From Nitrospirales bacterium (GTDB taxonomy: Bacteria > Nitrospirota > Nitrospiria > Nitrospirales > UBA8639): 64,000 bases of DNA. Shown piece by piece: positions 1-64,000 of the stretch (position 1 is the stretch's first letter; the number at the start of each line of letters is the position of its first letter). The notes below the pieces were generated by a model. It saw nothing but the letters and a program-made list of their open reading frames with translations. It was not told the origin of the DNA and did no database searches. The position numbers were made by a program, and so were the translations under genes. The DNA lies in NCBI GenBank assembly GCA_031315865.1, contig JALDRJ010000002.1:1524001-1588000 (forward strand). The letters are read 5' to 3'.

Positions 1-562
1 GATGAGCGTCAGAAAGCGGTATACCGAGAGCGTGGTACACTTCCAGCCCACGTTGGACTTTCACATAATCATTCGGATGTAATCGCCGGGCCAAGGCTGG
101 GTCGACCTGGGAAAGTTGCCTATGGACATAGGCAGCTCCTTTCTCACGGGCTTGGAGATCCAGCTGTTTCCGTAAATCCCAGTTCGCTGGTGGCCCTGTC
201 CAAAGACCATGCAGCAACGTGCGAATATACAGCCCTGTTCCTCCAGCGACCAATGGAATCTTCCCATGTTTATGAAGACCCTCAATCATATGTCTCGCAT
301 GCTGCCGGTAATCACCGACGGAAAAGTGTTGATCCGGGTTGACTAAATCAATCAATCGATGCGGAATGCCCTGTCGTTCTTGAAGCGTGGGCTTATCCGT
401 TCCTATGTCCATGCCTCGATAGACTTGGCGGGAATCTGCGGTCAGGATTTCCGTTTCTAGTTCTTTGGCGATTTCTATGGCTACCCGGCTTTTGCCGATT
501 GCCGTGGGGCCCATGAGTACGATCACGGGTTCTACTGGACGTATGGAAGAGTCCGAAACCAT
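1..562 (-). CDS. miaA: tRNA dimethylallyltransferase, partial
   Basis: Transfers a dimethylallyl group from DMAPP to N6 of A37 in tRNAs that read UNN codons. Reading down from the ATG at 562 gives a P-loop (GPTAIGKS, about residues 18-25) and the family signature ADSRQVYRGMDIGTDKPT at about 41-58, then a typical MiaA fold region with VAGGTGLYI. The C-terminal part lies beyond base 1, so only about 187 residues are visible. It follows mutL closely on the same strand, a common mutL-miaA order. Identification is secure; the fragment is cut by the window edge, not by a mutation. Confidence 0.95.
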   Translation of the reverse strand, partial: MVSDSSIRPVEPVIVLMGPTAIGKSRVAIEIAKELETEILTADSRQVYRGMDIGTDKPTLQERQGIPHRLIDLVNPDQHFSVGDYRQHARHMIEGLHKHGKIPLVAGGTGLYIRTLLHGLWTGPPANWDLRKQLDLQAREKGAAYVHRQLSQVDPALARRLHPNDYVKVQRGLEVYHALGIPLSDAH

Positions 563-593
563 GGTAGGTTGTAACACAGGTGAAGGCCGATTC

Positions 594-2408
594 TCATGCA
601 CGGCCGAAAATTTTATCCAGTTCCTGTGGAGAAAATCGTAGCGCGACTCGCCGGCCATGGGGGCAGGTCATCGGATTTCCTTCTTCAGCCCAATCGGTCA
701 GTAATCGCGTGATTTCCGGTTCATTCATGGGGCGTCCAGCTTGGACGGCGCTTTGGCAGGCCATCGAGGCGAACACGGGGCGAACTTTGGCGTCGAGCGA
801 ATCGTGGGACTTCCATTCTGCGAGGTCATCCAGGACATCTTGGATCAGCGCGCTATACGGCATTGTTCCTAAAACCGATGGAACCGCGCGAATGACGAAG
901 GAGCGTCCTCCGAACGGTTCGATTTCCAATCCAAGCTTGGCCAGTTCTGGGACATATTCAGCCAGAAGGTCGCATTGATGGGCGGGAAGATCGATGGGTT
1001 CAGGGATCAACAGCGGTTGAGTCTCGATCTTCTGTCGTTGCCAGGCTCTCCATAAACGTTCAAACAGCACTCGTTCATGTGCCGTGTGCTGATCAACGAT
1101 TTGTAATTCTCCATTCACTTGGGCGATCAGGAAAGTTTGACGCACCTGTCCGAGTGAAACAATTTGTCGTTCATCGGACATGAGGGAATAGGTGGGACGA
1201 GTTTCTTGCGACGTCGCAAGTAAGGGATCTCTCCCGGCTTCTGTGGCGGTTTCAAGTGTATGGGGCATGAAAAGGGATGTGGACATGTTTTTGTCAAAAG
1301 GACGATCTGATTGACGATAAGAAGACTGCATAACCCCATGGGTTTCCGCCGATACGGCTGGCCCCGGGTGTCCCTCGGCTAGCGTTACGCCAATATTCTC
1401 TCTCGTTTGGGCTTTGAGTGGTTGTCGGATCGCGGCCTTGATGACGGAATGGACCACGTCCGCTTGGGAGAAACGAACTTCTCGCTTGGCCGGATGGACA
1501 TTCACGTCGATCGCGGCAGGAGATATATTCAGGAAGAGTGCGAAGACCGGATGTTGCCCTTTGGGTAAAAACGAACCATAGGCTTCGTAGGCGGCATGGG
1601 TGATCGTCGTATTCTTCACTGCCCTTCGGTTGACGAAAATGTCTTGGGGGGTTCGGCTGGATCGAGTATGGTACGGACTGACCGTGAGGCCAGTGACATG
1701 AATGCCTGCCTGATCAAAGTCGAGTGGAAGCATTCGGTCAATCAAGCGGGTGCCGTAGACTTGCACGAGGCGATCTGCCGCCGTCTGTGTATTGGGATAA
1801 TCAAAGACCGAGTGATCGTTATGGAGCAATCGAAAGTGGACTGCGTGATGTACTAGGGCAGCCTGTTGAACAGCTAAGCAAATTTTGGAGAATTCTGTTC
1901 CCACGGATTTTAGAAATTTTAACCGTGCGGGTGTATTAAAGAACAAATCCTGGACGTCGACTTGAGTGCCTTGTGGGGCGGGACTTTCTCGAGAGGACCA
2001 TGTTTCTCCTCCTTCAGAATACAATTCTGTCCCCACTGTGAAATCAGATGACTGCGTGAGAAGACGAAACTTCGAAACAGACGCAATACTCGGAAGCGCC
2101 TCTCCTCGAAATCCCAGGGTTTGGATGTTCTGTAAATCGGATTCATCGCGAATCTTGCTGGTGGCGAACCGCTGGCATGCCAGTTGGGCATCATCGGGGC
2201 ACATGCCTAGTCCGTTATCGGTAACCCGAATGAGTTTTCGTCCCCCTTCTTTGATCGTAATCGTCAGCATGGTGCTGCCAGCGTCCAGACTATTATCGAT
2301 GAGTTCCTTGACGACTGCCGAAGGGCGTTCGACGACTTCTCCTGCGGCAATACGACTTGATACGGTTTCGGGCAGGATCTGAATTTTAGGAGAAGAGTTG
2401 GCGTTCAC
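594..2408 (-). CDS. mutL: DNA mismatch repair protein MutL
   Basis: Mismatch-repair matchmaker, 604 residues. The N-terminal GHKL ATPase is plain: IAAGEVVERPSAVVKELIDN, then DNGLGM and GFRGEALPSI. The C-terminal dimerisation domain keeps metal-dependent nicking-endonuclease motifs: DQHTAHERVLFE (Thr replaces the usual Ala of DQHA), ACQSAVQAG and CPHGRR. This suggests an endonuclease-type MutL as used by bacteria without MutH. The start is a GTG at 2408 without a strong Shine-Dalgarno, but the protein begins at the family's normal position. It sits between cpoB and miaA on the same strand. Confidence 0.96.
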   Translation of the reverse strand: MNANSSPKIQILPETVSSRIAAGEVVERPSAVVKELIDNSLDAGSTMLTITIKEGGRKLIRVTDNGLGMCPDDAQLACQRFATSKIRDESDLQNIQTLGFRGEALPSIASVSKFRLLTQSSDFTVGTELYSEGGETWSSRESPAPQGTQVDVQDLFFNTPARLKFLKSVGTEFSKICLAVQQAALVHHAVHFRLLHNDHSVFDYPNTQTAADRLVQVYGTRLIDRMLPLDFDQAGIHVTGLTVSPYHTRSSRTPQDIFVNRRAVKNTTITHAAYEAYGSFLPKGQHPVFALFLNISPAAIDVNVHPAKREVRFSQADVVHSVIKAAIRQPLKAQTRENIGVTLAEGHPGPAVSAETHGVMQSSYRQSDRPFDKNMSTSLFMPHTLETATEAGRDPLLATSQETRPTYSLMSDERQIVSLGQVRQTFLIAQVNGELQIVDQHTAHERVLFERLWRAWQRQKIETQPLLIPEPIDLPAHQCDLLAEYVPELAKLGLEIEPFGGRSFVIRAVPSVLGTMPYSALIQDVLDDLAEWKSHDSLDAKVRPVFASMACQSAVQAGRPMNEPEITRLLTDWAEEGNPMTCPHGRRVALRFSPQELDKIFGRA

Positions 2409-2499
2409 GATGATTGATGGTCTGTAGAAGGGCTGGCACGGGCTATGTTAGCGGGAAGGGGTGCTCATGGTTTTTACGACCCGGATCTGACCCAGATCA

Positions 2500-3405
2500 C
2501 TAGAGTTTCTCCAGTTGCTCTTTGGCCAAGGAGGCTTCAGGCGAGTCTGGATGTTCGCCAATGATACGATTCCATAGTTCTTTGGCCTGCGATTTATCCC
2601 CGGTTTCTTTCATGACGAGGCCGAGTTTGAGCAGGGCGGTGGAGACATACTTACTTTCAGGGTAGTTGGTAAGAATGTGACGCAAGGCCTTGGTCGCGGC
2701 ATCGTATTCTTTCCGGATGTAATGTGAGTCGCCGAGATAATAATAGGCTTGAGGTGTCAAAACTGCGGTGGGGTATTGTTTTAAGAATCGGCTGAACTCT
2801 ACCGTCGCCCGTTCGTATTGACCATTCAAGTAGACTTTGTAAGCTGCACGAAATACTGAAGCTTGGTTGTTGGAGCCTGCCTTGCCTTGGCCATTGACAT
2901 GATTTTTGGAAGAATCATCTTGGGGAGAATCCTGTTGATCTCTGGGTTCTGAGAGCACGACGGGTTTCGATGGGATTTTACGCTGCTGTTGAAGCAAATT
3001 GTCGATGCGAGACTCGAGGGCTTTGGCTCGGATCGAGAGATCTTGATCGCGGCGTTGGGCCGATGCTCGTGATTGCTCTATCTGTTCTCTAAGGCGCGCA
3101 CTCGTTCGCTCAAGTTTATCGAGAAGGTTGCGGGTGTCGACGCTGGCTTCTTCCTCTGTTTTTATCAATTCACCGACCAGAAAATCATGCTCATCAACTT
3201 GTGACTCTAACGATTCGATCCGGTTCAAGTATTGCTGTTCGCGCTTTTTGAAACTCTTCTGATTCGCTTCTAATGTCTCCACTTGTTTCTTTAAATCGGA
3301 AAGATTCAGTTCTCCCCCGCAACCGCTTAACCCCGCGATAAAACAGAAGACCAAGCCGAAATTGCAGGGATACTTTATGGCGGATATCATAAAGGATCTA
3401 CGCAT
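2500..3405 (-). CDS. cpoB: Tol-Pal system TPR lipoprotein, CpoB/YbgF-like
   Basis: Periplasmic partner of Tol-Pal that links outer-membrane constriction to peptidoglycan synthesis. I chose the ATG at 3405 (301 aa) because it has GGA upstream and opens a signal peptide ending in a lipobox (LSGC); the open frame continues 40 codons further up without a signal-like start. Next comes a coiled coil of about 100 residues, as in the CpoB trimerisation segment, then a charged linker. At the C-terminus there are about three TPR-type repeats with the YbgF pattern (FRAAYKVYLNGQYERA, YYLGDSHYIRKEYDAA, LLKLGLVMKETGD). A lipid anchor is unusual for E. coli CpoB. Last gene of the tol block before mutL. Confidence 0.85.
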   Translation of the reverse strand: MRRSFMISAIKYPCNFGLVFCFIAGLSGCGGELNLSDLKKQVETLEANQKSFKKREQQYLNRIESLESQVDEHDFLVGELIKTEEEASVDTRNLLDKLERTSARLREQIEQSRASAQRRDQDLSIRAKALESRIDNLLQQQRKIPSKPVVLSEPRDQQDSPQDDSSKNHVNGQGKAGSNNQASVFRAAYKVYLNGQYERATVEFSRFLKQYPTAVLTPQAYYYLGDSHYIRKEYDAATKALRHILTNYPESKYVSTALLKLGLVMKETGDKSQAKELWNRIIGEHPDSPEASLAKEQLEKL

Positions 3406-3583
3406 TTTCCTACCGTCAGTAGTTGAAAAATAACCCTCTTTGATCAAGTGTAACAGGAGAAAGAGGAAAGAGAAAGGGCGAGTCTGGCCTCCCTGCCCAG
3501 TGCCCCTCTGTCTCGATAGAGACAAAGAGACTTGGACGGTTGGCTAAGGGTTGTAGCGATATTCGCGAATCTAGAAGATTTTG

Positions 3584-5500
3584 TTACTTTTTGCTCGTTG
3601 CCCGGCTGCTGAGAAGATTAACCCGCTTGGCTAGCTCAGCCAGTCTAGACTCATGTTGATCAACACGTCCCCCAAGTTTGGTGCCAATGGTGTTGACCAC
3701 ATCTCGAAGCTGGTTGAGAGTTTTGGTTAATTGGTTCAAGTGTTCGACATTGGCTTCAGCGGTGTCGGACGAGGCTTGATTGGATTGGAATGTCGTGAGG
3801 GCCTGATTGAGTTTCCGGTCTTGAGTCTCGATTTTCGAGCGAAGGGCTTGGTCGACCTTTTCGAGTGCTGTGGCTACTGATTGGATGCCATCATTCACTT
3901 GTGTGAGATGATTGTTCGTCGCTTGCGCATCGGCATCCAGTTTTCCGACCAATCCAGACTGATGGACTTCAAGTTCTTGAAGCCGGTTATTGAGCTTTTG
4001 TAAGGCCGTTCGCATTTCGTTCGAGACTTGAGACGTCGTTTGTACGGTCGACAAGCTATTTTCTATATCGCTTTTGACTTGTTGTAACGCTTGGATCTCG
4101 TTCGATAGTTTCGTGATATGTTGTTCTTGATTATCGAGCCGACCGGCTAACGTTGAGCTGGTCGTCTCCAGGGCCCGCGCGACAGAGCCCAGACTTGAAT
4201 TGACTTTGTCGAGGTGGGTGGTCGTTTGCCGAGTATTGGCTTCGACTTGCTGAACGAGATCCGTCTGATGAGATTCGACCACGTTCAGACGTTCGTTTAA
4301 TCGTCCAGATTCTTGCATGAATTTGTCGCCTCGTTCCCCTAAGAGTCCTCCGACGAATTCTTGCTTTTCTTTGAGCGAGATCACGGATTGTGTCAAATCT
4401 TGCAGTTGTGCGATGTTTCCTTGAGTTTCACTCGTGAGGCCTTGGAGTTGATGCTCTGCCGAGTCCAGGCGAGTGAGCAAGGGGCGTTGCTGATCGGCCA
4501 TCGTTTCCGCCATGGCATTCATGCTCGTCTTGACATCTTGCTCTAGGTATGTCCGCAAGGCCTGCGTATCCGCATTGAGCTTCTCTGTCAGCGTATTCAC
4601 ATGGGTCTCTAGTTGACTCAGACTCGTTTCCAGGTTAGCTACTTGCCCGCCGACAAGCGTTCCGGATTTTTCTAAGGCGACTCGTATTTGTCCCACAGAC
4701 CCCGAAACATCTTGAATATTCGTCTTCTGGGTTTGCATCTCCATGTCCAGGGATGTCAATAGCGTTTCAAGTTCAGACAATCTGGTATCTGTACTGGTGC
4801 CTGTCGTGTGTATTTCAGCGATTTTTTGGTCTACCTGGTTGCTCAGTTCCGTGTTGGCTTGAGTGGCACGTTCCGTTTCCTGAACCAATTGATTTCCGAG
4901 GCCAGCCATTGAATCCTTGAATGAAGACAGCGAGGTTTGAAATTCTGAGAACTGTTGATTGCGTGTTGTGCTGTCCTGATCAATCTGTTGAATCAATGAA
5001 GTTAATTGATCTTGAGTCGTAGAGAGTTTGCTCTCTAACTGCGTGTTTTGCTCTTTGGCGTGAGTTTCGAGTTCTTGAAATCTTGTATCGGACTGTGAAG
5101 TCTGGGCATCCAGGTCTTGCCGGAGTTTCGTTAAGCGAAAATCCGCTTCTTCCAGATCTCCGGTCAGAGTGGTGAGGTCGGCTTCTCGCAAGGCTTTGAG
5201 CTCTTGCCGGATTTCTGCGCGTGCGCGAAAAAGATCTTTCATCGCCGCGTCCTGTTGTACTTGAAGTTCCTCGGCTTCCTTGCGATTTTTGGAGATGATC
5301 GTCTCAAGCTCTTGCTTGTCTTGGTTGAGCTGCTTGATCTGATTCTCCAAGTCTTTTTGCACTCTTGCCAGATCCGCTTTTTGTGCCACACATCCAGAAA
5401 ACAACAGGGCCCAGCCGACGATGGCAATGCTGGCTAAAAAGGACGAAGGTTTCGAGCAAGGTTGATGGAATAGTTTCAGTGTGTTCATCCAATTCATCAT
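3584..5500 (-). CDS. Long coiled-coil lipoprotein in the tol-pal operon
   Basis: Not a family I can name. The 638-residue product starts with a signal peptide and lipobox (LLFSGC, Cys about residue 37). Almost everything after that is predicted coiled coil: heptad-rich stretches rich in Q, L, E, T and S with repeated segments such as LNNRLQELEVHQSGLVGKLDADAQATNNHL and similar DLVQQVEANTRQTTTHL blocks. It ends in a basic tail. Two ATGs in tandem (5500, 5497) are possible starts. It lies between pal and cpoB, so I infer an envelope-spanning or peptidoglycan-proximal structural role with Tol-Pal. Other possibilities are a fibre-like or apolipoprotein-like protein. Confidence 0.7.
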   Translation of the reverse strand: MMNWMNTLKLFHQPCSKPSSFLASIAIVGWALLFSGCVAQKADLARVQKDLENQIKQLNQDKQELETIISKNRKEAEELQVQQDAAMKDLFRARAEIRQELKALREADLTTLTGDLEEADFRLTKLRQDLDAQTSQSDTRFQELETHAKEQNTQLESKLSTTQDQLTSLIQQIDQDSTTRNQQFSEFQTSLSSFKDSMAGLGNQLVQETERATQANTELSNQVDQKIAEIHTTGTSTDTRLSELETLLTSLDMEMQTQKTNIQDVSGSVGQIRVALEKSGTLVGGQVANLETSLSQLETHVNTLTEKLNADTQALRTYLEQDVKTSMNAMAETMADQQRPLLTRLDSAEHQLQGLTSETQGNIAQLQDLTQSVISLKEKQEFVGGLLGERGDKFMQESGRLNERLNVVESHQTDLVQQVEANTRQTTTHLDKVNSSLGSVARALETTSSTLAGRLDNQEQHITKLSNEIQALQQVKSDIENSLSTVQTTSQVSNEMRTALQKLNNRLQELEVHQSGLVGKLDADAQATNNHLTQVNDGIQSVATALEKVDQALRSKIETQDRKLNQALTTFQSNQASSDTAEANVEHLNQLTKTLNQLRDVVNTIGTKLGGRVDQHESRLAELAKRVNLLSSRATSKK

Positions 5501-5533
5501 GCGTATGGGTTACTCCACTCTAAGGCATCAAGT

Positions 5534-6610
5534 TTAGGGGTTTTGGACGAGTAAGTGCCCTCGGCGATTGAGTTGAAAGCACACTTCAGTCGTATCCGTA
5601 CAAAAGGGTCTATCCTGTCCGTATGAAATGATCGCAACCCGGTCAGGAGTGATTCCCAACTCAACCAGATAGTCTCGAATGGCACCCGCTCGTTTTTTAC
5701 CTAAGACGAGGTTGTAGGCTTGAGTTCCGCGAGAATCACAATGTCCCTCGACCAACAACTTTGAGGAAGCCTCACCCTGAAGCCATTCAGCCCCTTGTTC
5801 AAGGGCTTGCCGTCCCTCTGAAGTCAATGTCCAGCTGTCGAACTCGAAGAAGACATCACTCAGGCCTGCCGCGAGGGCTGCAGCTTCTTCTTCTTTCATC
5901 TCATCGAGTTGTTCGCGAAACGCGTCAGTCGGTTCGGCTTTGGCCACGGCGATATTCCCTGGAATTTGCTCGACAGGAAGAGTGGTCTCTTCATTCGCGT
6001 TGCCGAGGTCGAAAAGGTTGTCGGAAGTGGATTCATCTGGATTGGTAAACGCTACGAGCGGCGGGAGGTCTTCTGATGAGTCCGCGGCGCCTTGGCTCGG
6101 TTGGCTTGATGAATCGAGATTGGACAAGTTGGACCCCATCGCTGGACGAAAAGTCTCATCAAGGTTAGACGGTTCTTCTAAGGATTCCACCAAGGGAGGC
6201 AAGAACGGGGACTGAGATTGAGACTGAATGTCTTGCCCAGGAGCGCTAGGGTCGTTCGTGAGACCTTCGGGTGTTGCGGTTTGATCGTCGAGTTCTGCAA
6301 ACAAATCGGTATTACTCGAGGAGTCGGAGGCGTGGGTTGACGGAAGTGTCGGATTATAGGTGAAGTCCAGCGGTTCCAGGTCCTCTGGGGACGAGTGTGC
6401 GCCATCATTGCCCAATCCGGACTCATCGAGTCCAGAGCCACCAAGGCCCGATTGATCTTCAGACGAGTCGGTGATCATCACCAGTTCTTCTTCTCCCGGC
6501 GCCCCCGACATCGTGGAAACGTGAAGATGTTTTTTCCCGCAACCGGCGTTTATCAAGATGAGCATTCCGATAATGAGTATGATCACTGATTTTTGATAAG
6601 CTGGACGCAT
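5534..6610 (-). CDS. pal: Peptidoglycan-associated lipoprotein with long linker
   Basis: Outer-membrane lipoprotein that binds peptidoglycan and TolB. The ATG at 6610 is preferred over an upstream in-frame ATG because AAGGAG lies 8 bases before it and a lipoprotein signal (LINAGC) follows directly; this gives 358 residues. Between the lipid anchor and the OmpA domain is an acidic, Ser/Pro/Asp-rich, low-complexity linker of about 200 residues, far longer than in E. coli Pal (173 aa in total). The C-terminal OmpA domain has FFEFDSWTLTSEG, VEGHCDSRGT, YNLVLGKKRA and NRRGHLLV. It follows tolB by 47 bases. Confidence 0.92.
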   Translation of the reverse strand: MRPAYQKSVIILIIGMLILINAGCGKKHLHVSTMSGAPGEEELVMITDSSEDQSGLGGSGLDESGLGNDGAHSSPEDLEPLDFTYNPTLPSTHASDSSSNTDLFAELDDQTATPEGLTNDPSAPGQDIQSQSQSPFLPPLVESLEEPSNLDETFRPAMGSNLSNLDSSSQPSQGAADSSEDLPPLVAFTNPDESTSDNLFDLGNANEETTLPVEQIPGNIAVAKAEPTDAFREQLDEMKEEEAAALAAGLSDVFFEFDSWTLTSEGRQALEQGAEWLQGEASSKLLVEGHCDSRGTQAYNLVLGKKRAGAIRDYLVELGITPDRVAIISYGQDRPFCTDTTEVCFQLNRRGHLLVQNP

Positions 6611-6657
6611 AAGCTGTACTCCTTTTGCTGAAGATCGCTTCTGTGGCTGTAATGAAG

Positions 6658-8007
6658 TCATAAGGGAGACCATGACGGAGAACTATGGTGAGTGCCTTCC
6701 GATGTTAGTTGCTCGAGGTCAGTCCCATCACTATTAATGAGATAAATATCACTTTTCCCCCTTCGTATTGAGCTAAAGACAATATGCCGTCCGTTCGGTG
6801 ACCATGATGGGGAATCATCAATGCTTTTTCCTGACGTAATCTGCACCTGACGGTTTCCATCAGGGGTTATACGGCATAGCTTAAACCCTTCTCCTGAAAT
6901 TCTACACACAAATGCAATCCAATCGCCACGGGGAGACCATGTGGGAGCGGCATTGTAGTCTCCCTGATAAGTCAGTCGTCGAGAATTCGAGCCATCGGCG
7001 TCCATGATGTAAATCTGAGGTCGTCCTCCACGATCGGAGGTGAAAGCAATTTTTTTGCCGTCAGGAGACCAGGATGGAGAAAGATCTGCGCTACGATGGG
7101 ACGTGATTTGCGTAATGGCCTTCGTGTCGAGATCCAATGTGTAAATATCCGAATTGCCTTCTTGTGCTGACGCATAACTGAGTTGTTTACCGTTAGGCGA
7201 AAAAACTGGAGTGATATTCAAGCTTGCCGGCTGAACCAATACAGTTTCTTCACCTGAGGCGAGAATGCGCTGAACAATTTGCTGCTTCCGCTGGCGATAA
7301 GCGGTATAGACGAGCGATTTGCGGTCTGGGGCCCAGGCAGGCATCAGGTTTAAAAACCCATCTGCGGTGACCTGTTGCGGGCCATAGCCATCATAGTCCA
7401 TCACGAAAATCTCCCGTCCATTGCCCTCTTCAGAAACGTATGCAATTTTTGTTCTGGCGATGCCTGGCTCCCCGGTATATCGATAAACCAACTCATCAGC
7501 CCAACGATGGGCCATAAGCCGAACGAGCGGATCGGTGACCTTCAACGAAAAGTATCGCTTGCCCAAAAGAAATTCGTTGGTCCCAGAATCATGGGCGCAG
7601 GCGTCGAAGACAAGCCCCATTCCGCCATTATCAGTTCTCCCCACTCCGACCCGTCCCCATGTCGAGACGGTGACGCCCTGACTTGTGGCTTCATTCTCGT
7701 CTGCTGGCCCTACGCATTTGCTCTCTGCAAATTTGCCAGGCGTCGCTGGCAGATCGACAGGGGTAAAAATCTGTGATCGTTTGAGATCGGCTTTGAGAAC
7801 GGGAACGACTGGTTCATGAAAGCGGGGAGAAGTCGACCCATTGGACGTTCCACTTCCGAATTGCCTTACCCAGATGGGGATTCGCTGAAAGTCGGGGCGC
7901 GAAGCCTCAAGAAGAGCATCTTGGGCGAACGAAAGTGGGGTGACCCATAATTTTCCCATGATCGATAAAGCTACGAGGAGTATGAAGCTGAGGAGCATTC
8001 GAGTCAT
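6658..8007 (-). CDS. tolB: Tol-Pal system beta-propeller protein TolB
   Basis: Periplasmic hub binding Pal and the Tol inner-membrane complex. 449 residues with a signal peptide, an N-terminal TolB domain (FQRIPIWVRQF onward) and a C-terminal six-bladed propeller of WD40-like PD40 repeats. The repeats are seen as PAWAPDRKSLVYTAY, PVFSPNGKQLSYAS, PSWSPDGKKIAFTSDRGG, PTWSPRGDWIAFV and PSWSPNGRHIVFSS. The start ATG overlaps the stop of the tolA-like gene (ATGA), with GGAG inside the upstream gene, implying translational coupling. Length and layout match the family. Confidence 0.96.
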   Translation of the reverse strand: MTRMLLSFILLVALSIMGKLWVTPLSFAQDALLEASRPDFQRIPIWVRQFGSGTSNGSTSPRFHEPVVPVLKADLKRSQIFTPVDLPATPGKFAESKCVGPADENEATSQGVTVSTWGRVGVGRTDNGGMGLVFDACAHDSGTNEFLLGKRYFSLKVTDPLVRLMAHRWADELVYRYTGEPGIARTKIAYVSEEGNGREIFVMDYDGYGPQQVTADGFLNLMPAWAPDRKSLVYTAYRQRKQQIVQRILASGEETVLVQPASLNITPVFSPNGKQLSYASAQEGNSDIYTLDLDTKAITQITSHRSADLSPSWSPDGKKIAFTSDRGGRPQIYIMDADGSNSRRLTYQGDYNAAPTWSPRGDWIAFVCRISGEGFKLCRITPDGNRQVQITSGKSIDDSPSWSPNGRHIVFSSIRRGKSDIYLINSDGTDLEQLTSEGTHHSSPSWSPL

Positions 8008-9680
8008 GACAGAGACTCTCCTATTCTAAATTTATAAAGAAGATCGAGATAAGAAGAATCCAAATCTTTCGGGAATGGGGGCAATGGGCTAGCCGCGCGG
8101 ACTGCGCGTTTTGCTGCAGCATCGTAATAGCCATTGCCAGAACTCTGCTGAATGCCCAAGTCGGTCACTTCTCCAGATGATAACACGCGAAACTTCAAGA
8201 TCACTTGCGGATGATCTTCGGCGAGTGAAACGCGAGGAGCGACCCATTCTTGTTCTATTTTTGCTTCGATCAAGGCAAGGTAGCGGTTTTGGCCAGCGGA
8301 ATTGCGGGCAGTACTTGATCCACTCCCGGAGGCTGCATCAGGAGCCGCCTGAACCTGGACTTGTAGGCGTTCTTTCAGAGACTCAATCGGAGCCACTTCC
8401 GGTATCGTCAGTTTGGCTAATTGCTCATCAATTTCGGATTTCAAGCTCTGAGCCCTCGATGTGTCGGCTTGCTTGAAGTTCTTTTGACGAGCAGTGGACG
8501 ACTCTGAGGCTTGGGGTGGAGGCGTAACCTGTTGCGTCGGTTGTGATGGTTGCCGTTTGGTAATAGGCGTTTTTCGCAATTTGGGAATCTTCACGGTTCC
8601 CAGGACTTCCTTGAGTGAGTCGGCAAGGCGTTCTTGTTTCGGTGGCGGCTCTTGGACCGGTTGTCGTGAAGGCGTGACTCGTGCAAGTTGTGGGGCTTCA
8701 GGAGTCGGAAGTGCTTGAGTTGGTGGAACTGTTGATTCAGGAGTTTTGGGAGATATCTTGTTTATAGATTTTACCCTGGCTTTTGGCACCTTCACAGACT
8801 GAATTGATTTGCGAAGTGACTCTGATAGCTTTTCCGTTTGGGGGGTAGGGTCCTCTTTACGTCTTGTTCTTTTAAAGGGCTGTATGGACTTGAGTGTCGG
8901 TGCTTCGGGTGGAGCTTTAAGAGCTTGAAGCGCCTTGGCTGTCTCTTCCTGGACGCTCGGAGAAGGAAGTTTTGGCGTCGGAGTTGGTTTTGTGGTTGCC
9001 GCTTGTGGAGAAGGAGGAGGGGACTGGGGAGGCGGTGTGGGAATCGTGACGCGAGTTTGTGGTTCGAGACGCTGTGGACGGGCTAATTTAGGCGCAGACG
9101 TCGGGAGTTTGATATCTTCGAGCGCATTAGGGGTGTCTGGCTCGGTCGGCGAAGGAGTCAATGGTATAGGCGTCTGTTGCCGGTGAGCCGATAATTTCTC
9201 AGGAACAACCACAGACTTGACCGCACCGGCAAATGAATCGGATAGTCGCTCAGATGCCGCCTGTGTCGGCAATGGCGCAAGTTTTGGTTCAGCGGGTTGC
9301 GACTTAGGTGCCGGTGGAGGAGGGGGCGGTGGTGGAGCCTTGGGCACTGGTTGAGGAGGTGGCGGAGCCTTGGGCTTTGGAGGTGTGACCGGTTTTGCTT
9401 TTGGACGGCTTGCCTTCGCCTGCGACGTTACTCTTGCCTTGGTTTGGGGTTGTGACTTTGCCTGAGGAGTATCAAAATCCGATGGATTGACCAGGGAAAC
9501 TTCGTAGGATTGTAGTGGTTGTTCGAGTGTGGGAGAAAATCGCAAGGTCGTCAAAAAGATAATGAGCAGGCCATGGATAGCCAATGATCCGAGCAACCAC
9601 CGTCGCAGTGAGGTGGCCTCGTCTGACATACTCGACGATAGCCCCAATGAAATGAGATTGGCTGACTCTTCATGCGTCAT
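8004..9680 (-). CDS. tolA: TolA/TonB-like energy transducer with internal repeats
   Basis: Inner-membrane protein expected to carry proton-motive-force energy from TolQR across the periplasm. 558 residues: one transmembrane segment near 27-47, a very long Pro/Ala/Lys-rich periplasmic arm, and a C-terminal TonB/TolA-type domain at about 465-553 (EAKIEQEWVAPR, VLSSGEVTDLGIQ, AAKRAVRAASPLPPFP). The arm contains four copies of a degenerate 19-residue motif at about 145, 284, 351 and 411, with the pattern R/K-L-x-D/E-S-L then VKxPK. Position in the tolQ-R-A-B-pal order supports TolA over TonB, although the C-terminus reads as TonB-like. Confidence 0.85.
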   Translation of the reverse strand: MTHEESANLISLGLSSSMSDEATSLRRWLLGSLAIHGLLIIFLTTLRFSPTLEQPLQSYEVSLVNPSDFDTPQAKSQPQTKARVTSQAKASRPKAKPVTPPKPKAPPPPQPVPKAPPPPPPPPAPKSQPAEPKLAPLPTQAASERLSDSFAGAVKSVVVPEKLSAHRQQTPIPLTPSPTEPDTPNALEDIKLPTSAPKLARPQRLEPQTRVTIPTPPPQSPPPSPQAATTKPTPTPKLPSPSVQEETAKALQALKAPPEAPTLKSIQPFKRTRRKEDPTPQTEKLSESLRKSIQSVKVPKARVKSINKISPKTPESTVPPTQALPTPEAPQLARVTPSRQPVQEPPPKQERLADSLKEVLGTVKIPKLRKTPITKRQPSQPTQQVTPPPQASESSTARQKNFKQADTSRAQSLKSEIDEQLAKLTIPEVAPIESLKERLQVQVQAAPDAASGSGSSTARNSAGQNRYLALIEAKIEQEWVAPRVSLAEDHPQVILKFRVLSSGEVTDLGIQQSSGNGYYDAAAKRAVRAASPLPPFPKDLDSSYLDLLYKFRIGESLS

Positions 9681-9705
9681 TGTTGAGAGGAGAAATTATG
9701 AGGCC

Positions 9706-10134
9706 TTACTTGATCGTTTGTCCGTCAATCTTCTCGATTTTAGGGCCGGTGACCATCCCCAGTCGTTCAATCTTTGCCCCCTTGATCTCATCCATGACTT
9801 GGACGACGGTTCCATACGGGACGGTTTGGTCGGCTCGTAAGTAGACCGAAACGAGTGGGTCGGCAGCTTTGGCTTCACGCAGTTTGACGCCTAATTCAAT
9901 CGGACTGATGGCTTCGTTACCTAAGAGCAGCGTTTGATCCGGTTTGACTGTGACCACCAGTCGCTCTTGAGCCTTAATATTGTTGGAGGTGGATGTCGGA
10001 AGTGTGATATCCAGGCCTCGATGGAGCATTGGAGCCGTCACCATGAAGATCACCAAGAGAACGAGTACGACGTCGACGAGTGGAATGACGTTGATCTCGG
10101 ACAGAAATCGTTGGTCCTTGGATTGAGAGGTCAT
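9706..10134 (-). CDS. tolR: TolR/ExbD-family proton channel subunit
   Basis: Small inner-membrane subunit that with TolQ forms the proton-driven motor. 142 residues. The single N-terminal membrane segment has the essential Asp in the pattern [18 protein letters not shown], followed by a periplasmic ExbD domain (LPTSTS..., [24 protein letters not shown]). The start ATG overlaps the tolQ stop by 4 bases and the tolA-like gene starts 25 bases after its end, consistent with one transcript. Assignment to TolR over ExbD rests on the surrounding tol genes. Confidence 0.93.
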
Positions 10135-10853
10135 CGTCCAACCTCAGCTGTTTCCTTTGATGCGTGATTCAGTTCCTGGACGGAATTCAAAAATTCAATG
10201 CCGAAGGCTTCGACACGAAAGACCGTCTTTCTAATTTTAGCAAGGAAATAGTTGTAGGCAATGACGGCAGGAATAGCCGCGAATAATCCAGCCGCGGTGG
10301 CGATCAACGCTTCAGCAACTCCTGGAGCGACCGACGCGATACTTGCCGACCCTTGCACGCCTATCTCCCGAAAGGCGCTGATAATGCCCAAGACCGTACC
10401 CAGAAGCCCGATGAAGGGTGTGAGATTCCCCGTGGTCGCTAAAAACGGAAGATACGATTCTTGGTGGCTGATTTGGTTCTGAATGATGTGTTGGCTGACT
10501 TTTTCCAGATAGTCGCGTTCCGGGAACCGTTCGGGTTGAGCCTGCTCGAGTTGATGACTCGTGTCGAGGAGATCCGAAAACGACGGCAGGCGGTCGATAA
10601 TTCCAAGATAGACAGCGGCGCTAGGACTCGCGTCGAGCTCTTGAGCCTGAAGGCGAAGCTCGTTGATTTGCTGTGGCCCTAATTCATAGGCACGCAGAAA
10701 TTGCGTATCTTCTTCATCGATGACTCGGAACCGTCGCCACTTTTGCACGATGATCGCCCAGGACACGACGGAAAAGATCGCGAGTGTCAGCAGGATCACG
10801 ATAGAGAGGGATCCGAGAGAACTGAACAATTCCATAGGATCTGCAAATAACAT
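10131..10853 (-). CDS. tolQ: TolQ/ExbB-family proton channel subunit
   Basis: Three-helix inner-membrane subunit of the Tol motor, 240 residues, the usual size. The first helix is near 12-32. The paired helices carry the family signature ([25 protein letters not shown], then [31 protein letters not shown]). First gene of the tol operon; about 100 bases separate it from tRNA-Asp, so the operon promoter should lie between 10854 and 10950, though I do not see a convincing -35/-10 pair there. Confidence 0.94.
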
Positions 10854-10951
10854 AATCAGTATCTTTGCCTCCTATCTTGCGATGGTCATTAATGAATCAA
10901 ATGGGAAAACCTGAAATCACTCGGCAAGGTAGTCTCAAAATGTGGAATGGA

Positions 10952-11029
10952 TGGCGGGGCCGACGGGATTTGAACCCGCGACTTCCAGATTGACAATCTG
11001 GCGTCCTAACCTGGCTGAACGACGGCCCC
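10952..11029 (-). tRNA. tRNA-Asp (anticodon GTC)
   Basis: Folds by eye into a cloverleaf on the minus strand: 7-bp acceptor GGGGCCG/CGGCCCC, anticodon stem CCAGA/TCTGG around the loop TTGTCAA (anticodon GTC), and a T arm with GTTCAAAT. Discriminator base G and a genome-encoded CCA end at 10952. Confidence 0.96.
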
Positions 11030-11166
11030 GTCTGCTCCTTGGCAGGGCAAATGCCCCTTCTTAATACGCCACTGAGGAAGAATTATGTGATACGCAGTCT
11101 ACCTGAATAGTTGGGATGACGATATGTCGATCTCATGCACTAGCATCAACGAATGAAATTTTCGGC

Positions 11167-11242
11167 TGGTAGGCGGAACAGGGATCGAACCTGTGACCTC
11201 TGCCGTGTAAAGGCAGCGCTCTCCCAACTGAGCTATCCGCCT
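11167..11242 (-). tRNA. tRNA-Val (anticodon TAC)
   Basis: Cloverleaf on the minus strand: acceptor AGGCGGA/TCCGCCT, D arm with AGCTCAGTTGGGAGAGC, anticodon stem CTGCC/GGCAG with loop TTTACAC (anticodon TAC), T loop GTTCGATCC, discriminator A and an encoded CCA. It lies 137 bases upstream of tRNA-Asp on the same strand and could be cotranscribed. Confidence 0.96.
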
Positions 11243-11443
11243 GAATAGAGACGCTGCTAGGGCAAATATCGTACGACTCCACAATTATATCAGTCACTAG
11301 GCCGTTGTCAACCAGATCGGTCAATGACTGATAAACATTGACATGAATCGTAAGGGCAAGTATAAGCACGGGTGGTGAGAAGTCGTTGGCTTGCAGCCAC
11401 ACAGGCTATATTTTAGACGTTTTTCGCGCCGGGAACAGAGTTC

Positions 11444-12256
11444 ATGAGTTATAAAATTAAAACGCCCGCTCCTACCTCAAGCAGGGGGATAGACGAAACA
11501 GAATTGTTAAGTCGTAAAGATCACTTTCTATTCTTTGTCGAGCAGAATCGAACAGCTGTGCTCGGTGGACTCTTCTTGGCCATTCTTGTCGGGGTGGTCG
11601 GTGGATTGGTCATGTGGTTCGAACATCGACAAACTGAGGAGGCATGGGTCTTGGAAGGCCAGGCCCAAGCTCACTATCTGGATCGATCATTGGATGATGC
11701 GGAACAATCCAAAGCCAATGTAGGCAAGGCCGCTGGACTATTTCGTGAAATCCTGGCTGACTATCCCAGAACAACTCCGGCTCAGAGCGCACTCTATCTT
11801 TTGGGAAATAGCTTGGCAGAACAGGAAGACTATAAGGGAGCGATCGAAGCTTACCAACGTTTTATCGATCAATATGGGCGGAATTCCATGCTGCAAGGGC
11901 TTGTTCGTCAGCGGTTAGCTTATGCGTATTTATTTGATGGGGATAAAGAAAAAGCCTTTCAGGAGTTCTCGGATATCTTGTCGTTGCCACATGTCTTGAA
12001 TAAAGATCAGGTTTTGTTCGAGCTCGCTAAACTGGAGGAAGCGGATGGTACGCTGGAGAAGGCCTTAGTTCGCTATAAGGACCTCGTGGATCAATTTCCG
12101 ACTTCTCCCTATACCACGGAGGCTTCACTTCGCATACAGGTTTTGTCTCCGGAAGAAAGCCAGTCTGAGGCAACTGAGCCGGAAAAAGAAGAGTCGGAGG
12201 ATCAGGAATCTATACAGAAAAAAGAGGAGAAGGGTGAACAATCAAATGAAAAATAA
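11444..12256 (+). CDS. Membrane-anchored TPR protein, YfgM/BamD-like repeats
   Basis: A 270-residue protein with a short cytoplasmic N-terminus, one membrane segment near residues 38-60 (VLGGLFLAILVGVVGGLVMWF), then TPR-type helices facing the periplasm (YPRTTPAQSALYLLGNSLAEQEDYKGAIEAY, QRLAYAYLFDGDKEKAFQEF, FELAKLEEADGTLEKALVRYKDLV). The tail from about 240 is very rich in Glu/Lys/Gln. The N-terminal membrane layout resembles YfgM (a SecYEG-associated chaperone), but similarity is only architectural. Oriented toward the minus-strand mltD gene, converging with a 40-base gap. Confidence 0.7.
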   Translation: MSYKIKTPAPTSSRGIDETELLSRKDHFLFFVEQNRTAVLGGLFLAILVGVVGGLVMWFEHRQTEEAWVLEGQAQAHYLDRSLDDAEQSKANVGKAAGLFREILADYPRTTPAQSALYLLGNSLAEQEDYKGAIEAYQRFIDQYGRNSMLQGLVRQRLAYAYLFDGDKEKAFQEFSDILSLPHVLNKDQVLFELAKLEEADGTLEKALVRYKDLVDQFPTSPYTTEASLRIQVLSPEESQSEATEPEKEESEDQESIQKKEEKGEQSNEK

Positions 12257-12296
12257 ATACTCATGGAAGGAGGGACAATCTCAACGTCTCCAACCC

Positions 12297-14219
12297 TTAT
12301 TGGCTAACCAATAACAGCTTTCCTACCCGAATCGCACTCGTCGTCAGATTATTCAAGAGTTTGAGGTCTGTGACGCTTACCCGAAACTGTTGGGCAATTT
12401 TCCAGAGGCTATCCCCTTGGCGAACCCGATACCATTTTGCCTCCCCGTTGGATGATTCTGGAGCTTTTGCCGTTTCTCTTACTCGCAGCTTGTCGCCGAC
12501 ATGAATAAGATGACTTGAGAGATTATTCAGTTTTTGCAGTTTCTGGGCGGTGGTCCCGAATTTGTTGGCGATTTCTGACAGGTTATCACCTTGCCTGACG
12601 GTATACCAGCTTGTGTTGTAATCAACTGGAGTTTCGTCGGCTCTGACGCGAAGACGTTGGCCGACACGGATGAGGTTTCCGGAAAGACCGTTCAGGCTCC
12701 GCAGTGTTCGGACCTTCATGCGAAATCGTCTCGCCACGACAGAAAGGCTATCCCCATAGCGGACGCGATACCATGTCGTTGGCGGGGGAGGCGGTTGGGT
12801 CCATGGCTGAATGAGGTCATGTTGTTGATGGACAGAGTGCCCCATACCTGTCGGCACTTTCAGGGGATATCCTTTCCGAACAGATGGGACGATGCTTCGT
12901 CGAAGTTCCGGGTTGAGTTCCCTGAGTGTCTCAAGAGAGATGCCAGCTGTTTTGGCGACAGCTTTGAGATGTACGCGCTTATGGATCAACACTTCGTCAT
13001 AGGCATAGGGGGCAGTCGATTGGACGGAAAAGCCATGGTCAGAAGGATGTGAGCCAATCAGCGTTGCCGCGATAAATCGTGGCACATATTCCTTGGTTTC
13101 TCGTCGGATGTGCCATGTATTCCGGATTTTCCAGAAATCACGGGTCCCGGTTCGTCGAATGGCCCGGCTAATCTTTCCGCCGCCGGCGTTATATGCACCA
13201 AGAGCCAATGGCCAAGAACCGAATTGATCGTAGAGATCTCGAAGGTGGTGGGCCGCCGCGATCGTGGATTTGACCGGGTCACGTCGTTCATCAACGTACC
13301 ACGTGACCTTCAGCCCATACATGCGACCCGTCGCTTTCATGAATTGCCAGGGACCCGATGCCCGGGCACGAGAGTAGGCACGCGGATTAAATCCACTCTC
13401 GACTAACGAGAGGTAGCCCAACTCCTTTGGCAGGCCGAATTCTTGAAAGATTTGTTCGACGAGCGGCTTATACTTCGCGTATCGATCAAGGTACCCTTGG
13501 AAGCGTTCTGGAATCCCCACGCGGAAATAGTCCAAATTGCGTTCCACGTGCCTGTTGAGCACAAGCGGCACGAAGCCGTACGGGTGGGTCAAGGCAGTCG
13601 GGGTATATGACTTACCCGGGTGAAATAACGGTTCATACCGCTGCAACGGGTTGGAAAAAACTTCCTGAAATGTATCCGGCGTATCAAGCTCAAACCGTCC
13701 CCATGGCTGAGGAGAGGTCCAGTGAACGACTGTCGGCAGGGAGAGAGTGATATCACGGGTAAGCTCGTCTTCTGTGTCACTTTCATCAAAAGGGCGCTCA
13801 ACTAGCTCTTCCTGTTCTTGGTCCGTCAAAATCGTGTCGTCTTCTTGATCCGGCTCGACCGCGTCGAGCTGAGAAGCTGTGTCTTCGGAAAACGGTGATG
13901 AAGCCGCTGTTTCTTGTCGCGTCGAGGGAATCGGTAGTGGTTGACGATAATCTGAGTCCTCGACGACCGCCTCTTTGGCCATGCGATACGAGGGAAGCTC
14001 GAAGTTTCGGTCATCTTGCTCAGAATATCCCCAAATAGGGGCCAGCGGTTTTTGTGCGTGTGAGTTGAGATCGGAAACATGAGACGATGCGTTACTGGTG
14101 TCTGCGGAAGGCTGTCCGTAGGAGAGAGGGTGTGGTCCAACATTACACCACGCCACAACTAGAAGGCAGGAGACAGACAGGCGTCTCCACTTTGAGGTGC
14201 TTTTTAATAACTTCGGCAT
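12297..14219 (-). CDS. mltD: Membrane-bound lytic murein transglycosylase D with three LysM domains
   Basis: Cleaves the MurNAc-GlcNAc glycosidic bond in peptidoglycan by an intramolecular transglycosylase reaction. I prefer the ATG at 14219 (640 aa) because the signal peptide follows directly; an in-frame start at 14249 is possible. After an acidic low-complexity stretch comes a family 1 SLT domain with catalytic Glu in SLVESGFNPRAYSRARASG and downstream WQFM, ALGAYNAGGGK. Three C-terminal LysM domains follow (WYRVRYGDSLSVVA, WYTVRQGDNLSEIA, WYRVRQGDSLWKIA), each ending in the IRVG/IHVG pattern. No lipobox Cys is evident at the signal end, unlike E. coli MltD. Confidence 0.93.
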   Translation of the reverse strand: MPKLLKSTSKWRRLSVSCLLVVAWCNVGPHPLSYGQPSADTSNASSHVSDLNSHAQKPLAPIWGYSEQDDRNFELPSYRMAKEAVVEDSDYRQPLPIPSTRQETAASSPFSEDTASQLDAVEPDQEDDTILTDQEQEELVERPFDESDTEDELTRDITLSLPTVVHWTSPQPWGRFELDTPDTFQEVFSNPLQRYEPLFHPGKSYTPTALTHPYGFVPLVLNRHVERNLDYFRVGIPERFQGYLDRYAKYKPLVEQIFQEFGLPKELGYLSLVESGFNPRAYSRARASGPWQFMKATGRMYGLKVTWYVDERRDPVKSTIAAAHHLRDLYDQFGSWPLALGAYNAGGGKISRAIRRTGTRDFWKIRNTWHIRRETKEYVPRFIAATLIGSHPSDHGFSVQSTAPYAYDEVLIHKRVHLKAVAKTAGISLETLRELNPELRRSIVPSVRKGYPLKVPTGMGHSVHQQHDLIQPWTQPPPPPTTWYRVRYGDSLSVVARRFRMKVRTLRSLNGLSGNLIRVGQRLRVRADETPVDYNTSWYTVRQGDNLSEIANKFGTTAQKLQKLNNLSSHLIHVGDKLRVRETAKAPESSNGEAKWYRVRQGDSLWKIAQQFRVSVTDLKLLNNLTTSAIRVGKLLLVSQ

Positions 14220-14386
14220 TTTAAAAGACTTTTCGGTAAATTCCTGCACAACTTTACACAGTACTAAGCATCTGAAAAATTGTCAATCTGAAGTAGAGCA
14301 ATATGCCCAACCTGTATGTTTTCCGTGTGGTTAGAGCAAATATATATGGCCATGAGCGATGAGTCAGGTTGTGAGAAATTGTGCGC

Positions 14387-16363
14387 TTATAAATGAGGAT
14401 TCACTGGTAATGCGAGTGTAAAGTATCGTTCTTTTTCTTCATGCAAGATTCTTTTACTGACAAGGAGCGCGATCACCTCCTTGAGCGAGATGATCGAATC
14501 ATCCGGGTCTTTCCGTACCTGCTGTTGTACAGCCTGTCGGATCTGCTCAAAGGTCCGGGGCTGTTCGTTACAGTAATCGATGATGAACGCTGCCGGCTGG
14601 TCAAACCGCTCACTGGTCGGTGCGGGCTGTCTTCCATCATAGATAATCACGTAGCTGATGGCTTTGGAATAGAACAGAAAAGGGCGGTTTTCAGAAAAAT
14701 ACCTGGCCCTCCAATCATTCACTGCTTGGACCAATTCTCCGTACACGGTCTCGTCTACGTTCCAATCAGCTTCATATTCAAAGTCGTACGCGATTTTTGA
14801 CAGATCGACTCTTTTTTCATCATACACGTACTCGTATGCCGGATCAGGACCAAGAATGCGTATCCCGTAGTCTTGTGGTCTCATGAAATACGGGCTGAAT
14901 CGCTCGAGCCACAGTTTCCCAGTCGACTCAGGCGGTTGAAAGTGCAGGAGGGAGGGGATGAGATCACGTTGACGTTGATAGTCCTGATTCGTTTCGCGGG
15001 GAAACCCGAGCAGAATATTCCACGAAACGTCAACATTGTAATACCGGCTCCATTTGAGGCATTGAATGTTCTGGAGCGGGCTCACGCCTTTGTCCATTTC
15101 CTTGAGTTGCGCGGCGCTCATGCTTTCAATGCCGGGTTGCATGCATTTCACACCGCCTTGGGCCAAGGTTCGAATTTGTCGTTTCGTGAGATTGCTTTTG
15201 GTTTCCATGAACACGTCGAGATCCAAGTGCGCCTCCGCGAATTTGCCGAAGAGTCCATCGATATACTTCATGTCGATGATGTTGTCGACCATGCGAAACC
15301 TCGTGGTCTCATAGCGACTCGAAAGGTAGTCCAATTCGTCCGTGACCTGTTCAGGCGGTTTGGCGCGAAACGTCATGGCCTGGGCATTGAGCCCGCAAAA
15401 CGTGCAATGATGTTTCTCCCCCCACCAGCAACCGCGTGATCCTTCGTAGAGGAGAATCCTGTTTAATCCTGTCGAGCCTTGTTGTTCAAGTTCAGCCAAT
15501 TGCACGAAGTAATCGTCGTAGTCAGGCGGCCCCATGGCCGAAAAGCTGGAAAATAATCGGGTATTGTGGGTGAGGACGATGTCTCCATCCTTTCGATGGG
15601 CGACACCCGGCGGGATTGTGTCTTCCTTGCGGGTCAAGATCTGTTTGACCAGTGGCGGAAAGCTCTCTTCTCCTTCACCCACCACGACATAATCAATCCA
15701 GGGGAAGGCGCGAAAATGTTCAAGCCCCATTTCTCCGTCGAAGTTGGCCCCGCCAAAGACGATGCGAATGTGAGGGTACAGATCCTTGATGAGTTTGGCC
15801 ATCGTCAGGCTGGCGACGTTTTGATCGAAGGTCGAGGTAAAACCCACGATGTCGTACTGGTCCCAGTCATAGACCGTCATAGACCGCGTTAAAAATTGCG
15901 GCGCGATTTTATACGCGATCTCTTCCAAATAGCCGACTGAACAATTGGCTTCGCGAGCGGTGTCTTCAAAGACCGGTTTAAAGTCTCTGGGATATTGAAC
16001 ATGTTTGGGATTGTCCCTGAACAGGATGGAAGAAAAGAGCCATTCTCCGATCAGGCCGCGCTTTTCGCACAAGATTTCATACAATGGCACGCCGATGACA
16101 TGGGCAAATTCAAGATTGAGATGATACGTTTTGACGCCAATCCCCTGGGCTTTCAGCAAGGCCGAGAGGGTGCCCAATTGAATGGACGGAAACTTTGAAT
16201 AGGTAAACGGCATCGTGACGAGGGCCACCTTCGTGCCGTAGGCTCGAAAGTCCACATCATCGGTATTTGATGCAGTCGATGTCCTCGGTGATGCCGTGGA
16301 GTCGACCTGAATCAATGACGGTCGATCGGCTAGGTCGATATCAGCCATTGGCCTGAAATTCAC
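14387..16363 (-). CDS. RiPP maturation-type B12-binding radical SAM protein
   Basis: Likely a radical SAM enzyme of the rSAM_ocin_1 (RiPP maturation radical SAM protein 1) type, whose studied relatives include C-methyltransferases acting on ribosomal peptides. 658 residues from a GTG start; an in-frame ATG at 16348 is an alternative. A cobalamin-binding-like Rossmann domain (about 45-240) lacks DxHxxG. The radical SAM cluster motif is the CX7CX2C form at Cys312, Cys320 and Cys323 (CWWGEKHHCTFCGLN). The C-terminal winged-helix-like tail ends RYFTLALP. It overlaps the pterin dehydratase gene by up to 23 bases. I see no precursor peptide beside it. Confidence 0.85.
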   Translation of the reverse strand: MNFRPMADIDLADRPSLIQVDSTASPRTSTASNTDDVDFRAYGTKVALVTMPFTYSKFPSIQLGTLSALLKAQGIGVKTYHLNLEFAHVIGVPLYEILCEKRGLIGEWLFSSILFRDNPKHVQYPRDFKPVFEDTAREANCSVGYLEEIAYKIAPQFLTRSMTVYDWDQYDIVGFTSTFDQNVASLTMAKLIKDLYPHIRIVFGGANFDGEMGLEHFRAFPWIDYVVVGEGEESFPPLVKQILTRKEDTIPPGVAHRKDGDIVLTHNTRLFSSFSAMGPPDYDDYFVQLAELEQQGSTGLNRILLYEGSRGCWWGEKHHCTFCGLNAQAMTFRAKPPEQVTDELDYLSSRYETTRFRMVDNIIDMKYIDGLFGKFAEAHLDLDVFMETKSNLTKRQIRTLAQGGVKCMQPGIESMSAAQLKEMDKGVSPLQNIQCLKWSRYYNVDVSWNILLGFPRETNQDYQRQRDLIPSLLHFQPPESTGKLWLERFSPYFMRPQDYGIRILGPDPAYEYVYDEKRVDLSKIAYDFEYEADWNVDETVYGELVQAVNDWRARYFSENRPFLFYSKAISYVIIYDGRQPAPTSERFDQPAAFIIDYCNEQPRTFEQIRQAVQQQVRKDPDDSIISLKEVIALLVSKRILHEEKERYFTLALPVNPHL

Positions 16364-16679
16364 GATCGGCTTTCGCCGCCATGAAGAAGTCGCTTTCCGT
16401 CAGCCCGTTGATCTTATGGGTCCAGATTTCCACTGTACATTTTCCCCAGGCTAAATAGAGATCCGGATGATGTCCTTCCGCTTCCGCCACAGCCCCGACG
16501 CGATTGACGAAGGCTAAGGCCTCGGCAAAATTCTTGAACGTATAGAGGCGTTCAAGATGACCCTGCGCGTTTAATTCCCATCCTCCCTCCAATTGTCCTA
16601 ACAGTTCCTGAACTTGCCCAGGTTCCAATGGTGGGACTCCACCCCGGCAGGGAATACAGGTTTTATCTGCGAGACTCAT
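16341..16679 (-). CDS. phhB: 4a-hydroxytetrahydrobiopterin dehydratase
   Basis: Pterin-4a-carbinolamine dehydratase (PCD/DCoH), 112 residues. The active-site region EGHHPDLYLAWGKCTVEIWTH matches the family pattern with paired His, and the C-terminal Asp in LTESDFFMAAKAD is in place. It normally recycles the pterin cofactor of aromatic amino acid hydroxylases; no hydroxylase is visible nearby. In this window its 3' end overlaps the start of the radical SAM gene, so the two are probably translated from one message. N-terminal CIPCRGG is common in this family. Confidence 0.93.
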   Translation of the reverse strand: MSLADKTCIPCRGGVPPLEPGQVQELLGQLEGGWELNAQGHLERLYTFKNFAEALAFVNRVGAVAEAEGHHPDLYLAWGKCTVEIWTHKINGLTESDFFMAAKADREFQANG

Positions 16680-16711
16680 GATGTCGCCTCCTTAGTTGAA
16701 AAGTCTTATGA

Positions 16712-16990
16712 GGGCATGTTGAATAATGAAGTTATCAAGAGCCATATTCTGCCAGAAAAACGTTGTAATCCAGCAGGGTCGGGGCGGTTCAAAAAAGTCT
16801 TGGCTCATCTTCCGTGTTTCAGTCCTGTTGAACACTTCATCATGCGAGGGTAGGGGCCATTGGCAATGATCATGAGCAATGCGAGCCAAGCAGCAAGGCC
16901 ACAGGCATGTTGACGCGCGGAGCGTACTGGCATTACGTGAGCACGGCAACATGGCGAGAACGCCGCTGACGGCTTTTTTCAACAGCCCCT
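16712..16990. repeat. MITE-like repeat, copy A
   Basis: About 279 bases almost identical to the inverse of copy C (39493-39770). Ends are GGGCATGTTGAA on the left and TTCAACAGCCCC on the right, forming imperfect terminal inverted repeats. Internal segments such as AAAAAAGCCG and CGTTCTCGCCATG recur in the other copies. No long reading frame encodes a transposase, so it would be non-autonomous. It lies between the pterin dehydratase gene and the barrel gene. Confidence 0.85.
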
Positions 16991-17062
16991 ATGAAACAAA
17001 GGGCAAATTATAGACGGGAGGAGCCTCTGTAGACAATTACAAGAGATTGCGTGCGATGAACG

Positions 17063-17110
17063 AGCCCCCTCGAACGGGGAATTGAGAGCAATTTGACGGA
17101 TGAGGGGGCT
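17063..17110. repeat. Inverted repeat upstream of the barrel gene
   Basis: Nine-base arms AGCCCCCTC (17063-17071) and GAGGGGGCT (17102-17110) separated by 30 bases, about 60 bases before the barrel gene start. Within the left arm CCCCTCGAACGGGG could form a smaller competing hairpin. No U-run follows, so it is not a simple terminator; it may be a structured leader or a protein-binding site. Confidence 0.5.
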
Positions 17111-17172
17111 GTGTACGTCTTAAAACAACAAATCAATAGCCTGTGTTCACGGGAAGAAGGGGGAGCCTATTC

Positions 17173-17745
17173 ATGAAACCATCCATCGTAATATTTTCAA
17201 TTTGCATAGTAGGAATGAGCTCAGCGCTTGCGATGGCGCAGGGAAACGAGGAACATTCAGAATTTGCCCGCAATGGGTTTTACATCGGCGGTGGGGGAAT
17301 GTATGCCCTGGAGGAATTTAACGATACGGGAGTGTTGTCTTTCAAGGATTCCGAAGGGTTTAATTTTAGACTGGGCTACCGCTTTCATCCACATTTTGCG
17401 ATTGAGGCCGAAGGCGAGCGAGTTATTGGTTTTGACCTCAAACAAGCCACCTTGGATATTGAGACATGGACGGCCACGTTGAATGCAAAGGTCTTTGCCC
17501 TTACCGGCCGCATTCAACCATTTGGACTCGTGGGAATCGGCGCTATGACGGCTACAGCGGATTCATCACTATTAAGGTCGAATATTACGGAAACCGGTAT
17601 TGCCGCTCGTTTTGGAGGCGGGGCTGACTTTTACCTGACGCCCAATTGGCTCATCAATGCAGAAATCACCTATGTTGCCCCAGGCGGGGATGTTGATGAT
17701 CTGGACTATGTGGCTCTGGGTGGAGGGATTCAATTTCGCTTTTAA
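17173..17745 (+). CDS. Outer-membrane beta-barrel protein, OmpA/OprF-barrel type
   Basis: 190 residues from the ATG at 17173, chosen because GGGGGAG precedes it and a signal peptide (to AMAQ, about residue 23) follows. The mature chain has alternating strands typical of eight-stranded barrels: FYIGGGGMYALEEF, FNFRLGYRFHPHFAIEAEGE, FGLVGIGAMTAT, ARFGGGADFYLTPNWLINAEITYV. It ends with a C-terminal aromatic (GGGIQFRF), the outer-membrane insertion signal. No peptidoglycan-binding domain. A perfect terminator hairpin follows immediately, so it is probably monocistronic. Confidence 0.85.
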   Translation: MKPSIVIFSICIVGMSSALAMAQGNEEHSEFARNGFYIGGGGMYALEEFNDTGVLSFKDSEGFNFRLGYRFHPHFAIEAEGERVIGFDLKQATLDIETWTATLNAKVFALTGRIQPFGLVGIGAMTATADSSLLRSNITETGIAARFGGGADFYLTPNWLINAEITYVAPGGDVDDLDYVALGGGIQFRF

Positions 17746-17748
17746 TAA

Positions 17749-17790
17749 AGATCGCCTTGGGGAGCCAAGGCGATCTCGCATTTAATTCTT
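17749..17790 (+). terminator. Rho-independent terminator after the barrel gene
   Basis: Perfect 12-bp stem AGATCGCCTTGG/CCAAGGCGATCT with a GGAG loop at 17749-17776, followed by a T-rich stretch ending in TTCTTTTT. It lies between convergent genes. Confidence 0.9.
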
Positions 17791-18120
17791 TTTGGGTTTC
17801 TTGTCCTTCGCCTTGCTCTTTGTCTTCCCCTTCTTCTTGGCAGCCGGTTTCTTTTGGGCCGTGGCTTTTTCGGCGGCCTTGGCGCCTTGACCCTTGTTCA
17901 GATTCTTGGCGGCATCTTTCTTCGTGGTCTTCTTTGATTTTCCCTTCGCGTCTTTTTTCTCGTGACAATGTTTTTTGCCATTCTTGTGATTGACATGGCA
18001 GCCATCGGCATCTAAGCCGCCGGGATGCGAGAACCCTTGCGCCGGGAGAAAAGCGAAGAAGAGCAATGCGATGAGAAGGATGTTGAGTGGATGCATCGGA
18101 TGGGGTTTCTTTTCACGCAT
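17782..18120 (-). CDS. Small exported His-rich/Lys-rich protein
   Basis: Probable start at 18120 (112 aa) or 18096; the open frame runs much further up but overlaps the caspase gene. A signal peptide (MHPLNILLIALLFFAFLPAQGFS) precedes a compact His/Cys motif, HPGGLDADGCHVNHKNGKKHCH. This is the YHYH-like or calcium/metal-binding pattern often seen in small secreted proteins. The rest is Lys/Ala-rich low-complexity sequence. It begins only 13 bases after the caspase stop, so cotranscription is likely. Function unknown; the basic tail would bind nucleic acid or anionic polymer, but that is inference. Confidence 0.65.
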   Translation of the reverse strand: MREKKPHPMHPLNILLIALLFFAFLPAQGFSHPGGLDADGCHVNHKNGKKHCHEKKDAKGKSKKTTKKDAAKNLNKGQGAKAAEKATAQKKPAAKKKGKTKSKAKDKKPKKN

Positions 18121-18133
18121 GATAGTGAAGAGA

Positions 18134-19426
18134 TCAGGAGGCGTTTCGGACAAAATAAAAATCACCGGAAAACGATGAAGATGTCCAAGGCGTTTGTTTG
18201 CCGTTAGTTTCGCGTTCAACTCCCTGTAAGACTCGTTTAAAGACTTGTTCGATCGAGAGATTCGGCGTGACCATGTTTTGGAGAAGATGTTTGGTGTACA
18301 GTCCGTTGCTTTCATCTCCATCACTCGCCACATTTCCCGGGCTCGTGGCGTAGGCGATGAGGGTGCCTTGAGGCGCCGCATCCCTCACGACGGCTAAGCC
18401 CCGCGTACTCGATCGAAAGCTTCGAGCGAACGGATTATCTCGACAGGCGTCGAGGATGATGACGTTAAACCCGTTTCTCGCTTCTCCCATTTTCCCCAGT
18501 ATCTGTCCCACGTGTACGCCCCTGTACCGGACGTCACTTTCAGATTCAATGCGAGCACGAACCGGGATAAGGTAGTTCTCCCCGTCAACCTGCACGCCAT
18601 GTCCTGCGTAATAAAACAATCCTACGCCACCAAGGTACAAGGATCTTCCAAACTCACTGATGGCTGTTTCCATCTGTTCTTGTGTGGCGTCAATGGATAA
18701 GGTGACGTGAAACCCAAGTTGTTCCAGTGTTCTGGCGATGTCCTGTGCATCGTTAGCGGGATTACGAAGGACGCCGACATCATAGTGACTGTTTCCGATG
18801 ACGAGAGCCGTACGCTTTTGCGTCGTCGTATTTCTTGCCGCAGCGGCTGTGCTGACGGGGGCTGAAACGGAAGTTGGCGGCGTCTCGGAGGCAGGGGAAA
18901 TGGTGTGGATCGTCACTTGAAGCGAACCCGTATTGTCAGACAAATACCCAAAGGGATCGTTGATGGCCAAGTATAACAGGCCTTGTTCAGTCGCCTGAAA
19001 TTCTCGCTCGTTCCCAATCTCGAATGGTTTCCCGTTCTCGCCAATCTTGGCCATTAAGGCGCTGGATGTGATCCATGGGACCTCTTTGCCTGCCTTGGGA
19101 TTTCCCTCGGGACCGCTCCAAATATTCAAAGCCGGCCAAGGGCTCCATTTTCCCATCGCCAGGATTTTGACCTTGGAGTTTTCTTGCAGTTCAACGCCCG
19201 AAGGTTGCCAGGCTTTGTTGGCTTCGACGGTTACCGTCTGTGTGGCGGCATGGGCCGAATCCAGCCCGCGATAGGCGATGTAATTGACCCTAGCTCCGTC
19301 ATACGACTTCGATGGAGAGAACACACATCCTGTCATGAGCACCATGTGGAGGATGAGCAGGAAGAATAAACACGATCGAGTGTAACGGGGCTCGTGTATC
19401 CGGGGCTTCACGGTCGTGATCATCAA
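18134..19426 (-). CDS. Lipoprotein caspase-family (C14) peptidase with PA-IL-like domain
   Basis: 430 residues. The N-terminus has a signal peptide and lipobox (LMTGC, Cys34), placing it outside the inner membrane. Residues about 62-172 resemble the LecA/PA-IL galactose-lectin-like domain (TVTVEANKAWQPSGVEL, MGKWSPWP, LYLAINDPFGYLSDNTGSLQVTI). Residues about 205-425 are a caspase-like p20 domain: KRTALVIGNSHY, catalytic His276 in FYYAGHG and Cys328 in LDACRDNPF, with TSPGNVASDG following. Both catalytic residues are intact. The gene lies downstream of the patatin-like gene with a 186-base gap and just upstream of the His-rich gene. Substrate unknown. Confidence 0.88.
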   Translation of the reverse strand: MMITTVKPRIHEPRYTRSCLFFLLILHMVLMTGCVFSPSKSYDGARVNYIAYRGLDSAHAATQTVTVEANKAWQPSGVELQENSKVKILAMGKWSPWPALNIWSGPEGNPKAGKEVPWITSSALMAKIGENGKPFEIGNEREFQATEQGLLYLAINDPFGYLSDNTGSLQVTIHTISPASETPPTSVSAPVSTAAAARNTTTQKRTALVIGNSHYDVGVLRNPANDAQDIARTLEQLGFHVTLSIDATQEQMETAISEFGRSLYLGGVGLFYYAGHGVQVDGENYLIPVRARIESESDVRYRGVHVGQILGKMGEARNGFNVIILDACRDNPFARSFRSSTRGLAVVRDAAPQGTLIAYATSPGNVASDGDESNGLYTKHLLQNMVTPNLSIEQVFKRVLQGVERETNGKQTPWTSSSFSGDFYFVRNAS

Positions 19427-19612
19427 TGCAGGGAGCGCAGGGAAAATAGGTTGTCAGGGAATAGAGACAAGATCACTTTCACAGTGATAACGATACCAGA
19501 AGAAGGGCCTAAAGGAAATTTTTCTGGAAGACGAAGACGTGATCAAGAAAATCTCATCGCATCAGGAAGAAACCGTGAAAAGATTATGCATGATTGTCAC
19601 ATGGGCTCCACG

Positions 19613-22042
19613 CTAGATAGTTGGTGGCGTCCCCATGCAATCCCGTTCGTAATCCGTGAGGATATCCGTTTGGTTACCGGACGGATGATAATTCCCAGCC
19701 AATCCATCCAGGACAACGTCAAGATGGTTGAGGTTGAACTGGGCAATCGTTTTGAACAAGGGGTCGGGAGAAGTTGCGATAGAAGGCAGTTGTTCATTCA
19801 TATCATTGCGGGAAAGTTCTGAAAGCATCCATCCCAATGGCAACGGTCGCTTGAACTCACACAGTTGAAAATGAGCGAACGAGCCGATGGTGTGGCTCCC
19901 GGTGTTTTGCATGCTGAGTCCGAGCTCGGCGCGTTGCCCAAGTTCCTCCCGGGCCTGATACCCCCTCGCGGGCCGTACGTTCAGCAATGCCCATACGGGT
20001 GAGAGAATTTCAGGTAACACTGCGCGGGAACCGGTGAATTCCCGACGCGTTCGTGTTTTGTGTTTGAGGGGATCATTGCTGATATGGATCACGATAGGGT
20101 GAACGGAGAGGTTTTTTTCGGACGCCACTCTTCGAATAGCCAAAAGAATTTCATCAGTGGTGACGGCTCCGGAGTTCTCAAAATACCCGCCATCGACCAC
20201 GCGAATGACTTCTGGTTGTGACGTGGGGTCATTGGGGGGAAGATCTTGCCGAAAGATCGTGCCGGCAGGGCTTACGTACGTAAACCGCGCACTCATGTGG
20301 ACGGCGGTGCTTAACGGAACTTTCCCTCCGATGACGGCAGGTCCGTCCAGGGCGTTATTGAAGTAATCTTGAAATGTTGAGATGTCCTGAAGCGTTTTGG
20401 GGGCATTGGGTTGGGTGCTTTGAAGTGTCGCGAACGGGAGCGGGTGCATGATGATTCGCTGACCTGTTTCCACGACGGTACTGTTTAAAAAGAGTAATGG
20501 AACGCTGAAGTGTTCTTGGTCCCAGAGATTGTCGAATGGTTCGGCAAAGCGAGTTGATCCGGTACAATCGAACCATGCTCGTTCCCAGGCTTTTTCCAAC
20601 GCTAACGCACGATCGTCCAGGATGCCCACGGGTAAGAACCGTTGAAACATGTCCGGAAAGAGCAGGACCCCGACGGTTGGAGACAAAAAATCCTGGCTGA
20701 GAATCGTTTGAGCGGATGGCCGAATCGGATTTCCGGGGCGTACGCCGCATGTTGATGGTGCTGTGGACTGTGGCTCTTCATGCTGTTCTTTAATCAACCC
20801 GGCAAACACGGCGCCGCCCAGGCTTCCTCCCGAGACGCCGCTGATTGAGAATACGTGTCGAGCAAAATCGAGTGGAATCTGACCTTGACGGATGAGTTCC
20901 TGGCTTCGATCCTGTAGCTCGGCGAGAACATTGGCCGTCCAGTAGGCCGCTCGAATTCCCCCGCCTTCCGTTGAGACTAAAATGACGGGAATGGGCCCAT
21001 CATGACCGGGGAGGTTGTGCCGTCCTGCTCGCCACTGCTGTTCCAGATTCTTGAACCACGGCAAGAAGTACTTCTCAAACGGATCTTCTTCTTTCGCGCC
21101 TCGAGGGATAATGCCCTTCGTGTAAGAAAACACGGCGGCGAGGAGAGCCTTGGGCATTTCGGTCCAGCTTTTTTGCTGTTCCTGGTAGGGCCGCATGGTC
21201 ATGGTTTGGCGAACACGATGATTGTCGTTGAATAAACTCCATCCGATCACCCAAAGAATGATGAAGCCAATGACGGGGACTCGATATCGATTGCCTAAAT
21301 AGACAAGTCCTCCCCCCATCGCGACGAGTGTCGTGGCCCAGAGCATCAGGATTCCCGCAGTCCCGATCCAGGGGCCGATGGAGCCATGATCGATATAAAA
21401 TAAGAAAAAGGACGATACGCTGGCGATCATGGCTATGAGAAACCAGACACGGGGTCCTCGAGGAAGGTCGCTCAAGGATGAAATGACTTGCGTCTTGTCT
21501 TCAAGCCGATCATATAAATGAAAATGTTGGAGACAGGGGTAGATCACGAGGACGACAAAAATTCCAAGGATGGGTAATAAGACCGCCATCGCGATGAGCT
21601 GAATGCTTGGAGCTTCGGTCCAAGACTCGTAACTGCCTGCCGCTTTGGTAAGCGCTAACATCACCATCACGATGATGATGGGCCCAAGCCATTGGGTAAC
21701 GAGTAGCTTAATGCCTTCAAAGGACTCAGCATTGTGCGTGGGGGTCTCGCCTGATTCCGAAGGGAACGTAAACGCGAACATCACTCGAGCGAAGTACCAC
21801 GCCGTGAGGGCAAAGGACAGAGTGAAAAGCAAAAAAGAAAGCTTGGGAAGGGCGTTGCGATACCACGGGTCGACTTCCACGAGCGCCCGGAGGACGTCTT
21901 GTCCTTGATCCGTGTGCAGGGCGAAGATGCAGGCCGCGCCTAAGATGATGTTGAACCTGATTAACGTGAGTGCGCGAAAGACCTGACGTACGGCATCCCA
22001 TTTCCTTTGGAGCCATGAGTTCTGCATGACGACATCCTCCAT
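19613..22042 (-). CDS. Multi-pass membrane patatin-like phospholipase
   Basis: 809 residues. The first 270 contain about six or seven membrane helices (for example around 68-90, 118-135, 150-170, 200-216, 225-250 and 258-271). The C-terminal half is a patatin-like acyl hydrolase: oxyanion loop TEGGGIRAAYW (about 358-368), nucleophile Ser404 in GVSGGSLGG, and catalytic Asp617 in VVDGGYFENSG. The Ser/Asp dyad is complete. Patatins hydrolyse phospholipid acyl esters; attachment to a large membrane domain is less common. It heads the possible unit with the caspase lipoprotein. Start at 22042, with an alternative ATG five codons in. Confidence 0.85.
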   Translation of the reverse strand: MEDVVMQNSWLQRKWDAVRQVFRALTLIRFNIILGAACIFALHTDQGQDVLRALVEVDPWYRNALPKLSFLLFTLSFALTAWYFARVMFAFTFPSESGETPTHNAESFEGIKLLVTQWLGPIIIVMVMLALTKAAGSYESWTEAPSIQLIAMAVLLPILGIFVVLVIYPCLQHFHLYDRLEDKTQVISSLSDLPRGPRVWFLIAMIASVSSFFLFYIDHGSIGPWIGTAGILMLWATTLVAMGGGLVYLGNRYRVPVIGFIILWVIGWSLFNDNHRVRQTMTMRPYQEQQKSWTEMPKALLAAVFSYTKGIIPRGAKEEDPFEKYFLPWFKNLEQQWRAGRHNLPGHDGPIPVILVSTEGGGIRAAYWTANVLAELQDRSQELIRQGQIPLDFARHVFSISGVSGGSLGGAVFAGLIKEQHEEPQSTAPSTCGVRPGNPIRPSAQTILSQDFLSPTVGVLLFPDMFQRFLPVGILDDRALALEKAWERAWFDCTGSTRFAEPFDNLWDQEHFSVPLLFLNSTVVETGQRIIMHPLPFATLQSTQPNAPKTLQDISTFQDYFNNALDGPAVIGGKVPLSTAVHMSARFTYVSPAGTIFRQDLPPNDPTSQPEVIRVVDGGYFENSGAVTTDEILLAIRRVASEKNLSVHPIVIHISNDPLKHKTRTRREFTGSRAVLPEILSPVWALLNVRPARGYQAREELGQRAELGLSMQNTGSHTIGSFAHFQLCEFKRPLPLGWMLSELSRNDMNEQLPSIATSPDPLFKTIAQFNLNHLDVVLDGLAGNYHPSGNQTDILTDYERDCMGTPPTI

Positions 22043-22399
22043 GAACGCTGTTCCATTTCTTGAGAAGTCAGTCGAGCATTACACTCTTTTTGTTCGAATC
22101 TTTCAAGCGACGACTCCACTGAATCTTGCAAAGGCTGTTCATGGTTGAATCCACATATCTATGGATCGCGTATGATCCCACTGAGTTTGTGGGGCAATGT
22201 TGGAAGTGATGGCGTGTGTTGAATAAAACGTCGAGGCGGTTTTTTCGATGGACCCTTGTTGACAATTGGTTTTCGCCCTAGGTAGACATGGATGCTCCCG
22301 TCCTTTGTACAGGGAGGCAAATCGGTGCATAAAGTACCCGAGAGTCGTGTGAGGCGATGTGAAGAATATTTTTCATCCGTTCATCTGTGGAGTGATCGT
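22043..22399. other. Intergenic region between divergent genes
   Basis: About 350 bases between the patatin-like gene (minus) and the DUF2786-like gene (plus). A TTGACA hexamer at about 22259-22264 could serve the plus-strand gene, but its -10 partner (TAGACA) is poor. A short hairpin and T-runs are present. No gene of credible length is seen. Confidence 0.5.
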
Positions 22400-22960
22400 A
22401 TGCCAGTGAATATGCTCAAGAAAAAGGGGGCCAAAATGAGCCTCCACGAAGCGCAAGAACGAATTAAAAAGCTCAAGAATTTGATGAAAAGCAGCAATCC
22501 GCATGAATCGGCGTTAGCCGAGGCGCGGCTGAAAGTGTTCAATATTCGGGAAGCTCGCTATCCCAAGCGCGAGGCCAAGCCTTCCGCCCCTCCTTCCGAT
22601 GGTGGGCTCAGGTATACGTCGAACGAGATTGAAGTGCTCGATGAGGTGCCGGAACGGCCTCATCACGAGCTGGGGATGGTGGAGGTTGAACAGCCGTCCG
22701 ATCAGAAGAAAATCAACTGGGATGCCATGCATGCGGACCTGCGGGAACGCGCCAAGCAGATTGGTGCTGATGTCCTGGTGAATATTCAACTCAAAGGCAC
22801 CGTCAAACAGCGTATCCTCTGCGCGACCGCACTTCGCTACCTGACTCCTGTGGAGATCGAGGCCATTAAGCTTCAGACCAAGTATGAGGACGATGAAAAA
22901 GCGTACTACGAGGAACAAAAAGAACGCCGTGACGAAGCCAATGCCCCGCCCATCGATTAA
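22400..22960 (+). CDS. Hypothetical protein with DUF2786-like N-terminus
   Basis: Open frame begins at 22292, but the ATG at 22400 has GGAG seven bases upstream; a second well-placed ATG at 22436 follows AAGGGGG. The 186-residue product opens with a helical stretch (LHEAQERIKKLKNLMKSSNPHESALAEAR) that resembles DUF2786. A Pro-rich linker leads to a second module (DLRERAKQIGADVLVNIQLKG) with a loose likeness to YbjQ-type domains. The tail is highly charged. No membrane segment or signal. Function unknown. Confidence 0.6.
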   Translation: MPVNMLKKKGAKMSLHEAQERIKKLKNLMKSSNPHESALAEARLKVFNIREARYPKREAKPSAPPSDGGLRYTSNEIEVLDEVPERPHHELGMVEVEQPSDQKKINWDAMHADLRERAKQIGADVLVNIQLKGTVKQRILCATALRYLTPVEIEAIKLQTKYEDDEKAYYEEQKERRDEANAPPID

Positions 22961-23113
22961 TGTGTAGGTTGTTGCTCGTCTCTCGTATCTTGCGAGAGTA
23001 ACGCGACTCTCGCTCATCACTCGTCGTCATCCAAGATGCATCGGTCTGTATGATCCTGGTTAAGATCCCGGCCAGAGTTACCGATGTAGAGCTTCAAGAA
23101 AGGAAGGTAGACG

Positions 23114-23290
23114 ATGAGTCAAATTTCTGCATTAGTCGCGGCCAATTCTCTTCCCCAACTGGCGCTTCCACTCATTGAGGCCGCCGGACAAGCCAACGCA
23201 GGAGCGGCCCAACTGCAATCCCCCCAAGCCAAGCCTCAGGATACGGTCACTATCTCGCCGGAGGCTGCCGCTCTTCAGGGAACGGAATAG
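23114..23290 (+). CDS. Small 58-residue protein of unknown function
   Basis: Short open frame with a strong Shine-Dalgarno (GGAAGG about 8 bases before ATG). The product begins MSQISALVAANSLPQLALP and ends with the acidic motif DTVTISPEAAALQGTE. The Ala/Gln-rich composition and a TISPEA-like tail recall short proteins found beside motility or surface genes in several phyla, but I cannot assign a family. No Cys or Ser/Thr-rich core that would make it an obvious RiPP precursor. Confidence 0.6.
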   Translation: MSQISALVAANSLPQLALPLIEAAGQANAGAAQLQSPQAKPQDTVTISPEAAALQGTE

Positions 23291-23613
23291 CCTTTGTCAT
23301 CCGGGAGAGGGACGGTCGTCTCTCTCGTTACCTCTGCTTGTCTAGAATATTTCCTTCACCTACCATACATAGAATACCCTCTTATTTTCAGCTCAGGATT
23401 TCAGCTCAAATAAAGCGGCTTGCCCGCGCATAAAGCCATTTTGTATCCTTATTCTCACGTAAGGGAATTGAGTCTATTGTGTTTAGGTTTTTTGAGCCGT
23501 TGCCATCTTGAAGGCTTGTGCTCTTGGACTTATATCCACGATTCAGTCAGCGAGATATTTTGGTTTTCAGACCATGGACGGTACTGAAATCCTCATTCCA
23601 GGGAGGTAGGGCG
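23291..23613. other. Intergenic region
   Basis: About 320 bases. An imperfect hairpin (GAGAGGGACG/CGTCTCTCTC, about 23304-23325) lies just after the small gene and may end its transcript, though no T-run follows. Otherwise AT-rich with no credible gene. Confidence 0.5.
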
Positions 23614-24375
23614 ATGAACAGGAAACAGGGGCGATGGTTGCGAGGCAGCATAGTAATGGTAGTCCTCTGGTATCTGGGTGGGATGCCGAGTCTGGCCTTT
23701 GCGAATCCTGAGCTTGTCGAGACCGGTCGGTTGTTGGCGAAGTTGTTAGACACGGGCCGTATCGTCATCGGCGTGAATCAAGACAATATCAATGACCCAA
23801 CCAAAGGACACAAAGGCTTTACGCCGGAAGTCTTTGAGCGTCAGGTTGTCGTGTCTTTTCAGAAGGAAACCGGAGTCGATCTTCATGACCTCCAGCATGC
23901 GAAGGTTCCCGATCCTGCCCGACCGTTATTGGCGAGACTCTTGAGCGTCAGCAAGGAGACCGTGGCCAGTTATCAGCCGGTGATCAACATTCAAGGGGTG
24001 AAGTATAAAGGTTTGATTCCGGCCACGTTTGGCACAGAGACGGCTAAACGCTTTCGGAATTGGTCGAATATCTACCTCAAGCAGACAGCGCCCGATCAAT
24101 TTTTGAGGAATCCAAAGAATAAGGCTGATGGGTATGAAACCGAGGTGATGAAAATTTTTGCCTCCTCGGCTTCGAACGATCATGAAACGATCTATAGCAA
24201 GACGGTTCCAGAAGAAAAGAGCGTGCGAGTTCTCATGCCGCTCTACTATGAAAAAGCCTGCCTCGCTTGTCACGGCGGACCGAAAGGCGAAAAGGATATT
24301 TCAGGCTATGAGAAGGAGGGTGGGCACGAAGGCCAACTGGCTGGAGCTATCAGCGTGAAATTACCGCTTCCTTGA
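23614..24375 (+). CDS. Exported haem-binding DUF3365 (Tll0287-like) protein
   Basis: 253 residues from the ATG at 23614, supported by GGGAGG upstream and a signal peptide ending near AFA. The body matches the Tll0287-like sensor fold (DUF3365): long helices around LVETGRLLAKLLDTGR, GFTPEVFERQVVVSF, GVKYKGLIPATFGTETAKRF. A single c-type haem motif CLACHGG lies near the C-terminus, following PLYYEKAC. In other bacteria this domain senses redox or gas ligands, often fused to signalling modules; here it stands alone in the periplasm. A terminator hairpin follows. Confidence 0.85.
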   Translation: MNRKQGRWLRGSIVMVVLWYLGGMPSLAFANPELVETGRLLAKLLDTGRIVIGVNQDNINDPTKGHKGFTPEVFERQVVVSFQKETGVDLHDLQHAKVPDPARPLLARLLSVSKETVASYQPVINIQGVKYKGLIPATFGTETAKRFRNWSNIYLKQTAPDQFLRNPKNKADGYETEVMKIFASSASNDHETIYSKTVPEEKSVRVLMPLYYEKACLACHGGPKGEKDISGYEKEGGHEGQLAGAISVKLPLP

Positions 24376-24401
24376 CAGTGTTGTAGACGAGTCTGCATGC
24401 C

Positions 24402-24445
24402 AAGGCCATTCTGTCGATATCGACCGGATGGCCTTTCTTCTTCTG
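24402..24445 (+). terminator. Terminator after the DUF3365 gene
   Basis: Outer stem AAGGCCAT/ATGGCCTT enclosing a nested palindrome GTCGATATCGAC, followed by a pyrimidine-rich TTCTTCTTCT tail. Confidence 0.75.
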
Positions 24446-24484
24446 GTCCTCAACAATATGTTGGTCCCTTGTTCATGCAAAGTT

Positions 24485-24904
24485 TCACGACAGTTTTTTT
24501 ACTCCCGTCCTCTTGGCCGCCGACTGTAAATCCATGTCGAGTGTGGCGAGTGGCAGGCCGAACCGTAAGGCGAGCTCGAGGTAGGACGCGTCATAAGCGG
24601 AGAGTCTGTATCGTCGGGCCAGTTGAAGAGTGCCGGACAGTGCGTGGGTGAAGGTGGCCGAATCCACTTCAATAGCCACATTTTCCAGCATTTCAAGAAA
24701 TGCCGAGCTTCGCGCCTCGGTTACCAGGCCTTTGGCTTTTGCTCTGGCAATGACATTGGCCACCTCAAGTCCCCATGTCACAGGGACAAATGCACTGACA
24801 GCTTTCATGGCGTCAAGCACCTTGCTAGCATAGGTCAATTCCCGTGCTTGGCCATCACCCAAGAACCAGCGCATAGTCACCGAATTATCAAGCACAAAAC
24901 TCAC
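24485..24904 (-). CDS. PIN-domain ribonuclease toxin (VapC-like)
   Basis: 139 residues. PIN-domain acidic residues are visible: Asp6 in FVLDNSVTMRWF, Glu47 in GLEVANVI, Asp104 in LSAYDASYLELA and Asp122 in LATLDMDL, fitting a metal-dependent RNase that cleaves RNA. The start overlaps the antitoxin stop by 4 bases (ATGA). It belongs to a type II toxin-antitoxin pair with the Phd/YefM-type gene just upstream. VapC-type PIN toxins often cut initiator tRNA or rRNA, but the target here is unknown. Confidence 0.88.
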   Translation of the reverse strand: MSFVLDNSVTMRWFLGDGQARELTYASKVLDAMKAVSAFVPVTWGLEVANVIARAKAKGLVTEARSSAFLEMLENVAIEVDSATFTHALSGTLQLARRYRLSAYDASYLELALRFGLPLATLDMDLQSAAKRTGVKKLS

Positions 24905-25143
24905 GCACGCCCCTCTTCAATAAGTTCCTTGAGGTTGATTCCTCGCACAGGATCAGCTCGCATGAATGCCTTGAGCTTTTCTGCTGCCGCAATTTTGTCC
25001 TTGGCTTTCGGTCCTGCGCTAGGGACAAGATCTGCCACGGCTTCCCCGCGATTCGTGATGGTAAAGCTTTTGCCGGTTTTCACTTGCCGTAGTAATTCTG
25101 GGAGTTTCGTTTTTGCTTCATAAGATCCGATCTCAATCTTCAT
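24901..25143 (-). CDS. Phd/YefM-type antitoxin
   Basis: 80 residues from the ATG at 25143, chosen because GGGAG lies just upstream; the open frame reaches 25164. The N-terminus MKIEIGSYEAKTKLPELLRQVKTGKSFTITNRG is the Phd/YefM DNA-binding fold, which autorepresses the operon. The C-terminus is helical and charged and should bind the PIN toxin. The following toxin overlaps it by 4 bases. First of three toxin-antitoxin pairs in 6 kb. Confidence 0.87.
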   Translation of the reverse strand: MKIEIGSYEAKTKLPELLRQVKTGKSFTITNRGEAVADLVPSAGPKAKDKIAAAEKLKAFMRADPVRGINLKELIEEGRA

Positions 25144-25420
25144 GATCGTCTCCCGTCCTATCACTCATCAATAGACTATAGCCGTTCCAGTGATACCGAA
25201 ACGATCCAGCGCGCCCTTATACGCCTTGGCTCTTCAAGACGTGAGAGAAACATTCAGGTGTGTCCGGACATCCAAACGGGTATCGCCTTCCGCTTGTGAC
25301 AACGTCGTACCGCGTGGGGTTTGTCGTGTTTATCGATTGGAACGTATTTGGATTCGCTATAGCATATAGACTAGTCTGAATTACAGTAAGGCTTAAGGCT
25401 GATGGCGTTCTTCCCAATGT
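25144..25420. other. Degraded intergenic stretch with a dispersed 23-mer
   Basis: No credible gene. A 23-base segment at 25340-25362 (GAACGTATTTGGATTCGCTA plus TAG) recurs with two changes at 53947-53969. A short minus-strand reading around 25200-25230 (AKAYKGALDRFG) faintly resembles an HsdS tail and may be another restriction-locus relic, though this is weak. Confidence 0.4.
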
Positions 25421-25620
25421 GGGGCTGTTGAATTATTCATTCGCATAGCCCAGAAACGCCCTATAGGAGACCGACATCATAAACGCTGGGGAATGGCCAA
25501 AAAAGTTCGTTCAGTAAGGCCGCAGCCATTTTTCCGCGCAGAGCGTACAGGCATTACGTGAGCACGGAAAAATGGCGAGAACGCCGCTGGCGGCTTTTTT
25601 CAACATTCCCAATGTTGATG
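25421..25620. repeat. MITE-like repeat, copy B
   Basis: About 200 bases with ends GGGGCTGTTGAA and TTCAACATTCCC. It contains an internal inverted repeat, CCATTTTTCCG/CGGAAAAATGG, and the family block AACGCCGCTGGCGGCTTTTTT. Its left half (GCGTTTATGATGTCGGTCTC in reverse) matches the right part of copy D. No coding capacity. Confidence 0.8.
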
Positions 25621-25741
25621 TCTTGGGAGTCAAACCCGTGAAGGGCATTGTCTCTTCGCGAAAAAGACTGTCCCCTTTGCGACACACATGTGACAAATTA
25701 GAAGGTATAAAACGGGGCTTGGCCCCAGAAAATCGACTAAA

Positions 25742-27841
25742 TCATGCCTGAACCCCGCTCATTAATTTGTCACACTCTTCCACGACATATCCGGGGATAG
25801 TGTCGAATTTTACAGGGTCAAGCTGGCAAATCGATTCATTCTCAATATGGTAGGTTTCATTTATGAATTTCCGAATAACAGAATTTTCAACATCCAGCCC
25901 CAAAAGTCGGAATAGCTGGAGTTTTTCATAGCCATTTGCAGAATCGCTATAAAGTGTCTTCAGTGCATGGGTGTCAGAAATCCGAGTTAGAATTTCAGAG
26001 TAGGAAAAGTTGGCTAATTTCTTACATATCTCAGCGCAGCCGGACGAGAAGCTGGAATCATCCATTTCTGGATAGTTATCATCTGAATCTTTAGGCTCAC
26101 GGGTATCAATGGCCCGTTCCCTTTTGTGAAGAACATTGGACAGCACTTGATATCCATTACCTTTGTCATCGACGATTTCATAGTGCCGCCGCAAGTAAAT
26201 CAGCCTGATGATGTCGTCTTTATTTGATGTTAGAGCACTTTCGCAGACCTGAGCAAATGTCTGAAGTCATTCTTGCCTATTGGTACTTCAGTGATTTGGC
26301 CACCGCTTAGCTTTAGAAATGACGCTGATATTTGCTGGTTAAACTTATGCGATAGTGACTTAATGGTATCAATGATGGGCTCCACATCATGCGTAAGCAT
26401 TAGAACGGTTTTGTTTTTCAGGCATGAATCGGTTTCCCGACGGAAAAGCATTTCGAGGATGGCATACTTTTTGTTTTTATCGAACGAAGAGATAGGATCA
26501 TCCAGAACTATCAGGTCCGGTTTTTTCGACAGGCATTCATACATGAAAAGAACGATTGCAAATGCGTTTCTTTCCCCGAAGCTGAGATGCTGATTGCCAC
26601 CGCTAATGTGTTCTTCGTGATCATCATGTCTCAGTTTTAGTTGAGCCTGTTCCCCATCTCCAGTAATCTCAACCGAATAGGGGTATCCAGCAAAGGAAAG
26701 AAATTCATTGATGTCGTTCAATGGTTTGTTTCATTTCTTTTCGCTGGAGATTGATCTTTCCTTGCAGCTGACCAGCCTGTTCAATAACTTTATCAATGGA
26801 CGCATTTATTGGTGCGATGGCGTCTAGCATCGTATTTGAATTGAGTTCCGAGAAGAACTGCAAATCCAATTTATATGCATCCAGTTTTTCTGAGACATTT
26901 TCACCGTCCTTAAACTGAAACGCGGAAAGCATTCTAAGCTTTTCCAAATTCTCGGTGAAGTTGTCGATTTGTTTTTTCACTGTGACAAGAGCCTCTTCGT
27001 GCTCCTTTCTAAGGCCTTCCTTCAAAGTTGTGATTATCGTCAGCCTTTCTTTGGCTTCATCTGAAAAGTAGTCGCCAAGTTTTTCGATGACGCCAATGAT
27101 TGCGATTAAGTGCTTGATCGTGTTTTTGTCATACTCTTGGCCGACCTTTTTAATCTGCTCCCTTTTGTCAGCTGCGTGGGATGTGCAGAAGGGGCGATTT
27201 TCCGATAGATCTGCAAAATCACAGCCCTTAGTTTGCCAGTCTATCCAATTCACGCTGTTTTGACTTTGAATAAACGGGGTGTAAGGTTCCAATCCAGCAG
27301 GAACATGTTTAATTTTGTTGCCGGCAGACAATCCCCTCATGCCAGTCGACTTTTTATCCAGACCCGTTTTGCTCAATTTGAAGGCATTTCCCATTTCCTT
27401 GAGAGTGGTTATCAAGGCTTCTAATTTCTGATTGCCAGAAAGCAGTTCCTTGATATTACGGACCAGATCTTCTATTTCCTGTTCTCTCTGTTTGTAGGCA
27501 TCGGTTCTGATAAAAATGTCGAAGCTGTTGCTGACTAGTTCTTCCGGCTTGAAAACAAACTGACTGACATACTCCTCATTGAAGCTCATGATGGTTTTGA
27601 GCGACTCTACTCCCCTGACTTCTGGTTGCCTGTTCTCTGGATTCTCTTTTCTGAGTTTGAACGGCATGAGTTCTCTCAGCGGGTTTTGATCCTCCTTCGC
27701 ACCGAGCAGCATCGCCCTTGCAATCGTGCTTTTGCCAGTTCCATTGGGCGCAAATTTGATATTTAATTTCTGCTTTTCCAAAGAAATGACAGCCGAATCT
27801 AGGTTGTTGCAGTTTTTAATCTCTATTTGAATTGAGCTCAT
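25742..27841 (-). pseudogene. Frameshifted RloC-like ATPase / anticodon nuclease remnant
   Basis: Three consecutive open frames (27841-26705, 26721-26230, 26194-25742) read as one protein of about 700 residues with two compensating frameshifts. Frame 1 gives Walker A (APNGTGKST, residues 31-39), a long coiled coil and a zinc-hook-like RPFCTSH where CPFC is expected (residues 216-219). Frame 2 gives the ABC signature (LSFGERNAF), Walker B (LIVLDDP) and H-loop (LTHD). The third frame continues with IRLIYLRRHYEIVDDKGNGY and VLHKRE, recalling the Arg/Glu/His set of PrrC/RloC anticodon nucleases. It follows an hsdS tail, the usual RloC setting. Sequencing error is an alternative cause. Confidence 0.72.
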
Positions 27842-28049
27842 GCTTCCAGCATTTCTCGCTTTTCGCGGTTCAATTCTTCTTTGTTGTCTGTTTCAGCTGT
27901 ATTTAATTCAACTGGCAGAGGCACCCGGAATAAATCCAGCCTCCCCTTAAACGCCTTCTGGCTCATTGCGCCGTACAGCATTCCAGATTAGTCAGGGCGC
28001 GCTGGTAGCGGGACCTGTGCCTCTTGACCATTTCTTCGACAGCACAATT
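27838..28049 (-). pseudogene. hsdS: Remnant of type I restriction specificity subunit HsdS (C-terminus)
   Basis: Only about the last 70 residues survive. One frame reads VEEMVKRHRSRYQRALTNLE, and after a one-base shift the next reads LYGAMSQKAFKGRLDLFRVP, together the characteristic HsdS C-terminal helix and tail. Its stop overlaps the ATPase start (ATGA), showing the two were once translationally coupled. No target-recognition domains, hsdM or hsdR are present in the window. Confidence 0.75.
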
Positions 28050-28323
28050 TTATCATCCTCAGAAGTGACAATTTAAGTCGAATGGCGTTTATTTCCTATT
28101 TGCTCTTGCCTTTCCTAAGATTCAGAAGTTCCGTATTCAAAAACTTTGACTCTTGGTGTCACCCAACCCCTCAAAAAAAGTACAGTTTCGCGAAAGGCGA
28201 AAGCTGTTCCCGATTTGTTGTTTAGGATGGATTGTTACGGTTCTGCTGCTTTAAGGAGTTGAAGATGGATCTTGACGGCCAATGTCGGGAATGACTCCAG
28301 TGAGGAAAGGTAGCCGCCGATCA
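28050..28323. other. Intergenic remnant region
   Basis: No open frame of credible length. It holds the left copy of a 17-base direct repeat (28178-28194) that flanks the VapBC module. Probably debris between the lost hsdS body and the VapBC genes. Confidence 0.5.
28178..28194. repeat. Direct repeat flanking vapBC, left copy
   Basis: AAGTACAGTTTCGCGAA here and AAGTACAGTTTCGTGAA at 28950-28966, 16 of 17 identical, bracketing the VapBC genes. Confidence 0.7.
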
Positions 28324-28680
28324 CTATTTGGGCAGGTGTAGTTTGGCGGCGGCTTTTTGCAATGGGATATCAGCGGTCCACAAGGTACAGCCCGTGAGCT
28401 GGGCTGCGGCGAGTAAGTTCATGTCGACCCACCCTAACCCCATTCCATAGAGTTTATGGGTTTCAAGAAGGTGCAAGACTTCATGATGTTCCGGAATCTG
28501 CGTTTCGGGAAGAGCTTGGAGTAAGGCGAGTATTTCTTCTCGGTTTTTGATTTCCCCGCAAGCCAATTCACCGATGATCCATGGATGAATGAGTACTCGT
28601 GTGTCCTGGAGCAATGATTCTAGGCGAGGGTTCCCGGTCCGAAGGTGATTGACCCAGATTGAGGTGTCAACCAGCGTCAT
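28324..28680 (-). CDS. vapC: VapC-family PIN-domain toxin
   Basis: 118 residues with a clear PIN core: Asp5 in LVDTSIWVNHLR, Glu in IIGELACGEI, Asp in LGWVDMNLLAAAQLTG, and Asp in LWTADIPLQKAA. Expected to be a Mg-dependent endoribonuclease neutralised by the VapB encoded just upstream. It overlaps vapB by 4 bases (ATGA). Sequence is only distantly like the other PIN toxin of this window, so the pairs were acquired separately. Confidence 0.92.
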   Translation of the reverse strand: MTLVDTSIWVNHLRTGNPRLESLLQDTRVLIHPWIIGELACGEIKNREEILALLQALPETQIPEHHEVLHLLETHKLYGMGLGWVDMNLLAAAQLTGCTLWTADIPLQKAAAKLHLPK

Positions 28681-28877
28681 CGTTTTGGAGTAGAGCGTCG
28701 TCTCGCGGGCAACTTGAGATGTTTTTCTGATCCTCCGAGTTGCGCTAGCCGCAGTGCCGCGTTTTTCGAAATCAAGGCTTCAAGGCCTAACCGTACTAAC
28801 GAGGTTTTTTCTGAAACCCCTGTGAGTTGCGCGGCTTTTTCGAGAAGATCGTCATCAATGTTTAATGTCGTCCTCAT
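28677..28877 (-). CDS. vapB: VapB-family ribbon-helix-helix antitoxin
   Basis: 66 residues. The N-terminus MRTTLNIDDDLLEKAAQLTGVSEKTSLVRLGLEALI is a ribbon-helix-helix DNA-binding domain; the basic tail should grip VapC. There is no Shine-Dalgarno, and the -10 element ends only 7 bases before the ATG, so the transcript is probably leaderless. The ATG itself sits inside one arm of an inverted repeat that looks like the autoregulatory operator. Confidence 0.92.
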   Translation of the reverse strand: MRTTLNIDDDLLEKAAQLTGVSEKTSLVRLGLEALISKNAALRLAQLGGSEKHLKLPARRRSTPKR

Positions 28878-28913
28878 ATGTATGAATATGCATCAAATAT
28901 ACATATGTGTCAA
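28875..28913 (-). promoter_or_regulatory. vapB promoter and operator
   Basis: On the minus strand TTGACA (28908-28913), a 17-base spacer and CATATT (28885-28890). Inverted-repeat arms CATATGTAT (28875-28883) and ATACATATG (28899-28907) cover the start codon and the spacer, the geometry expected for VapB autorepression. Confidence 0.75.
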
Positions 28914-28949
28914 TGTCTTGTGCTCAGCATTTCCTCAACTCGTCAATAC

Positions 28950-28966
28950 AAGTACAGTTTCGTGAA
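28950..28966. repeat. Direct repeat flanking vapBC, right copy
   Basis: Second copy of the 17-base repeat also found at 28178-28194. The pair encloses vapBC plus about 100 bases on either side. Confidence 0.7.
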
Positions 28967-29145
28967 GCCAGAGAGAGTCATCCCAATCGTATCCATACGA
29001 GTGCGCTGTCGTACTCCTTAGCCAAGTAATTTTTTGTACGGCGAAACTTTCTTTAGGCATTGCGGATGGAGTGGGAAGGTTAGATTCAACGTCTTGTGAT
29101 TCTTTCCTTTCTAGAAAGAAACGGGCAGTGATTTTCAGAAACTGA

Positions 29146-29673
29146 CTACGTCAAATTGCCTTGCGCGTCTTTTAGCGCAATCATCAAGTCCAATGGGTCA
29201 GTGGAGGATGATTGAAAGCCAAACTGTTCATAGAATTGTTTCGCGTCTTCCGAGAGAGCATGAACGACGAGCGCGCGGATTCCAGCAATGTCTGCCGCTT
29301 GTAGTGTGCGCTTGACCGCATCAGCCAGAAGATCCCCGCCAAGCCCTTTCTTTTGCCAGTCCAGATGAACAGCCAGGCGTCCCACAATCATGACGGGGAT
29401 AGGGTCCGGCATGTTGCGGCGGATTCGTCCCGGGGCCTGTCTGCAAGCCACTGCACCAGTGGCCAAGGAGTAAAAGGCGATCACATGGTTCTGGTGGCTG
29501 ACCACGTAGGTTCGAGATGCACCTGAAGTCTCATTTTTCATGGCCCGATGCCTCAGCCATTGATTGAGTGTATCGTTTCCACAATCAAAACTATCAAGAA
29601 TGTGATAATTATTCAGGGCTTCGGGCGGGCGTGGCGTTAAGGGCCGGGCTGTATCGGGTTTTATTTTTCCCAA
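29146..29673 (-). CDS. TacT-like GNAT acetyltransferase toxin
   Basis: 175 residues. GNAT fold with the acetyl-CoA loop in LDWQKKGLGGDLLADAVKR (Q/R-x-x-G-x-G/A pattern) and the C-terminal YEQFGF typical of these toxins, with conserved FDCGNDTLNQWL near the N-terminus. TacT-type toxins acetylate the amino group of charged tRNA and stop translation. The start overlaps the upstream antitoxin gene by 13 bases, supporting pairing. Confidence 0.9.
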   Translation of the reverse strand: MGKIKPDTARPLTPRPPEALNNYHILDSFDCGNDTLNQWLRHRAMKNETSGASRTYVVSHQNHVIAFYSLATGAVACRQAPGRIRRNMPDPIPVMIVGRLAVHLDWQKKGLGGDLLADAVKRTLQAADIAGIRALVVHALSEDAKQFYEQFGFQSSSTDPLDLMIALKDAQGNLT

Positions 29674-29957
29674 AGCGGCTTCCGGCGTAGCAAGGCTTTC
29701 AGTTTAGGATTTGGTTTTGTTGGGGCGTCAAGCGCCCTGATAAATGCCTGATACGCTTTTTCGTCAAGGTCAAACAGTCGTCGATCAAGAAGCATGTTCT
29801 CGGCTTCGCGGCACGCTGCATCGAGCACAAACTCTGTGACTGTCTTGTCAGTAATGGCGCATGCACGATCGATTAATGAGCGCGCATGGGGTTTGACCCG
29901 AAGATTGATATTCTTTGCGTAAGTTTTGGGCCGTGTTTTGATTGATTGATTGTTCAT
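29661..29957 (-). CDS. TacA-like DUF1778 antitoxin
   Basis: 98 residues from the ATG at 29957, supported by GGGAG upstream. The DUF1778 ribbon-helix-helix region is NINLRVKPHARSLIDRACAITDKTVTEFVLDAAC, followed by the toxin-binding tail (AFIRALDAPTKPNPKLKALLRRKPLWE). It should autorepress from the strong promoter just upstream. Cotranscribed with the GNAT toxin. Confidence 0.91.
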   Translation of the reverse strand: MNNQSIKTRPKTYAKNINLRVKPHARSLIDRACAITDKTVTEFVLDAACREAENMLLDRRLFDLDEKAYQAFIRALDAPTKPNPKLKALLRRKPLWEK

Positions 29958-29980
29958 GAACGCTCCCTGCCTGTACATTG

Positions 29981-30009
29981 ATTATCGGGCAATGTGCGCA
30001 CAATGTCAA
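29981..30009 (-). promoter_or_regulatory. Consensus promoter for the tacA-tacT pair
   Basis: On the minus strand a perfect TTGACA (30004-30009), a 17-base spacer and GATAAT (29981-29986), one mismatch from the sigma-70 consensus. The spacer contains the perfect palindrome TGTGCGCACA, a likely TacA operator. Confidence 0.85.
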
Positions 30010-30153
30010 TACGATAGTTCCAGAAGGACTTGCCCTGCGTATGGATACGGCATAAGTGCGGAGGAGATGTTGGCTTTCTGAAAGGGGGAAAGTCTTGCCG
30101 ATCTGCATCCGGCTTGTTGTGGGTCCGGGACCTTTTTGCACCCGTCTGTAATA

Positions 30154-30188
30154 AAACACTGGCCTCTGAAGCATGTGCTTCAGAGGCC
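30154..30188 (-). terminator. Terminator of the tmRNA gene
   Basis: Twelve-base perfect stem GGCCTCTGAAGC/GCTTCAGAGGCC (30161-30188) with a four-base loop, followed on the minus strand by GTTTTATT. Starts 4 bases after the tmRNA CCA end. Confidence 0.92.
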
Positions 30189-30192
30189 GAAT

Positions 30193-30545
30193 TGGTGGAG
30201 GTGGCGGGAATCGAACCCGCGTCCGAAGACATTTAGCGCAACGGCCCTACGTGTGTAGTCGATGATTTGGTATTCGCATTCGCCCACGCCCACCAACCGG
30301 CTTAGAACGTCTGCTAGCCCAGAAAGTTCTTATCCGCCGCCGCTGAGCACCGGCCTTGGACCAGCCTGCAAAGTGACGTCTCTTCCCAGCCCGCAGGCAA
30401 AGATGAGAGAGACGTCGCGGTCAATTAAGCCGCGAGAGCCAATGGTTCGTTGGCACTTAATGGTTTCCCGAAGGTTTAACGAGACTCCGAGAGCTCGACA
30501 CGCTCCGTTGACCTCCTGATCCCCGTCGAAGCCAGTCACCCCCTT
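30193..30545 (-). ncRNA. ssrA: Transfer-messenger RNA (tmRNA)
   Basis: One-piece tmRNA of 353 bases that rescues stalled ribosomes with SmpB. The 5' end GGGGGTGACTGGCTTCGACG pairs with the 3' CACCTCC to form the tRNA-like acceptor; the T arm GGTTCGATTCCC and encoded CCA are present. The resume codon GCC at 30452-30454 opens the tag A-N-E-P-L-A-L-A-A, ending in TAA at 30425-30427. The ALAA end is the usual ClpXP degron. Confidence 0.97.
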
Positions 30546-30774
30546 TGTGCGATGGCCGCTCCACAATCCTCCCGACGCATTCATCTATGCCCGCGCAGTG
30601 TTCGTGGTGCGGTTCGGCCGTTCCTGACGTTGGGTTTCACCATGGTTGGCAAATGGATTAGGTTCTCTTTACTATAGCGCACTCATCTTGCTTTAGCGAA
30701 TGTGGATTTGGACATATTCGCTGTCATCCCAGTGTAACCATGATGTTTGTCTAATCAAGACGAGGAGCGCAGAT

Positions 30775-31095
30775 ATGGCCTGGCTTTATTTGTTCGTCGC
30801 GGGATTGTTTGAAATCGTGTGGGCCGTGAGTCTGAAGTTTACGGATGGGTTTACGCGATTGTGGCCGAGTGTCGGGACGGTGGTTGCGATGGGGATCAGT
30901 ATGGTGTGCATTTCGTTTGCGTTGCGGAGTATCCCGATGGGCACGGCGTATGCGGTCTGGACGGGCATTGGAGCGGCGGGAACGGCTCTTCTGGGGATTC
31001 TCTATTTTGGAGAAGCTGGAGGGGCGGTGCGCATCGGCTGTATCGTCCTGATCGTGATAGGGATTGCGGGGTTAAAATTGACTACCACTGCATGA
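30775..31095 (+). CDS. sugE: SMR-family guanidinium exporter, SugE/Gdx type
   Basis: Small multidrug resistance transporter of 106 residues with four membrane helices. The ATG at 30775 follows GAGGAG by 8 bases. Signatures: WLYLFVAGLFEIVWAVSLKF with the essential Glu of helix 1, and PMGTAYAVWTGIGAAG. The FEIVWA form points to the SugE/Gdx guanidinium exporter branch and not to EmrE. I looked for a guanidine riboswitch upstream and found none, only a small hairpin near 30696-30723. Confidence 0.9.
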   Translation: MAWLYLFVAGLFEIVWAVSLKFTDGFTRLWPSVGTVVAMGISMVCISFALRSIPMGTAYAVWTGIGAAGTALLGILYFGEAGGAVRIGCIVLIVIGIAGLKLTTTA

Positions 31096-31134
31096 CAAAC
31101 CCCTTAAAGGGGGATGGGAGGCGAGGGAAGTTGC

Positions 31135-31716
31135 CTAAAATGCCCAGCCGACAAACGTGTAACGCTGGCCTTTGGTGACTTCTTTGACTTCATGCGGATA
31201 CATGAAGTTTGAGGGAAACACCATGATATCTCCCGCCTTCAGCGGAACCTCATGTGTGTCGGAAAAGTAAAACGCTCCCCCTTCGTAATCGTCGTTCAAC
31301 GCTCCCAGTATGGTTAAGATTGGGATACCTTTGCGTTGGCCATCGAAGATGGAGTGAATATGATCATAATGTTTTCTCATCATCGTCCCGGTGCGATAAC
31401 GGTTGAATCGAATCGGGGTGAACGTTTTGATAAATCCTCGTATCCGTTCATCTTTTTGGTCGGCATATTTGAGCATGTATTCTTGAACGGCACGCATGAT
31501 ATACGGGGCGATGCCATCTTGTAGTTCTTGGGTCGTGCTGAGAACGTCAAGTTCTTTCTCGGGCTCACTGCCATAATCATCGACATTGTAGTTGTACCAC
31601 GAATGTTGCCGCCATTCCTGTGGCGCAATTTCTTTGATGATGGCCTCGCACACATGTGGAGGAATCACGTTTGTCGTGTAGATAAAGTCGCTGACTTTTT
31701 CTCTCGTTTCAGCCAC
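31135..31716 (-). CDS. 2OG-Fe(II) oxygenase of the PKHD type
   Basis: 193 residues. The double-stranded beta-helix iron site is visible: His and Asp in RKHYDHIHSIFDG, the distal His in MYPHEVKEVTKG, and the 2-oxoglutarate-binding Arg in GQRYTFVGWAF. Related enzymes hydroxylate proteins or small molecules. It starts 68 bases downstream of cysN on the same strand and may be the last gene of the sulfur operon. A taurine-type sulfonate dioxygenase would be a tempting guess, but the sequence is PKHD-like, not TauD-like. Confidence 0.85.
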   Translation of the reverse strand: MAETREKVSDFIYTTNVIPPHVCEAIIKEIAPQEWRQHSWYNYNVDDYGSEPEKELDVLSTTQELQDGIAPYIMRAVQEYMLKYADQKDERIRGFIKTFTPIRFNRYRTGTMMRKHYDHIHSIFDGQRKGIPILTILGALNDDYEGGAFYFSDTHEVPLKAGDIMVFPSNFMYPHEVKEVTKGQRYTFVGWAF

Positions 31717-31784
31717 GGTCTTTTCCCTGGTTAGGCTGACCTAGCGTCTGAGTTCCTGTCGAGTGAGTTCATCCCGATATACGA

Positions 31785-33662
31785 TCAAATAGAAAACTGA
31801 AAGACCGGTTGTGAGCCAACGGCTTCGGCAAGAATGCCTTTTTCTTTCAGCTTGTCGATGATCTGCCGGCTTCGCTCATCAAAATCTTCTGGCCCTGAGA
31901 ACGTCAGTGTGGCGTCAGGCAAGAGGCTTTCTCGTTCCTTCGACATGTAAATGGTGATGACAGGTGTCGGATTGACGAGGGTTTGGATCGCTTGCGCCAC
32001 GGCTCCGGCAGGAAGGGAAAAGGGGTTGGTGGTCGACAACACGATGAGTCCCGTGTCCGTGAGAAGCCTGGCGACTTCGCCATAGCGGCGGACGGCTTCA
32101 TTGGGGTTGGTTTCCCCAATGTCGGCGTCCAACCCGCGACGAAGGTTTGCCGCATCGAGCAAGTAGGCATGCCGACCTTCGGCGACCAGGACCGATTCGA
32201 GTTTCCGGGCCAAAAAGGCCTTTGAGGTGACGTCGGGACCCGTAAACAGGACCACGGCGGCTCTATGGCCAAAGTGTTGCGCGCGTTCTTCTGGGCCGAT
32301 GTCTCCTTTGACCCATGCTGAATCTCGCTCTCGGGCTTCGGTACGGAGTCCTTCCTGTTCGTCCCGCACCATTTCTGTGATGATTCCCCCGCCGGATACA
32401 TCGTATTCGTCCACCAATACAAAACGTCCGGTGTCCTCGAATGACGTATAGGCGTCAAAGGCGAGCGGGGCTTTGGTGCGAAGGGTCAGGTCGGCCACTT
32501 CATTCCGTTGTACGGAAGTCGAGGTTTGCCGATCATCCAGATCATTGGCGTTGACGATGCGGTGAATCGTCACGATTTCGCAGGGGACTTCCCTGGTGGC
32601 GAGCCGTAAGATATAGGTTCGGTGCATTTCGAGGGGGCGTCGGCCAAGCCAGAAGACGTTCGCTCGAAAGCTGGTTGAGACGAAGGGCCCTTCCCCTTCA
32701 TGAGCGGCGATTTGTCCCCGTTCGACGAAAATTTGCTCATCCAGCGTAATGCCGATCGATTGTCCGGACGAGGCGTGAATCGGCGGCGGATCGATGTTAA
32801 ACGCTTCGATGGTCTGGATAGCGGCTGATTTGTTCGAAGGTGCAAACACCAAGCGGTCGCCGATCTTGAGTCGTCCGGCGGTGATTCGTCCGACGAGAAT
32901 CCGGCGCGCATCGAACTTATAGACATCTTGGATCGGTAAGCGCAGCGGCTTTTCAGTTTCCGTGGTCTCGAGGGTGAAGTGCGAGAGCGAGTCCAAGACC
33001 GTCGGGCCGGTATACCACGAGGTTTCCGATGCGTTCGTTGTGATGTTGATGCCCTGTTTCGCGCTTGCCGGGATCACGTATTGAGGGGTGACGTTTAATT
33101 GAGCGAGGAATTCTCGATACTCTTTTTCGATGCCCCGAAACACATCCTCGCGATAGCCGACCAGGTCCATCTTATTCACGACCACGGTCACCTGTTTCAC
33201 GCCGAGCATCGAGAGTAACAGCCCATGTCGTTTGGATTGATCTCTCACCCCTTCCAGGGCGTCGATGATCAACAAGGCCGCTTCGGCCCGGGCGGCCCCG
33301 GACACCATATTTTTGAGGAATTCCTTATGCCCCGGCGCGTCGATGATGATGTATTGCCGGTCACCCCACGTAAAAAAGGTTCGAGCCGTGTCGATGGTGA
33401 TGCCTTGTTGTTGTTCTTCTAGGAACGCATCAAAGAGAAACGCGTACTCGAATTCTTTACCTTGCTGTTTGCAAATGGCTTGGATTTTTTCAATTTTCCC
33501 GACCGGGAGCGTGCCGGTATCGGCATACAGCCGTCCGAGCAGCGTGGATTTGCCGTGATCCACGTGTCCGACGATCACGATGTTCATGGTTTCTTTGACC
33601 GGGGTATCGCGTGAACGGTCGGAAGATTTGGCAGTAGATGAGGCGTGGGTCGCGTCGTTCAT
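31785..33662 (-). CDS. cysN: Sulfate adenylyltransferase subunit 1 with degenerate APS-kinase domain
   Basis: GTPase subunit of ATP sulfurylase. The ATG at 33662 (625 aa) is preferred because it follows cysD by 2 bases; the open frame continues upstream inside cysD. GTPase motifs are intact: GHVDHGKST, DAPGHKEF, NKMDL. Residues about 460-625 match an APS kinase (CysC) layout, but the P-loop reads FTGPDVTSKAF where GxxxxGKS/T is expected, and the DGDNxRxGL region is LLDAANLRRGL. So kinase activity is doubtful. This suits a pathway that uses APS directly, as the neighbouring reductase does. Confidence 0.92.
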   Translation of the reverse strand: MNDATHASSTAKSSDRSRDTPVKETMNIVIVGHVDHGKSTLLGRLYADTGTLPVGKIEKIQAICKQQGKEFEYAFLFDAFLEEQQQGITIDTARTFFTWGDRQYIIIDAPGHKEFLKNMVSGAARAEAALLIIDALEGVRDQSKRHGLLLSMLGVKQVTVVVNKMDLVGYREDVFRGIEKEYREFLAQLNVTPQYVIPASAKQGINITTNASETSWYTGPTVLDSLSHFTLETTETEKPLRLPIQDVYKFDARRILVGRITAGRLKIGDRLVFAPSNKSAAIQTIEAFNIDPPPIHASSGQSIGITLDEQIFVERGQIAAHEGEGPFVSTSFRANVFWLGRRPLEMHRTYILRLATREVPCEIVTIHRIVNANDLDDRQTSTSVQRNEVADLTLRTKAPLAFDAYTSFEDTGRFVLVDEYDVSGGGIITEMVRDEQEGLRTEARERDSAWVKGDIGPEERAQHFGHRAAVVLFTGPDVTSKAFLARKLESVLVAEGRHAYLLDAANLRRGLDADIGETNPNEAVRRYGEVARLLTDTGLIVLSTTNPFSLPAGAVAQAIQTLVNPTPVITIYMSKERESLLPDATLTFSGPEDFDERSRQIIDKLKEKGILAEAVGSQPVFQFSI

Positions 33663-33664
33663 CG

Positions 33665-34465
33665 TCACATGTATCCTTCTTTTCGCAACTGTTCCATCCC
33701 GCGGCCTTCGTCTTGCGCCCGACCGGCGCGTTCGGCGACTTTGCTGTTCCGAAGTTCGATGATGACCTCGTCCACCGTTTTCGAGGTGGATTTCATCGGG
33801 AAGGTACAGGGTTCGCATCCCAGACTGCGGTAACGCTGCCCTGTGCCTTGATCCAGGTATAGATTGTCAAGGAACGGAATGTTTTCAAGTTTGATATATT
33901 CCCAAATATTGATTTCGGTCCAGTCCAAGAGGGGATGAATCCGAATATGAGTGCCGGGCGGGAAGGAGATTTTATATTGATCCCACAGCTCCGGCGGCTG
34001 ATCGCGAAAATCCCATTCATTGTTCTTATCGCGTGGGGAGAAGTATCGTTCTTTGGCCCGTGTGCTATCTTCGTCCGAACGGACGCCCAGGATAATCCCG
34101 GTATACCCCTTTTCTTCGAGTAGGAGTCTCAAGCCTTCCGTCTTCAATGCGGTGCAGCATTCCACGCGTCCTTTCGTATGATTCATCCCTTGGGCCAGGG
34201 CTTTTTTATTTTGGCCCACAACAAGGTTGAGCCGCCATTCACGCGCGAGCCGGTCTCGGTATTCGATCATTTCCGGTATTTTAAAACTCGTGTCCACATG
34301 GAGCAGTGGAAACGGGACATGGCCGAAAAACGCTTTTCGCGCGAGCCACAAGAGGACTGTCGAGTCTTTTCCCATGGACCAGAGCATGCCAAGGTTGTCG
34401 AAGTTTTTATAGGCTTCTCGCAGGATAAACACGCTTTGATCTTCGAGTTGTCTGAGATGGTTCAT
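33665..34465 (-). CDS. cysD: Sulfate adenylyltransferase subunit 2
   Basis: Catalytic ATP pyrophosphatase-type subunit, 266 residues, that adenylates sulfate to APS using energy from CysN. PP-loop-like region [17 protein letters not shown] near the N-terminus and the family sequences [43 protein letters not shown] and [10 protein letters not shown] are clear. Its start overlaps the TrpD2-like stop (ATGA) and cysN begins 2 bases after its end, so the three are tightly coupled. Confidence 0.96.
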
Positions 34466-35535
34466 GCTGTCACCGTTTGTGTTGGAAACTCAATGGATGT
34501 GGTATCGGGGGGCAAGGGAGTTGCGAGCGCGTTCAACTTTTTCCAGGCGAGCCCTGATTCCAGCGCCTTCTCGGCGAGCGGGGTCGCTTGGGCAAGAGAG
34601 GCCGCCTTGCCGGCGGCATAGAGTAAAAGCGCCGCATTGAGAATGACCCATGTTCGATAGTCCCCTTTAACGGTATTTTGCAAGAATCGAACGACGAGAT
34701 CGGCTTCGCGTTCAGGTATCGAGTCTCCAGCGGGCAAAGCCGAATGCCCCATGGACTGAAAGGCTCCGAATGACAATCCGATATCCTGAGGCCGAATCAT
34801 CAGTCTTGTGATGTGGTTATTCCTGAGTTCGCGTGCTGGCGTGGCTGTGGAGACTGACAGCTCTGGTAGTCCTTCGACACCTTGGAGAATCATGACTCGA
34901 GAGGTTCCGATCATATGCAGAGCTTCAACCATCTTGTCTAAATAGGGTGGATGCGCGATGCCGATGACTTGCGAAGAAGTCCGTCCGGGGTTCAACATTC
35001 TGGCGACTTGATGCGCCAGGTTTTGCACGCCGAATTCGTGCCGAAGGTCGAGCAACGCCGCCAAAGGAGGATGATAGGCTTCAAGGTCCACGTATCCGAA
35101 TTGATGCTGTTGTAGCAGATGGAGTGGCGCATCCGTTGGAATCGCCAAATGTCTCAGGATGTCGGATACCGTCGATGAGGCCGCGCGGTTACTGGATCCA
35201 TGGAGGAGGATGGTTGCCCCAGCGGCCGACGCAAGCAGCGCCGCTGCGACGATCGCATGAGAGGTATCATGTTTTTCTCCATAAATCGGCAGGTCTACGG
35301 TTTCGTGAGGAGACGGCACGGCAAGAGGCTCAACGTATTCCCTGGCCGCGACCGTAAATGACGCGAGTTCGGCGATGGATTCTGTCTTGATGCGCATCGC
35401 CATTAAAAAAGCTCCGACTTGTCCTGGGGTCGACTCCGACTCAATGATCGCACGCATCGCGGTCTTGGCTTCATCCCACGTTAAATCCTTTGCGCGCTTG
35501 GTCCCTTTTCCTATTTTGGCGATAAACGATTGCAT
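34462..35535 (-). CDS. TrpD2/YbiB-like phosphoribosyltransferase-fold protein
   Basis: 357 residues resembling anthranilate phosphoribosyltransferase: N-terminal helical domain ([36 protein letters not shown]), then the phosphate-loop region ([18 protein letters not shown]) and [15 protein letters not shown]. The anthranilate-site residues of true TrpD are not evident, and the gene lies within a sulfur operon, so the YbiB/TrpD2 class (nucleic-acid-binding in E. coli) fits better than tryptophan synthesis. It overlaps cysD by 4 bases and follows cysH by 85. Role in sulfur metabolism unknown. Confidence 0.8.
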
Positions 35536-35620
35536 GTCAGTAAGGCTTCGTTAAGGGTTTCAGGTTTCAGGAGTTATGGTTCAAACTGTATACTGAGAAT
35601 TTGGAGTTTGAAACTATCCG

Positions 35621-36346
35621 TCATGTTTTCGGCGGATGCAATCCGCATTCTGTCTTGGCAAAATTTTTCCAGCGTCCGGAACGAGGGTCTTCTCCAGGCA
35701 TGACTGGGGCTGTGCAATGGGTGCAGCCTATGCTGGGGTAGTTCTGTTCATGGAGTCTGTTGTACGGGACATCGTTCGCATGAATGTATGTCCAGACCTG
35801 CTCCCATGACCAGGCCGCAAGCGGGTTAACTTTCACGAGGTGAAATGTCTCATCCCATTCCAGGAGCCCTGCGTTCGCTCGAGTTGGCGACTGCTCGCGA
35901 CGGATTCCTGTGATCCATGCAGCGTACTGACTGAGTATTCGCCCCAATGGTTCAATTTTCCGATGATGGCAACACTGATCGGGTTGTTTCGTCCATAACG
36001 CTTCCCCGTATGTCGCCGATTGTTCATCGGGTGTGAGCAACGATTTCATCTGGATGACCTGTTCGGGTTTTAGCTGATAGCGCTCGACGATGCGATCGCG
36101 GACTTCAAGAGTTTCAGGAAATAAAAAGTCCGTGTCGAGGTAAAACAGCGTCGCGTCTGGGTGATGTCGGAACATCATGTCGGCCAACACGACGTCTTCG
36201 GCGCCAAAGCTACAAGCAAGAATAATCTTCGGCGAATATTCGTTGAAGGCGTACGCCAAGATTTCTTCGGGTGTGCGTCCCTCAAACTCTTCATTGAGGC
36301 GAGTGAACGATTCCGCATCTGGTGGAGTTTCAGTTGAATGAGGCAT
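35621..36346 (-). CDS. cysH: Assimilatory adenylyl-sulfate (APS) reductase
   Basis: Reduces APS to sulfite using thioredoxin. 241 residues with the PP-loop-like SFGAEDVVLADM and the C-terminal nucleophile Cys234 in ECGLH. It also has the four cluster cysteines Cys125-Cys126 (DQCCHHRKIEPL) and Cys208-x2-Cys211 (IGCTHCTAP) that bind a 4Fe-4S cluster. Those cysteines separate APS reductases from the PAPS-specific CysH of E. coli, so PAPS formation is not needed. It lies 8 bases after the sulfite reductase gene. Confidence 0.95.
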   Translation of the reverse strand: MPHSTETPPDAESFTRLNEEFEGRTPEEILAYAFNEYSPKIILACSFGAEDVVLADMMFRHHPDATLFYLDTDFLFPETLEVRDRIVERYQLKPEQVIQMKSLLTPDEQSATYGEALWTKQPDQCCHHRKIEPLGRILSQYAAWITGIRREQSPTRANAGLLEWDETFHLVKVNPLAAWSWEQVWTYIHANDVPYNRLHEQNYPSIGCTHCTAPVMPGEDPRSGRWKNFAKTECGLHPPKT

Positions 36347-36354
36347 GCGGTCCG

Positions 36355-38847
36355 TTACGCCTCCACTTTTTCCACCAACACTTTATAGTGTTGCGCTGTG
36401 CTATCAAATGCCTCTTCGGCCAAGACTTTGTGTCCATCATTTCGAAGACTCATTGGCACGTTCTTGATGGGGTCGCCGGCGTCCAGCCACACTTCCAGTT
36501 TTTCACCTTCATCCATCATTTCGAGCTTCAGCTTGGTTTTCACATAATTCATGGGACAGGCCACACCGCGCAAGTCGTACACAGTCGCCTCGGACGCTGA
36601 CGCCTCGACTGGATTCTCCTCTGGCTGCGTGGCGCTCGAGGCCTGCTCGGTTCCCATTTCGACCGGGGCGAGCTTAAGGTCTTGCCCGATTTCATCAGTC
36701 GCAAGGCGGCAGGCGCCCACGAAATCCCGGGCGAAGGCCAGTTTGTTCTGAAGAAATTCAGTGGACGCGTCTTTTGACCCTATGTCGTCCATTTGGGCGG
36801 TAAGATTGCGATAGGCTTCAGGAAGCAAACCCTTGGCGGCGACGAGTTGATCGAATTCCGCCAACGTATCGGCGTCGGTGTTCGGGTCGGTTCCTTCGGT
36901 GACAAGAATGGCTTTGGCTCCTGCAATCACGGCCCGATAGGCCTTATTGATCGCGATGCCATATTGATGTTTTTCCGACAAAATTCTCGCATGGTAGAGC
37001 TCTTGTTCGGCTTCGAGTATTCGATTGTCGATCATTTCCAGGGCGCCGCCGGCGCATTCTCCAGGCCCTAAATCTTCGACGGAGAACTCTTGATCGGCTT
37101 CCCAGTCGATATAATACTCCGGGCTTTCTTCATAGGCAGGCAGCAACGTGTGCGGGATCAGTTCTTCCTTTAACTTGAGTTTGCCGACTCGGGTGATGAA
37201 GGCGTGCAGGCTTTCGCCGTCCTTCCGTTCTTGACGATAAAAGTCCAAGATGTGCTGGATGGCCGCTGGCACGTTCTTCGCCGGAACTTTGACGATTAAT
37301 TGTCCGATTTTGGCGGTGCCGTTCACTTGTCCGCCAAGATGCAGTTCGTACACGGGCGCGATGTGGTCTCCAATGCGTTTTCCAACTCCATGGAGTCCGA
37401 TGGTCGCGATATGATGCTGGGCGCAAGAGTTGTGGCATCCACTGATTTTGATATCGACGCCTTCGAGATCTTTCGGTGTTTTCCCTGCCGGAAAGACTTC
37501 AGCCAGCGCACGGGCAAGGCCCTTTGATGAGGTAATGCCCAACCCACATGTGTCGGTGCCGGGGCATGCGACGATGTCTTCCACGTCTTCGGCTCCCGGC
37601 GCATGGAGGTTGTGTTCTGTCAGCGACTGGTAGAGCTCATGGATACGAAGCTCGGGAATCCATCGAATAATCATGTTTTGATTGATCGTGGTGCGAATAT
37701 TTCCGTTGGCATACGTCTCTGCAAAATCAGCCAGTGTGTACATTTGTTCGGTGGTCATATCTCCCCAAGGCAATTTAATGACAGCCGCCAGGAATCCGGA
37801 TTGCCGTTGGGTGATCACATTGGTCTTTTTCCAGAGATCAAAATCCGACGAAGCGCCATTCGATCCGTTGGCGCCTTGACCTGTGTGGTGGCCGTTTGAT
37901 GATGCTCCATTGCCATTTTTGGTCGGCATGATGAGAGGCGCTTCATCCTGGTACGGCAAGATGGTGAGCGTTGATGTCGTCCCTCCTGACTTCAGGAGGA
38001 GGTCGTAGGCTTCCCGCCACTGCCGCTTGAATTCATCGAATCCGAGCTTGTCAATCACGAATTTCATGCGCGCTTTGCTTCGATTTTTGCGATTGCCGAG
38101 ATTGTCGAATACCTTGATGCAGGCTTCGATTGACGGGATCAATTCCTCCATGGGAACAAATTCGCGCAGTAGTTTGGCCATCCGAGGCGTCGATCCGAGC
38201 CCGCCTCCGACGACCATTCGAAACCCGATCGTGCCTTCGGCATTGCGGGTGGCGAGTAGTCCAACATCATGAATGGGGGTTAAGGCGCAGTCCGATTGGC
38301 AGCCGGAAAACGCGATTTTAAACTTGCGTGGAAGACTCTGCGTCAACGGATTCCGCAGTAAATGTTGAGCGACCGTATTGGCATACGGCGTGACATCAAA
38401 CACTTCTCCCGGGCAAATGCCGGCTAATGCGCAAGCCGTGACATTGCGGACTGTATTCGCGCAGGCTTCGCGGGTCGTAAGGCCGACTTCCGCCAGCTTT
38501 CTCATGATGGTGACGACTTGCGGCAGCGGAACAAAGTGCAATTGAATGTCTTGTCGCGTCGTGACATGCCCCACGCCCGTCGCGTACGTGTCGGCAAGCT
38601 CGGCGACGCGGCGAAGCTGGTTTGCCGTCAGGCCGCCAAAGGGAATTTTGATCCGGACCATCTGTACGTCCGCTTGACGTTGGCCGTAGATTCCAAACTG
38701 CAGCCGGAAAGGTTTAAACACCTCGACGGGTGTTTCGCCATTTTGAAGCCGGGTCACTTCATCTTCGAACGTCTCGATTTCTTCGAGAATTTCCTGAGGA
38801 ATCGGCATCGTCTGTATTGCAGGTCGGGTCGCTGGTGCAGAACTCAT
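36355..38847 (-). CDS. Sulfite/nitrite reductase haemoprotein with two cluster motif sets and a C-terminal TusA domain
   Basis: 830 residues. Two ferredoxin-like plus siroheme-domain halves are joined by a Gly/Asn/Ser linker (about 310-335). Each half carries a full CX5C...CX3C set: Cys139/145/183/187 and Cys428/434/471/475. A helical HEPN-like region (about 605-720) then leads to a TusA domain (754-830) with Cys764 in GVACPMNYVK. Classical monomeric sulfite reductases keep cluster cysteines only in the second half. Expected to reduce sulfite to sulfide, with TusA handling a persulfide; nitrite as substrate is possible. GGAGG precedes the ATG. First structural gene of the cys operon. Confidence 0.9.
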   Translation of the reverse strand: MSSAPATRPAIQTMPIPQEILEEIETFEDEVTRLQNGETPVEVFKPFRLQFGIYGQRQADVQMVRIKIPFGGLTANQLRRVAELADTYATGVGHVTTRQDIQLHFVPLPQVVTIMRKLAEVGLTTREACANTVRNVTACALAGICPGEVFDVTPYANTVAQHLLRNPLTQSLPRKFKIAFSGCQSDCALTPIHDVGLLATRNAEGTIGFRMVVGGGLGSTPRMAKLLREFVPMEELIPSIEACIKVFDNLGNRKNRSKARMKFVIDKLGFDEFKRQWREAYDLLLKSGGTTSTLTILPYQDEAPLIMPTKNGNGASSNGHHTGQGANGSNGASSDFDLWKKTNVITQRQSGFLAAVIKLPWGDMTTEQMYTLADFAETYANGNIRTTINQNMIIRWIPELRIHELYQSLTEHNLHAPGAEDVEDIVACPGTDTCGLGITSSKGLARALAEVFPAGKTPKDLEGVDIKISGCHNSCAQHHIATIGLHGVGKRIGDHIAPVYELHLGGQVNGTAKIGQLIVKVPAKNVPAAIQHILDFYRQERKDGESLHAFITRVGKLKLKEELIPHTLLPAYEESPEYYIDWEADQEFSVEDLGPGECAGGALEMIDNRILEAEQELYHARILSEKHQYGIAINKAYRAVIAGAKAILVTEGTDPNTDADTLAEFDQLVAAKGLLPEAYRNLTAQMDDIGSKDASTEFLQNKLAFARDFVGACRLATDEIGQDLKLAPVEMGTEQASSATQPEENPVEASASEATVYDLRGVACPMNYVKTKLKLEMMDEGEKLEVWLDAGDPIKNVPMSLRNDGHKVLAEEAFDSTAQHYKVLVEKVEA

Positions 38848-38953
38848 CGTAAACCTCCGGGGACTGGATATAGCTCTAGGCTATGCGTATATCGTGGGTT
38901 AGGCAAGCTGTTGAATGTCATGAGCATGTTCCGAATGTTTAGCTGAAAATGGA

Positions 38954-39400
38954 TCAAATGTGGTACATCAACGCCCGTTTATCTTCAAGGTCTTGGTATT
39001 GATCGACTAAACTTTGTAACGAGATCGAGCGAAGAATTGCAAGTTCAGCATGATGCAATCGATCGAAGATGTCCGATAAAAGCTCTTCGTGCGCATTTTT
39101 CGGATGGCCATTGATTGAACCATTGAGAGTTTGGCGGGTCGTCCCATTCATGGCCTTCACGATTTCCGCTAAAGAAATCTCGCCTGGCTCCTTACTAAGG
39201 ATGTACCCGCCTTGAGCTCCACGCTGGCTAGTCACGAGTCCCGCCTGTTTGAGTCCGCTGAGCACATGTTCGATAAAGCGGGCCGGGATGGCCTGGCTCT
39301 GCGCGATAGACTTGGCCTGAACCGGTGAAGTGCTGTGTCGAAGTCCCAGTTCCACGGTAGTCATCACGGCATATCGTACTTTTTGAGAAAATTGTGACAT
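38954..39400 (-). CDS. Rrf2-family transcriptional regulator without cysteines
   Basis: 148 residues. Winged-helix domain of the Rrf2/IscR/CymR family (KVRYAVMTTVELGLRH, IPARFIEHVLSGLKQAGLVTSQRGAQGGYIL). The whole protein has no cysteine, so it cannot bind an Fe-S cluster as IscR or NsrR do. That and its place at the head of the sulfate-assimilation genes fit a CymR-like regulator of cysteine synthesis. The coupled promoter carries a perfect palindrome. Confidence 0.9.
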   Translation of the reverse strand: MSQFSQKVRYAVMTTVELGLRHSTSPVQAKSIAQSQAIPARFIEHVLSGLKQAGLVTSQRGAQGGYILSKEPGEISLAEIVKAMNGTTRQTLNGSINGHPKNAHEELLSDIFDRLHHAELAILRSISLQSLVDQYQDLEDKRALMYHI

Positions 39401-39424
39401 TTACTAAAATTTATTATTCATACT

Positions 39425-39438
39425 ATTCCGATCGGAAT
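39425..39438. promoter_or_regulatory. Palindromic operator, probable Rrf2 site
   Basis: Perfect 14-base palindrome ATTCCGATCGGAAT just downstream of the -10 box, covering the likely transcription start. The GGAATT flank resembles CymR-type boxes. Confidence 0.75.
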
Positions 39439-39446
39439 TAAGTTTA

Positions 39447-39476
39447 ATTGTATGATGTGATACAGAGAGCTGTCAA
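39447..39476 (-). promoter_or_regulatory. Promoter of the Rrf2 gene and probably the cys operon
   Basis: On the minus strand TTGACA (39471-39476), an 18-base spacer and TACAAT (39447-39452). The only strong promoter upstream of the operon. Confidence 0.8.
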
Positions 39477-39492
39477 TGGCCATGGTCAGAAT

Positions 39493-39770
39493 GGGGCTGT
39501 TGAAAAAAGCCGCCAGCGGCGTTCTCGCCATGTTGCCGTGCTCACGTAATGCCAGTACGCTCCGCGCGTCAACATGCCTGTGGCCTTGCTGCTTGGCTCG
39601 CATTGCTCATGATCATTGCCAATGGCCCCTTCCCTCGCATGATGAAGTGTTCAACAGGACTGAAACACGGAAGATGAGCCAAGACTTTTTTGAACCGCCC
39701 CGACCCTGCTGGATTACAACGTTTTTCTGGCAGAATATGGCTCTTGATAACTTCATTATTCAACACACCC
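39493..39770. repeat. MITE-like repeat, copy C
   Basis: Nearly exact inverse of copy A. Ends GGGGCTGTTGAAAAAAGCCG and TTCAACACACCC. It begins 17 bases upstream of the -35 box of the Rrf2 promoter, so it could affect that promoter. No coding capacity. Confidence 0.85.
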
Positions 39771-39877
39771 AGAATAGAAAAAATTGAAGCTAAATCCCCA
39801 CTATGACTTGGCCGATAACGAAACGAGAGGACGTGAGAGCTCTTATGTTGCAATAAAACCCAATTTCAGAGGTGAAC

Positions 39878-40057
39878 ATGTTAGAGGAAGAGAAAATCGT
39901 TCAGGCAACCATCGAGGGGCAGGACATGATACTGAAGAAGCGAGGAAAAGAGATTTTTTTTCGGCCAGCCAATACATACGGAGAATGGCAACCCGGAATC
40001 CCACAAGGAACTGTGTGGTCCGATGTGCAAGCAATGTTTGAGGATGCGTCGTATTAA
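39878..40057 (+). CDS. Small hypothetical protein
   Basis: 59 residues from the ATG at 39878, with AGAGG just upstream. The sequence (MLEEEKIVQATIEGQDMILK, RGKEIFFRPANTYGEWQPG) is compact and has no signal or membrane segment. It does not match a family I know. It lies immediately downstream of MITE copy C. Confidence 0.5.
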   Translation: MLEEEKIVQATIEGQDMILKKRGKEIFFRPANTYGEWQPGIPQGTVWSDVQAMFEDASY

Positions 40058-40293
40058 TACAAACGATCCAACCTAATAATTTCTACCTCTACTTTCCCTT
40101 CGTCATTGCAAATTCCTTATTCTCATAGGGGATGTTCTGCGCTTTTGCCAAACCCATGTTTGGCATGTTCACGTGTATCTTTCCGTGTGCGAAATTGAAT
40201 GTCCCCTTTTGTCGTGCCTTTATCTCGTCTTAAAGCCTGTGGTATCTCTCCATGGACTGGAGATCTAGCCGATCTGGAAGGGAGGCACCTGTC

Positions 40294-40587
40294 ATGAACG
40301 ATAGCGAAAAGCATGTGTTGGTGTTGGCGACGGCGCTCGCGCACCAGGAAAACGAGATCCAATACCTCAAAGCCTTGCTGCTGGAGAAAACAGGGATGAA
40401 GTTTGAAGAGTTTCAGCGGGAGCAGAATGCGTTTTGGGAAAAAAGCAAGCACTATCGTATCTATGAAACGCTCAAAAATTTACAAGCCCTGCAAGCCGAC
40501 ATGGCAAAAATCCCGGAAGATATGGACCTTGATAAATACATGGATCACCTGCGTTGGCCCAGTGATCCACCAGACGAGAAGCCTTAG
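40294..40587 (+). CDS. Hypothetical helical protein
   Basis: 97 residues from the ATG at 40294, supported by GGGAGG. The chain is mostly charged helix (LATALAHQENEIQYLKALLLEKTG, EEFQREQNAFWEKSKHYRIYETLKNLQAL) and probably forms a coiled coil. No recognised domain. The preceding gap 40058-40293 shows no other gene. Confidence 0.6.
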   Translation: MNDSEKHVLVLATALAHQENEIQYLKALLLEKTGMKFEEFQREQNAFWEKSKHYRIYETLKNLQALQADMAKIPEDMDLDKYMDHLRWPSDPPDEKP

Positions 40588-40592
40588 AGCAA

Positions 40593-41009
40593 TTACTGAA
40601 TGGGATTGATGGCGAGATAGTCGCAGATAAAGGCGAACACGAGCTCGTCCAAGTGTTTCACGATCGTATCGAATTTCCCCACGGTCAAGACCCCTTGTTC
40701 CCACGTGATCGCATGGCCGCCTTGTGAGTCATGAGCCGTTGCCACATGTTGGTGAACTTCCAAATCAATACGGCACGCGAAACGATTGCGTTCCAGGGGT
40801 AATGCCGCAAGGTTCACGTAGAGATAGGGTTCTCCAGGAAGCTTGGCCGCCTCTTTTTCTTTCAGGATTCGGATGCCAGCCGTTCGGAGTTGGGCTTCGA
40901 CCCGAAACCGTATATCTCGCCGAGTGACTGTCCCCTTTAATTCTGACCCTAGGTCTTCTACGACGACGTAAATGCCTTTCATCCCTTTTAACGATTTTCG
41001 TCTGATCAT
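40593..41009 (-). CDS. Hypothetical protein
   Basis: 138 residues, convergent with the preceding gene. Mixed alpha/beta sequence without signal peptide at the chosen start; AQLRTAGIRILKEKEAAKLPGEPYLYVNLAALPLERNRF followed by an acidic C-terminus. An internal start at 40982 is possible because the Shine-Dalgarno for 41009 is far upstream. I do not recognise a family. Confidence 0.55.
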   Translation of the reverse strand: MIRRKSLKGMKGIYVVVEDLGSELKGTVTRRDIRFRVEAQLRTAGIRILKEKEAAKLPGEPYLYVNLAALPLERNRFACRIDLEVHQHVATAHDSQGGHAITWEQGVLTVGKFDTIVKHLDELVFAFICDYLAINPIQ

Positions 41010-41125
41010 GATGCGTTAGGTCTCTCCTCTTCTCGTAAGCCTGCATTTCCCCATGTGTATCTCTGGTCGGTTCGGTTGAGTCTGCAACGTTATCACAATT
41101 GGGGTGTTTCTTTCCGCACTGAATC

Positions 41126-41977
41126 TTATGGGACTTGGGCTGTGGCCCCAAAGATAATCAACCACATCTGTTGAGGAAACTGATAGTCTTCACCGCGACG
41201 AAACGACTCCAGAAAGTTTCTCATGATGCGATTATTCTGACAATTATTCGATGCCTTTTCATCGAGGACGCATTGGTTGACGTAGTTGCTCAACACTTCT
41301 GGCTCGCTGACCCTGATGGTGTGGGAGAAATGGAATTTCTTGACTTCATGACGGATGTTCAGATTCTCAAGCGTTCTTGTGATGTTTTCCGCGGTAATAT
41401 ATGGCAGACGACTATGAGGATAAAACTGTTGGTTATAGAGATGAAAGAGGCGGTGATACCATGCGTCGGCGGATGCCAGGTAGATCAGCGCACGGCCGTT
41501 GTCCGGGTTCAGAAGAGCGAAGAGCTTTTCTGCAATGTCTTGAAGGGCTTCACGTGGCATGCAGTACAGCGATTGAAGGCACCAGATCAGATGGTAGCCC
41601 TGCGGTGGACAATCTGATCGCTCGAGCGCTTCGAACGTCGTGTGATAGGCCGTTCGCGGTGTGAATGGAGAGACGAGTGCTTTTTGTAATTCATTCAAGC
41701 TATGGGTAGACGGGTCAAGATAATCATATTCGATGTGATGACTCGGCGAAAGGTGCGCGCTCAGCATCGAAGGAAACTTTCCGGTTCCGCAGCCGACATC
41801 AAGCAGTTCAACCGGAGAGTGGTCACGAGAGAGGAGTTCAGAAAAATTGAAGGCCTCGATGAGTTCAGTGTAATCACGGTTCGCAACTCGAAACCAGAGG
41901 TCTTTGTTGAACCGGTCCTGTTGATAGTACTCCGTGGAAAGTCTCTCATTGGAATGCCATGTGTTTGCATCATCCAT
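41126..41977 (-). CDS. Class I SAM-dependent methyltransferase
   Basis: 283 residues with the SAM-binding motif I LLDVGCGTGKFPSML, an acidic partner in YDYLDPSTHSL, and motif region HLIWCLQSLYCMP. Substrate unknown. Its start overlaps the end of pdxB by 8 bases, so the two are probably cotranslated. The small-molecule type is more likely than DNA or rRNA, judging by the overall pattern. Confidence 0.85.
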   Translation of the reverse strand: MDDANTWHSNERLSTEYYQQDRFNKDLWFRVANRDYTELIEAFNFSELLSRDHSPVELLDVGCGTGKFPSMLSAHLSPSHHIEYDYLDPSTHSLNELQKALVSPFTPRTAYHTTFEALERSDCPPQGYHLIWCLQSLYCMPREALQDIAEKLFALLNPDNGRALIYLASADAWYHRLFHLYNQQFYPHSRLPYITAENITRTLENLNIRHEVKKFHFSHTIRVSEPEVLSNYVNQCVLDEKASNNCQNNRIMRNFLESFRRGEDYQFPQQMWLIIFGATAQVP

Positions 41978-43124
41978 GCAGAAATCCTAACTCTGCCAAC
42001 GCCGGAACCAGAATTTTTTTGTCATCCGGCAGATAAACCGTCGTGCCATGAAATTCTCGACGAACGGGATAGTGCTTGCGAAGATTGTCGAAGAGCCTGG
42101 TTCTTTCTTCTCGTGGCGCAGATGCGACGGTCTTCATACGTTGATAGTCCGCTTCCACATCATACACTTTCGTGACAATCGACTTGAGCACTTCTTCATC
42201 AGACCGTGACGAAGGACTTACGGTGAATGAAGGCACGGTCGGTGACGGCAAAGATTGTGAGGGATTCCATCCTGGAGCTATGTCAAAGTGCTTGCAAAGT
42301 GCGGAATAAATCATAGAGGTTCCGGCTGCTTTGCCGTCGAGCGAATGACCAGCAATATGGGGAGTGCCGATTGAGACTGCTTCGAAAAGCTCCCAACTGA
42401 TATGGGGTTCATGCTCCCACACGTCGAGCACGGTGGGGCCGATACGTGCTTGTTGAATGGCCTCGAGCAACGCCTGTGTGTCGACGACTTCGCCCCGCGA
42501 GGCATTGATAAAAATCGTTGAGGGTTTGACATAGGTGAGTGAGCGCCGGTTGATGAGGTGAAAGGTCGGGAATGGCCCGTCAACAGTGATTGGGACGTGC
42601 AGGGTGACGACATCACAGCCGAGAACTTCTTCAAGCGGGCGGTGTTCAATCTCTCCAGATTGAGCCAGAAACGGGTCGTTCAACAACGGTTTCATGCCCA
42701 AGGCTTCGCTCTTGCGTTTAACGAGTTTTCCAATGTGGCCGACGCCGACAATGCCGATCGTTTTACCGGAAAGCTTCCAGTGTTGTTGATGCGCCAAGGT
42801 GAGAAGCGCGGCGATGACGTACTCGGCGACCGAGTTCGCGTTAGAGCCTGGCGAGGAGGCGAAGCCAAGCTTTCTCGCATTGAGGTAGTCAAAGTCTACG
42901 TGATCGACCCCGGCTGAAGCCGAGCCGACAAATTTAACCGCTGTGTCATCTAACAAGGCACCATTGATTTTCGTGATCGAACGAACGAGCAAGGCGTCGG
43001 TCTTTTGTAAATCTTCGGATCGGATGTCCCGTCCGGGAAGCATCGTCAGCGTTCCCAATGGTGAAAAGGCCTCCTGGACGTATGGGATGCTTTCTCCGGC
43101 GACGATGTTGAGCGATGGGTTCAT
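41970..43124 (-). CDS. pdxB: Erythronate-4-phosphate dehydrogenase
   Basis: Second step of DXP-independent pyridoxal phosphate synthesis. 384 residues from the ATG at 43124; the frame extends to 43175 but only through a TTG. D-isomer 2-hydroxyacid dehydrogenase pattern: GSASAGVDHVDFDYL, NAD-binding GIVGVGHIGKLVKRK, FINASRGEVVD and the catalytic His in GTPHIAGHSLDGKA. The C-terminal extension specific to PdxB (about 300-384) is present. Shares a message with the methyltransferase. Confidence 0.92.
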   Translation of the reverse strand: MNPSLNIVAGESIPYVQEAFSPLGTLTMLPGRDIRSEDLQKTDALLVRSITKINGALLDDTAVKFVGSASAGVDHVDFDYLNARKLGFASSPGSNANSVAEYVIAALLTLAHQQHWKLSGKTIGIVGVGHIGKLVKRKSEALGMKPLLNDPFLAQSGEIEHRPLEEVLGCDVVTLHVPITVDGPFPTFHLINRRSLTYVKPSTIFINASRGEVVDTQALLEAIQQARIGPTVLDVWEHEPHISWELFEAVSIGTPHIAGHSLDGKAAGTSMIYSALCKHFDIAPGWNPSQSLPSPTVPSFTVSPSSRSDEEVLKSIVTKVYDVEADYQRMKTVASAPREERTRLFDNLRKHYPVRREFHGTTVYLPDDKKILVPALAELGFLHG

Positions 43125-43255
43125 CGTATAAAAGCGATGGGTATTTGAGAAGCGACGGTCTTTATGATATGTCAAATCCTACGGAGTGGCCAATCCGACG
43201 ATAGGCCCCGCATTGTAGCAGCTCGTTTTCATAATTTCTTATCAAGGAGCTTTCG

Positions 43256-43855
43256 ATGAAAAAAAGGACCCCGGCATCACGTCCGCAAGCGAAAAAGGCT
43301 ACCACAAAGGCGAAAACCGCTAAACCTTCCTCTCAGCCTACAAAGACCGCCGAGGTCGCCAAGCCTCAAGCCAAATCAGTGGCCACATCGGTCTTAAAGG
43401 TTGGCCAGAAAGCTCCGGCCTTTTCCTTGCTGAATGACAAGGGAGAAAAGGTCACCTTGACGGTTCTGAAGGGGAAAAAAGTTGTCCTCTATTTCTATCC
43501 CAAAGACGACACATCGGGATGCACAAAAGAAGCCTGTGCTTTTCGAGACGGCATTTCAGCCCTGACGCGCGCCGGAGCCGTTGTGTTGGGTGTGAGTCCT
43601 GATTCCGTGGAATCGCATGTGAAGTTTTCCAAGAAGTATGATCTAAACTTTCGGCTGTTGAGCGATGTAGAGAAAACGATGCTGACGAAGTACGGGGTCT
43701 GGAAAGAGAAGTCCATGTATGGACGAAAATACATGGGGGTCGAACGGACGACGTTTATCATCGATGCTCAGGGAAAGATTGCCGCGATTTTCCCCAAAGT
43801 GAAAGTCGACCAGCATTACGAGGAAGTTCTGACTACCCTCCAGGGTTTGTCCTAG
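43256..43855 (+). CDS. bcp: Thiol peroxidase of the Bcp/PrxQ family with basic N-terminal extension
   Basis: Thioredoxin-dependent peroxidase, 199 residues. The peroxidatic and resolving cysteines are five apart in TSGCTKEACAF, the BCP/PrxQ layout. The first about 45 residues are Lys/Ala/Pro/Thr-rich with no membrane segment (MKKRTPASRPQAKKATTKAK), unlike typical 150-residue Bcp. This resembles histone H1-like or ribosome-adhering tails. AAGGAG precedes the start. Divergent from pdxB. Confidence 0.92.
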   Translation: MKKRTPASRPQAKKATTKAKTAKPSSQPTKTAEVAKPQAKSVATSVLKVGQKAPAFSLLNDKGEKVTLTVLKGKKVVLYFYPKDDTSGCTKEACAFRDGISALTRAGAVVLGVSPDSVESHVKFSKKYDLNFRLLSDVEKTMLTKYGVWKEKSMYGRKYMGVERTTFIIDAQGKIAAIFPKVKVDQHYEEVLTTLQGLS

Positions 43856-43909
43856 TCATGCGGCGTGGGGTGCTTCGACTGATGTTTCGGCCGTGGTTCG
43901 AGACGGGGG

Positions 43910-45451
43910 TCAGGTTGTAGACTGTACTGTATCCGAAGGGGAAAGGCTGTGAAAGGCCGTCCACCGGTTACGTCCTCCGGATTTAGAGGCATACAACGCC
44001 TTGTCGGCAGCACGGATCATCTCATGGAAGTGCTGAAAGCCTTTTCCTTTTTCGAGAGTGGCAATTCCTAATGAGACGGTCACGATCAGAGATTGGTCGG
44101 GCCCAACGTCATGCGTCGTCCGACGAAATTCATTCAGGATTCGTTCGCAGACCATTGCACCCATTGAGGTATTCACTCCCGGCATGATGATGAAGAACTC
44201 TTCTCCTCCGTAACGCCCCACAAAGTCCGTGTTTCGTGTTTGACTTTTCAGGGTTTTCCCCACGGCCATGAGGATCGAGTCACCTGTTTGATGACCATAC
44301 GTATCGTTGAGTTTTTTGAAGTTGTCCAGGTCCACGAATAAAAAACTCAAGGAAGTCGCGTTCGTTATGGCCGATTGAAATGTTGCCTCAATTACGTCAT
44401 CTAAGAAAGACCGGTTGTATGCGCCCGTCAACGAATCTAATCGACTTGTTTCCTCCAGGTTTTGATACCGGGATTCCAGCATGATGGTATGGTATTGGAG
44501 GTTCTCGACCTGTTGAATCGCCTGCATATTTCGGACTAACAAGGTTTCTTTAGCCGTTTCGAGAAGCAACTCGGCGGTTTGCTCATCATGAATGTGGCAG
44601 TCAAACAGTTTTTCGGACTCGGCAATCGCGTCCTCGAGCTTTTCAAGGATTCCAGTAAACGCTTCCGCGGTCATGCCCAACCACTCATTCGCTTGATTCG
44701 CAACTTTCATCACCCGTTCTTTCTTGGCTTTCGTCAGATACAGTTCTGCGATCAATCCAGAAAGTGTGACGCACCGCGAGAATTCTAGGCGGTCATCGGT
44801 TTGAGCCAAACGGTCTGGCGCGTCGCTTGTGCTGACAGCCATCTGCAATCGTTCAGGGAAGTTCCACCTAGATAGGAGCCAACATCCGACCGAACCATGA
44901 GAGGCTCCGATCGATTGTTGTTCGTGTGAGACGACACGTGAATGCCAGGCTTGGTCGAGCGTGGAATCAGCATACAACTGTGGATAGGCTCGATCTAATG
45001 CCAGCATGCCGATGTCCTGGATCAAGGTAGCCATGAACAATTCCTCGAGACAGATGAGCGCACAAGATTCGCCGATAGCACGAGAAATCGACGCTGAAAT
45101 CATCGCACGTTTCCAGAACAGCGGATAATCAAGCCCCGCAGTTTTTTCTGAACGAAATGATTTGACTAACGAGAACGAGAGAGCCAACGCGAGGATACCA
45201 TTCAATCCGATGGTTAACGTAGCTTGGTCTAATGTCGCAATCTTTCGTTGATTGGCGTACATCGGTGAATTGGCCACACGCAAAATTTTCAAGGAAAGCG
45301 CGGGGTCTTTTTGAAGAATCTTGACGACATCCTGAATCTCCGTATCTGGTACGTTCGCCAGTTCAATGAGTTCAGAGGCGACCTGCGGGGGAGAGGGTAG
45401 TGTCGAACAACGACTCAGCTTGTTTTCGAGTTCCGGTGTCATGCCAATCAT
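43910..45451 (-). CDS. HDOD-GGDEF signalling protein
   Basis: 513 residues. N-terminal HDOD domain (LPSPPQVASELIELANVPDTEIQDVVKILQKDPALSLKILRVANS) is followed by a helical linker. The C-terminal diguanylate cyclase has intact RYGGEEFFIIMPG and an upstream RxxD inhibitory site (RNTD, five residues before). It should make cyclic di-GMP with product inhibition. HDOD domains are degenerate phosphodiesterase relatives used for signalling. No sensor or membrane domain. Confidence 0.92.
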   Translation of the reverse strand: MIGMTPELENKLSRCSTLPSPPQVASELIELANVPDTEIQDVVKILQKDPALSLKILRVANSPMYANQRKIATLDQATLTIGLNGILALALSFSLVKSFRSEKTAGLDYPLFWKRAMISASISRAIGESCALICLEELFMATLIQDIGMLALDRAYPQLYADSTLDQAWHSRVVSHEQQSIGASHGSVGCWLLSRWNFPERLQMAVSTSDAPDRLAQTDDRLEFSRCVTLSGLIAELYLTKAKKERVMKVANQANEWLGMTAEAFTGILEKLEDAIAESEKLFDCHIHDEQTAELLLETAKETLLVRNMQAIQQVENLQYHTIMLESRYQNLEETSRLDSLTGAYNRSFLDDVIEATFQSAITNATSLSFLFVDLDNFKKLNDTYGHQTGDSILMAVGKTLKSQTRNTDFVGRYGGEEFFIIMPGVNTSMGAMVCERILNEFRRTTHDVGPDQSLIVTVSLGIATLEKGKGFQHFHEMIRAADKALYASKSGGRNRWTAFHSLSPSDTVQSTT

Positions 45452-45640
45452 AGGATGTATTGAGCGGCTTGGGGCCCAGGTGTTGTTCGCCGCAGCCGTA
45501 GGAAATCGAGAACCCCATAGAGGCTCTCCTTCTTCCTTCGGTTGTTCCCGATAAAAAGTTAAAGAGGTCGGGTTTTCACGCCTGTTGTCAGAGCGCTTTC
45601 TGAGTCATGGCGGGAAACACCCAGGAACTGAAAGGTTTCG

Positions 45641-46207
45641 CTAGTTGAGGAGGATATCGGTCGTCTGCCGGTGTGTTGGTGATTGCATGCGATCAAGGTC
45701 GAGTCGAACGAACCCCAATCCCGCGACACAGAGCTCAAAATTCGTGGAGAGGGTTTGGAAGAGGGCCGGGGAGTCTTTATCTTCGGGTTTTTGATGCGAG
45801 GCCACAATGCTGTACGAGCGTTTTCCTGCTTTGACATAGTCGACGAGAAAGTCTTTGTGATGAATGAGACCGGAACATTTCATGCGGGCAAGGTATTCGG
45901 GATAGAGCCCGGCCATAAACAGTGTGAGATCACCGATATGGCGATGAACATCTCGTTCCTTGTCCACATCAGAATCTTGCGTGTGCAATTCGGCTTCGTA
46001 GAGGAGCTCCACGACTGTTTCCACGGATTGTCCTTCCTGATTTTTGATCTGGGTCAGATGGTCAACATGCGCAAACTCAACCAGCAGGTTGGAGACGTAC
46101 CCCGTCACTTGGAAGTCTGGCCACCCTAATGCTTCAGTAAAGGTTCGTTCGGTGAGCGCTCCGAAGAGCTGACGAAGGGAATGCTGTTCGGGGACGACGG
46201 TTTCCAT
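45641..46207 (-). CDS. Hypothetical protein
   Basis: 188 residues, mostly helical, with several His and acidic residues (LLVEFAHVDHLTQIKNQEGQSVETVVELLYEAELHTQ, RDVHRHIGDLTLFMAGLYPEYLARMK). No signal peptide or membrane helix. I recognise no family. It lies between the HDOD-GGDEF gene and dtd on the same strand. Confidence 0.65.
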   Translation of the reverse strand: METVVPEQHSLRQLFGALTERTFTEALGWPDFQVTGYVSNLLVEFAHVDHLTQIKNQEGQSVETVVELLYEAELHTQDSDVDKERDVHRHIGDLTLFMAGLYPEYLARMKCSGLIHHKDFLVDYVKAGKRSYSIVASHQKPEDKDSPALFQTLSTNFELCVAGLGFVRLDLDRMQSPTHRQTTDILLN

Positions 46208-46308
46208 GACGGGCCTCCCTCTTACACGAATGACGGCAAGAAGATCATTGCCATGATCGATTCCATCTGTACCTTCTTCATCGGTAGAAGGTTGAAGACT
46301 CTTAAGAT

Positions 46309-46767
46309 TTAATGTACCTCTTTCTCCTCAGAAGTATCCAGGACGAGCGTAACGGGTCCGTCATTTTCTAGAGAGACCACCATCGTCGCACCGAATATAC
46401 CGGTCTCGACATGAAGGTTCAGGGAACGGAGATGCTGGATGAACGATTCGTACAGCATGCGGGCTTCATCCGGAGAGGCCGCGGATTCAAAACTGGGGCG
46501 ACGTCCGCGACGGGTATTGGCTAACAGGGTGAATTGGGAAATGACTAACACCGATCCGTTCACGTCCTGTAGCGATTGATTCATCCTTCCCGCTGCGTCG
46601 GAGAAAATCCGCAGGCATTGGATTTTCTCCGCAAGAGAATGAGCAAGAAGCATAGTGTCTCCCCGTGCGATGCCCAGAAGGATGACGAGCCCCTGTTCTA
46701 TGTTCCCAACGAGTTCGCCCTGCACCTCGACTGAAGCCCGTCGGACACGTTGAAGGACGGCTTTCAT
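46309..46767 (-). CDS. dtd: D-aminoacyl-tRNA deacylase
   Basis: Removes D-amino acids from mischarged tRNA. From the ATG at 46767 the product is 152 residues, close to the family length; the frame reaches a GTG at 46782. DTD signatures MKAVLQRVRRASVEVQGE, SQFTLLANTRRGRRPSFE, and NDGPVTLVLDT (the Gly-cisPro-like end) are plain. Runs 27 bases after murJ and may be cotranscribed. Confidence 0.93.
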   Translation of the reverse strand: MKAVLQRVRRASVEVQGELVGNIEQGLVILLGIARGDTMLLAHSLAEKIQCLRIFSDAAGRMNQSLQDVNGSVLVISQFTLLANTRRGRRPSFESAASPDEARMLYESFIQHLRSLNLHVETGIFGATMVVSLENDGPVTLVLDTSEEKEVH

Positions 46768-46794
46768 GTCATGTCGATCCACATGGTTTCTCCC

Positions 46795-48399
46795 TTATCC
46801 TCGACGCAATTTTTTTCTGAGTATGCTCAAGATGTCGTCGAGTTCTTTGGAGTGGAGCAGCCGGTGAACGCCGAAGTACGCCGCCACACTCGCCATGATG
46901 CCGAGAGTGAGGACCCCTACTTTTGAGGTAAACATGTCTGGGTGCCGCCACAAGTCGTTCTGAGCCACCCACATGCAGATGAGGGACAGTGGGATGAGTG
47001 CCACGATGGTTCGTCCTATCGATTGAGCCAGGCGTGGCCAATGGAGCCCTCCGATACGGCGGTTGAGGATGATTATGAGAATCGTGGCATTGACCATTGA
47101 AGCGCAGGCGGTGGCTAATGCGAGGCCGACATATTCAAGCGTCTGCATGAGAATCAGGGCTAGCGCCATGTTAGCGCACATGCCTGCCACGGCCGCCATT
47201 GCCGGAGTTTTGGTGTCTTGAAGAGAATAAAAGGCCGTAGCCAGGATTCGATAGCTGGCAAATGACCAAAGACCGATGGAAAACGCCATGAGAGCGTTCG
47301 CGGTTCCGGTCGTGTCCTCGGAGGTAAAGGCCCCATGTTCGAAAAAAATGTGGATGATCGGCTCCCCTAGGAGTATCAAGCCAAGCATGGCTGGTAAGAT
47401 GATGAATAGAATCATACGAATCCCAAAATTGACGGTGTCCCGCAGATCGTCGATGGCACCGCTTGCCGCTTGTCTGGAAAGCGTCGGGAGGATCGCGGTC
47501 GCCAAGGCTACCCCAAAGATCCCGAGGGGAAATTGAATCAATCGCATCCCATAAAACAGGTACGTGGGGCCTCCTTCGAAGTAGGAGGATAAAATCGTAC
47601 TCACGGTTAAATTGACCTGTGTGACGGAGAGACCGAGCAGTGTGGGCAGGATCAATCGCCCCATTTGTTTGACCCCGGGGTGTCCTGGCTGGAATCGCCA
47701 GGATGGAAGAAGCCCGCGTCGTTGAATGGCGGGTAATTGCATGGCGAATTGAGCCAGGCCGCCGGCCACGATGCCGATGCCAACGGCCAGGATCGGTTGC
47801 TCGAAGAACGGGGTTACGAACAAGGCGAACGCGATCACGACGATGTTGAAAAAAACGGGAGCCAGTGCGGGCACCGCGAAGGCTTTCAAAGAATTGAGAA
47901 TTCCCATGGCCAATGCGGCTAGACTCACGAAGAGCAGGTAGGGAAACATCACTTGTGTCAGTAATGTCGCTCGGGCGAGTTGGGCGGCTTCTTCATGGAA
48001 CCCTGGAGCCAAAAGCCAGACAAGGCTGGGGGCGGCGATGATCCCGATTATGGTGACGACCGTCACGATCGTCAGGAGCGTCGTAAAAGCCGCACTGGCG
48101 AGTTCCCAGGTCTCGTGTTTAGACCGAAGGGTGTGATATTCCGTAAAGACTGGGATGAAGGCCGAAGACATCGAGCCTTCTGCGAAGAGTTCTCTCAGGA
48201 GATTGGGAATTCGGTACGCGACATAAAACGCATCGGCGGCTGCGCTGGCTCCGAAGAGCTGAGCCAGTACGACATCCCGAATAAAGCCAAGTATCCGACT
48301 GCTAAAGGTTGCCGCTCCGATTAATCCAGCAGCACTAGTGATGGAATGGGTGTCGACCTGGCGAGGAGCGTTATCCGGTTGGGTCTGGGGCTCAGACAT
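46795..48399 (-). CDS. murJ: Lipid II flippase MurJ
   Basis: MVF/MATE-type flippase for lipid II, 534 residues from the ATG at 48399; the frame continues to 48453. Fourteen or so membrane helices. Conserved segments: AATFSSRILGFIRDVVLAQLFGASAAADAFYVAYRIPNLLRELFAEG, IFFEHGAFT and MALALILM. N-terminal addition before the first helix is short and polar. Confidence 0.94.
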   Translation of the reverse strand: MSEPQTQPDNAPRQVDTHSITSAAGLIGAATFSSRILGFIRDVVLAQLFGASAAADAFYVAYRIPNLLRELFAEGSMSSAFIPVFTEYHTLRSKHETWELASAAFTTLLTIVTVVTIIGIIAAPSLVWLLAPGFHEEAAQLARATLLTQVMFPYLLFVSLAALAMGILNSLKAFAVPALAPVFFNIVVIAFALFVTPFFEQPILAVGIGIVAGGLAQFAMQLPAIQRRGLLPSWRFQPGHPGVKQMGRLILPTLLGLSVTQVNLTVSTILSSYFEGGPTYLFYGMRLIQFPLGIFGVALATAILPTLSRQAASGAIDDLRDTVNFGIRMILFIILPAMLGLILLGEPIIHIFFEHGAFTSEDTTGTANALMAFSIGLWSFASYRILATAFYSLQDTKTPAMAAVAGMCANMALALILMQTLEYVGLALATACASMVNATILIIILNRRIGGLHWPRLAQSIGRTIVALIPLSLICMWVAQNDLWRHPDMFTSKVGVLTLGIMASVAAYFGVHRLLHSKELDDILSILRKKLRRG

Positions 48400-48507
48400 T
48401 CGTCGAAATTCTACCTCAAGTCTTCGCCGGAATCTACGTACGCGAATTGACACCCCATCATCGTTGATTTAGCATCCAGTCCTTTTGTCGAATATTGTCG
48501 ATAAGCC

Positions 48508-50049
48508 ATGACGACTTCATTAAATAGCCGGCGTTCTCCTTCTCGTGTGTGGTATTTCAGTACGGCCTTCATGACCGGTGCGGTTGTGATGGCCCTTGAA
48601 ATCCTTGGCAGTCGCTTGTTGGCGCCCGTCTTTGGCAGCTCGCTGTACGTGTGGGGCGCGCTCATTGGTGTCGTCCTGGCGGCGATGAGCAGTGGCTATG
48701 CGGCTGGAGGGTGGTTGGCCGATCGTCGATCGCCCATGGTGGTCCTGACTTTCCTTCTTTTGGCATCGGGGGCCTGGACACTTCTTCTGGCCTGGGCAGG
48801 GCAGCCCGTTGTGTTTACCGTTTCACAGTGGCTTCAAGATCCTCGATGGGGGCCTTGTCTTGCCGCGGGCGTGCTATTAGCTGTTCCCGCCTTTTGCTTA
48901 AGCGGCGTTCTTCCCGCCCTGTTGCGACTGGCTATCGCTGATATGGGACATCTCGGTCGGCACACCGGCAGCATGATTGCTGTCTCGACGATCGGGAGTC
49001 TGTTCGGAACCTGGGGCACGTCCTTTTATTTGCTGACGTGGCTTGGCAGCATCACGCTGGTTGCGTACTTAGGGATGCTTCAGCTCATTTTGGGAATCCT
49101 TTGGAGCTGGTGGGCATGGGGATGGCAACATGGCCGTATGGCACTTTTGCTTATTCTATCCAGTGCATTGACCTGGAATGGTTTTCACCCCATTTCGGTC
49201 GTACCCCCGGCTCTATACCAGGCGGACAGCCCGTACCAACAGGTCAGGGTGCGGGATAATGACCTCTTTCGGTTCCTGATCCTGAATAATACCTTCCATG
49301 CTGTGATGTGGAGAGTCGCGCCCACATACTTAGCGCTGCCGTATAGTCAAGTCATGATGGGGCATCTTCCTCTGGTCGATCGGCCTAAGCGGGGATTAAT
49401 TCTTGGACATGGCGGGGGATCGTTGGCGAAGTGGCTGGCGCAGGCATGGCCGGATTTGGAGTTGGATGTGGTCGAGATGGATCCTTCAGTCGTCATGGCG
49501 GCTGAGAAGTTTTTTGAGTATCAACCGCCGGCCAATCATCATGTGTTCGTGCAAGATGCCAGGACTTTCTTAAACTCGACACCCGTGCAATACGACATTA
49601 TTTGGGTAGATGTCTTTGCTCGGCATCTGATTCCCTTCCATGTCGTCACTCAGGAATTCTTCTCGGAGCTTCGAGCTCATTTGACGGCGGACGGCGTCGT
49701 CGCGATCAATCTGGCCTCCTCCGATTCGCCAACGGATGTGCGCCGGGCTGAAGCTGTTCTGATGACTATGAAGACCGCTTTCCCTGAGGTCGAAACCTAT
49801 AGTGTGGCCGGACCGACGTGGCTGACCACGAGTTCCGGCTCCGTGAATCTGATCTTTTTTGCTGGCGCTCCTGTGACCCGTATGAGAGACGATTCATTCG
49901 AAGATTCCTTGGTTTCCTTCGTAAACCAGAATCGACTGCCCCCAGAAACCCTCACGTTTTTCCAATCGACTCGCCCTGTCCGACTTCAACGAGGCATCAC
50001 GTTAACCGATGATTATTCACCCATGGATATCCTGCAGGGACAGGGATAA
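48508..50049 (+). CDS. Spermidine synthase-like protein with membrane domain
   Basis: 513 residues. The first 200 make about six or seven membrane helices of the fused MFS/spermidine-synthase type (GAVVMALEILGSRLLAPVFGSSLYVWGALIGVV). The C-terminal part is a SAM-binding fold (LILGHGGGSLAKWLAQAWPDLELDVVEMDPSVV), followed by DARTFLNSTPVQYDIIWVDVF. Typical catalytic Asp pairs of true spermidine synthase are not fully evident, so polyamine synthesis is not certain. Divergent from murJ. Confidence 0.85.
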   Translation: MTTSLNSRRSPSRVWYFSTAFMTGAVVMALEILGSRLLAPVFGSSLYVWGALIGVVLAAMSSGYAAGGWLADRRSPMVVLTFLLLASGAWTLLLAWAGQPVVFTVSQWLQDPRWGPCLAAGVLLAVPAFCLSGVLPALLRLAIADMGHLGRHTGSMIAVSTIGSLFGTWGTSFYLLTWLGSITLVAYLGMLQLILGILWSWWAWGWQHGRMALLLILSSALTWNGFHPISVVPPALYQADSPYQQVRVRDNDLFRFLILNNTFHAVMWRVAPTYLALPYSQVMMGHLPLVDRPKRGLILGHGGGSLAKWLAQAWPDLELDVVEMDPSVVMAAEKFFEYQPPANHHVFVQDARTFLNSTPVQYDIIWVDVFARHLIPFHVVTQEFFSELRAHLTADGVVAINLASSDSPTDVRRAEAVLMTMKTAFPEVETYSVAGPTWLTTSSGSVNLIFFAGAPVTRMRDDSFEDSLVSFVNQNRLPPETLTFFQSTRPVRLQRGITLTDDYSPMDILQGQG

Positions 50050-50185
50050 TGAGAGGGCCCGATCGATAAAGATCATGGGCATTTGAGCCGACACGACTCA
50101 GAGAGTCTGTTCTCTATATAGTATAATCATACTAACGTCTACATGTTTCAGTCTTAACTCTTAATCGTCCGGGAGTTGCAATACG

Positions 50186-50851
50186 ATGTGGCCACGCATT
50201 CTGCCGTTTGCCGTGTACATGGGATTTATCGCCGTCAGCTCCTTAATGGCATTGCTGTTGCCGGTGGAGGGGTACGCGCAGGATCTAGAGCTATGGACGT
50301 ATCCCGTGAAGATCCTGATTGTGGGAGGACTGTTGATTTTTTTCTGGTCGCATTTCGACGAATTGAAAAGTCCCATGGTGATGAGTTGGGGGGAAGGCCT
50401 CTCCGTCGTGGGTATCGGATTACTCGTGTATGTTTTGTGGGTACGCATGGATTGGTCGTGGGCCATGCAAGGGGAGATGACGGGATACGATCCGTTCCAA
50501 CATGGAGCTGGGCTCGGCATGGTTTTAGCCGGGATTCGACTGTTTGGAGCATCGGTGGTGGTTCCGGTCATGGAAGAATTGTTCTGGCGGTCATTTCTGA
50601 TCCGTTGGGTCATCGATAATCGTTTTCATATCGTGCCACTCGGAACCTTCACCATCGGGTCGTTTGCGGCGACGGTTGTTTTATTTGGGTTGGAACATAA
50701 CCTTTGGTTGGCGGGCATGATGGCTGGGGCGTTGTACAATGCCTTGCTCTACCACACCAAGCGCCTTTGGCCATGCGTCCTTGCACATGGTCTGACGAAC
50801 TTTGTGCTAGGTCTGCATGTTTTGGTGACCGAGGAGTGGCAGTGGTGGTAG
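50186..50851 (+). CDS. CPBP-family intramembrane protease, pepcterm-CAAX type
   Basis: 221 residues with about eight membrane helices. CPBP (Abi) motifs are intact: EExxxR in VMEELFWRSF, FxxxH in VLFGLEHNLW, and HxxxN in LAHGLTNFVLG. The sequence pattern (GYDPFQHG, LFGASVVVPVMEELFWR) fits the CAAX-protease-related proteins found with exosortase/PEP-CTERM systems. No exosortase or PEP-CTERM target is visible in the window. Confidence 0.85.
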   Translation: MWPRILPFAVYMGFIAVSSLMALLLPVEGYAQDLELWTYPVKILIVGGLLIFFWSHFDELKSPMVMSWGEGLSVVGIGLLVYVLWVRMDWSWAMQGEMTGYDPFQHGAGLGMVLAGIRLFGASVVVPVMEELFWRSFLIRWVIDNRFHIVPLGTFTIGSFAATVVLFGLEHNLWLAGMMAGALYNALLYHTKRLWPCVLAHGLTNFVLGLHVLVTEEWQWW

Positions 50852-50896
50852 AAAGAACGTGGAGAAAGACCGTTCAGCCTTTCTCCCGCTCTCGCA

Positions 50897-51238
50897 TTAC
50901 GATGCAGAGGATGTTGCGATTTCTTCCTGGGTAGGCCAAAACTTGTACCGGATTTGCGGTAATTGCGCTCCGTCAAAATTCGGGATGTCATACAAGCAGC
51001 GGTCAATGAGCACGATCTCCTCTTTCGTAAACTCAAAAACTTTTCTGGATTTCCAGAAAGCATCAAGCGTGAAATAATCCCCAACCTTCGGCTTTTCAGC
51101 CAGGGCGTCCTGCATTTTCTTGAAACCTTCCGTGTCCGTGCCTGGTATCCGACCATTATTGCGATCGACACACCATTTTAGAATTTCAGCGACGCCATAC
51201 ATGCTGAGATCAATTTTTTTCTTTCCATTATTCCACAT
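50897..51238 (-). CDS. Hypothetical protein
   Basis: 113 residues. Mixed fold: KKKIDLSMYGVAEILKWCVDRNNGRIPGTDTEGFKKM, then KPKVGDYFTLDAFWKSRKVFEFTKEEIVLIDRC. AGGGAGGACC lies upstream of its start, giving good translation support. No recognised family. Convergent with the CPBP protease gene. Confidence 0.65.
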   Translation of the reverse strand: MWNNGKKKIDLSMYGVAEILKWCVDRNNGRIPGTDTEGFKKMQDALAEKPKVGDYFTLDAFWKSRKVFEFTKEEIVLIDRCLYDIPNFDGAQLPQIRYKFWPTQEEIATSSAS

Positions 51239-51538
51239 AAGGTCCTCCCTCTCAAGGTAAAGGTCATTCTATAGCATATTTTTTAGTCGGTCTCCAAGGG
51301 AGTAGGTCTAACGATATTGTAAGGGCCTATGCTTTCAGTCTATGCAGGTAAAATTTTATAGGTCTTGCGGGCAGTTATGGTTTTACAAGACCTAGGAAAC
51401 TTCGTATACTGGCGTCTGAATCGTGTGTTGAAGATTTTGTTGTTTTTGGCTACTTCGACTTTCTCTTTAGTTTCTCAGCAGGAAGGATTGTTTGGTTTGT
51501 GAGATCTCCTCTCAGCAAAAACCGATCAGCCATTGATT
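51239..51538. other. Intergenic region with divergent regulation
   Basis: About 300 bases with no gene. Contains a plus-strand promoter at 51382-51410 and an 8-base inverted repeat AGGTCTTG (51360-51367) / CAAGACCT (51386-51393) whose right arm overlaps the -35 box. Confidence 0.6.
51382..51410 (+). promoter_or_regulatory. Promoter of the FG-GAP gene
   Basis: TTTACA (51382-51387), 17-base spacer and TATACT (51405-51410), one mismatch from consensus in each box, about 125 bases upstream of the gene. Confidence 0.7.
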
Positions 51539-52696
51539 ATGCGATTTTCACTCCTCGTCCTGACGTGTCTGCTCTGTACTCTTGGGTGTCCTAAACAAGA
51601 AAATTATCTTCCTCCAGATTTGGTCTACCTGTATAAGACCTACCCGGTCGGAAAAAACCCGACATCGATTAAGGCTGGGGATTTCAATGGCGATGGATTT
51701 GCCGATCTGATTACGAGCAATATCCGCGGGAATTCCTTGTCGATTCTGATGGGGAATGGTGACGGGAGTTTTCAAAGTCACAGAAGAGTTCAGGCGTGTC
51801 AGGAGCCAAGAAACCTGGTCGTCGCCGATTTCAATCTTGACAAGTATGAAGACTTGGCCGTGGCTTGTTCGGGGAGCGGACAGGTCCTGATTTTTATCGG
51901 GCAAGGCAATGGGAATTTTACACGGGGAGCGCAATATCCCGTGCATCGAACGCCGGTGGACCTCGCGCAAGGAGATTACAACGAAGATATGCTGCCCGAT
52001 CTGGTCGTGGCCTTACGCAATGACAAGATACAAGTTCTCTTGGGTATGGGAAATGGAAAATTTCGACTCGGTGCTCTGTATGAATATGGCGATACTCCGA
52101 CCTCGGTAAGTGCAGCCGACTTTAATGGCGATGGGCATTTGGATTTGGCGGTGACGAATGGTGGGCCGATGAGTCATGCCGTATCCATCTGGAAAGGCAA
52201 TGGCGATGGCACGTTTGAATCGCCGATCGATTATCGCACTGGCAAGCGTCCGTTGGGGGTCTCTTTTGCCGATTTTGATAGTGATCATATTCTTGATTTA
52301 CTCGTGATCAATGGTGAGATGAACACGATTACCGTGTTCCTGGGAAATGGCGATGGTACATTTCAAGAGGGAAAAGATTCTGGTGGTGATGCCGGTCCCA
52401 ACTACGGACTAGCCTATGATTTTGATGGCGACAAACATTCCGATGTCGCGGTCGTGAATATTCAATCAGGCAGCATGTCTTTACTGTTCGGAAAGGGTGA
52501 CGGCACCTTTCGCTATCCGCCAAGACATTATCCCACCCCACACGGGCCGTTCGCGTTGACCTCTTTGGTCGTCGCAGCGGGACGAGACGAGCAGCCGGGC
52601 TTAGCCATCGCCAATAATGCAGCAAGTAGCGTATCAATCTTTCTCCATCATGGGCTGAAATCCCGGGGACATCTGACGACGGCGAAACAATCATGA
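51539..52696 (+). CDS. FG-GAP/VCBS-repeat lipoprotein
   Basis: 385 residues from the ATG at 51539 (an upstream TTG is less likely). Signal peptide with lipobox (LCTLGC). About seven propeller repeats carry the calcium-binding DxNxDxxxD pattern: DFNGDGFADLITSN, DFNLDKYEDLAVACSG, DYNEDMLPDLVVAL, DFNGDGHLDLAVTNGG, DFDSDHILDLLVING, DFDGDKHSDVAVV. Expected surface adhesion or scaffold protein. No enzymatic domain. Confidence 0.88.
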   Translation: MRFSLLVLTCLLCTLGCPKQENYLPPDLVYLYKTYPVGKNPTSIKAGDFNGDGFADLITSNIRGNSLSILMGNGDGSFQSHRRVQACQEPRNLVVADFNLDKYEDLAVACSGSGQVLIFIGQGNGNFTRGAQYPVHRTPVDLAQGDYNEDMLPDLVVALRNDKIQVLLGMGNGKFRLGALYEYGDTPTSVSAADFNGDGHLDLAVTNGGPMSHAVSIWKGNGDGTFESPIDYRTGKRPLGVSFADFDSDHILDLLVINGEMNTITVFLGNGDGTFQEGKDSGGDAGPNYGLAYDFDGDKHSDVAVVNIQSGSMSLLFGKGDGTFRYPPRHYPTPHGPFALTSLVVAAGRDEQPGLAIANNAASSVSIFLHHGLKSRGHLTTAKQS

Positions 52697-52822
52697 GAGG
52701 ACGGGACGATACGCCCCCGACAATTGACAGCTCTCAGGCCCTTCGTTACATTGACCGTATTCAATCTAACCTTAAACAACTCCTGTATTACTAACACGAA
52801 ATCATACGTCGAAAAGGAGCCT

Positions 52823-53023
52823 GTGCGAACCTTCGTTTGGTGGTTTGGAATGGGTTCTCTCACGACCCTATCAGTGCTATTGGTACAGGGTGGAGTGCGA
52901 GACCTTGTCTACGGATCCCCATCTTCTACAACCATGGAAGGAATACTTTCCATGGGATTGACCATTTTAGGAGGAGGGCTCCTAGCAGGGTGTATTGCCG
53001 TGATCTTGAATCGCTTGCGATAG
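52823..53023 (+). CDS. Small two-helix membrane protein
   Basis: 66 residues from the GTG at 52823, which follows AAGGAG by 3 bases; longer upstream reading lacks a good start. Two hydrophobic helices (FVWWFGMGSLTTLSVLLVQGG and GILSMGLTILGGGLLAGCIAVIL). No family recognised. MITE copy D begins immediately at its end. Confidence 0.5.
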   Translation: MRTFVWWFGMGSLTTLSVLLVQGGVRDLVYGSPSSTTMEGILSMGLTILGGGLLAGCIAVILNRLR

Positions 53024-53395
53024 GGGAATGTTGAAAAAAGCCGCCTGCGGCGTTCTCGCCCTCCCGCCGCTTGAACCCCACCATGTGGTGAGCGAGAATG
53101 ATTTCAGCGTAAGGACTAACACAAGAAGCAAGCCAGCGGGTGGCCGATTCGCGAGAGTTCCGTGCTCACGTCGAGAGCGCATCCCTGATAGACTTCCGTA
53201 CGCAAGGGTACACTCTTTGCGAAGTACGACGATAACTCCTCGGTGAATCCTTGAATCGGCTCGAGCCAGTACGCTCTGCGCGCAAAAATGGCTGCGGCCT
53301 TGCCGAACGAACTTTTTTGACCATTCCCCGGCGTTTATAATGTTGGTCTCGTATGGGATGTTTATGGGTTATGGGAGAGAATCTTTCAACAGTTG
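53024..53395. repeat. MITE-like repeat, copy D (large)
   Basis: Starts GGGGAATGTTGAAAAAAGCC and ends near TTCAACAGTTGC, with the core block CCGCCTGCGGCGTTCTCGCC and an internal copy of the GCGTTTATAATGTTGGTCTC segment seen in copy B. About 90 bases of unrelated sequence (53078-53170) are inserted in its first half relative to the other copies. No coding capacity. Confidence 0.75.
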
Positions 53396-53521
53396 CGATA
53401 GGGGAAAGAATAGAGTCAATGTGGATTTGCTGAGCGGGGTTGACGAACGCTACCTTTCCTGATGTAGGCTGAACATACACGATGTCCACATCGAAACGAA
53501 GGCCTTCACACATACGGAATT

Positions 53522-53704
53522 ATGACCTGTCTCAAATGCCAAGGAACGATGTTAGTCGAACGGCACTATGCCACACTCGCTCAGCGTATTCATGCCCGCT
53601 GCATCAATTGTGGCTTCTGGTTCGATTTAGCTGACGTTCTTCGCTTCTTCAAAAAAGTCTTGGAAAGCGGGTATCGCGGATCGAAAGTTCGCGAAACGTT
53701 ATAA
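53522..53704 (+). CDS. Small zinc-ribbon protein
   Basis: 60 residues with paired cysteine knuckles: CLKCQG at 3-8 and CINCGF near 27-32, a typical zinc ribbon. The remainder is helical and basic. Probably a nucleic-acid- or partner-binding protein. Weak Shine-Dalgarno. Confidence 0.65.
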   Translation: MTCLKCQGTMLVERHYATLAQRIHARCINCGFWFDLADVLRFFKKVLESGYRGSKVRETL

Positions 53705-54133
53705 TACCGGATTTCCTGACGATTCTGTTTTCCCGGAAATATCCCCCTACCTTATTTACTCATGTTGGTACCGCTGGACGGATACGTGGAATACGAGCTG
53801 AAATCAAGCGATGAAGAGAGGCTCAAACGCAAGAAACCACCGGCAAGCAACCTGAGTCACGCCGTGAGCAAGAAAGAGCGAATGTGGTGATGGGATGATC
53901 GAGTGGGAGGCGCAGGAAGACGTTGCGATCAGCTTCGATCCGCTTAGAATGTATTTGGATTCGCCATAGTCAGAAATTCTTGAAAAACCTGAAGGACATG
54001 GCGACATTGTGCGCACCTGCGAGTTAAGGGAGTGTTGAAAGAAATCAGGGGAAATCTGAAGGAGTTGGAATGTCAGGCACGTGAAATCCAGAAGTAGAGG
54101 CATTGTCCCTATAAATCTGGGCTCTGGTAATAC
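53705..54133. other. Degraded accessory DNA
   Basis: About 430 bases with no credible gene. Carries the second copy of a 23-base segment (53947-53969) also at 25340-25362. Short open stretches are interrupted in all frames, suggesting relics. Confidence 0.45.
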
Positions 54134-54850
54134 TTAATTGGGTGGCCAAAAGGCCCAATCAATTTTCCCTTCTATAATTGGTTTCAGGAATAGTTCAATT
54201 CGACGATTATGCTGACGTCCTTCTTTAGATTCATTTGAGAAAAGCGGAAAATCCTCCCCACGTCCTTCAACACGGAGTCGAGTATTATCCACTCCGTGAC
54301 TGTTCAAGAAATCTGCAACAGCATTTGCCTGATGTTGAGAGAGGATTCTATTGTAATTCTCGGTGCCAGTGTTATCCGTGTGCACAATGATGTGAATGAC
54401 GGTCTTATCGAATTTGCTAATAACCGATAACACTTTAGTTAAGCTTGATTGATAGTTCGCATGGATATTGGCGTTATATATATCGAAAAACTCCTGACTA
54501 GGTAGTGTAAGGTGAAGCGTGTGATCGTTAAGGAACTGGACGACAATTGAACGACTTTGAAGCCCCTCGGAGAGTTCTCGTTGCATTTCCTGTCGTTGTT
54601 GATTCATGTAATCCTTGACTCTATCACTTGCCAATGCAGTTGATGGGTCAATTTGAACTGGGGCATCATATCGACGATTATCTCTATCTCTGACCCGACT
54701 CGGACCAGATCCCTCAGAGGAACCAATGGTTGTGCCATTGTTGTGATGCTTGTAATCTTTGTCTATTCCGGCACAGCGAGCTAAGGCTATCACGATCAGA
54801 GGGATTATGCTTATAAGCCTTAGTGAATTGTTAAAGAATCTTGTTTTCAT
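54134..54850 (-). CDS. OmpA-family lipoprotein
   Basis: 238 residues. Signal peptide with lipobox-like LARC. A linker rich in polar residues precedes a C-terminal OmpA domain that binds peptidoglycan: VIHIIVHTDNTGTENYNRILSQHQANAVADFLNSHGV, then EGRQHNRRIELFL. Second peptidoglycan-binding OmpA-type lipoprotein of the window besides Pal, but unlinked to Tol genes. Confidence 0.88.
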   Translation of the reverse strand: MKTRFFNNSLRLISIIPLIVIALARCAGIDKDYKHHNNGTTIGSSEGSGPSRVRDRDNRRYDAPVQIDPSTALASDRVKDYMNQQRQEMQRELSEGLQSRSIVVQFLNDHTLHLTLPSQEFFDIYNANIHANYQSSLTKVLSVISKFDKTVIHIIVHTDNTGTENYNRILSQHQANAVADFLNSHGVDNTRLRVEGRGEDFPLFSNESKEGRQHNRRIELFLKPIIEGKIDWAFWPPN

Positions 54851-55053
54851 AGATGCCCTGGAAAAACCAAAATTTACGAAGTATTGGATTTCCCTGTTAT
54901 TTGCTGGACGACAAGAGTTTCCATCTTAAGAGGAAATACTCAGGAGAGTAAAGAGGTCTTGTTGAACCCCATTTGTAGGCTGCACTTTGATCTTCCCATG
55001 GAATATCGGACACCGAGTTAAGAATTATATACTAATTCGCAACGAGGTGGTGA

Positions 55054-55350
55054 ATGAAGCGATTACGCAGGTTTCACAGTCGAGAATTCAAGCAAGAAGC
55101 TGTGGCCTTGGTGGTGGAGCATGGCTACAGTTGTGCGGCCGCGGGGCGGAGTTTAGGCGTGAGTGGCGCATTGATTGGGCGGTGGAAGGATGAACTGGCC
55201 ACTCACAAAGCGGATGCCTTTCCAGGACAAGGGAAACGCACCGCTGAGCAACAACGGATCTATGAGCTGGAAGTTGAGAACCGGCGCCTTCGGATGGAGC
55301 GCGACATCTTAAAAAAAGCCACGGCCTTCTTTGCCACGGAACCCACATGA
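55054..55350 (+). CDS. IS3 transposase OrfA
   Basis: 98 residues. Helix-turn-helix DNA-binding region (SREFKQEAVALVVEHGYSCAAAGRSLGVSGALIGRWKDEL) followed by a leucine-zipper-like ELEVENRRLRMERDILKKA. An A7 run in TTAAAAAAAG (about 55308-55317) is the likely -1 frameshift site giving an OrfAB fusion. Ends overlapping the orfB start (ATGA). Confidence 0.93.
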   Translation: MKRLRRFHSREFKQEAVALVVEHGYSCAAAGRSLGVSGALIGRWKDELATHKADAFPGQGKRTAEQQRIYELEVENRRLRMERDILKKATAFFATEPT

Positions 55351-56201
55351 GGTATCGATTCATCGAGAAACAGAAGAAGGCCTGGCCCGTCACCCTCATG
55401 TGCGGGGTTCTGAATGTCTCTCGCCGTGGCTATGATGACTGGGCCACACGTGGCCAGAGTCCGCGGGAGCACTCGACCCATCAACTCGATCGACGGATAC
55501 GCGAAATCTTTACTGAGCACCGCCAACGGTATGGCGCGCCACGGATTACGAAGACGTTACACCATGAGGGCCTCACGTGTAGCGAGAATCGCGTGGCCCG
55601 ACGAATGCACGCCCTGGGGCTCAAAGCGCTTCAGGCAAAGAAATTTAAAGCGACAACCGACTCGAAGCACTCCAACCCAGTCGCCCCCGATCTGCTGGAA
55701 CAGGACTTTCGGGCTGAGGCCCCAAATCAGCAATGGACCAGTGATATCACCTATGTGTGGACGCACGAGGGGTGGCTCTATCTTGCAGTCGTGATGGATT
55801 TGTATGCACGAGCGATTGTGGGGTGGTCGATGAACCGCCGAATGACGCAACAACTGGTGTGTGATGCCCTACGCATGGCGTTGTTCCGTCGTGGCTTTCC
55901 CAAGGGCACCATTCTCCACTCAGACCGTGGAAGCCAGTATTGCTCAACACGATATCAACAATTGATTACGACCAGTCAGTTGCGTTGTAGCATGGGACGA
56001 CGGGCGACTTGTTATGATAACGCCGTCACAGAAAGTTTTTTCCATACCCTGAAAGTCGAACTGATTCATCGAGTGCCGTACCCGACGCGACAGACGGCGA
56101 AGGTCAGTATTTTTGAGTACATTGAAACGTATGACAATCGCCGGAGAAGGCATTCAGCTATCGGACCTCAGATCCCGGTTGTCTTTGAACAGGCAGCTTA
56201 A
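55347..56201 (+). CDS. IS3 transposase OrfB
   Basis: 284 residues in the -1 frame relative to OrfA. The DDE integrase core is intact: first Asp in WTSDITYVW, second Asp in LHSDRGSQYCS, and Glu in DNAVTESFFHTLK. The N-terminal HTH_21-like segment IREIFTEHRQRYGAPRI precedes it. Ends 30 bases before the right inverted end. Confidence 0.94.
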   Translation: MRYRFIEKQKKAWPVTLMCGVLNVSRRGYDDWATRGQSPREHSTHQLDRRIREIFTEHRQRYGAPRITKTLHHEGLTCSENRVARRMHALGLKALQAKKFKATTDSKHSNPVAPDLLEQDFRAEAPNQQWTSDITYVWTHEGWLYLAVVMDLYARAIVGWSMNRRMTQQLVCDALRMALFRRGFPKGTILHSDRGSQYCSTRYQQLITTSQLRCSMGRRATCYDNAVTESFFHTLKVELIHRVPYPTRQTAKVSIFEYIETYDNRRRRHSAIGPQIPVVFEQAA

Positions 56202-56386
56202 CGCAGTGTCCAATGTTATGGGGGAAGATCACTTGTCTTCTAGCTAAGATGGCATGTGGAATTAGATCAGAAAGCATCGTTAATTATCATTAAGTAGCTG
56301 TAAGACTGGAAAAAGATTCTTTATTCGATTTGTTGCCCAGCTTCTCATTTGGGCTGGTTTTCCCCAGATTTAGTGGCCGGGGTTAG

Positions 56387-56992
56387 TCAGGTTTTGGCTA
56401 GATGCTTAAGAGACTCACGAATGATGAGTTCGAGGTTGGCGGATTCCTCCAGTCTTTCGCGGCTCTGTTGGATGGCTTTTTGGACTTCGTTGGGGCGGTA
56501 CCCGAGGTTAAGTAATGCCGACTCGGCATCGGCTTGCACGCTCTCTTGAAGAAGCGTAGGTCCGGTCGGCTGCGCGTCGCCGGCGATCAGTTTTCCCACT
56601 TTGTCTTTGAGTTCCAGTACGATACGGCTAGCGGATTTTTTGCCGATTCCCGGAGTGGATGAGAGTCGAACGACATCGTTGGCTTGTATCGCGGCATGTA
56701 TTTCGTCGACCGTGAGCGTTGATAAGGCGCTGAGTGCTAATTTGGGTCCTATGCCGCTGATGCCCGTCAGTAAGACAAAAGTGTCTTTTTCGGCCGTGGT
56801 GAGAAATCCAAACAATTGAATGGTGTCGTTTCTGATGTGAGTCGAAACATTGAGTGTCAGACGTTCTTCAAGAGTCGGGAGGGCGAAGTAGGTACTCAGT
56901 GCGATGTCGATTTCATACCCCACACCTTGAACATCCAGGATGATCGTGGACGTGGTTTTAGCAATCAGACGACCGGTGAGCCGTGCAATCAT
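56387..56992 (-). CDS. ruvA: Holliday junction DNA helicase subunit RuvA
   Basis: Tetrameric junction-binding protein, 201 residues, the standard size. Domain I: MIARLTGRLIAKTTSTIILDVQGVGYEIDI. Domain II has two HhH motifs, GISGIGPKLALSALS and TPGIGKKSASRIVLELKDK, and the flexible C-terminal domain III ends with LNLGYRPNEVQKAI. ruvB and ruvC are not adjacent in the window. Confidence 0.95.
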   Translation of the reverse strand: MIARLTGRLIAKTTSTIILDVQGVGYEIDIALSTYFALPTLEERLTLNVSTHIRNDTIQLFGFLTTAEKDTFVLLTGISGIGPKLALSALSTLTVDEIHAAIQANDVVRLSSTPGIGKKSASRIVLELKDKVGKLIAGDAQPTGPTLLQESVQADAESALLNLGYRPNEVQKAIQQSRERLEESANLELIIRESLKHLAKT

Positions 56993-57140
56993 GATTGGAT
57001 AAGTATTTCAAAGGATTCGTCGAGCAGAAGACCGAAGCTTTAGCCTACCGCGATAAGTGTGGAAATTCATCGAGAACAGAAATGTCGGACAATATTCGGA
57101 ATGCGACGGGAAATATGGAATGCGGAATGCCTCAATCGAA

Positions 57141-57893
57141 TCATCCGACGGGTGCCAGTTTTTCCATGATCTCATCGGAGATATCGAAGTTCGCGTGAAC
57201 CTTTTGGACATCATCATGATCGTCCATGATTTCAACAAGCTTTAAGGCTTGCTCTGCGGCTTTTTCATCGAGTTGAATGTGACTTTGGGGTAAGAACGTC
57301 ACTTCGGCAAAAGTCGAGGGCACATTGGCTTCTGTTAAAGCAGCTTTCACGGCTTCAAAGTCGGTGGGAGAGGTGATGACTTCAAAGGATGATGAGCCTT
57401 GTTTGACATCCTCGGCACCGGCTTCCAGTGCGAGGTTGAACAGCCGATCTTCTTCCACTTTGTCCTGCTCAACGATCAGCAGGCCTTTTTTTTCAAATTG
57501 CCAGGCGACGGCGCCAGCTTCGGCCATGTTCCCGTTATTCTTGGTAAACATGCTGCGGATTTCCGCCACTGTACGGTTCCGGTTATCGGTCATAACCTCC
57601 AGTAAGATCGCTGTTCCTCCAGGCCCGTACCCCTCAAGCATAAATTCTTCCACTTCCATGCCAGGCAATTCGCCCGTTCCTCGCTGAATCGCACGCTTCA
57701 CCGTATCGGCCGGCATATTGACTTCTTTGGCTCTGGCGATAGCCTGACGAAGCGCGGGATTCCCATCGGGGTCGCCGCCACTGCGAGCGGCGATCGATAT
57801 TTCACGAATGACGCGGGTGAAGATCTTCCCACGTTTGGCGTCTTGTCCAGCTTTATGTCTTTTGATCGTCGACCAGTGACTATGCCCGCCCAT
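57141..57893 (-). CDS. yebC: YebC/PmpR-family regulator
   Basis: 250 residues, normal length. Family signatures GGHSHWSTIKRHKAGQDAKRGKIFTRVIREI, EGYGPGGTAILLEVMTDNRNRTVAEIR and AEAGAVAWQFEKKG. Acts as a transcription factor or, as shown for some members, in relieving ribosome stalls. Upstream of ruvA on the same strand, a common neighbour (yebC-ruvC/ruvA). Confidence 0.95.
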   Translation of the reverse strand: MGGHSHWSTIKRHKAGQDAKRGKIFTRVIREISIAARSGGDPDGNPALRQAIARAKEVNMPADTVKRAIQRGTGELPGMEVEEFMLEGYGPGGTAILLEVMTDNRNRTVAEIRSMFTKNNGNMAEAGAVAWQFEKKGLLIVEQDKVEEDRLFNLALEAGAEDVKQGSSSFEVITSPTDFEAVKAALTEANVPSTFAEVTFLPQSHIQLDEKAAEQALKLVEIMDDHDDVQKVHANFDISDEIMEKLAPVG

Positions 57894-58165
57894 GTCAGAA
57901 TGTCCTTATTCGGTACGCTCAGAGAGATTGATGAAGAATGTTCGAGGGTGCCTAATTTCCGAGCAAATGGGATAGAACTAGGGGAAAACTTGTATCACAG
58001 GCAGAAAGAAGGAGTCAATGTGAATATTACGTGTTTATGCTTATGCAAAAATGGTGGAAGGAAGCGCGGTGAAAATTTTTTCGCCATTAAAAGCAGCGAC
58101 GCGCGTGATAGAAAAGGTGCCTCTTCTTTGCCACGCAATACCCATTCATCTATGTAAAAAATCCC

Positions 58166-59050
58166 TCAGTTGGCGACTTCCTTCAACAGTGCGTCAGCAG
58201 CCAATTTCCCGAGGGCATTGGAAGCCAGGGGGCTGTCTCCGGTTAAAAGCTTACGGTCCTGATGAACCGCACCACTCATGTTGTCGTTCATCACTTCAAC
58301 GCCAAGTTTTTGAAGACTCTCGGCCAACAGCCAGCGCAGGTGTCCTGGGATGTATCCAATTTCGATATTAGCGCCCTCATCGAGCACGTCAGGGAACACG
58401 CAAATTTTGTAGCCCCTGAATAGGTAATGCTCTTTGCTTTCACCGACCCCGGCCGCTAACAGGCAAGCCGGGCCATGGCACAATGTGATGATATGCTTAT
58501 CATGGTCCATCGCCCATTTGAGGGTTGTCTTCATCTCCCGGCTATCCGGAATGCCGCCGGTCAGGGCGCCATGGCCGCCGGGCACAAGCACAGCGATGTA
58601 TGGGGAATCCTCGCCAAGGTCTTGCTCGATAACAGTGGAAAGCCGTTTGGGCTCTTTGAATTGCGGGAGATATTTTTCATACGTTGACTGAACTGCGTGA
58701 TCTTCGCGAGGCATCGCCCACATCTCAAACTTAACCGGATTACCAGACACGGTTGCCACATCGATTTCAAAGCCAGCTTTATCAATATGAAGCATCGGCA
58801 CGAGCGTTTCAACCGGGTGGTTTCCGGTCGAGAACATCTTGCCATTCTTCATAAGCAAATAGCGCTCATCAGTGCCGATCATGAGCACTTTCCATTTCTT
58901 GCCCGAATAACGATTAGGATAATCTGCACCATCGTAGTCGGTCTTTGGGGCTGTATATTGCGACAAGGAATAGGGCGACGGGAAAAAAGCGTTGTGTTCC
59001 GTCTTATCAGGAGCGGGTTCTCTGCTTAAGTCGGGTTTTTTCGTGCTCAT
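58166..59050 (-). CDS. hchA: Protein/nucleic acid deglycase HchA (Hsp31)
   Basis: DJ-1/PfpI-superfamily protein of 294 residues (E. coli Hsp31 is 283). Catalytic Cys in [13 protein letters not shown], with metal/acid residues in [11 protein letters not shown] and [15 protein letters not shown]. Handles methylglyoxal stress; Hsp31 is also a holding chaperone. Single gene, no operon partners visible. Confidence 0.93.
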
Positions 59051-59625
59051 TTTTTCTCCTTGGTGCGCAGTCGCTTTTTATTATTTCATTCCTAAAATAA
59101 CAGATTCGGGAGAAGCAAACGTCATGTTACCCTTTTTCCACTTTCCTCAATAACGGTTTATGTGTGGACAGCCCGGAGGGTACGCAGGTTTTTGAATCGA
59201 TGCAACCAGGTCAAGTGCAGTCATGTGTCCGGCCTCTTGATGCGGTACGCATGACCGCGGACCTTGATGAATTTCGCCAAGGTTGGGTCCTACTCATCAC
59301 GAGTGGGGATAACAGAAGATAAAGATATCCTCTTTTTTGATATACATTGATTGAAACGCCGTCTCCGACTGAATCGCTTGTCTTGTCCCGGCGACGGGGC
59401 TTTCCCTGCACTGTTCGTCATTGTCTTTGGGAAACAACGCCAGATCACCAGGCACAGCAATACTCGCGGGATGCGGAGTGAAATATTGCCGTGTCCGTTG
59501 ATTCGAGTGAAAGGAACTGCTATAGGCGATTGCATCTGGGGTGTTTTCCCCAACCTTTTCTGAAGGGATAGTTGTTAAACTAGGGATAATTGCAATCTTA
59601 CGGGACTTGCTGCTAGGAAACAGCC
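59051..59625. other. Large intergenic gap
   Basis: About 575 bases between hchA (minus) and fmt (plus). Short open stretches on both strands, none with a good start and conserved-looking protein. The fmt promoter must lie here but no clear -35/-10 stands out. Confidence 0.5.
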
Positions 59626-60582
59626 ATGCGCGTGATTTTTATGGGAACTCCGGAATTTGCTGTGCCGACCTTAGCGGCGCTCCTCGATTCCGAGTACCCA
59701 GTTGTGGGAGTGGTGACCCAGCCAGATCGTCCGCGCGGCCGCGGGAAATCCGTGACGGCTTCGCCGGTTAAGGAACTGGCCCTGGCTCATCAGATTCCTC
59801 TTCTTCAGCCAGAAAAAATGAAGCAGCCTGAGTTCTTGTCGGCTCTTGAAGCGTGGCATGCCGATCTTATCGTGGTTGCCGCGTTTGGGCGAATCTTGCC
59901 CAAAGCTATCCTTGATCTGCCTCCACGCGGGTGTGTGAACGTGCATTCGTCGTTGTTGCCGAAGTATCGGGGAGCGGGACCCATTCAGTGGGCTATAATC
60001 AACGGTGAAACGGAGACAGGGATTACGACCATGTTAATGGATGAAGGCATGGATACCGGACCGATTTTGCTACAGGAAAAAGTGTCGATTAGGGAAGAGG
60101 ACACTGCCAAAGAACTATCCGACCGATTGGCTCATGTCGGCGGACAGCTACTCGTCAGGACCTTACGGCTCTGGGAAGCAAAAGATATCGTTCCTCTGAC
60201 GCAAGAGCATTCAGGAGCCACAATGGCGCCGATGCTCCGGAAGGAAGATGGAGTGATTTCCTGGGCCCAATCAGCCGAGACCATAGGCAATAGGATTCGA
60301 GGTCTCTCTCCATGGCCGGGGGCCTTTACGTTCTGTCGACAAGACCGTTTGATGATCTGGAAGGCGAGGCCCTATGAAGGTCAAACGGACTCTCTATCCA
60401 GTGGCGCGAGTCCTGGAACGATTGTCAAACTGGATAAACAGGGAATTTTTGTCCAGACGGGAGACGGAATATTGCACATTACCGAACTACAGATGGCGAA
60501 TCGCAAGCGAATGACCGTTGGTCAGTTTTTGGCTGGATATTCGCTTGAGTGCGGGATGCAGTTGAGAAGTGAGCCGATGTAA
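59626..60582 (+). CDS. fmt: Methionyl-tRNA formyltransferase
   Basis: 318 residues, normal length. MRVIFMGTPEFAVPTLAAL at the N-terminus, the formyl-THF site in PRGCVNVHSSLLPKYRGAGPIQWAIINGE, and TTMLMDEGMDTGPIL. C-terminal domain present. Starts with a typical weak Shine-Dalgarno. First of fmt, a small gene and rsmA on the plus strand. Confidence 0.96.
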   Translation: MRVIFMGTPEFAVPTLAALLDSEYPVVGVVTQPDRPRGRGKSVTASPVKELALAHQIPLLQPEKMKQPEFLSALEAWHADLIVVAAFGRILPKAILDLPPRGCVNVHSSLLPKYRGAGPIQWAIINGETETGITTMLMDEGMDTGPILLQEKVSIREEDTAKELSDRLAHVGGQLLVRTLRLWEAKDIVPLTQEHSGATMAPMLRKEDGVISWAQSAETIGNRIRGLSPWPGAFTFCRQDRLMIWKARPYEGQTDSLSSGASPGTIVKLDKQGIFVQTGDGILHITELQMANRKRMTVGQFLAGYSLECGMQLRSEPM

Positions 60583-60602
60583 CAGCAGGAAGGGATTGGA
60601 TC

Positions 60603-60935
60603 ATGACGGAACATGAGCAAGCTGCCTTGGATTTTATTCATCTCAAGCTCAAAGAGTTGGAGCAGATTCATGCCAAGGCCTTGAATGCGTTGAATGCGGT
60701 GCAGGGACGTGATCAGGTGCACAACTGGAAGAGGGAAGCGATAGAAGCCTTGCGAGGAAAATTGAGCCCGGCACATGAACAGCAATTGACCAAGGATTGG
60801 ATTGAGACCTCGTATATTGTCGGGGATTTATTCGATGAACTCTCGGATGATGTGGATATGTGCCGGCGTCATCTTAAAAAACTTATCAAAGAAATCGAGA
60901 CGAATGGATTGCCAGACCCCGCGAGCCCGTCATAG
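60603..60935 (+). CDS. Hypothetical helical protein
   Basis: 110 residues, all helical and charged (EQAALDFIHLKLKELEQIHAKALNALNAVQG, WIETSYIVGDLFDELSDDVDMCRRHLKKLIKEIE). Starts 21 bases after fmt with AGGAAGGGA upstream, so likely cotranscribed. No family recognised. Confidence 0.7.
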   Translation: MTEHEQAALDFIHLKLKELEQIHAKALNALNAVQGRDQVHNWKREAIEALRGKLSPAHEQQLTKDWIETSYIVGDLFDELSDDVDMCRRHLKKLIKEIETNGLPDPASPS

Positions 60936-61002
60936 TTCCGGGCGCATCCAATGGTTTGGGTTTCGCCGCACGCTCGATGTTCTTTCCTATCGCTAGAGCT
61001 TG

Positions 61003-61800
61003 ATGAGATTTCCCCATCCCCGTAAACGTTTCGGCCAACATTTCCTCATCGATCACAATATCGTCAACAAAATCCTCATTCGCGCAGAGGTCCATCCCCA
61101 CGAACATGTGTTGGAAATAGGCCCGGGTCGTGGGGCGTTGACGAAAAGACTGTGCCAGGTCGCTTCTCGGGTCTTGGCTATTGAAATCGACGTGGAGTTG
61201 TTTGCGTATCTTCAAACTGAGTTACAAGGATTCGAAAATGTAGAGGTGGTTCTGGGGGACGCCTTGGATTTTTCCTACACGAATCTTTCTCACAATATGG
61301 TGGTCGTGGCCAATTTGCCATATAACATTTCGACACCCTTGCTCTTCAAATTATTCGAAGCCCGAGCTTTGATAGACCGTATGATTCTGATGGTTCAACT
61401 TGAGGTGGCGAGACGAATAGTCGCGAACGCGGGAACACGGGAATATGGCGTGTTGTCGGTGCTATCTCAATACTTCGCTGATGTTGAGCTGGCGTTTAAA
61501 GTCCCGAGGACGTGTTTTTCTCCAAGGCCGGACGTGGAATCGGCAATCATCGAATTACGTCCCAAATCTTCGGAACAAATTGGTATCGAACAAGAATGTG
61601 AGGCATTCGTACGGGTCGTGAAGGCGGCCTTCAGTCACCGTCGAAAGACCTTATTCAATGCGATGCGGGATGCGGGTTTTCACGCGCATGTGCTTCAATC
61701 CGGGTTTGAGATGGCGACCATCGATGGCCGCTGTCGCGCGGAAACCTTGAACGTGAAGGATTTTCAGCGGTTGACGCAGGCCCTTCACCCGTCGTCCTAG
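61003..61800 (+). CDS. rsmA: 16S rRNA (A1518/A1519) dimethyltransferase
   Basis: 265 residues from the ATG at 61003 (a TTG lies one codon earlier). KsgA/RsmA signature: RKRFGQHFLIDHNIVNKI, SAM motif EIGPGRGALTKRL, DALDFS, and NLPYNISTPLLFKLF. C-terminal domain intact (CFSPRPDVESAIIEL). Dimethylates two adenines near the 3' end of 16S rRNA. Confidence 0.95.
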   Translation: MRFPHPRKRFGQHFLIDHNIVNKILIRAEVHPHEHVLEIGPGRGALTKRLCQVASRVLAIEIDVELFAYLQTELQGFENVEVVLGDALDFSYTNLSHNMVVVANLPYNISTPLLFKLFEARALIDRMILMVQLEVARRIVANAGTREYGVLSVLSQYFADVELAFKVPRTCFSPRPDVESAIIELRPKSSEQIGIEQECEAFVRVVKAAFSHRRKTLFNAMRDAGFHAHVLQSGFEMATIDGRCRAETLNVKDFQRLTQALHPSS

Positions 61801-61928
61801 ATAGAGTCCGATGATGCATCGATTGTCCAGCGCGATGATCTCAAACACTTGTATTTCAAAGGGGATAGTATGCCTCATGACCTATGGTTTGTTTGCTAAA
61901 GAGAAACACCTATGTTAGGATTTCTCTT

Positions 61929-64000
61929 ATGAGTATCTTCCCTAGTACGGCCCGGTCCGGAAAGAAAGGCCGGAAGTCGGAAAATTCTCCTTTAACTTCA
62001 CAAGTTATAGGAATTTGTCTTATAACTTTCGGGGTCCTCTTATTCCTGAGCGTGGTCTCCTTTCATCCGCACGATCCGGTCTTGTTCGATCAGCCGGATA
62101 TCTTCAGTAGTTCCACTGAGCCAGGGGGGCTGCATAATTGGGTCGGAAAAGTTGGGTCGACGTTAGGATTCGGGTTGCTCAGTGGCATCGGAGCCGCCGC
62201 GTATTTCGCTCCGCTTTTGGTGGTGATCTTCGGTACCTATGTCTGGGCTCGGGAGTCCATGGAGCTCAAAATCCAACATGCCGTAGGCGCTCTGCTGGCT
62301 ATTCTTTCTCTCAGCGCGATCTCCCAATTCCAATTTTTTGCGATTCCCACGATTCATGAACAGGATGTCGGGTCGGGGATGGCTGGCGGATATAGCGGGT
62401 ATTGGCTGGCCTGGATTCTGGAACAGAATTTTGCTTCCCTGGGCAGTCATATCCTCCTGGCCGCGTCCTTTATCGTCTCGCTCGTGCTGCTCTCTCCTTC
62501 TTTGATCCCAGGGACTGCGCGCCGGCTGTTTCAATGGAGCGGCGCAGCGAAAGAAGTTGTGCAGTCTCAGATAGCTCGTCACGTTGAGGCGCGGCAGTAC
62601 AAGTCGATCAAGCCCAATAAGCCGGTCAAAATCAATCGTTCCATGCCTCTCCGCGGAGGTATTGGAGGGTTGCTCGGCTTCCGTGGTTCCGATAAATCAT
62701 CTGCGGACGGATCGGAGCAGTCTTCCGAAGTGATTACAATAGAAGCCCATAAAGAAGATGAGCCAGAGTCTCCGGCCGCCGCTTCAAGTGAGTCCCCTCC
62801 TGTTTATGGATCGGTCTCCAAAACCTACCGTCCGCCTTCTCCCTCCCGGCTCTTAGTCGACGCCCCTGCGCGGTCTTCGCGTCAGACCGATCAAGTGCTG
62901 GAATCCCAATCCCAAGTCCTCACGAAGACACTCGAGGATTTTGGCATTGAAGGAAAGGTGACAGAGGTCCATCCAGGTCCGGTCATTACGATGTATGAAT
63001 TTGCCCCTGGTCCGGGAATCAAGGTTTCCCGAATCGTCAATTTGGCCGATGATTTGGCGATGGCGTTGAAGGCGCTGAAGGTTCGAGTTGTTGCCCCGTT
63101 GCCCGGTAAATCCACCGTGGGGATTGAAGTCCCCAATCCGATCAGGGAGACCGTCTCTTTGAAGGATATGCTGACCAGTTCCGTCTTTCTGCGATCTCAA
63201 GCGAAACTCGCGCTGGCGCTAGGCAAAGATATTTACGGGCATCCCGTCGTCTCAGATCTCCGGACCATGCCGCATTTGCTGGTGGCCGGAGCCACGGGGG
63301 CCGGGAAGAGTGTGGGCCTCAATTGCATGCTGCTGAATATTTTGTTCACGGCGCACCCTGATGAGGTCAAATTGTTGTTGATCGACCCCAAAGTCTTAGA
63401 GCTCCAAGTCTATGATGGCATTCCTCACCTGATTCGTCCGGTGATCACGGATCCCAAGTCTGCCGCCCGAGGCTTAACCTGGGTCGTTCATGAAATGGAA
63501 CGCCGGTACCGTTTGTTGGCTGAACATGGGGTGAGAAGTATCGATGCCTTTAATCGCAAGGCGTCGGAAGAACAACGGCAGGCTCGGTCCTTCAAGCCTT
63601 CCAAGAAAACCGCGAAAGACGCTGAGTCTACTATTGAAGGATCGAACACGGAGGATGCGCCGACTCCCCTGACGCCGCTTCCTTATATCGTAGTGGTCAT
63701 CGATGAATTTGCAGACCTCATGATGGTGGCCCCAAAAGAGGTCGAAGACCGTATCGCGCGTTTAGCGCAAATGGCCAGAGCCTCCGGCATTCATTTGATC
63801 TTGGCGACTCAACGGCCTTCCGTTGACGTCGTGACCGGTCTTATCAAAGCCAATTTCCCGGTTCGAATCGCGTATCAGGTTTCTTCAAAAATCGATTCGC
63901 GGACCATTTTGGACACCAATGGAGCCGAAACGCTATTGGGGAAAGGTGATATGCTGTACATGGCTTCCGGTTCCGGACGGGTCACTCGATTGCACGGCCC
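61929..64000 (+). CDS. ftsK: DNA translocase FtsK, partial
   Basis: Septal DNA pump, cut by the window edge after about 690 residues. Four or so N-terminal membrane helices (about residues 25-190), a linker, then the motor domain with Walker A GATGAGKSVGLN, LLLIDPKVLELQVYDGIPHL, and Walker B VVVIDEFADLMM. ATQRPSVDVVTGLIKANFP follows. The gamma DNA-reading domain lies beyond the window. AGGA upstream of the ATG at 61929. Confidence 0.95.
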   Translation, partial: MSIFPSTARSGKKGRKSENSPLTSQVIGICLITFGVLLFLSVVSFHPHDPVLFDQPDIFSSSTEPGGLHNWVGKVGSTLGFGLLSGIGAAAYFAPLLVVIFGTYVWARESMELKIQHAVGALLAILSLSAISQFQFFAIPTIHEQDVGSGMAGGYSGYWLAWILEQNFASLGSHILLAASFIVSLVLLSPSLIPGTARRLFQWSGAAKEVVQSQIARHVEARQYKSIKPNKPVKINRSMPLRGGIGGLLGFRGSDKSSADGSEQSSEVITIEAHKEDEPESPAAASSESPPVYGSVSKTYRPPSPSRLLVDAPARSSRQTDQVLESQSQVLTKTLEDFGIEGKVTEVHPGPVITMYEFAPGPGIKVSRIVNLADDLAMALKALKVRVVAPLPGKSTVGIEVPNPIRETVSLKDMLTSSVFLRSQAKLALALGKDIYGHPVVSDLRTMPHLLVAGATGAGKSVGLNCMLLNILFTAHPDEVKLLLIDPKVLELQVYDGIPHLIRPVITDPKSAARGLTWVVHEMERRYRLLAEHGVRSIDAFNRKASEEQRQARSFKPSKKTAKDAESTIEGSNTEDAPTPLTPLPYIVVVIDEFADLMMVAPKEVEDRIARLAQMARASGIHLILATQRPSVDVVTGLIKANFPVRIAYQVSSKIDSRTILDTNGAETLLGKGDMLYMASGSGRVTRLHG

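Follow-up and report, generated by a model that had tools for sequence, protein, structure and literature searches.

The sir locus

We analyzed a 64,000-nt stretch of DNA (the window, to which all coordinates refer) from a Nitrospirales bacterium (assembly GCA_031315865.1, contig JALDRJ010000002.1, positions 1,524,001-1,588,000 of the forward strand). Within it, sulfate-assimilation genes lie on the minus strand in the order Rrf2 regulator, sir, cysH, trpD2-like, cysD, and cysNC (Table 1). In these bacteria, sir is usually labeled just as a sulfite reductase or nitrite/sulfite reductase. A preliminary description had read it as a sulfite reductase with two complete cysteine motif sets, a HEPN-like region and a TusA tail, and translation and alignment bear out both the reading frame and the residue numbers given for the cysteines (Cys139/145/183/187 and Cys428/434/471/475). 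From N- to C-terminus, the chain runs from an N-half reductase repeat through a linker of low model confidence to a C-half repeat. A GPGECAG loop follows, then a HEPN-fold domain that a disordered linker connects to the terminal TusA domain. Pfam recognizes two stretches each of NIR_SIR and NIR_SIR_ferr. An AlphaFold model of the product (mean pLDDT 88.7, pTM 0.78), for which four alignment rows from plasmid records were left out, contains the two-half, HEPN, and TusA folds. By Foldseek, the model spans both halves of Mycobacterium tuberculosis NirA (TMt 0.77), and spinach and tobacco NiR, maize SiR, and E. coli SiRHP also match it over both halves.

Table 1. Features of the sir locus, in window coordinates
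Feature	Position	Strand	Basis
cysNC, sulfate adenylyltransferase large subunit fused to APS-kinase-like domain	31785..33818	-	Pfam, NCBIfam
cysD, sulfate adenylyltransferase small subunit	33665..34465	-	Pfam, NCBIfam
trpD2/YbiB-like glycosyltransferase family 3 gene	34462..35535	-	Pfam, NCBIfam, neighbor conservation
cysH, APS/PAPS reductase, CC...CXXC cluster motif and ECGLH	35621..36346	-	Pfam, NCBIfam, sequence
sir, two-half sulfite reductase with HEPN-fold and TusA domains, 830 aa	36355..38847	-	ORF, Pfam, model, Foldseek
TusA domain, ~residues 754-830; CPMN motif, C764 at 36556-36558	36358..36588	-	Pfam, Foldseek, alignment
HEPN-fold helical domain, ~residues 601-720	36688..37047	-	Pfam (610-688), Foldseek (2hsb)
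GPGECAG loop with C598, low model confidence	37048..37068	-	Alignment, model
C-half reductase repeat, ~residues 340-565	37153..37830	-	Pfam, alignment
C-half CX3C (C471, C475), predicted catalytic-cluster ligands	37423..37437	-	Alignment
C-half CX5C (C428, C434), predicted catalytic-cluster ligands	37546..37566	-	Alignment
N-half reductase repeat, ~residues 44-290; bears R65, R98, R134, K175, K177	37978..38718	-	Pfam, alignment
N-half CX3C (C183, C187)	38287..38301	-	Alignment
N-half CX5C (C139, C145)	38413..38433	-	Alignment
Rrf2-family regulator upstream of sir	38954..39400	-	Pfam/NCBIfam, conserved neighbor
Palindrome AATTCCGATCGGAAT, likely Rrf2 operator (predicted)	39425..39439	-	Sequence, relatives, genome search
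Promoter-like TTGACA-18-TACAAT upstream of operator	39447..39476	-	Sequence

Only a few bases separate sir from cysH, and the trpD2-like gene and cysD overlap. The arrangement Rrf2-sir-cysH-trpD2-cysD recurs in Nitrospirales contigs, including that of Candidatus Nitrospira defluvii, and throughout the order the trpD2/YbiB-like gene holds its place between cysH and cysD. Nitrosomonadaceae and some gammaproteobacterial relatives have the order sir-cysH-cysD-cysN, and Flavobacterium has cysH-cysD-cysN-sir. The same genome encodes a siroheme synthase and a cysteine synthase as well as a NirA-type paralogue distinct from Sir; a search of the genome gave no match to CysJ. Among 60 genomes of the phylum, dsrB occurs in 29 and this Sir in 24, with both in none, a pattern that does not amount to a test on independent samples because the genomes are related. 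The operon, the two synthases, the NirA paralogue, and the lack of overlap with dsrB in these genomes point to a role in assimilatory sulfite reduction. That the enzyme is mainly an assimilatory nitrite reductase seems to us very improbable: among solved sequences, those of plant nitrite reductases and NirA are closest to it, activity on both sulfite and nitrite is frequent in siroheme enzymes, and some homologues are annotated as nitrite reductases, but across the whole order the gene belongs to a sulfate-assimilation operon and the NirA-type paralogue of the same genome, with N at the K177 position, is a separate protein.

The regulator upstream of sir is Rrf2/CymR-like by NCBIfam. Of 60 relatives, 32 carry a palindrome similar to its putative operator upstream of Rrf2 (vs. 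0.25% of shuffles), and a search of the genome gave a single copy of the exact site. Since the palindrome is both conserved and unique, the regulator probably controls this operon alone. The window also contains a tmRNA gene (30193-30543) with the tag ANEPLALAA.

Two cluster motifs and the catalytic site

Work on Fsr showed that four basic sulfite-binding residues are conserved across sulfite reductases, together with an Arg that is replaced by Thr in DsrA (PMC10229431). Their aligned equivalents in Sir are R65, R134, K175, and K177 (sulfite-binding) and R98 (the aSir-type Arg), all of which are in the N-half and invariant among 51 dereplicated Nitrospirota sequences (51/51). In the alignment, these basic residues complete the site that has its cluster on the C-half, where C428, C434, C471, and C475 are each present in 51/51 of the same sequences and C475 is the counterpart of the siroheme-bridging Cys. 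The best reading of the alignment would thus be a single catalytic siroheme-[4Fe-4S] center with its cluster held by C428/434/471/475. At the site of the N-half cluster, the pseudo-symmetric counterparts of the basic residues are V356, E423, G463, D465, and N389; because none of these is basic and all vary among relatives, a double catalytic site can be rejected. The preliminary description had offered a double-siroheme, DsrAB-like pseudo-dimer in one polypeptide as one reading. The half-for-half layout survives, since aligning each half with DsrA and DsrB from the same phylum pairs the N-half with DsrA and the C-half with DsrB in site function. The second siroheme active site does not, as sulfite-binding basic residues occur at one site only.

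A second tetrapyrrole need not be catalytic, and DsrAB is the known case of such an arrangement (PMC10229431). Sir could correspondingly be a single-chain DsrAB-like enzyme whose N-half cluster carries a non-catalytic siroheme or sirohydrochlorin, as at the DsrAB structural site. The N-half has its full complement of cysteines, among them C187, which matches the siroheme-bridging Cys; DsrA, whose site holds the structural tetrapyrrole (PMC10229431), has the same set; and R385 of the C-half is retained in 49/51 Nitrospirota sequences. Against this, the Nitrospirales C-half has no basic residues at the positions matching R98, R134, R174, K175, and K177, while DsrB has Arg at two of them. At the equivalents of E. 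coli SiRHP R113, R117, and K217, DsrB aligns with Arg at each, whereas the C-half of Sir has only the first (R385); the K217-equivalent position is R or K in some relatives outside Nitrospirales. The comparison of the C-half with DsrB argues, though not decisively, against a structural tetrapyrrole beside the N-half cluster of Sir, and we regard this alternative as unlikely.

As the preliminary description had claimed, both halves keep a full CX5C...CX3C set, and the N-half set proves to be conserved in Nitrospirota and several other phyla. C139, C145, C183, and C187 are present in 51, 49, 51, and 49 of the 51 dereplicated Nitrospirota sequences, respectively, and all four together in 49, in an alignment in which only 24% of core columns reach 95% conservation. 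The complete set is also found in Nitrosomonadaceae (including Nitrosospira briensis), gammaproteobacterial bins, Myxococcota, Acidobacteriota, SAR324, Latescibacterota, Nitrospina-labeled bins, and one Omnitrophota bin. Conservation on this scale rules out an origin of the N-half cysteines by chance. The Bacteroidota enzymes have none of the four (0/4), and CysI-type outgroups likewise align without the set; in Nitrospirota itself, two relatives have lost two of the four cysteines, giving C-S-C-H, and a third has CX4C in the N-half. Given these losses, the N-half cluster would appear to be dispensable to the basic reaction. That the second cluster depends on HEPN or TusA was likewise ruled out, because Myxococcales and one Omnitrophota form carry the cysteines with neither domain.

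Partial sets take recurrent forms. C-S-C-H or C-A-C-H occurs in the N-half of Thermus, other Omnitrophota, and one Nitrospirota family (six sequences of these types), and the repeated Cys-to-His change at the bridging position may point to another metal site. The Nitrospirales NirA paralogues (13 sequences) retain three of the four N-half cysteines as C-x-C-C, with S, T, N, or A in second place, and NirA-like proteins of a haloarchaeon and a planctomycete have the same three-Cys site.

We infer that the N-half set of Sir holds an auxiliary [4Fe-4S] cluster that would be redox-active or structural. It is rather improbable that these cysteines hold no cluster and instead form a zinc or structural site, form disulfides, or persist as a chance remnant. 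The persistence of partial sets (C-x-C-C, C-S-C-H) in relatives and the ability of the fold itself to do without a cluster would fit that explanation; however, the complete, canonically spaced motif recurs across several phyla in register with the homologous C-half ligands, and it has been lost clade-wise rather than in a scattered manner.

On a reductase tree computed without the four cysteine columns, the intact N-half state requires six changes vs. ~30 with shuffled labels. In a tree of the separate halves, made by a quick method and with several long branches, the N-halves form one group and the C-halves another (SH-aLRT 94 and 96), indicating that the duplication is older than the spread of cysteine-bearing and cysteine-less forms. 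As the duplication came first, retention with repeated loss is simpler than regaining four homologous cysteines, which favors the view that the N-half set was retained from a two-cluster ancestor.

The C-terminal loop, HEPN-fold, and TusA domains

C598 of the GECAG motif is present in 130/130 HEPN-bearing relatives, with or without the N-half cysteines or TusA, and short relatives that have no HEPN domain terminate at this motif. In the model, the GPGECAG loop has a mean pLDDT of 58, as would be the case for a loop that is mobile or is ordered by a cofactor. The HEPN-like region noticed earlier was confirmed by Pfam (residues 610-688, 24.5 bits against a cut-off of 22) and by a Foldseek match to 2hsb (TMt 0.80, rmsd 2.2). 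A role for this domain as a ribonuclease was ruled out, as the Rx4-6H motif is not conserved: in the alignment of relatives, neither R nor H is found among the conserved HEPN positions, and the query has a single RILSEKH.

The TusA domain is equally clear, with a Pfam score of 60.6 bits over residues 757-827 (cut-off 28.6) and a Foldseek match to 3lvj_C (TMt 0.81). C764, the cysteine singled out in the preliminary description, is invariant (45/45) and lies in a CPMN motif, with CPxN in relatives, rather than in the usual CPxP. TusA is fused in most full-length Nitrospirota matches, order-wide in Nitrospirales and also in other classes of the phylum, and the fusion was further detected in Nitrospina-labeled bins and, weakly, in gammaproteobacterial bins. 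The domain is therefore lineage-wide, and confinement of the fusion to one species is ruled out by this occurrence. In one family, TusA is a separate gene directly downstream of the reductase. Being either fused or adjacent, TusA is apparently linked in function to the reductase.

The preliminary description had suggested that sulfide or persulfide is handed directly to this domain. TusA carries sulfane sulfur, and free sulfide is the product of full six-electron sulfite reduction; free sulfide would therefore have to be oxidized before it could load TusA as a persulfide. DsrC is a Cys-bearing carrier that takes intermediate sulfur from the siroheme of DsrAB. By analogy, one might speculate that a siroheme-bound intermediate at or above S(0) could load TusA, and a hand-off of sulfur to C764, perhaps via C598, is a plausible possibility. 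Alternatively, the TusA domain may take no sulfur from the reductase. It would then be a carrier in its own right, with a cysteine desulfurase as its sulfur source, and the fusion would serve solely for co-regulation or dimer contacts. We give this possibility a little less than an even chance. E. coli TusA is loaded by IscS, CPMN is not the canonical CPxP, the domain is missing from some HEPN-bearing relatives (Flavobacterium and Nitrosomonadaceae, for example), and a stand-alone TusA-like gene is present elsewhere in the same genome; on the other hand, fusion, or downstream adjacency when the two are split, has been kept across the phylum, and C764 does not vary in any of the 45 sequences.

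Function and comparison with known systems

Taken together, the sequence and the model suggest that Sir is probably an assimilatory sulfite reductase, likely ferredoxin-dependent, with one catalytic siroheme-[4Fe-4S] center and an auxiliary N-half cluster. Ferredoxin as the donor is suggested indirectly by the missing CysJ match and the cys operon. The neighboring CysH would supply sulfite, which Sir would reduce by six electrons to sulfide. Siroheme and sulfite would be held by R65, R98, R134, K175, and K177 of the N-half and the catalytic cluster by the C-half, while C139/145/183/187 would bind an auxiliary [4Fe-4S] cluster, redox or structural, and no second sulfite-reducing siroheme. The HEPN-fold domain could act as a scaffold, and C764 of the TusA domain may accept or channel some of the sulfur, with C598 on the flexible loop as a possible way station. 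Nitrospira-type bacteria thus appear to make sulfide for amino acids with a sulfite reductase that has two cluster sites, and the fused or adjacent TusA suggests a candidate route from sulfite to sulfur-carrier proteins.

A more elaborate version, in which two tetrapyrrole-[4Fe-4S] centers (one catalytic and one structural or electron-storing) are present and C598 relays partly reduced sulfur from the siroheme to C764 within one chain, strikes us as quite improbable. If it were true, assimilated sulfur would leave the enzyme bound to protein in the sulfane state, in addition to free sulfide, and the enzyme would be a survivor of the ancestral two-site type from which assimilatory sulfite reductases descend. 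On the current view (PMC10229431), these reductases arose by duplication and fusion, after which one siroheme-[4Fe-4S] site of the two disappeared. A clade of wide distribution, which includes major nitrifiers and bears the second cluster motif, offers living material for testing that loss, and the partial cysteine sets of the NirA paralogues resemble its graded stages. With both cluster sites kept and a sulfur carrier fused, the Sir described here may represent an extant intermediate stage of sulfite reductase evolution.

Against the NCBIfam equivalogs CysI, Sir, NirA, and ferredoxin-nitrite reductase, the query falls below every curated cut-off (301 vs. 523, 242 vs. 594, 195 vs. 457, 135 vs. 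732, and 134 vs. 757 bits for the siroheme-reductase models). It also falls below those for dsrB (79 vs. 341.5 bits) and dsrA (41 vs. 392.9 bits), and it is a single chain. In the literature searched, which covered few subscription journals, we found no description of a sulfite reductase-HEPN/TusA fusion or of a two-cluster assimilatory enzyme.

Sir has the features of the two-half aSir/NirA type, namely fused NIR_SIR_ferr and NIR_SIR repeats, C-half ligands, and the four basic residues plus R98; the N-half ligands usually described as lost in that type are present, their loss being no strict criterion. Like NirA, plant NiR and SiR, and E. coli SiRHP (1zj8, 2akj, 5h92, 1aop), Sir has two fused halves with a common core fold (TMt 0.71-0.79), the C-half cluster motif, and all sulfite-binding residues, but those enzymes have no complete N-half motif, HEPN-fold tail, or TusA. 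Bacteroidota, Thermus, and proteobacterial CysI types share the homologous two-half core, with the N-half cysteines lost or partial and no TusA; of these, the Bacteroidota enzymes share GECAG and HEPN with Sir, whereas the Thermus enzyme stops at GECA. Fsr resembles Sir in its assimilatory-type active-site residues and CX5C...CX3C motif (PMC10229431), but is a single-half homodimer with an F420H2 oxidase module. With DsrAB, Sir shares two cluster motifs per pseudo-dimer; unlike DsrAB, it is one chain rather than two and lacks the inserted ferredoxin domain, for which the query gave no Pfam match. In the alignment, Sir has the aSir-type Arg98 in place of the DsrA Thr and a canonical C-half CX5C in place of the DsrB CXnCCX3C, and the DsrB arginines for the second tetrapyrrole are mostly missing. 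DsrC is a Cys carrier and the TusA domain a candidate one, a likeness of mechanism only, since DsrC is a separate and unrelated protein and TusA is part of the same chain. Finally, the TusA domain shares its fold and a conserved Cys followed by Pro with TusA, YedF, and YeeD, but is fused to a reductase and has CPxN rather than CPxP.
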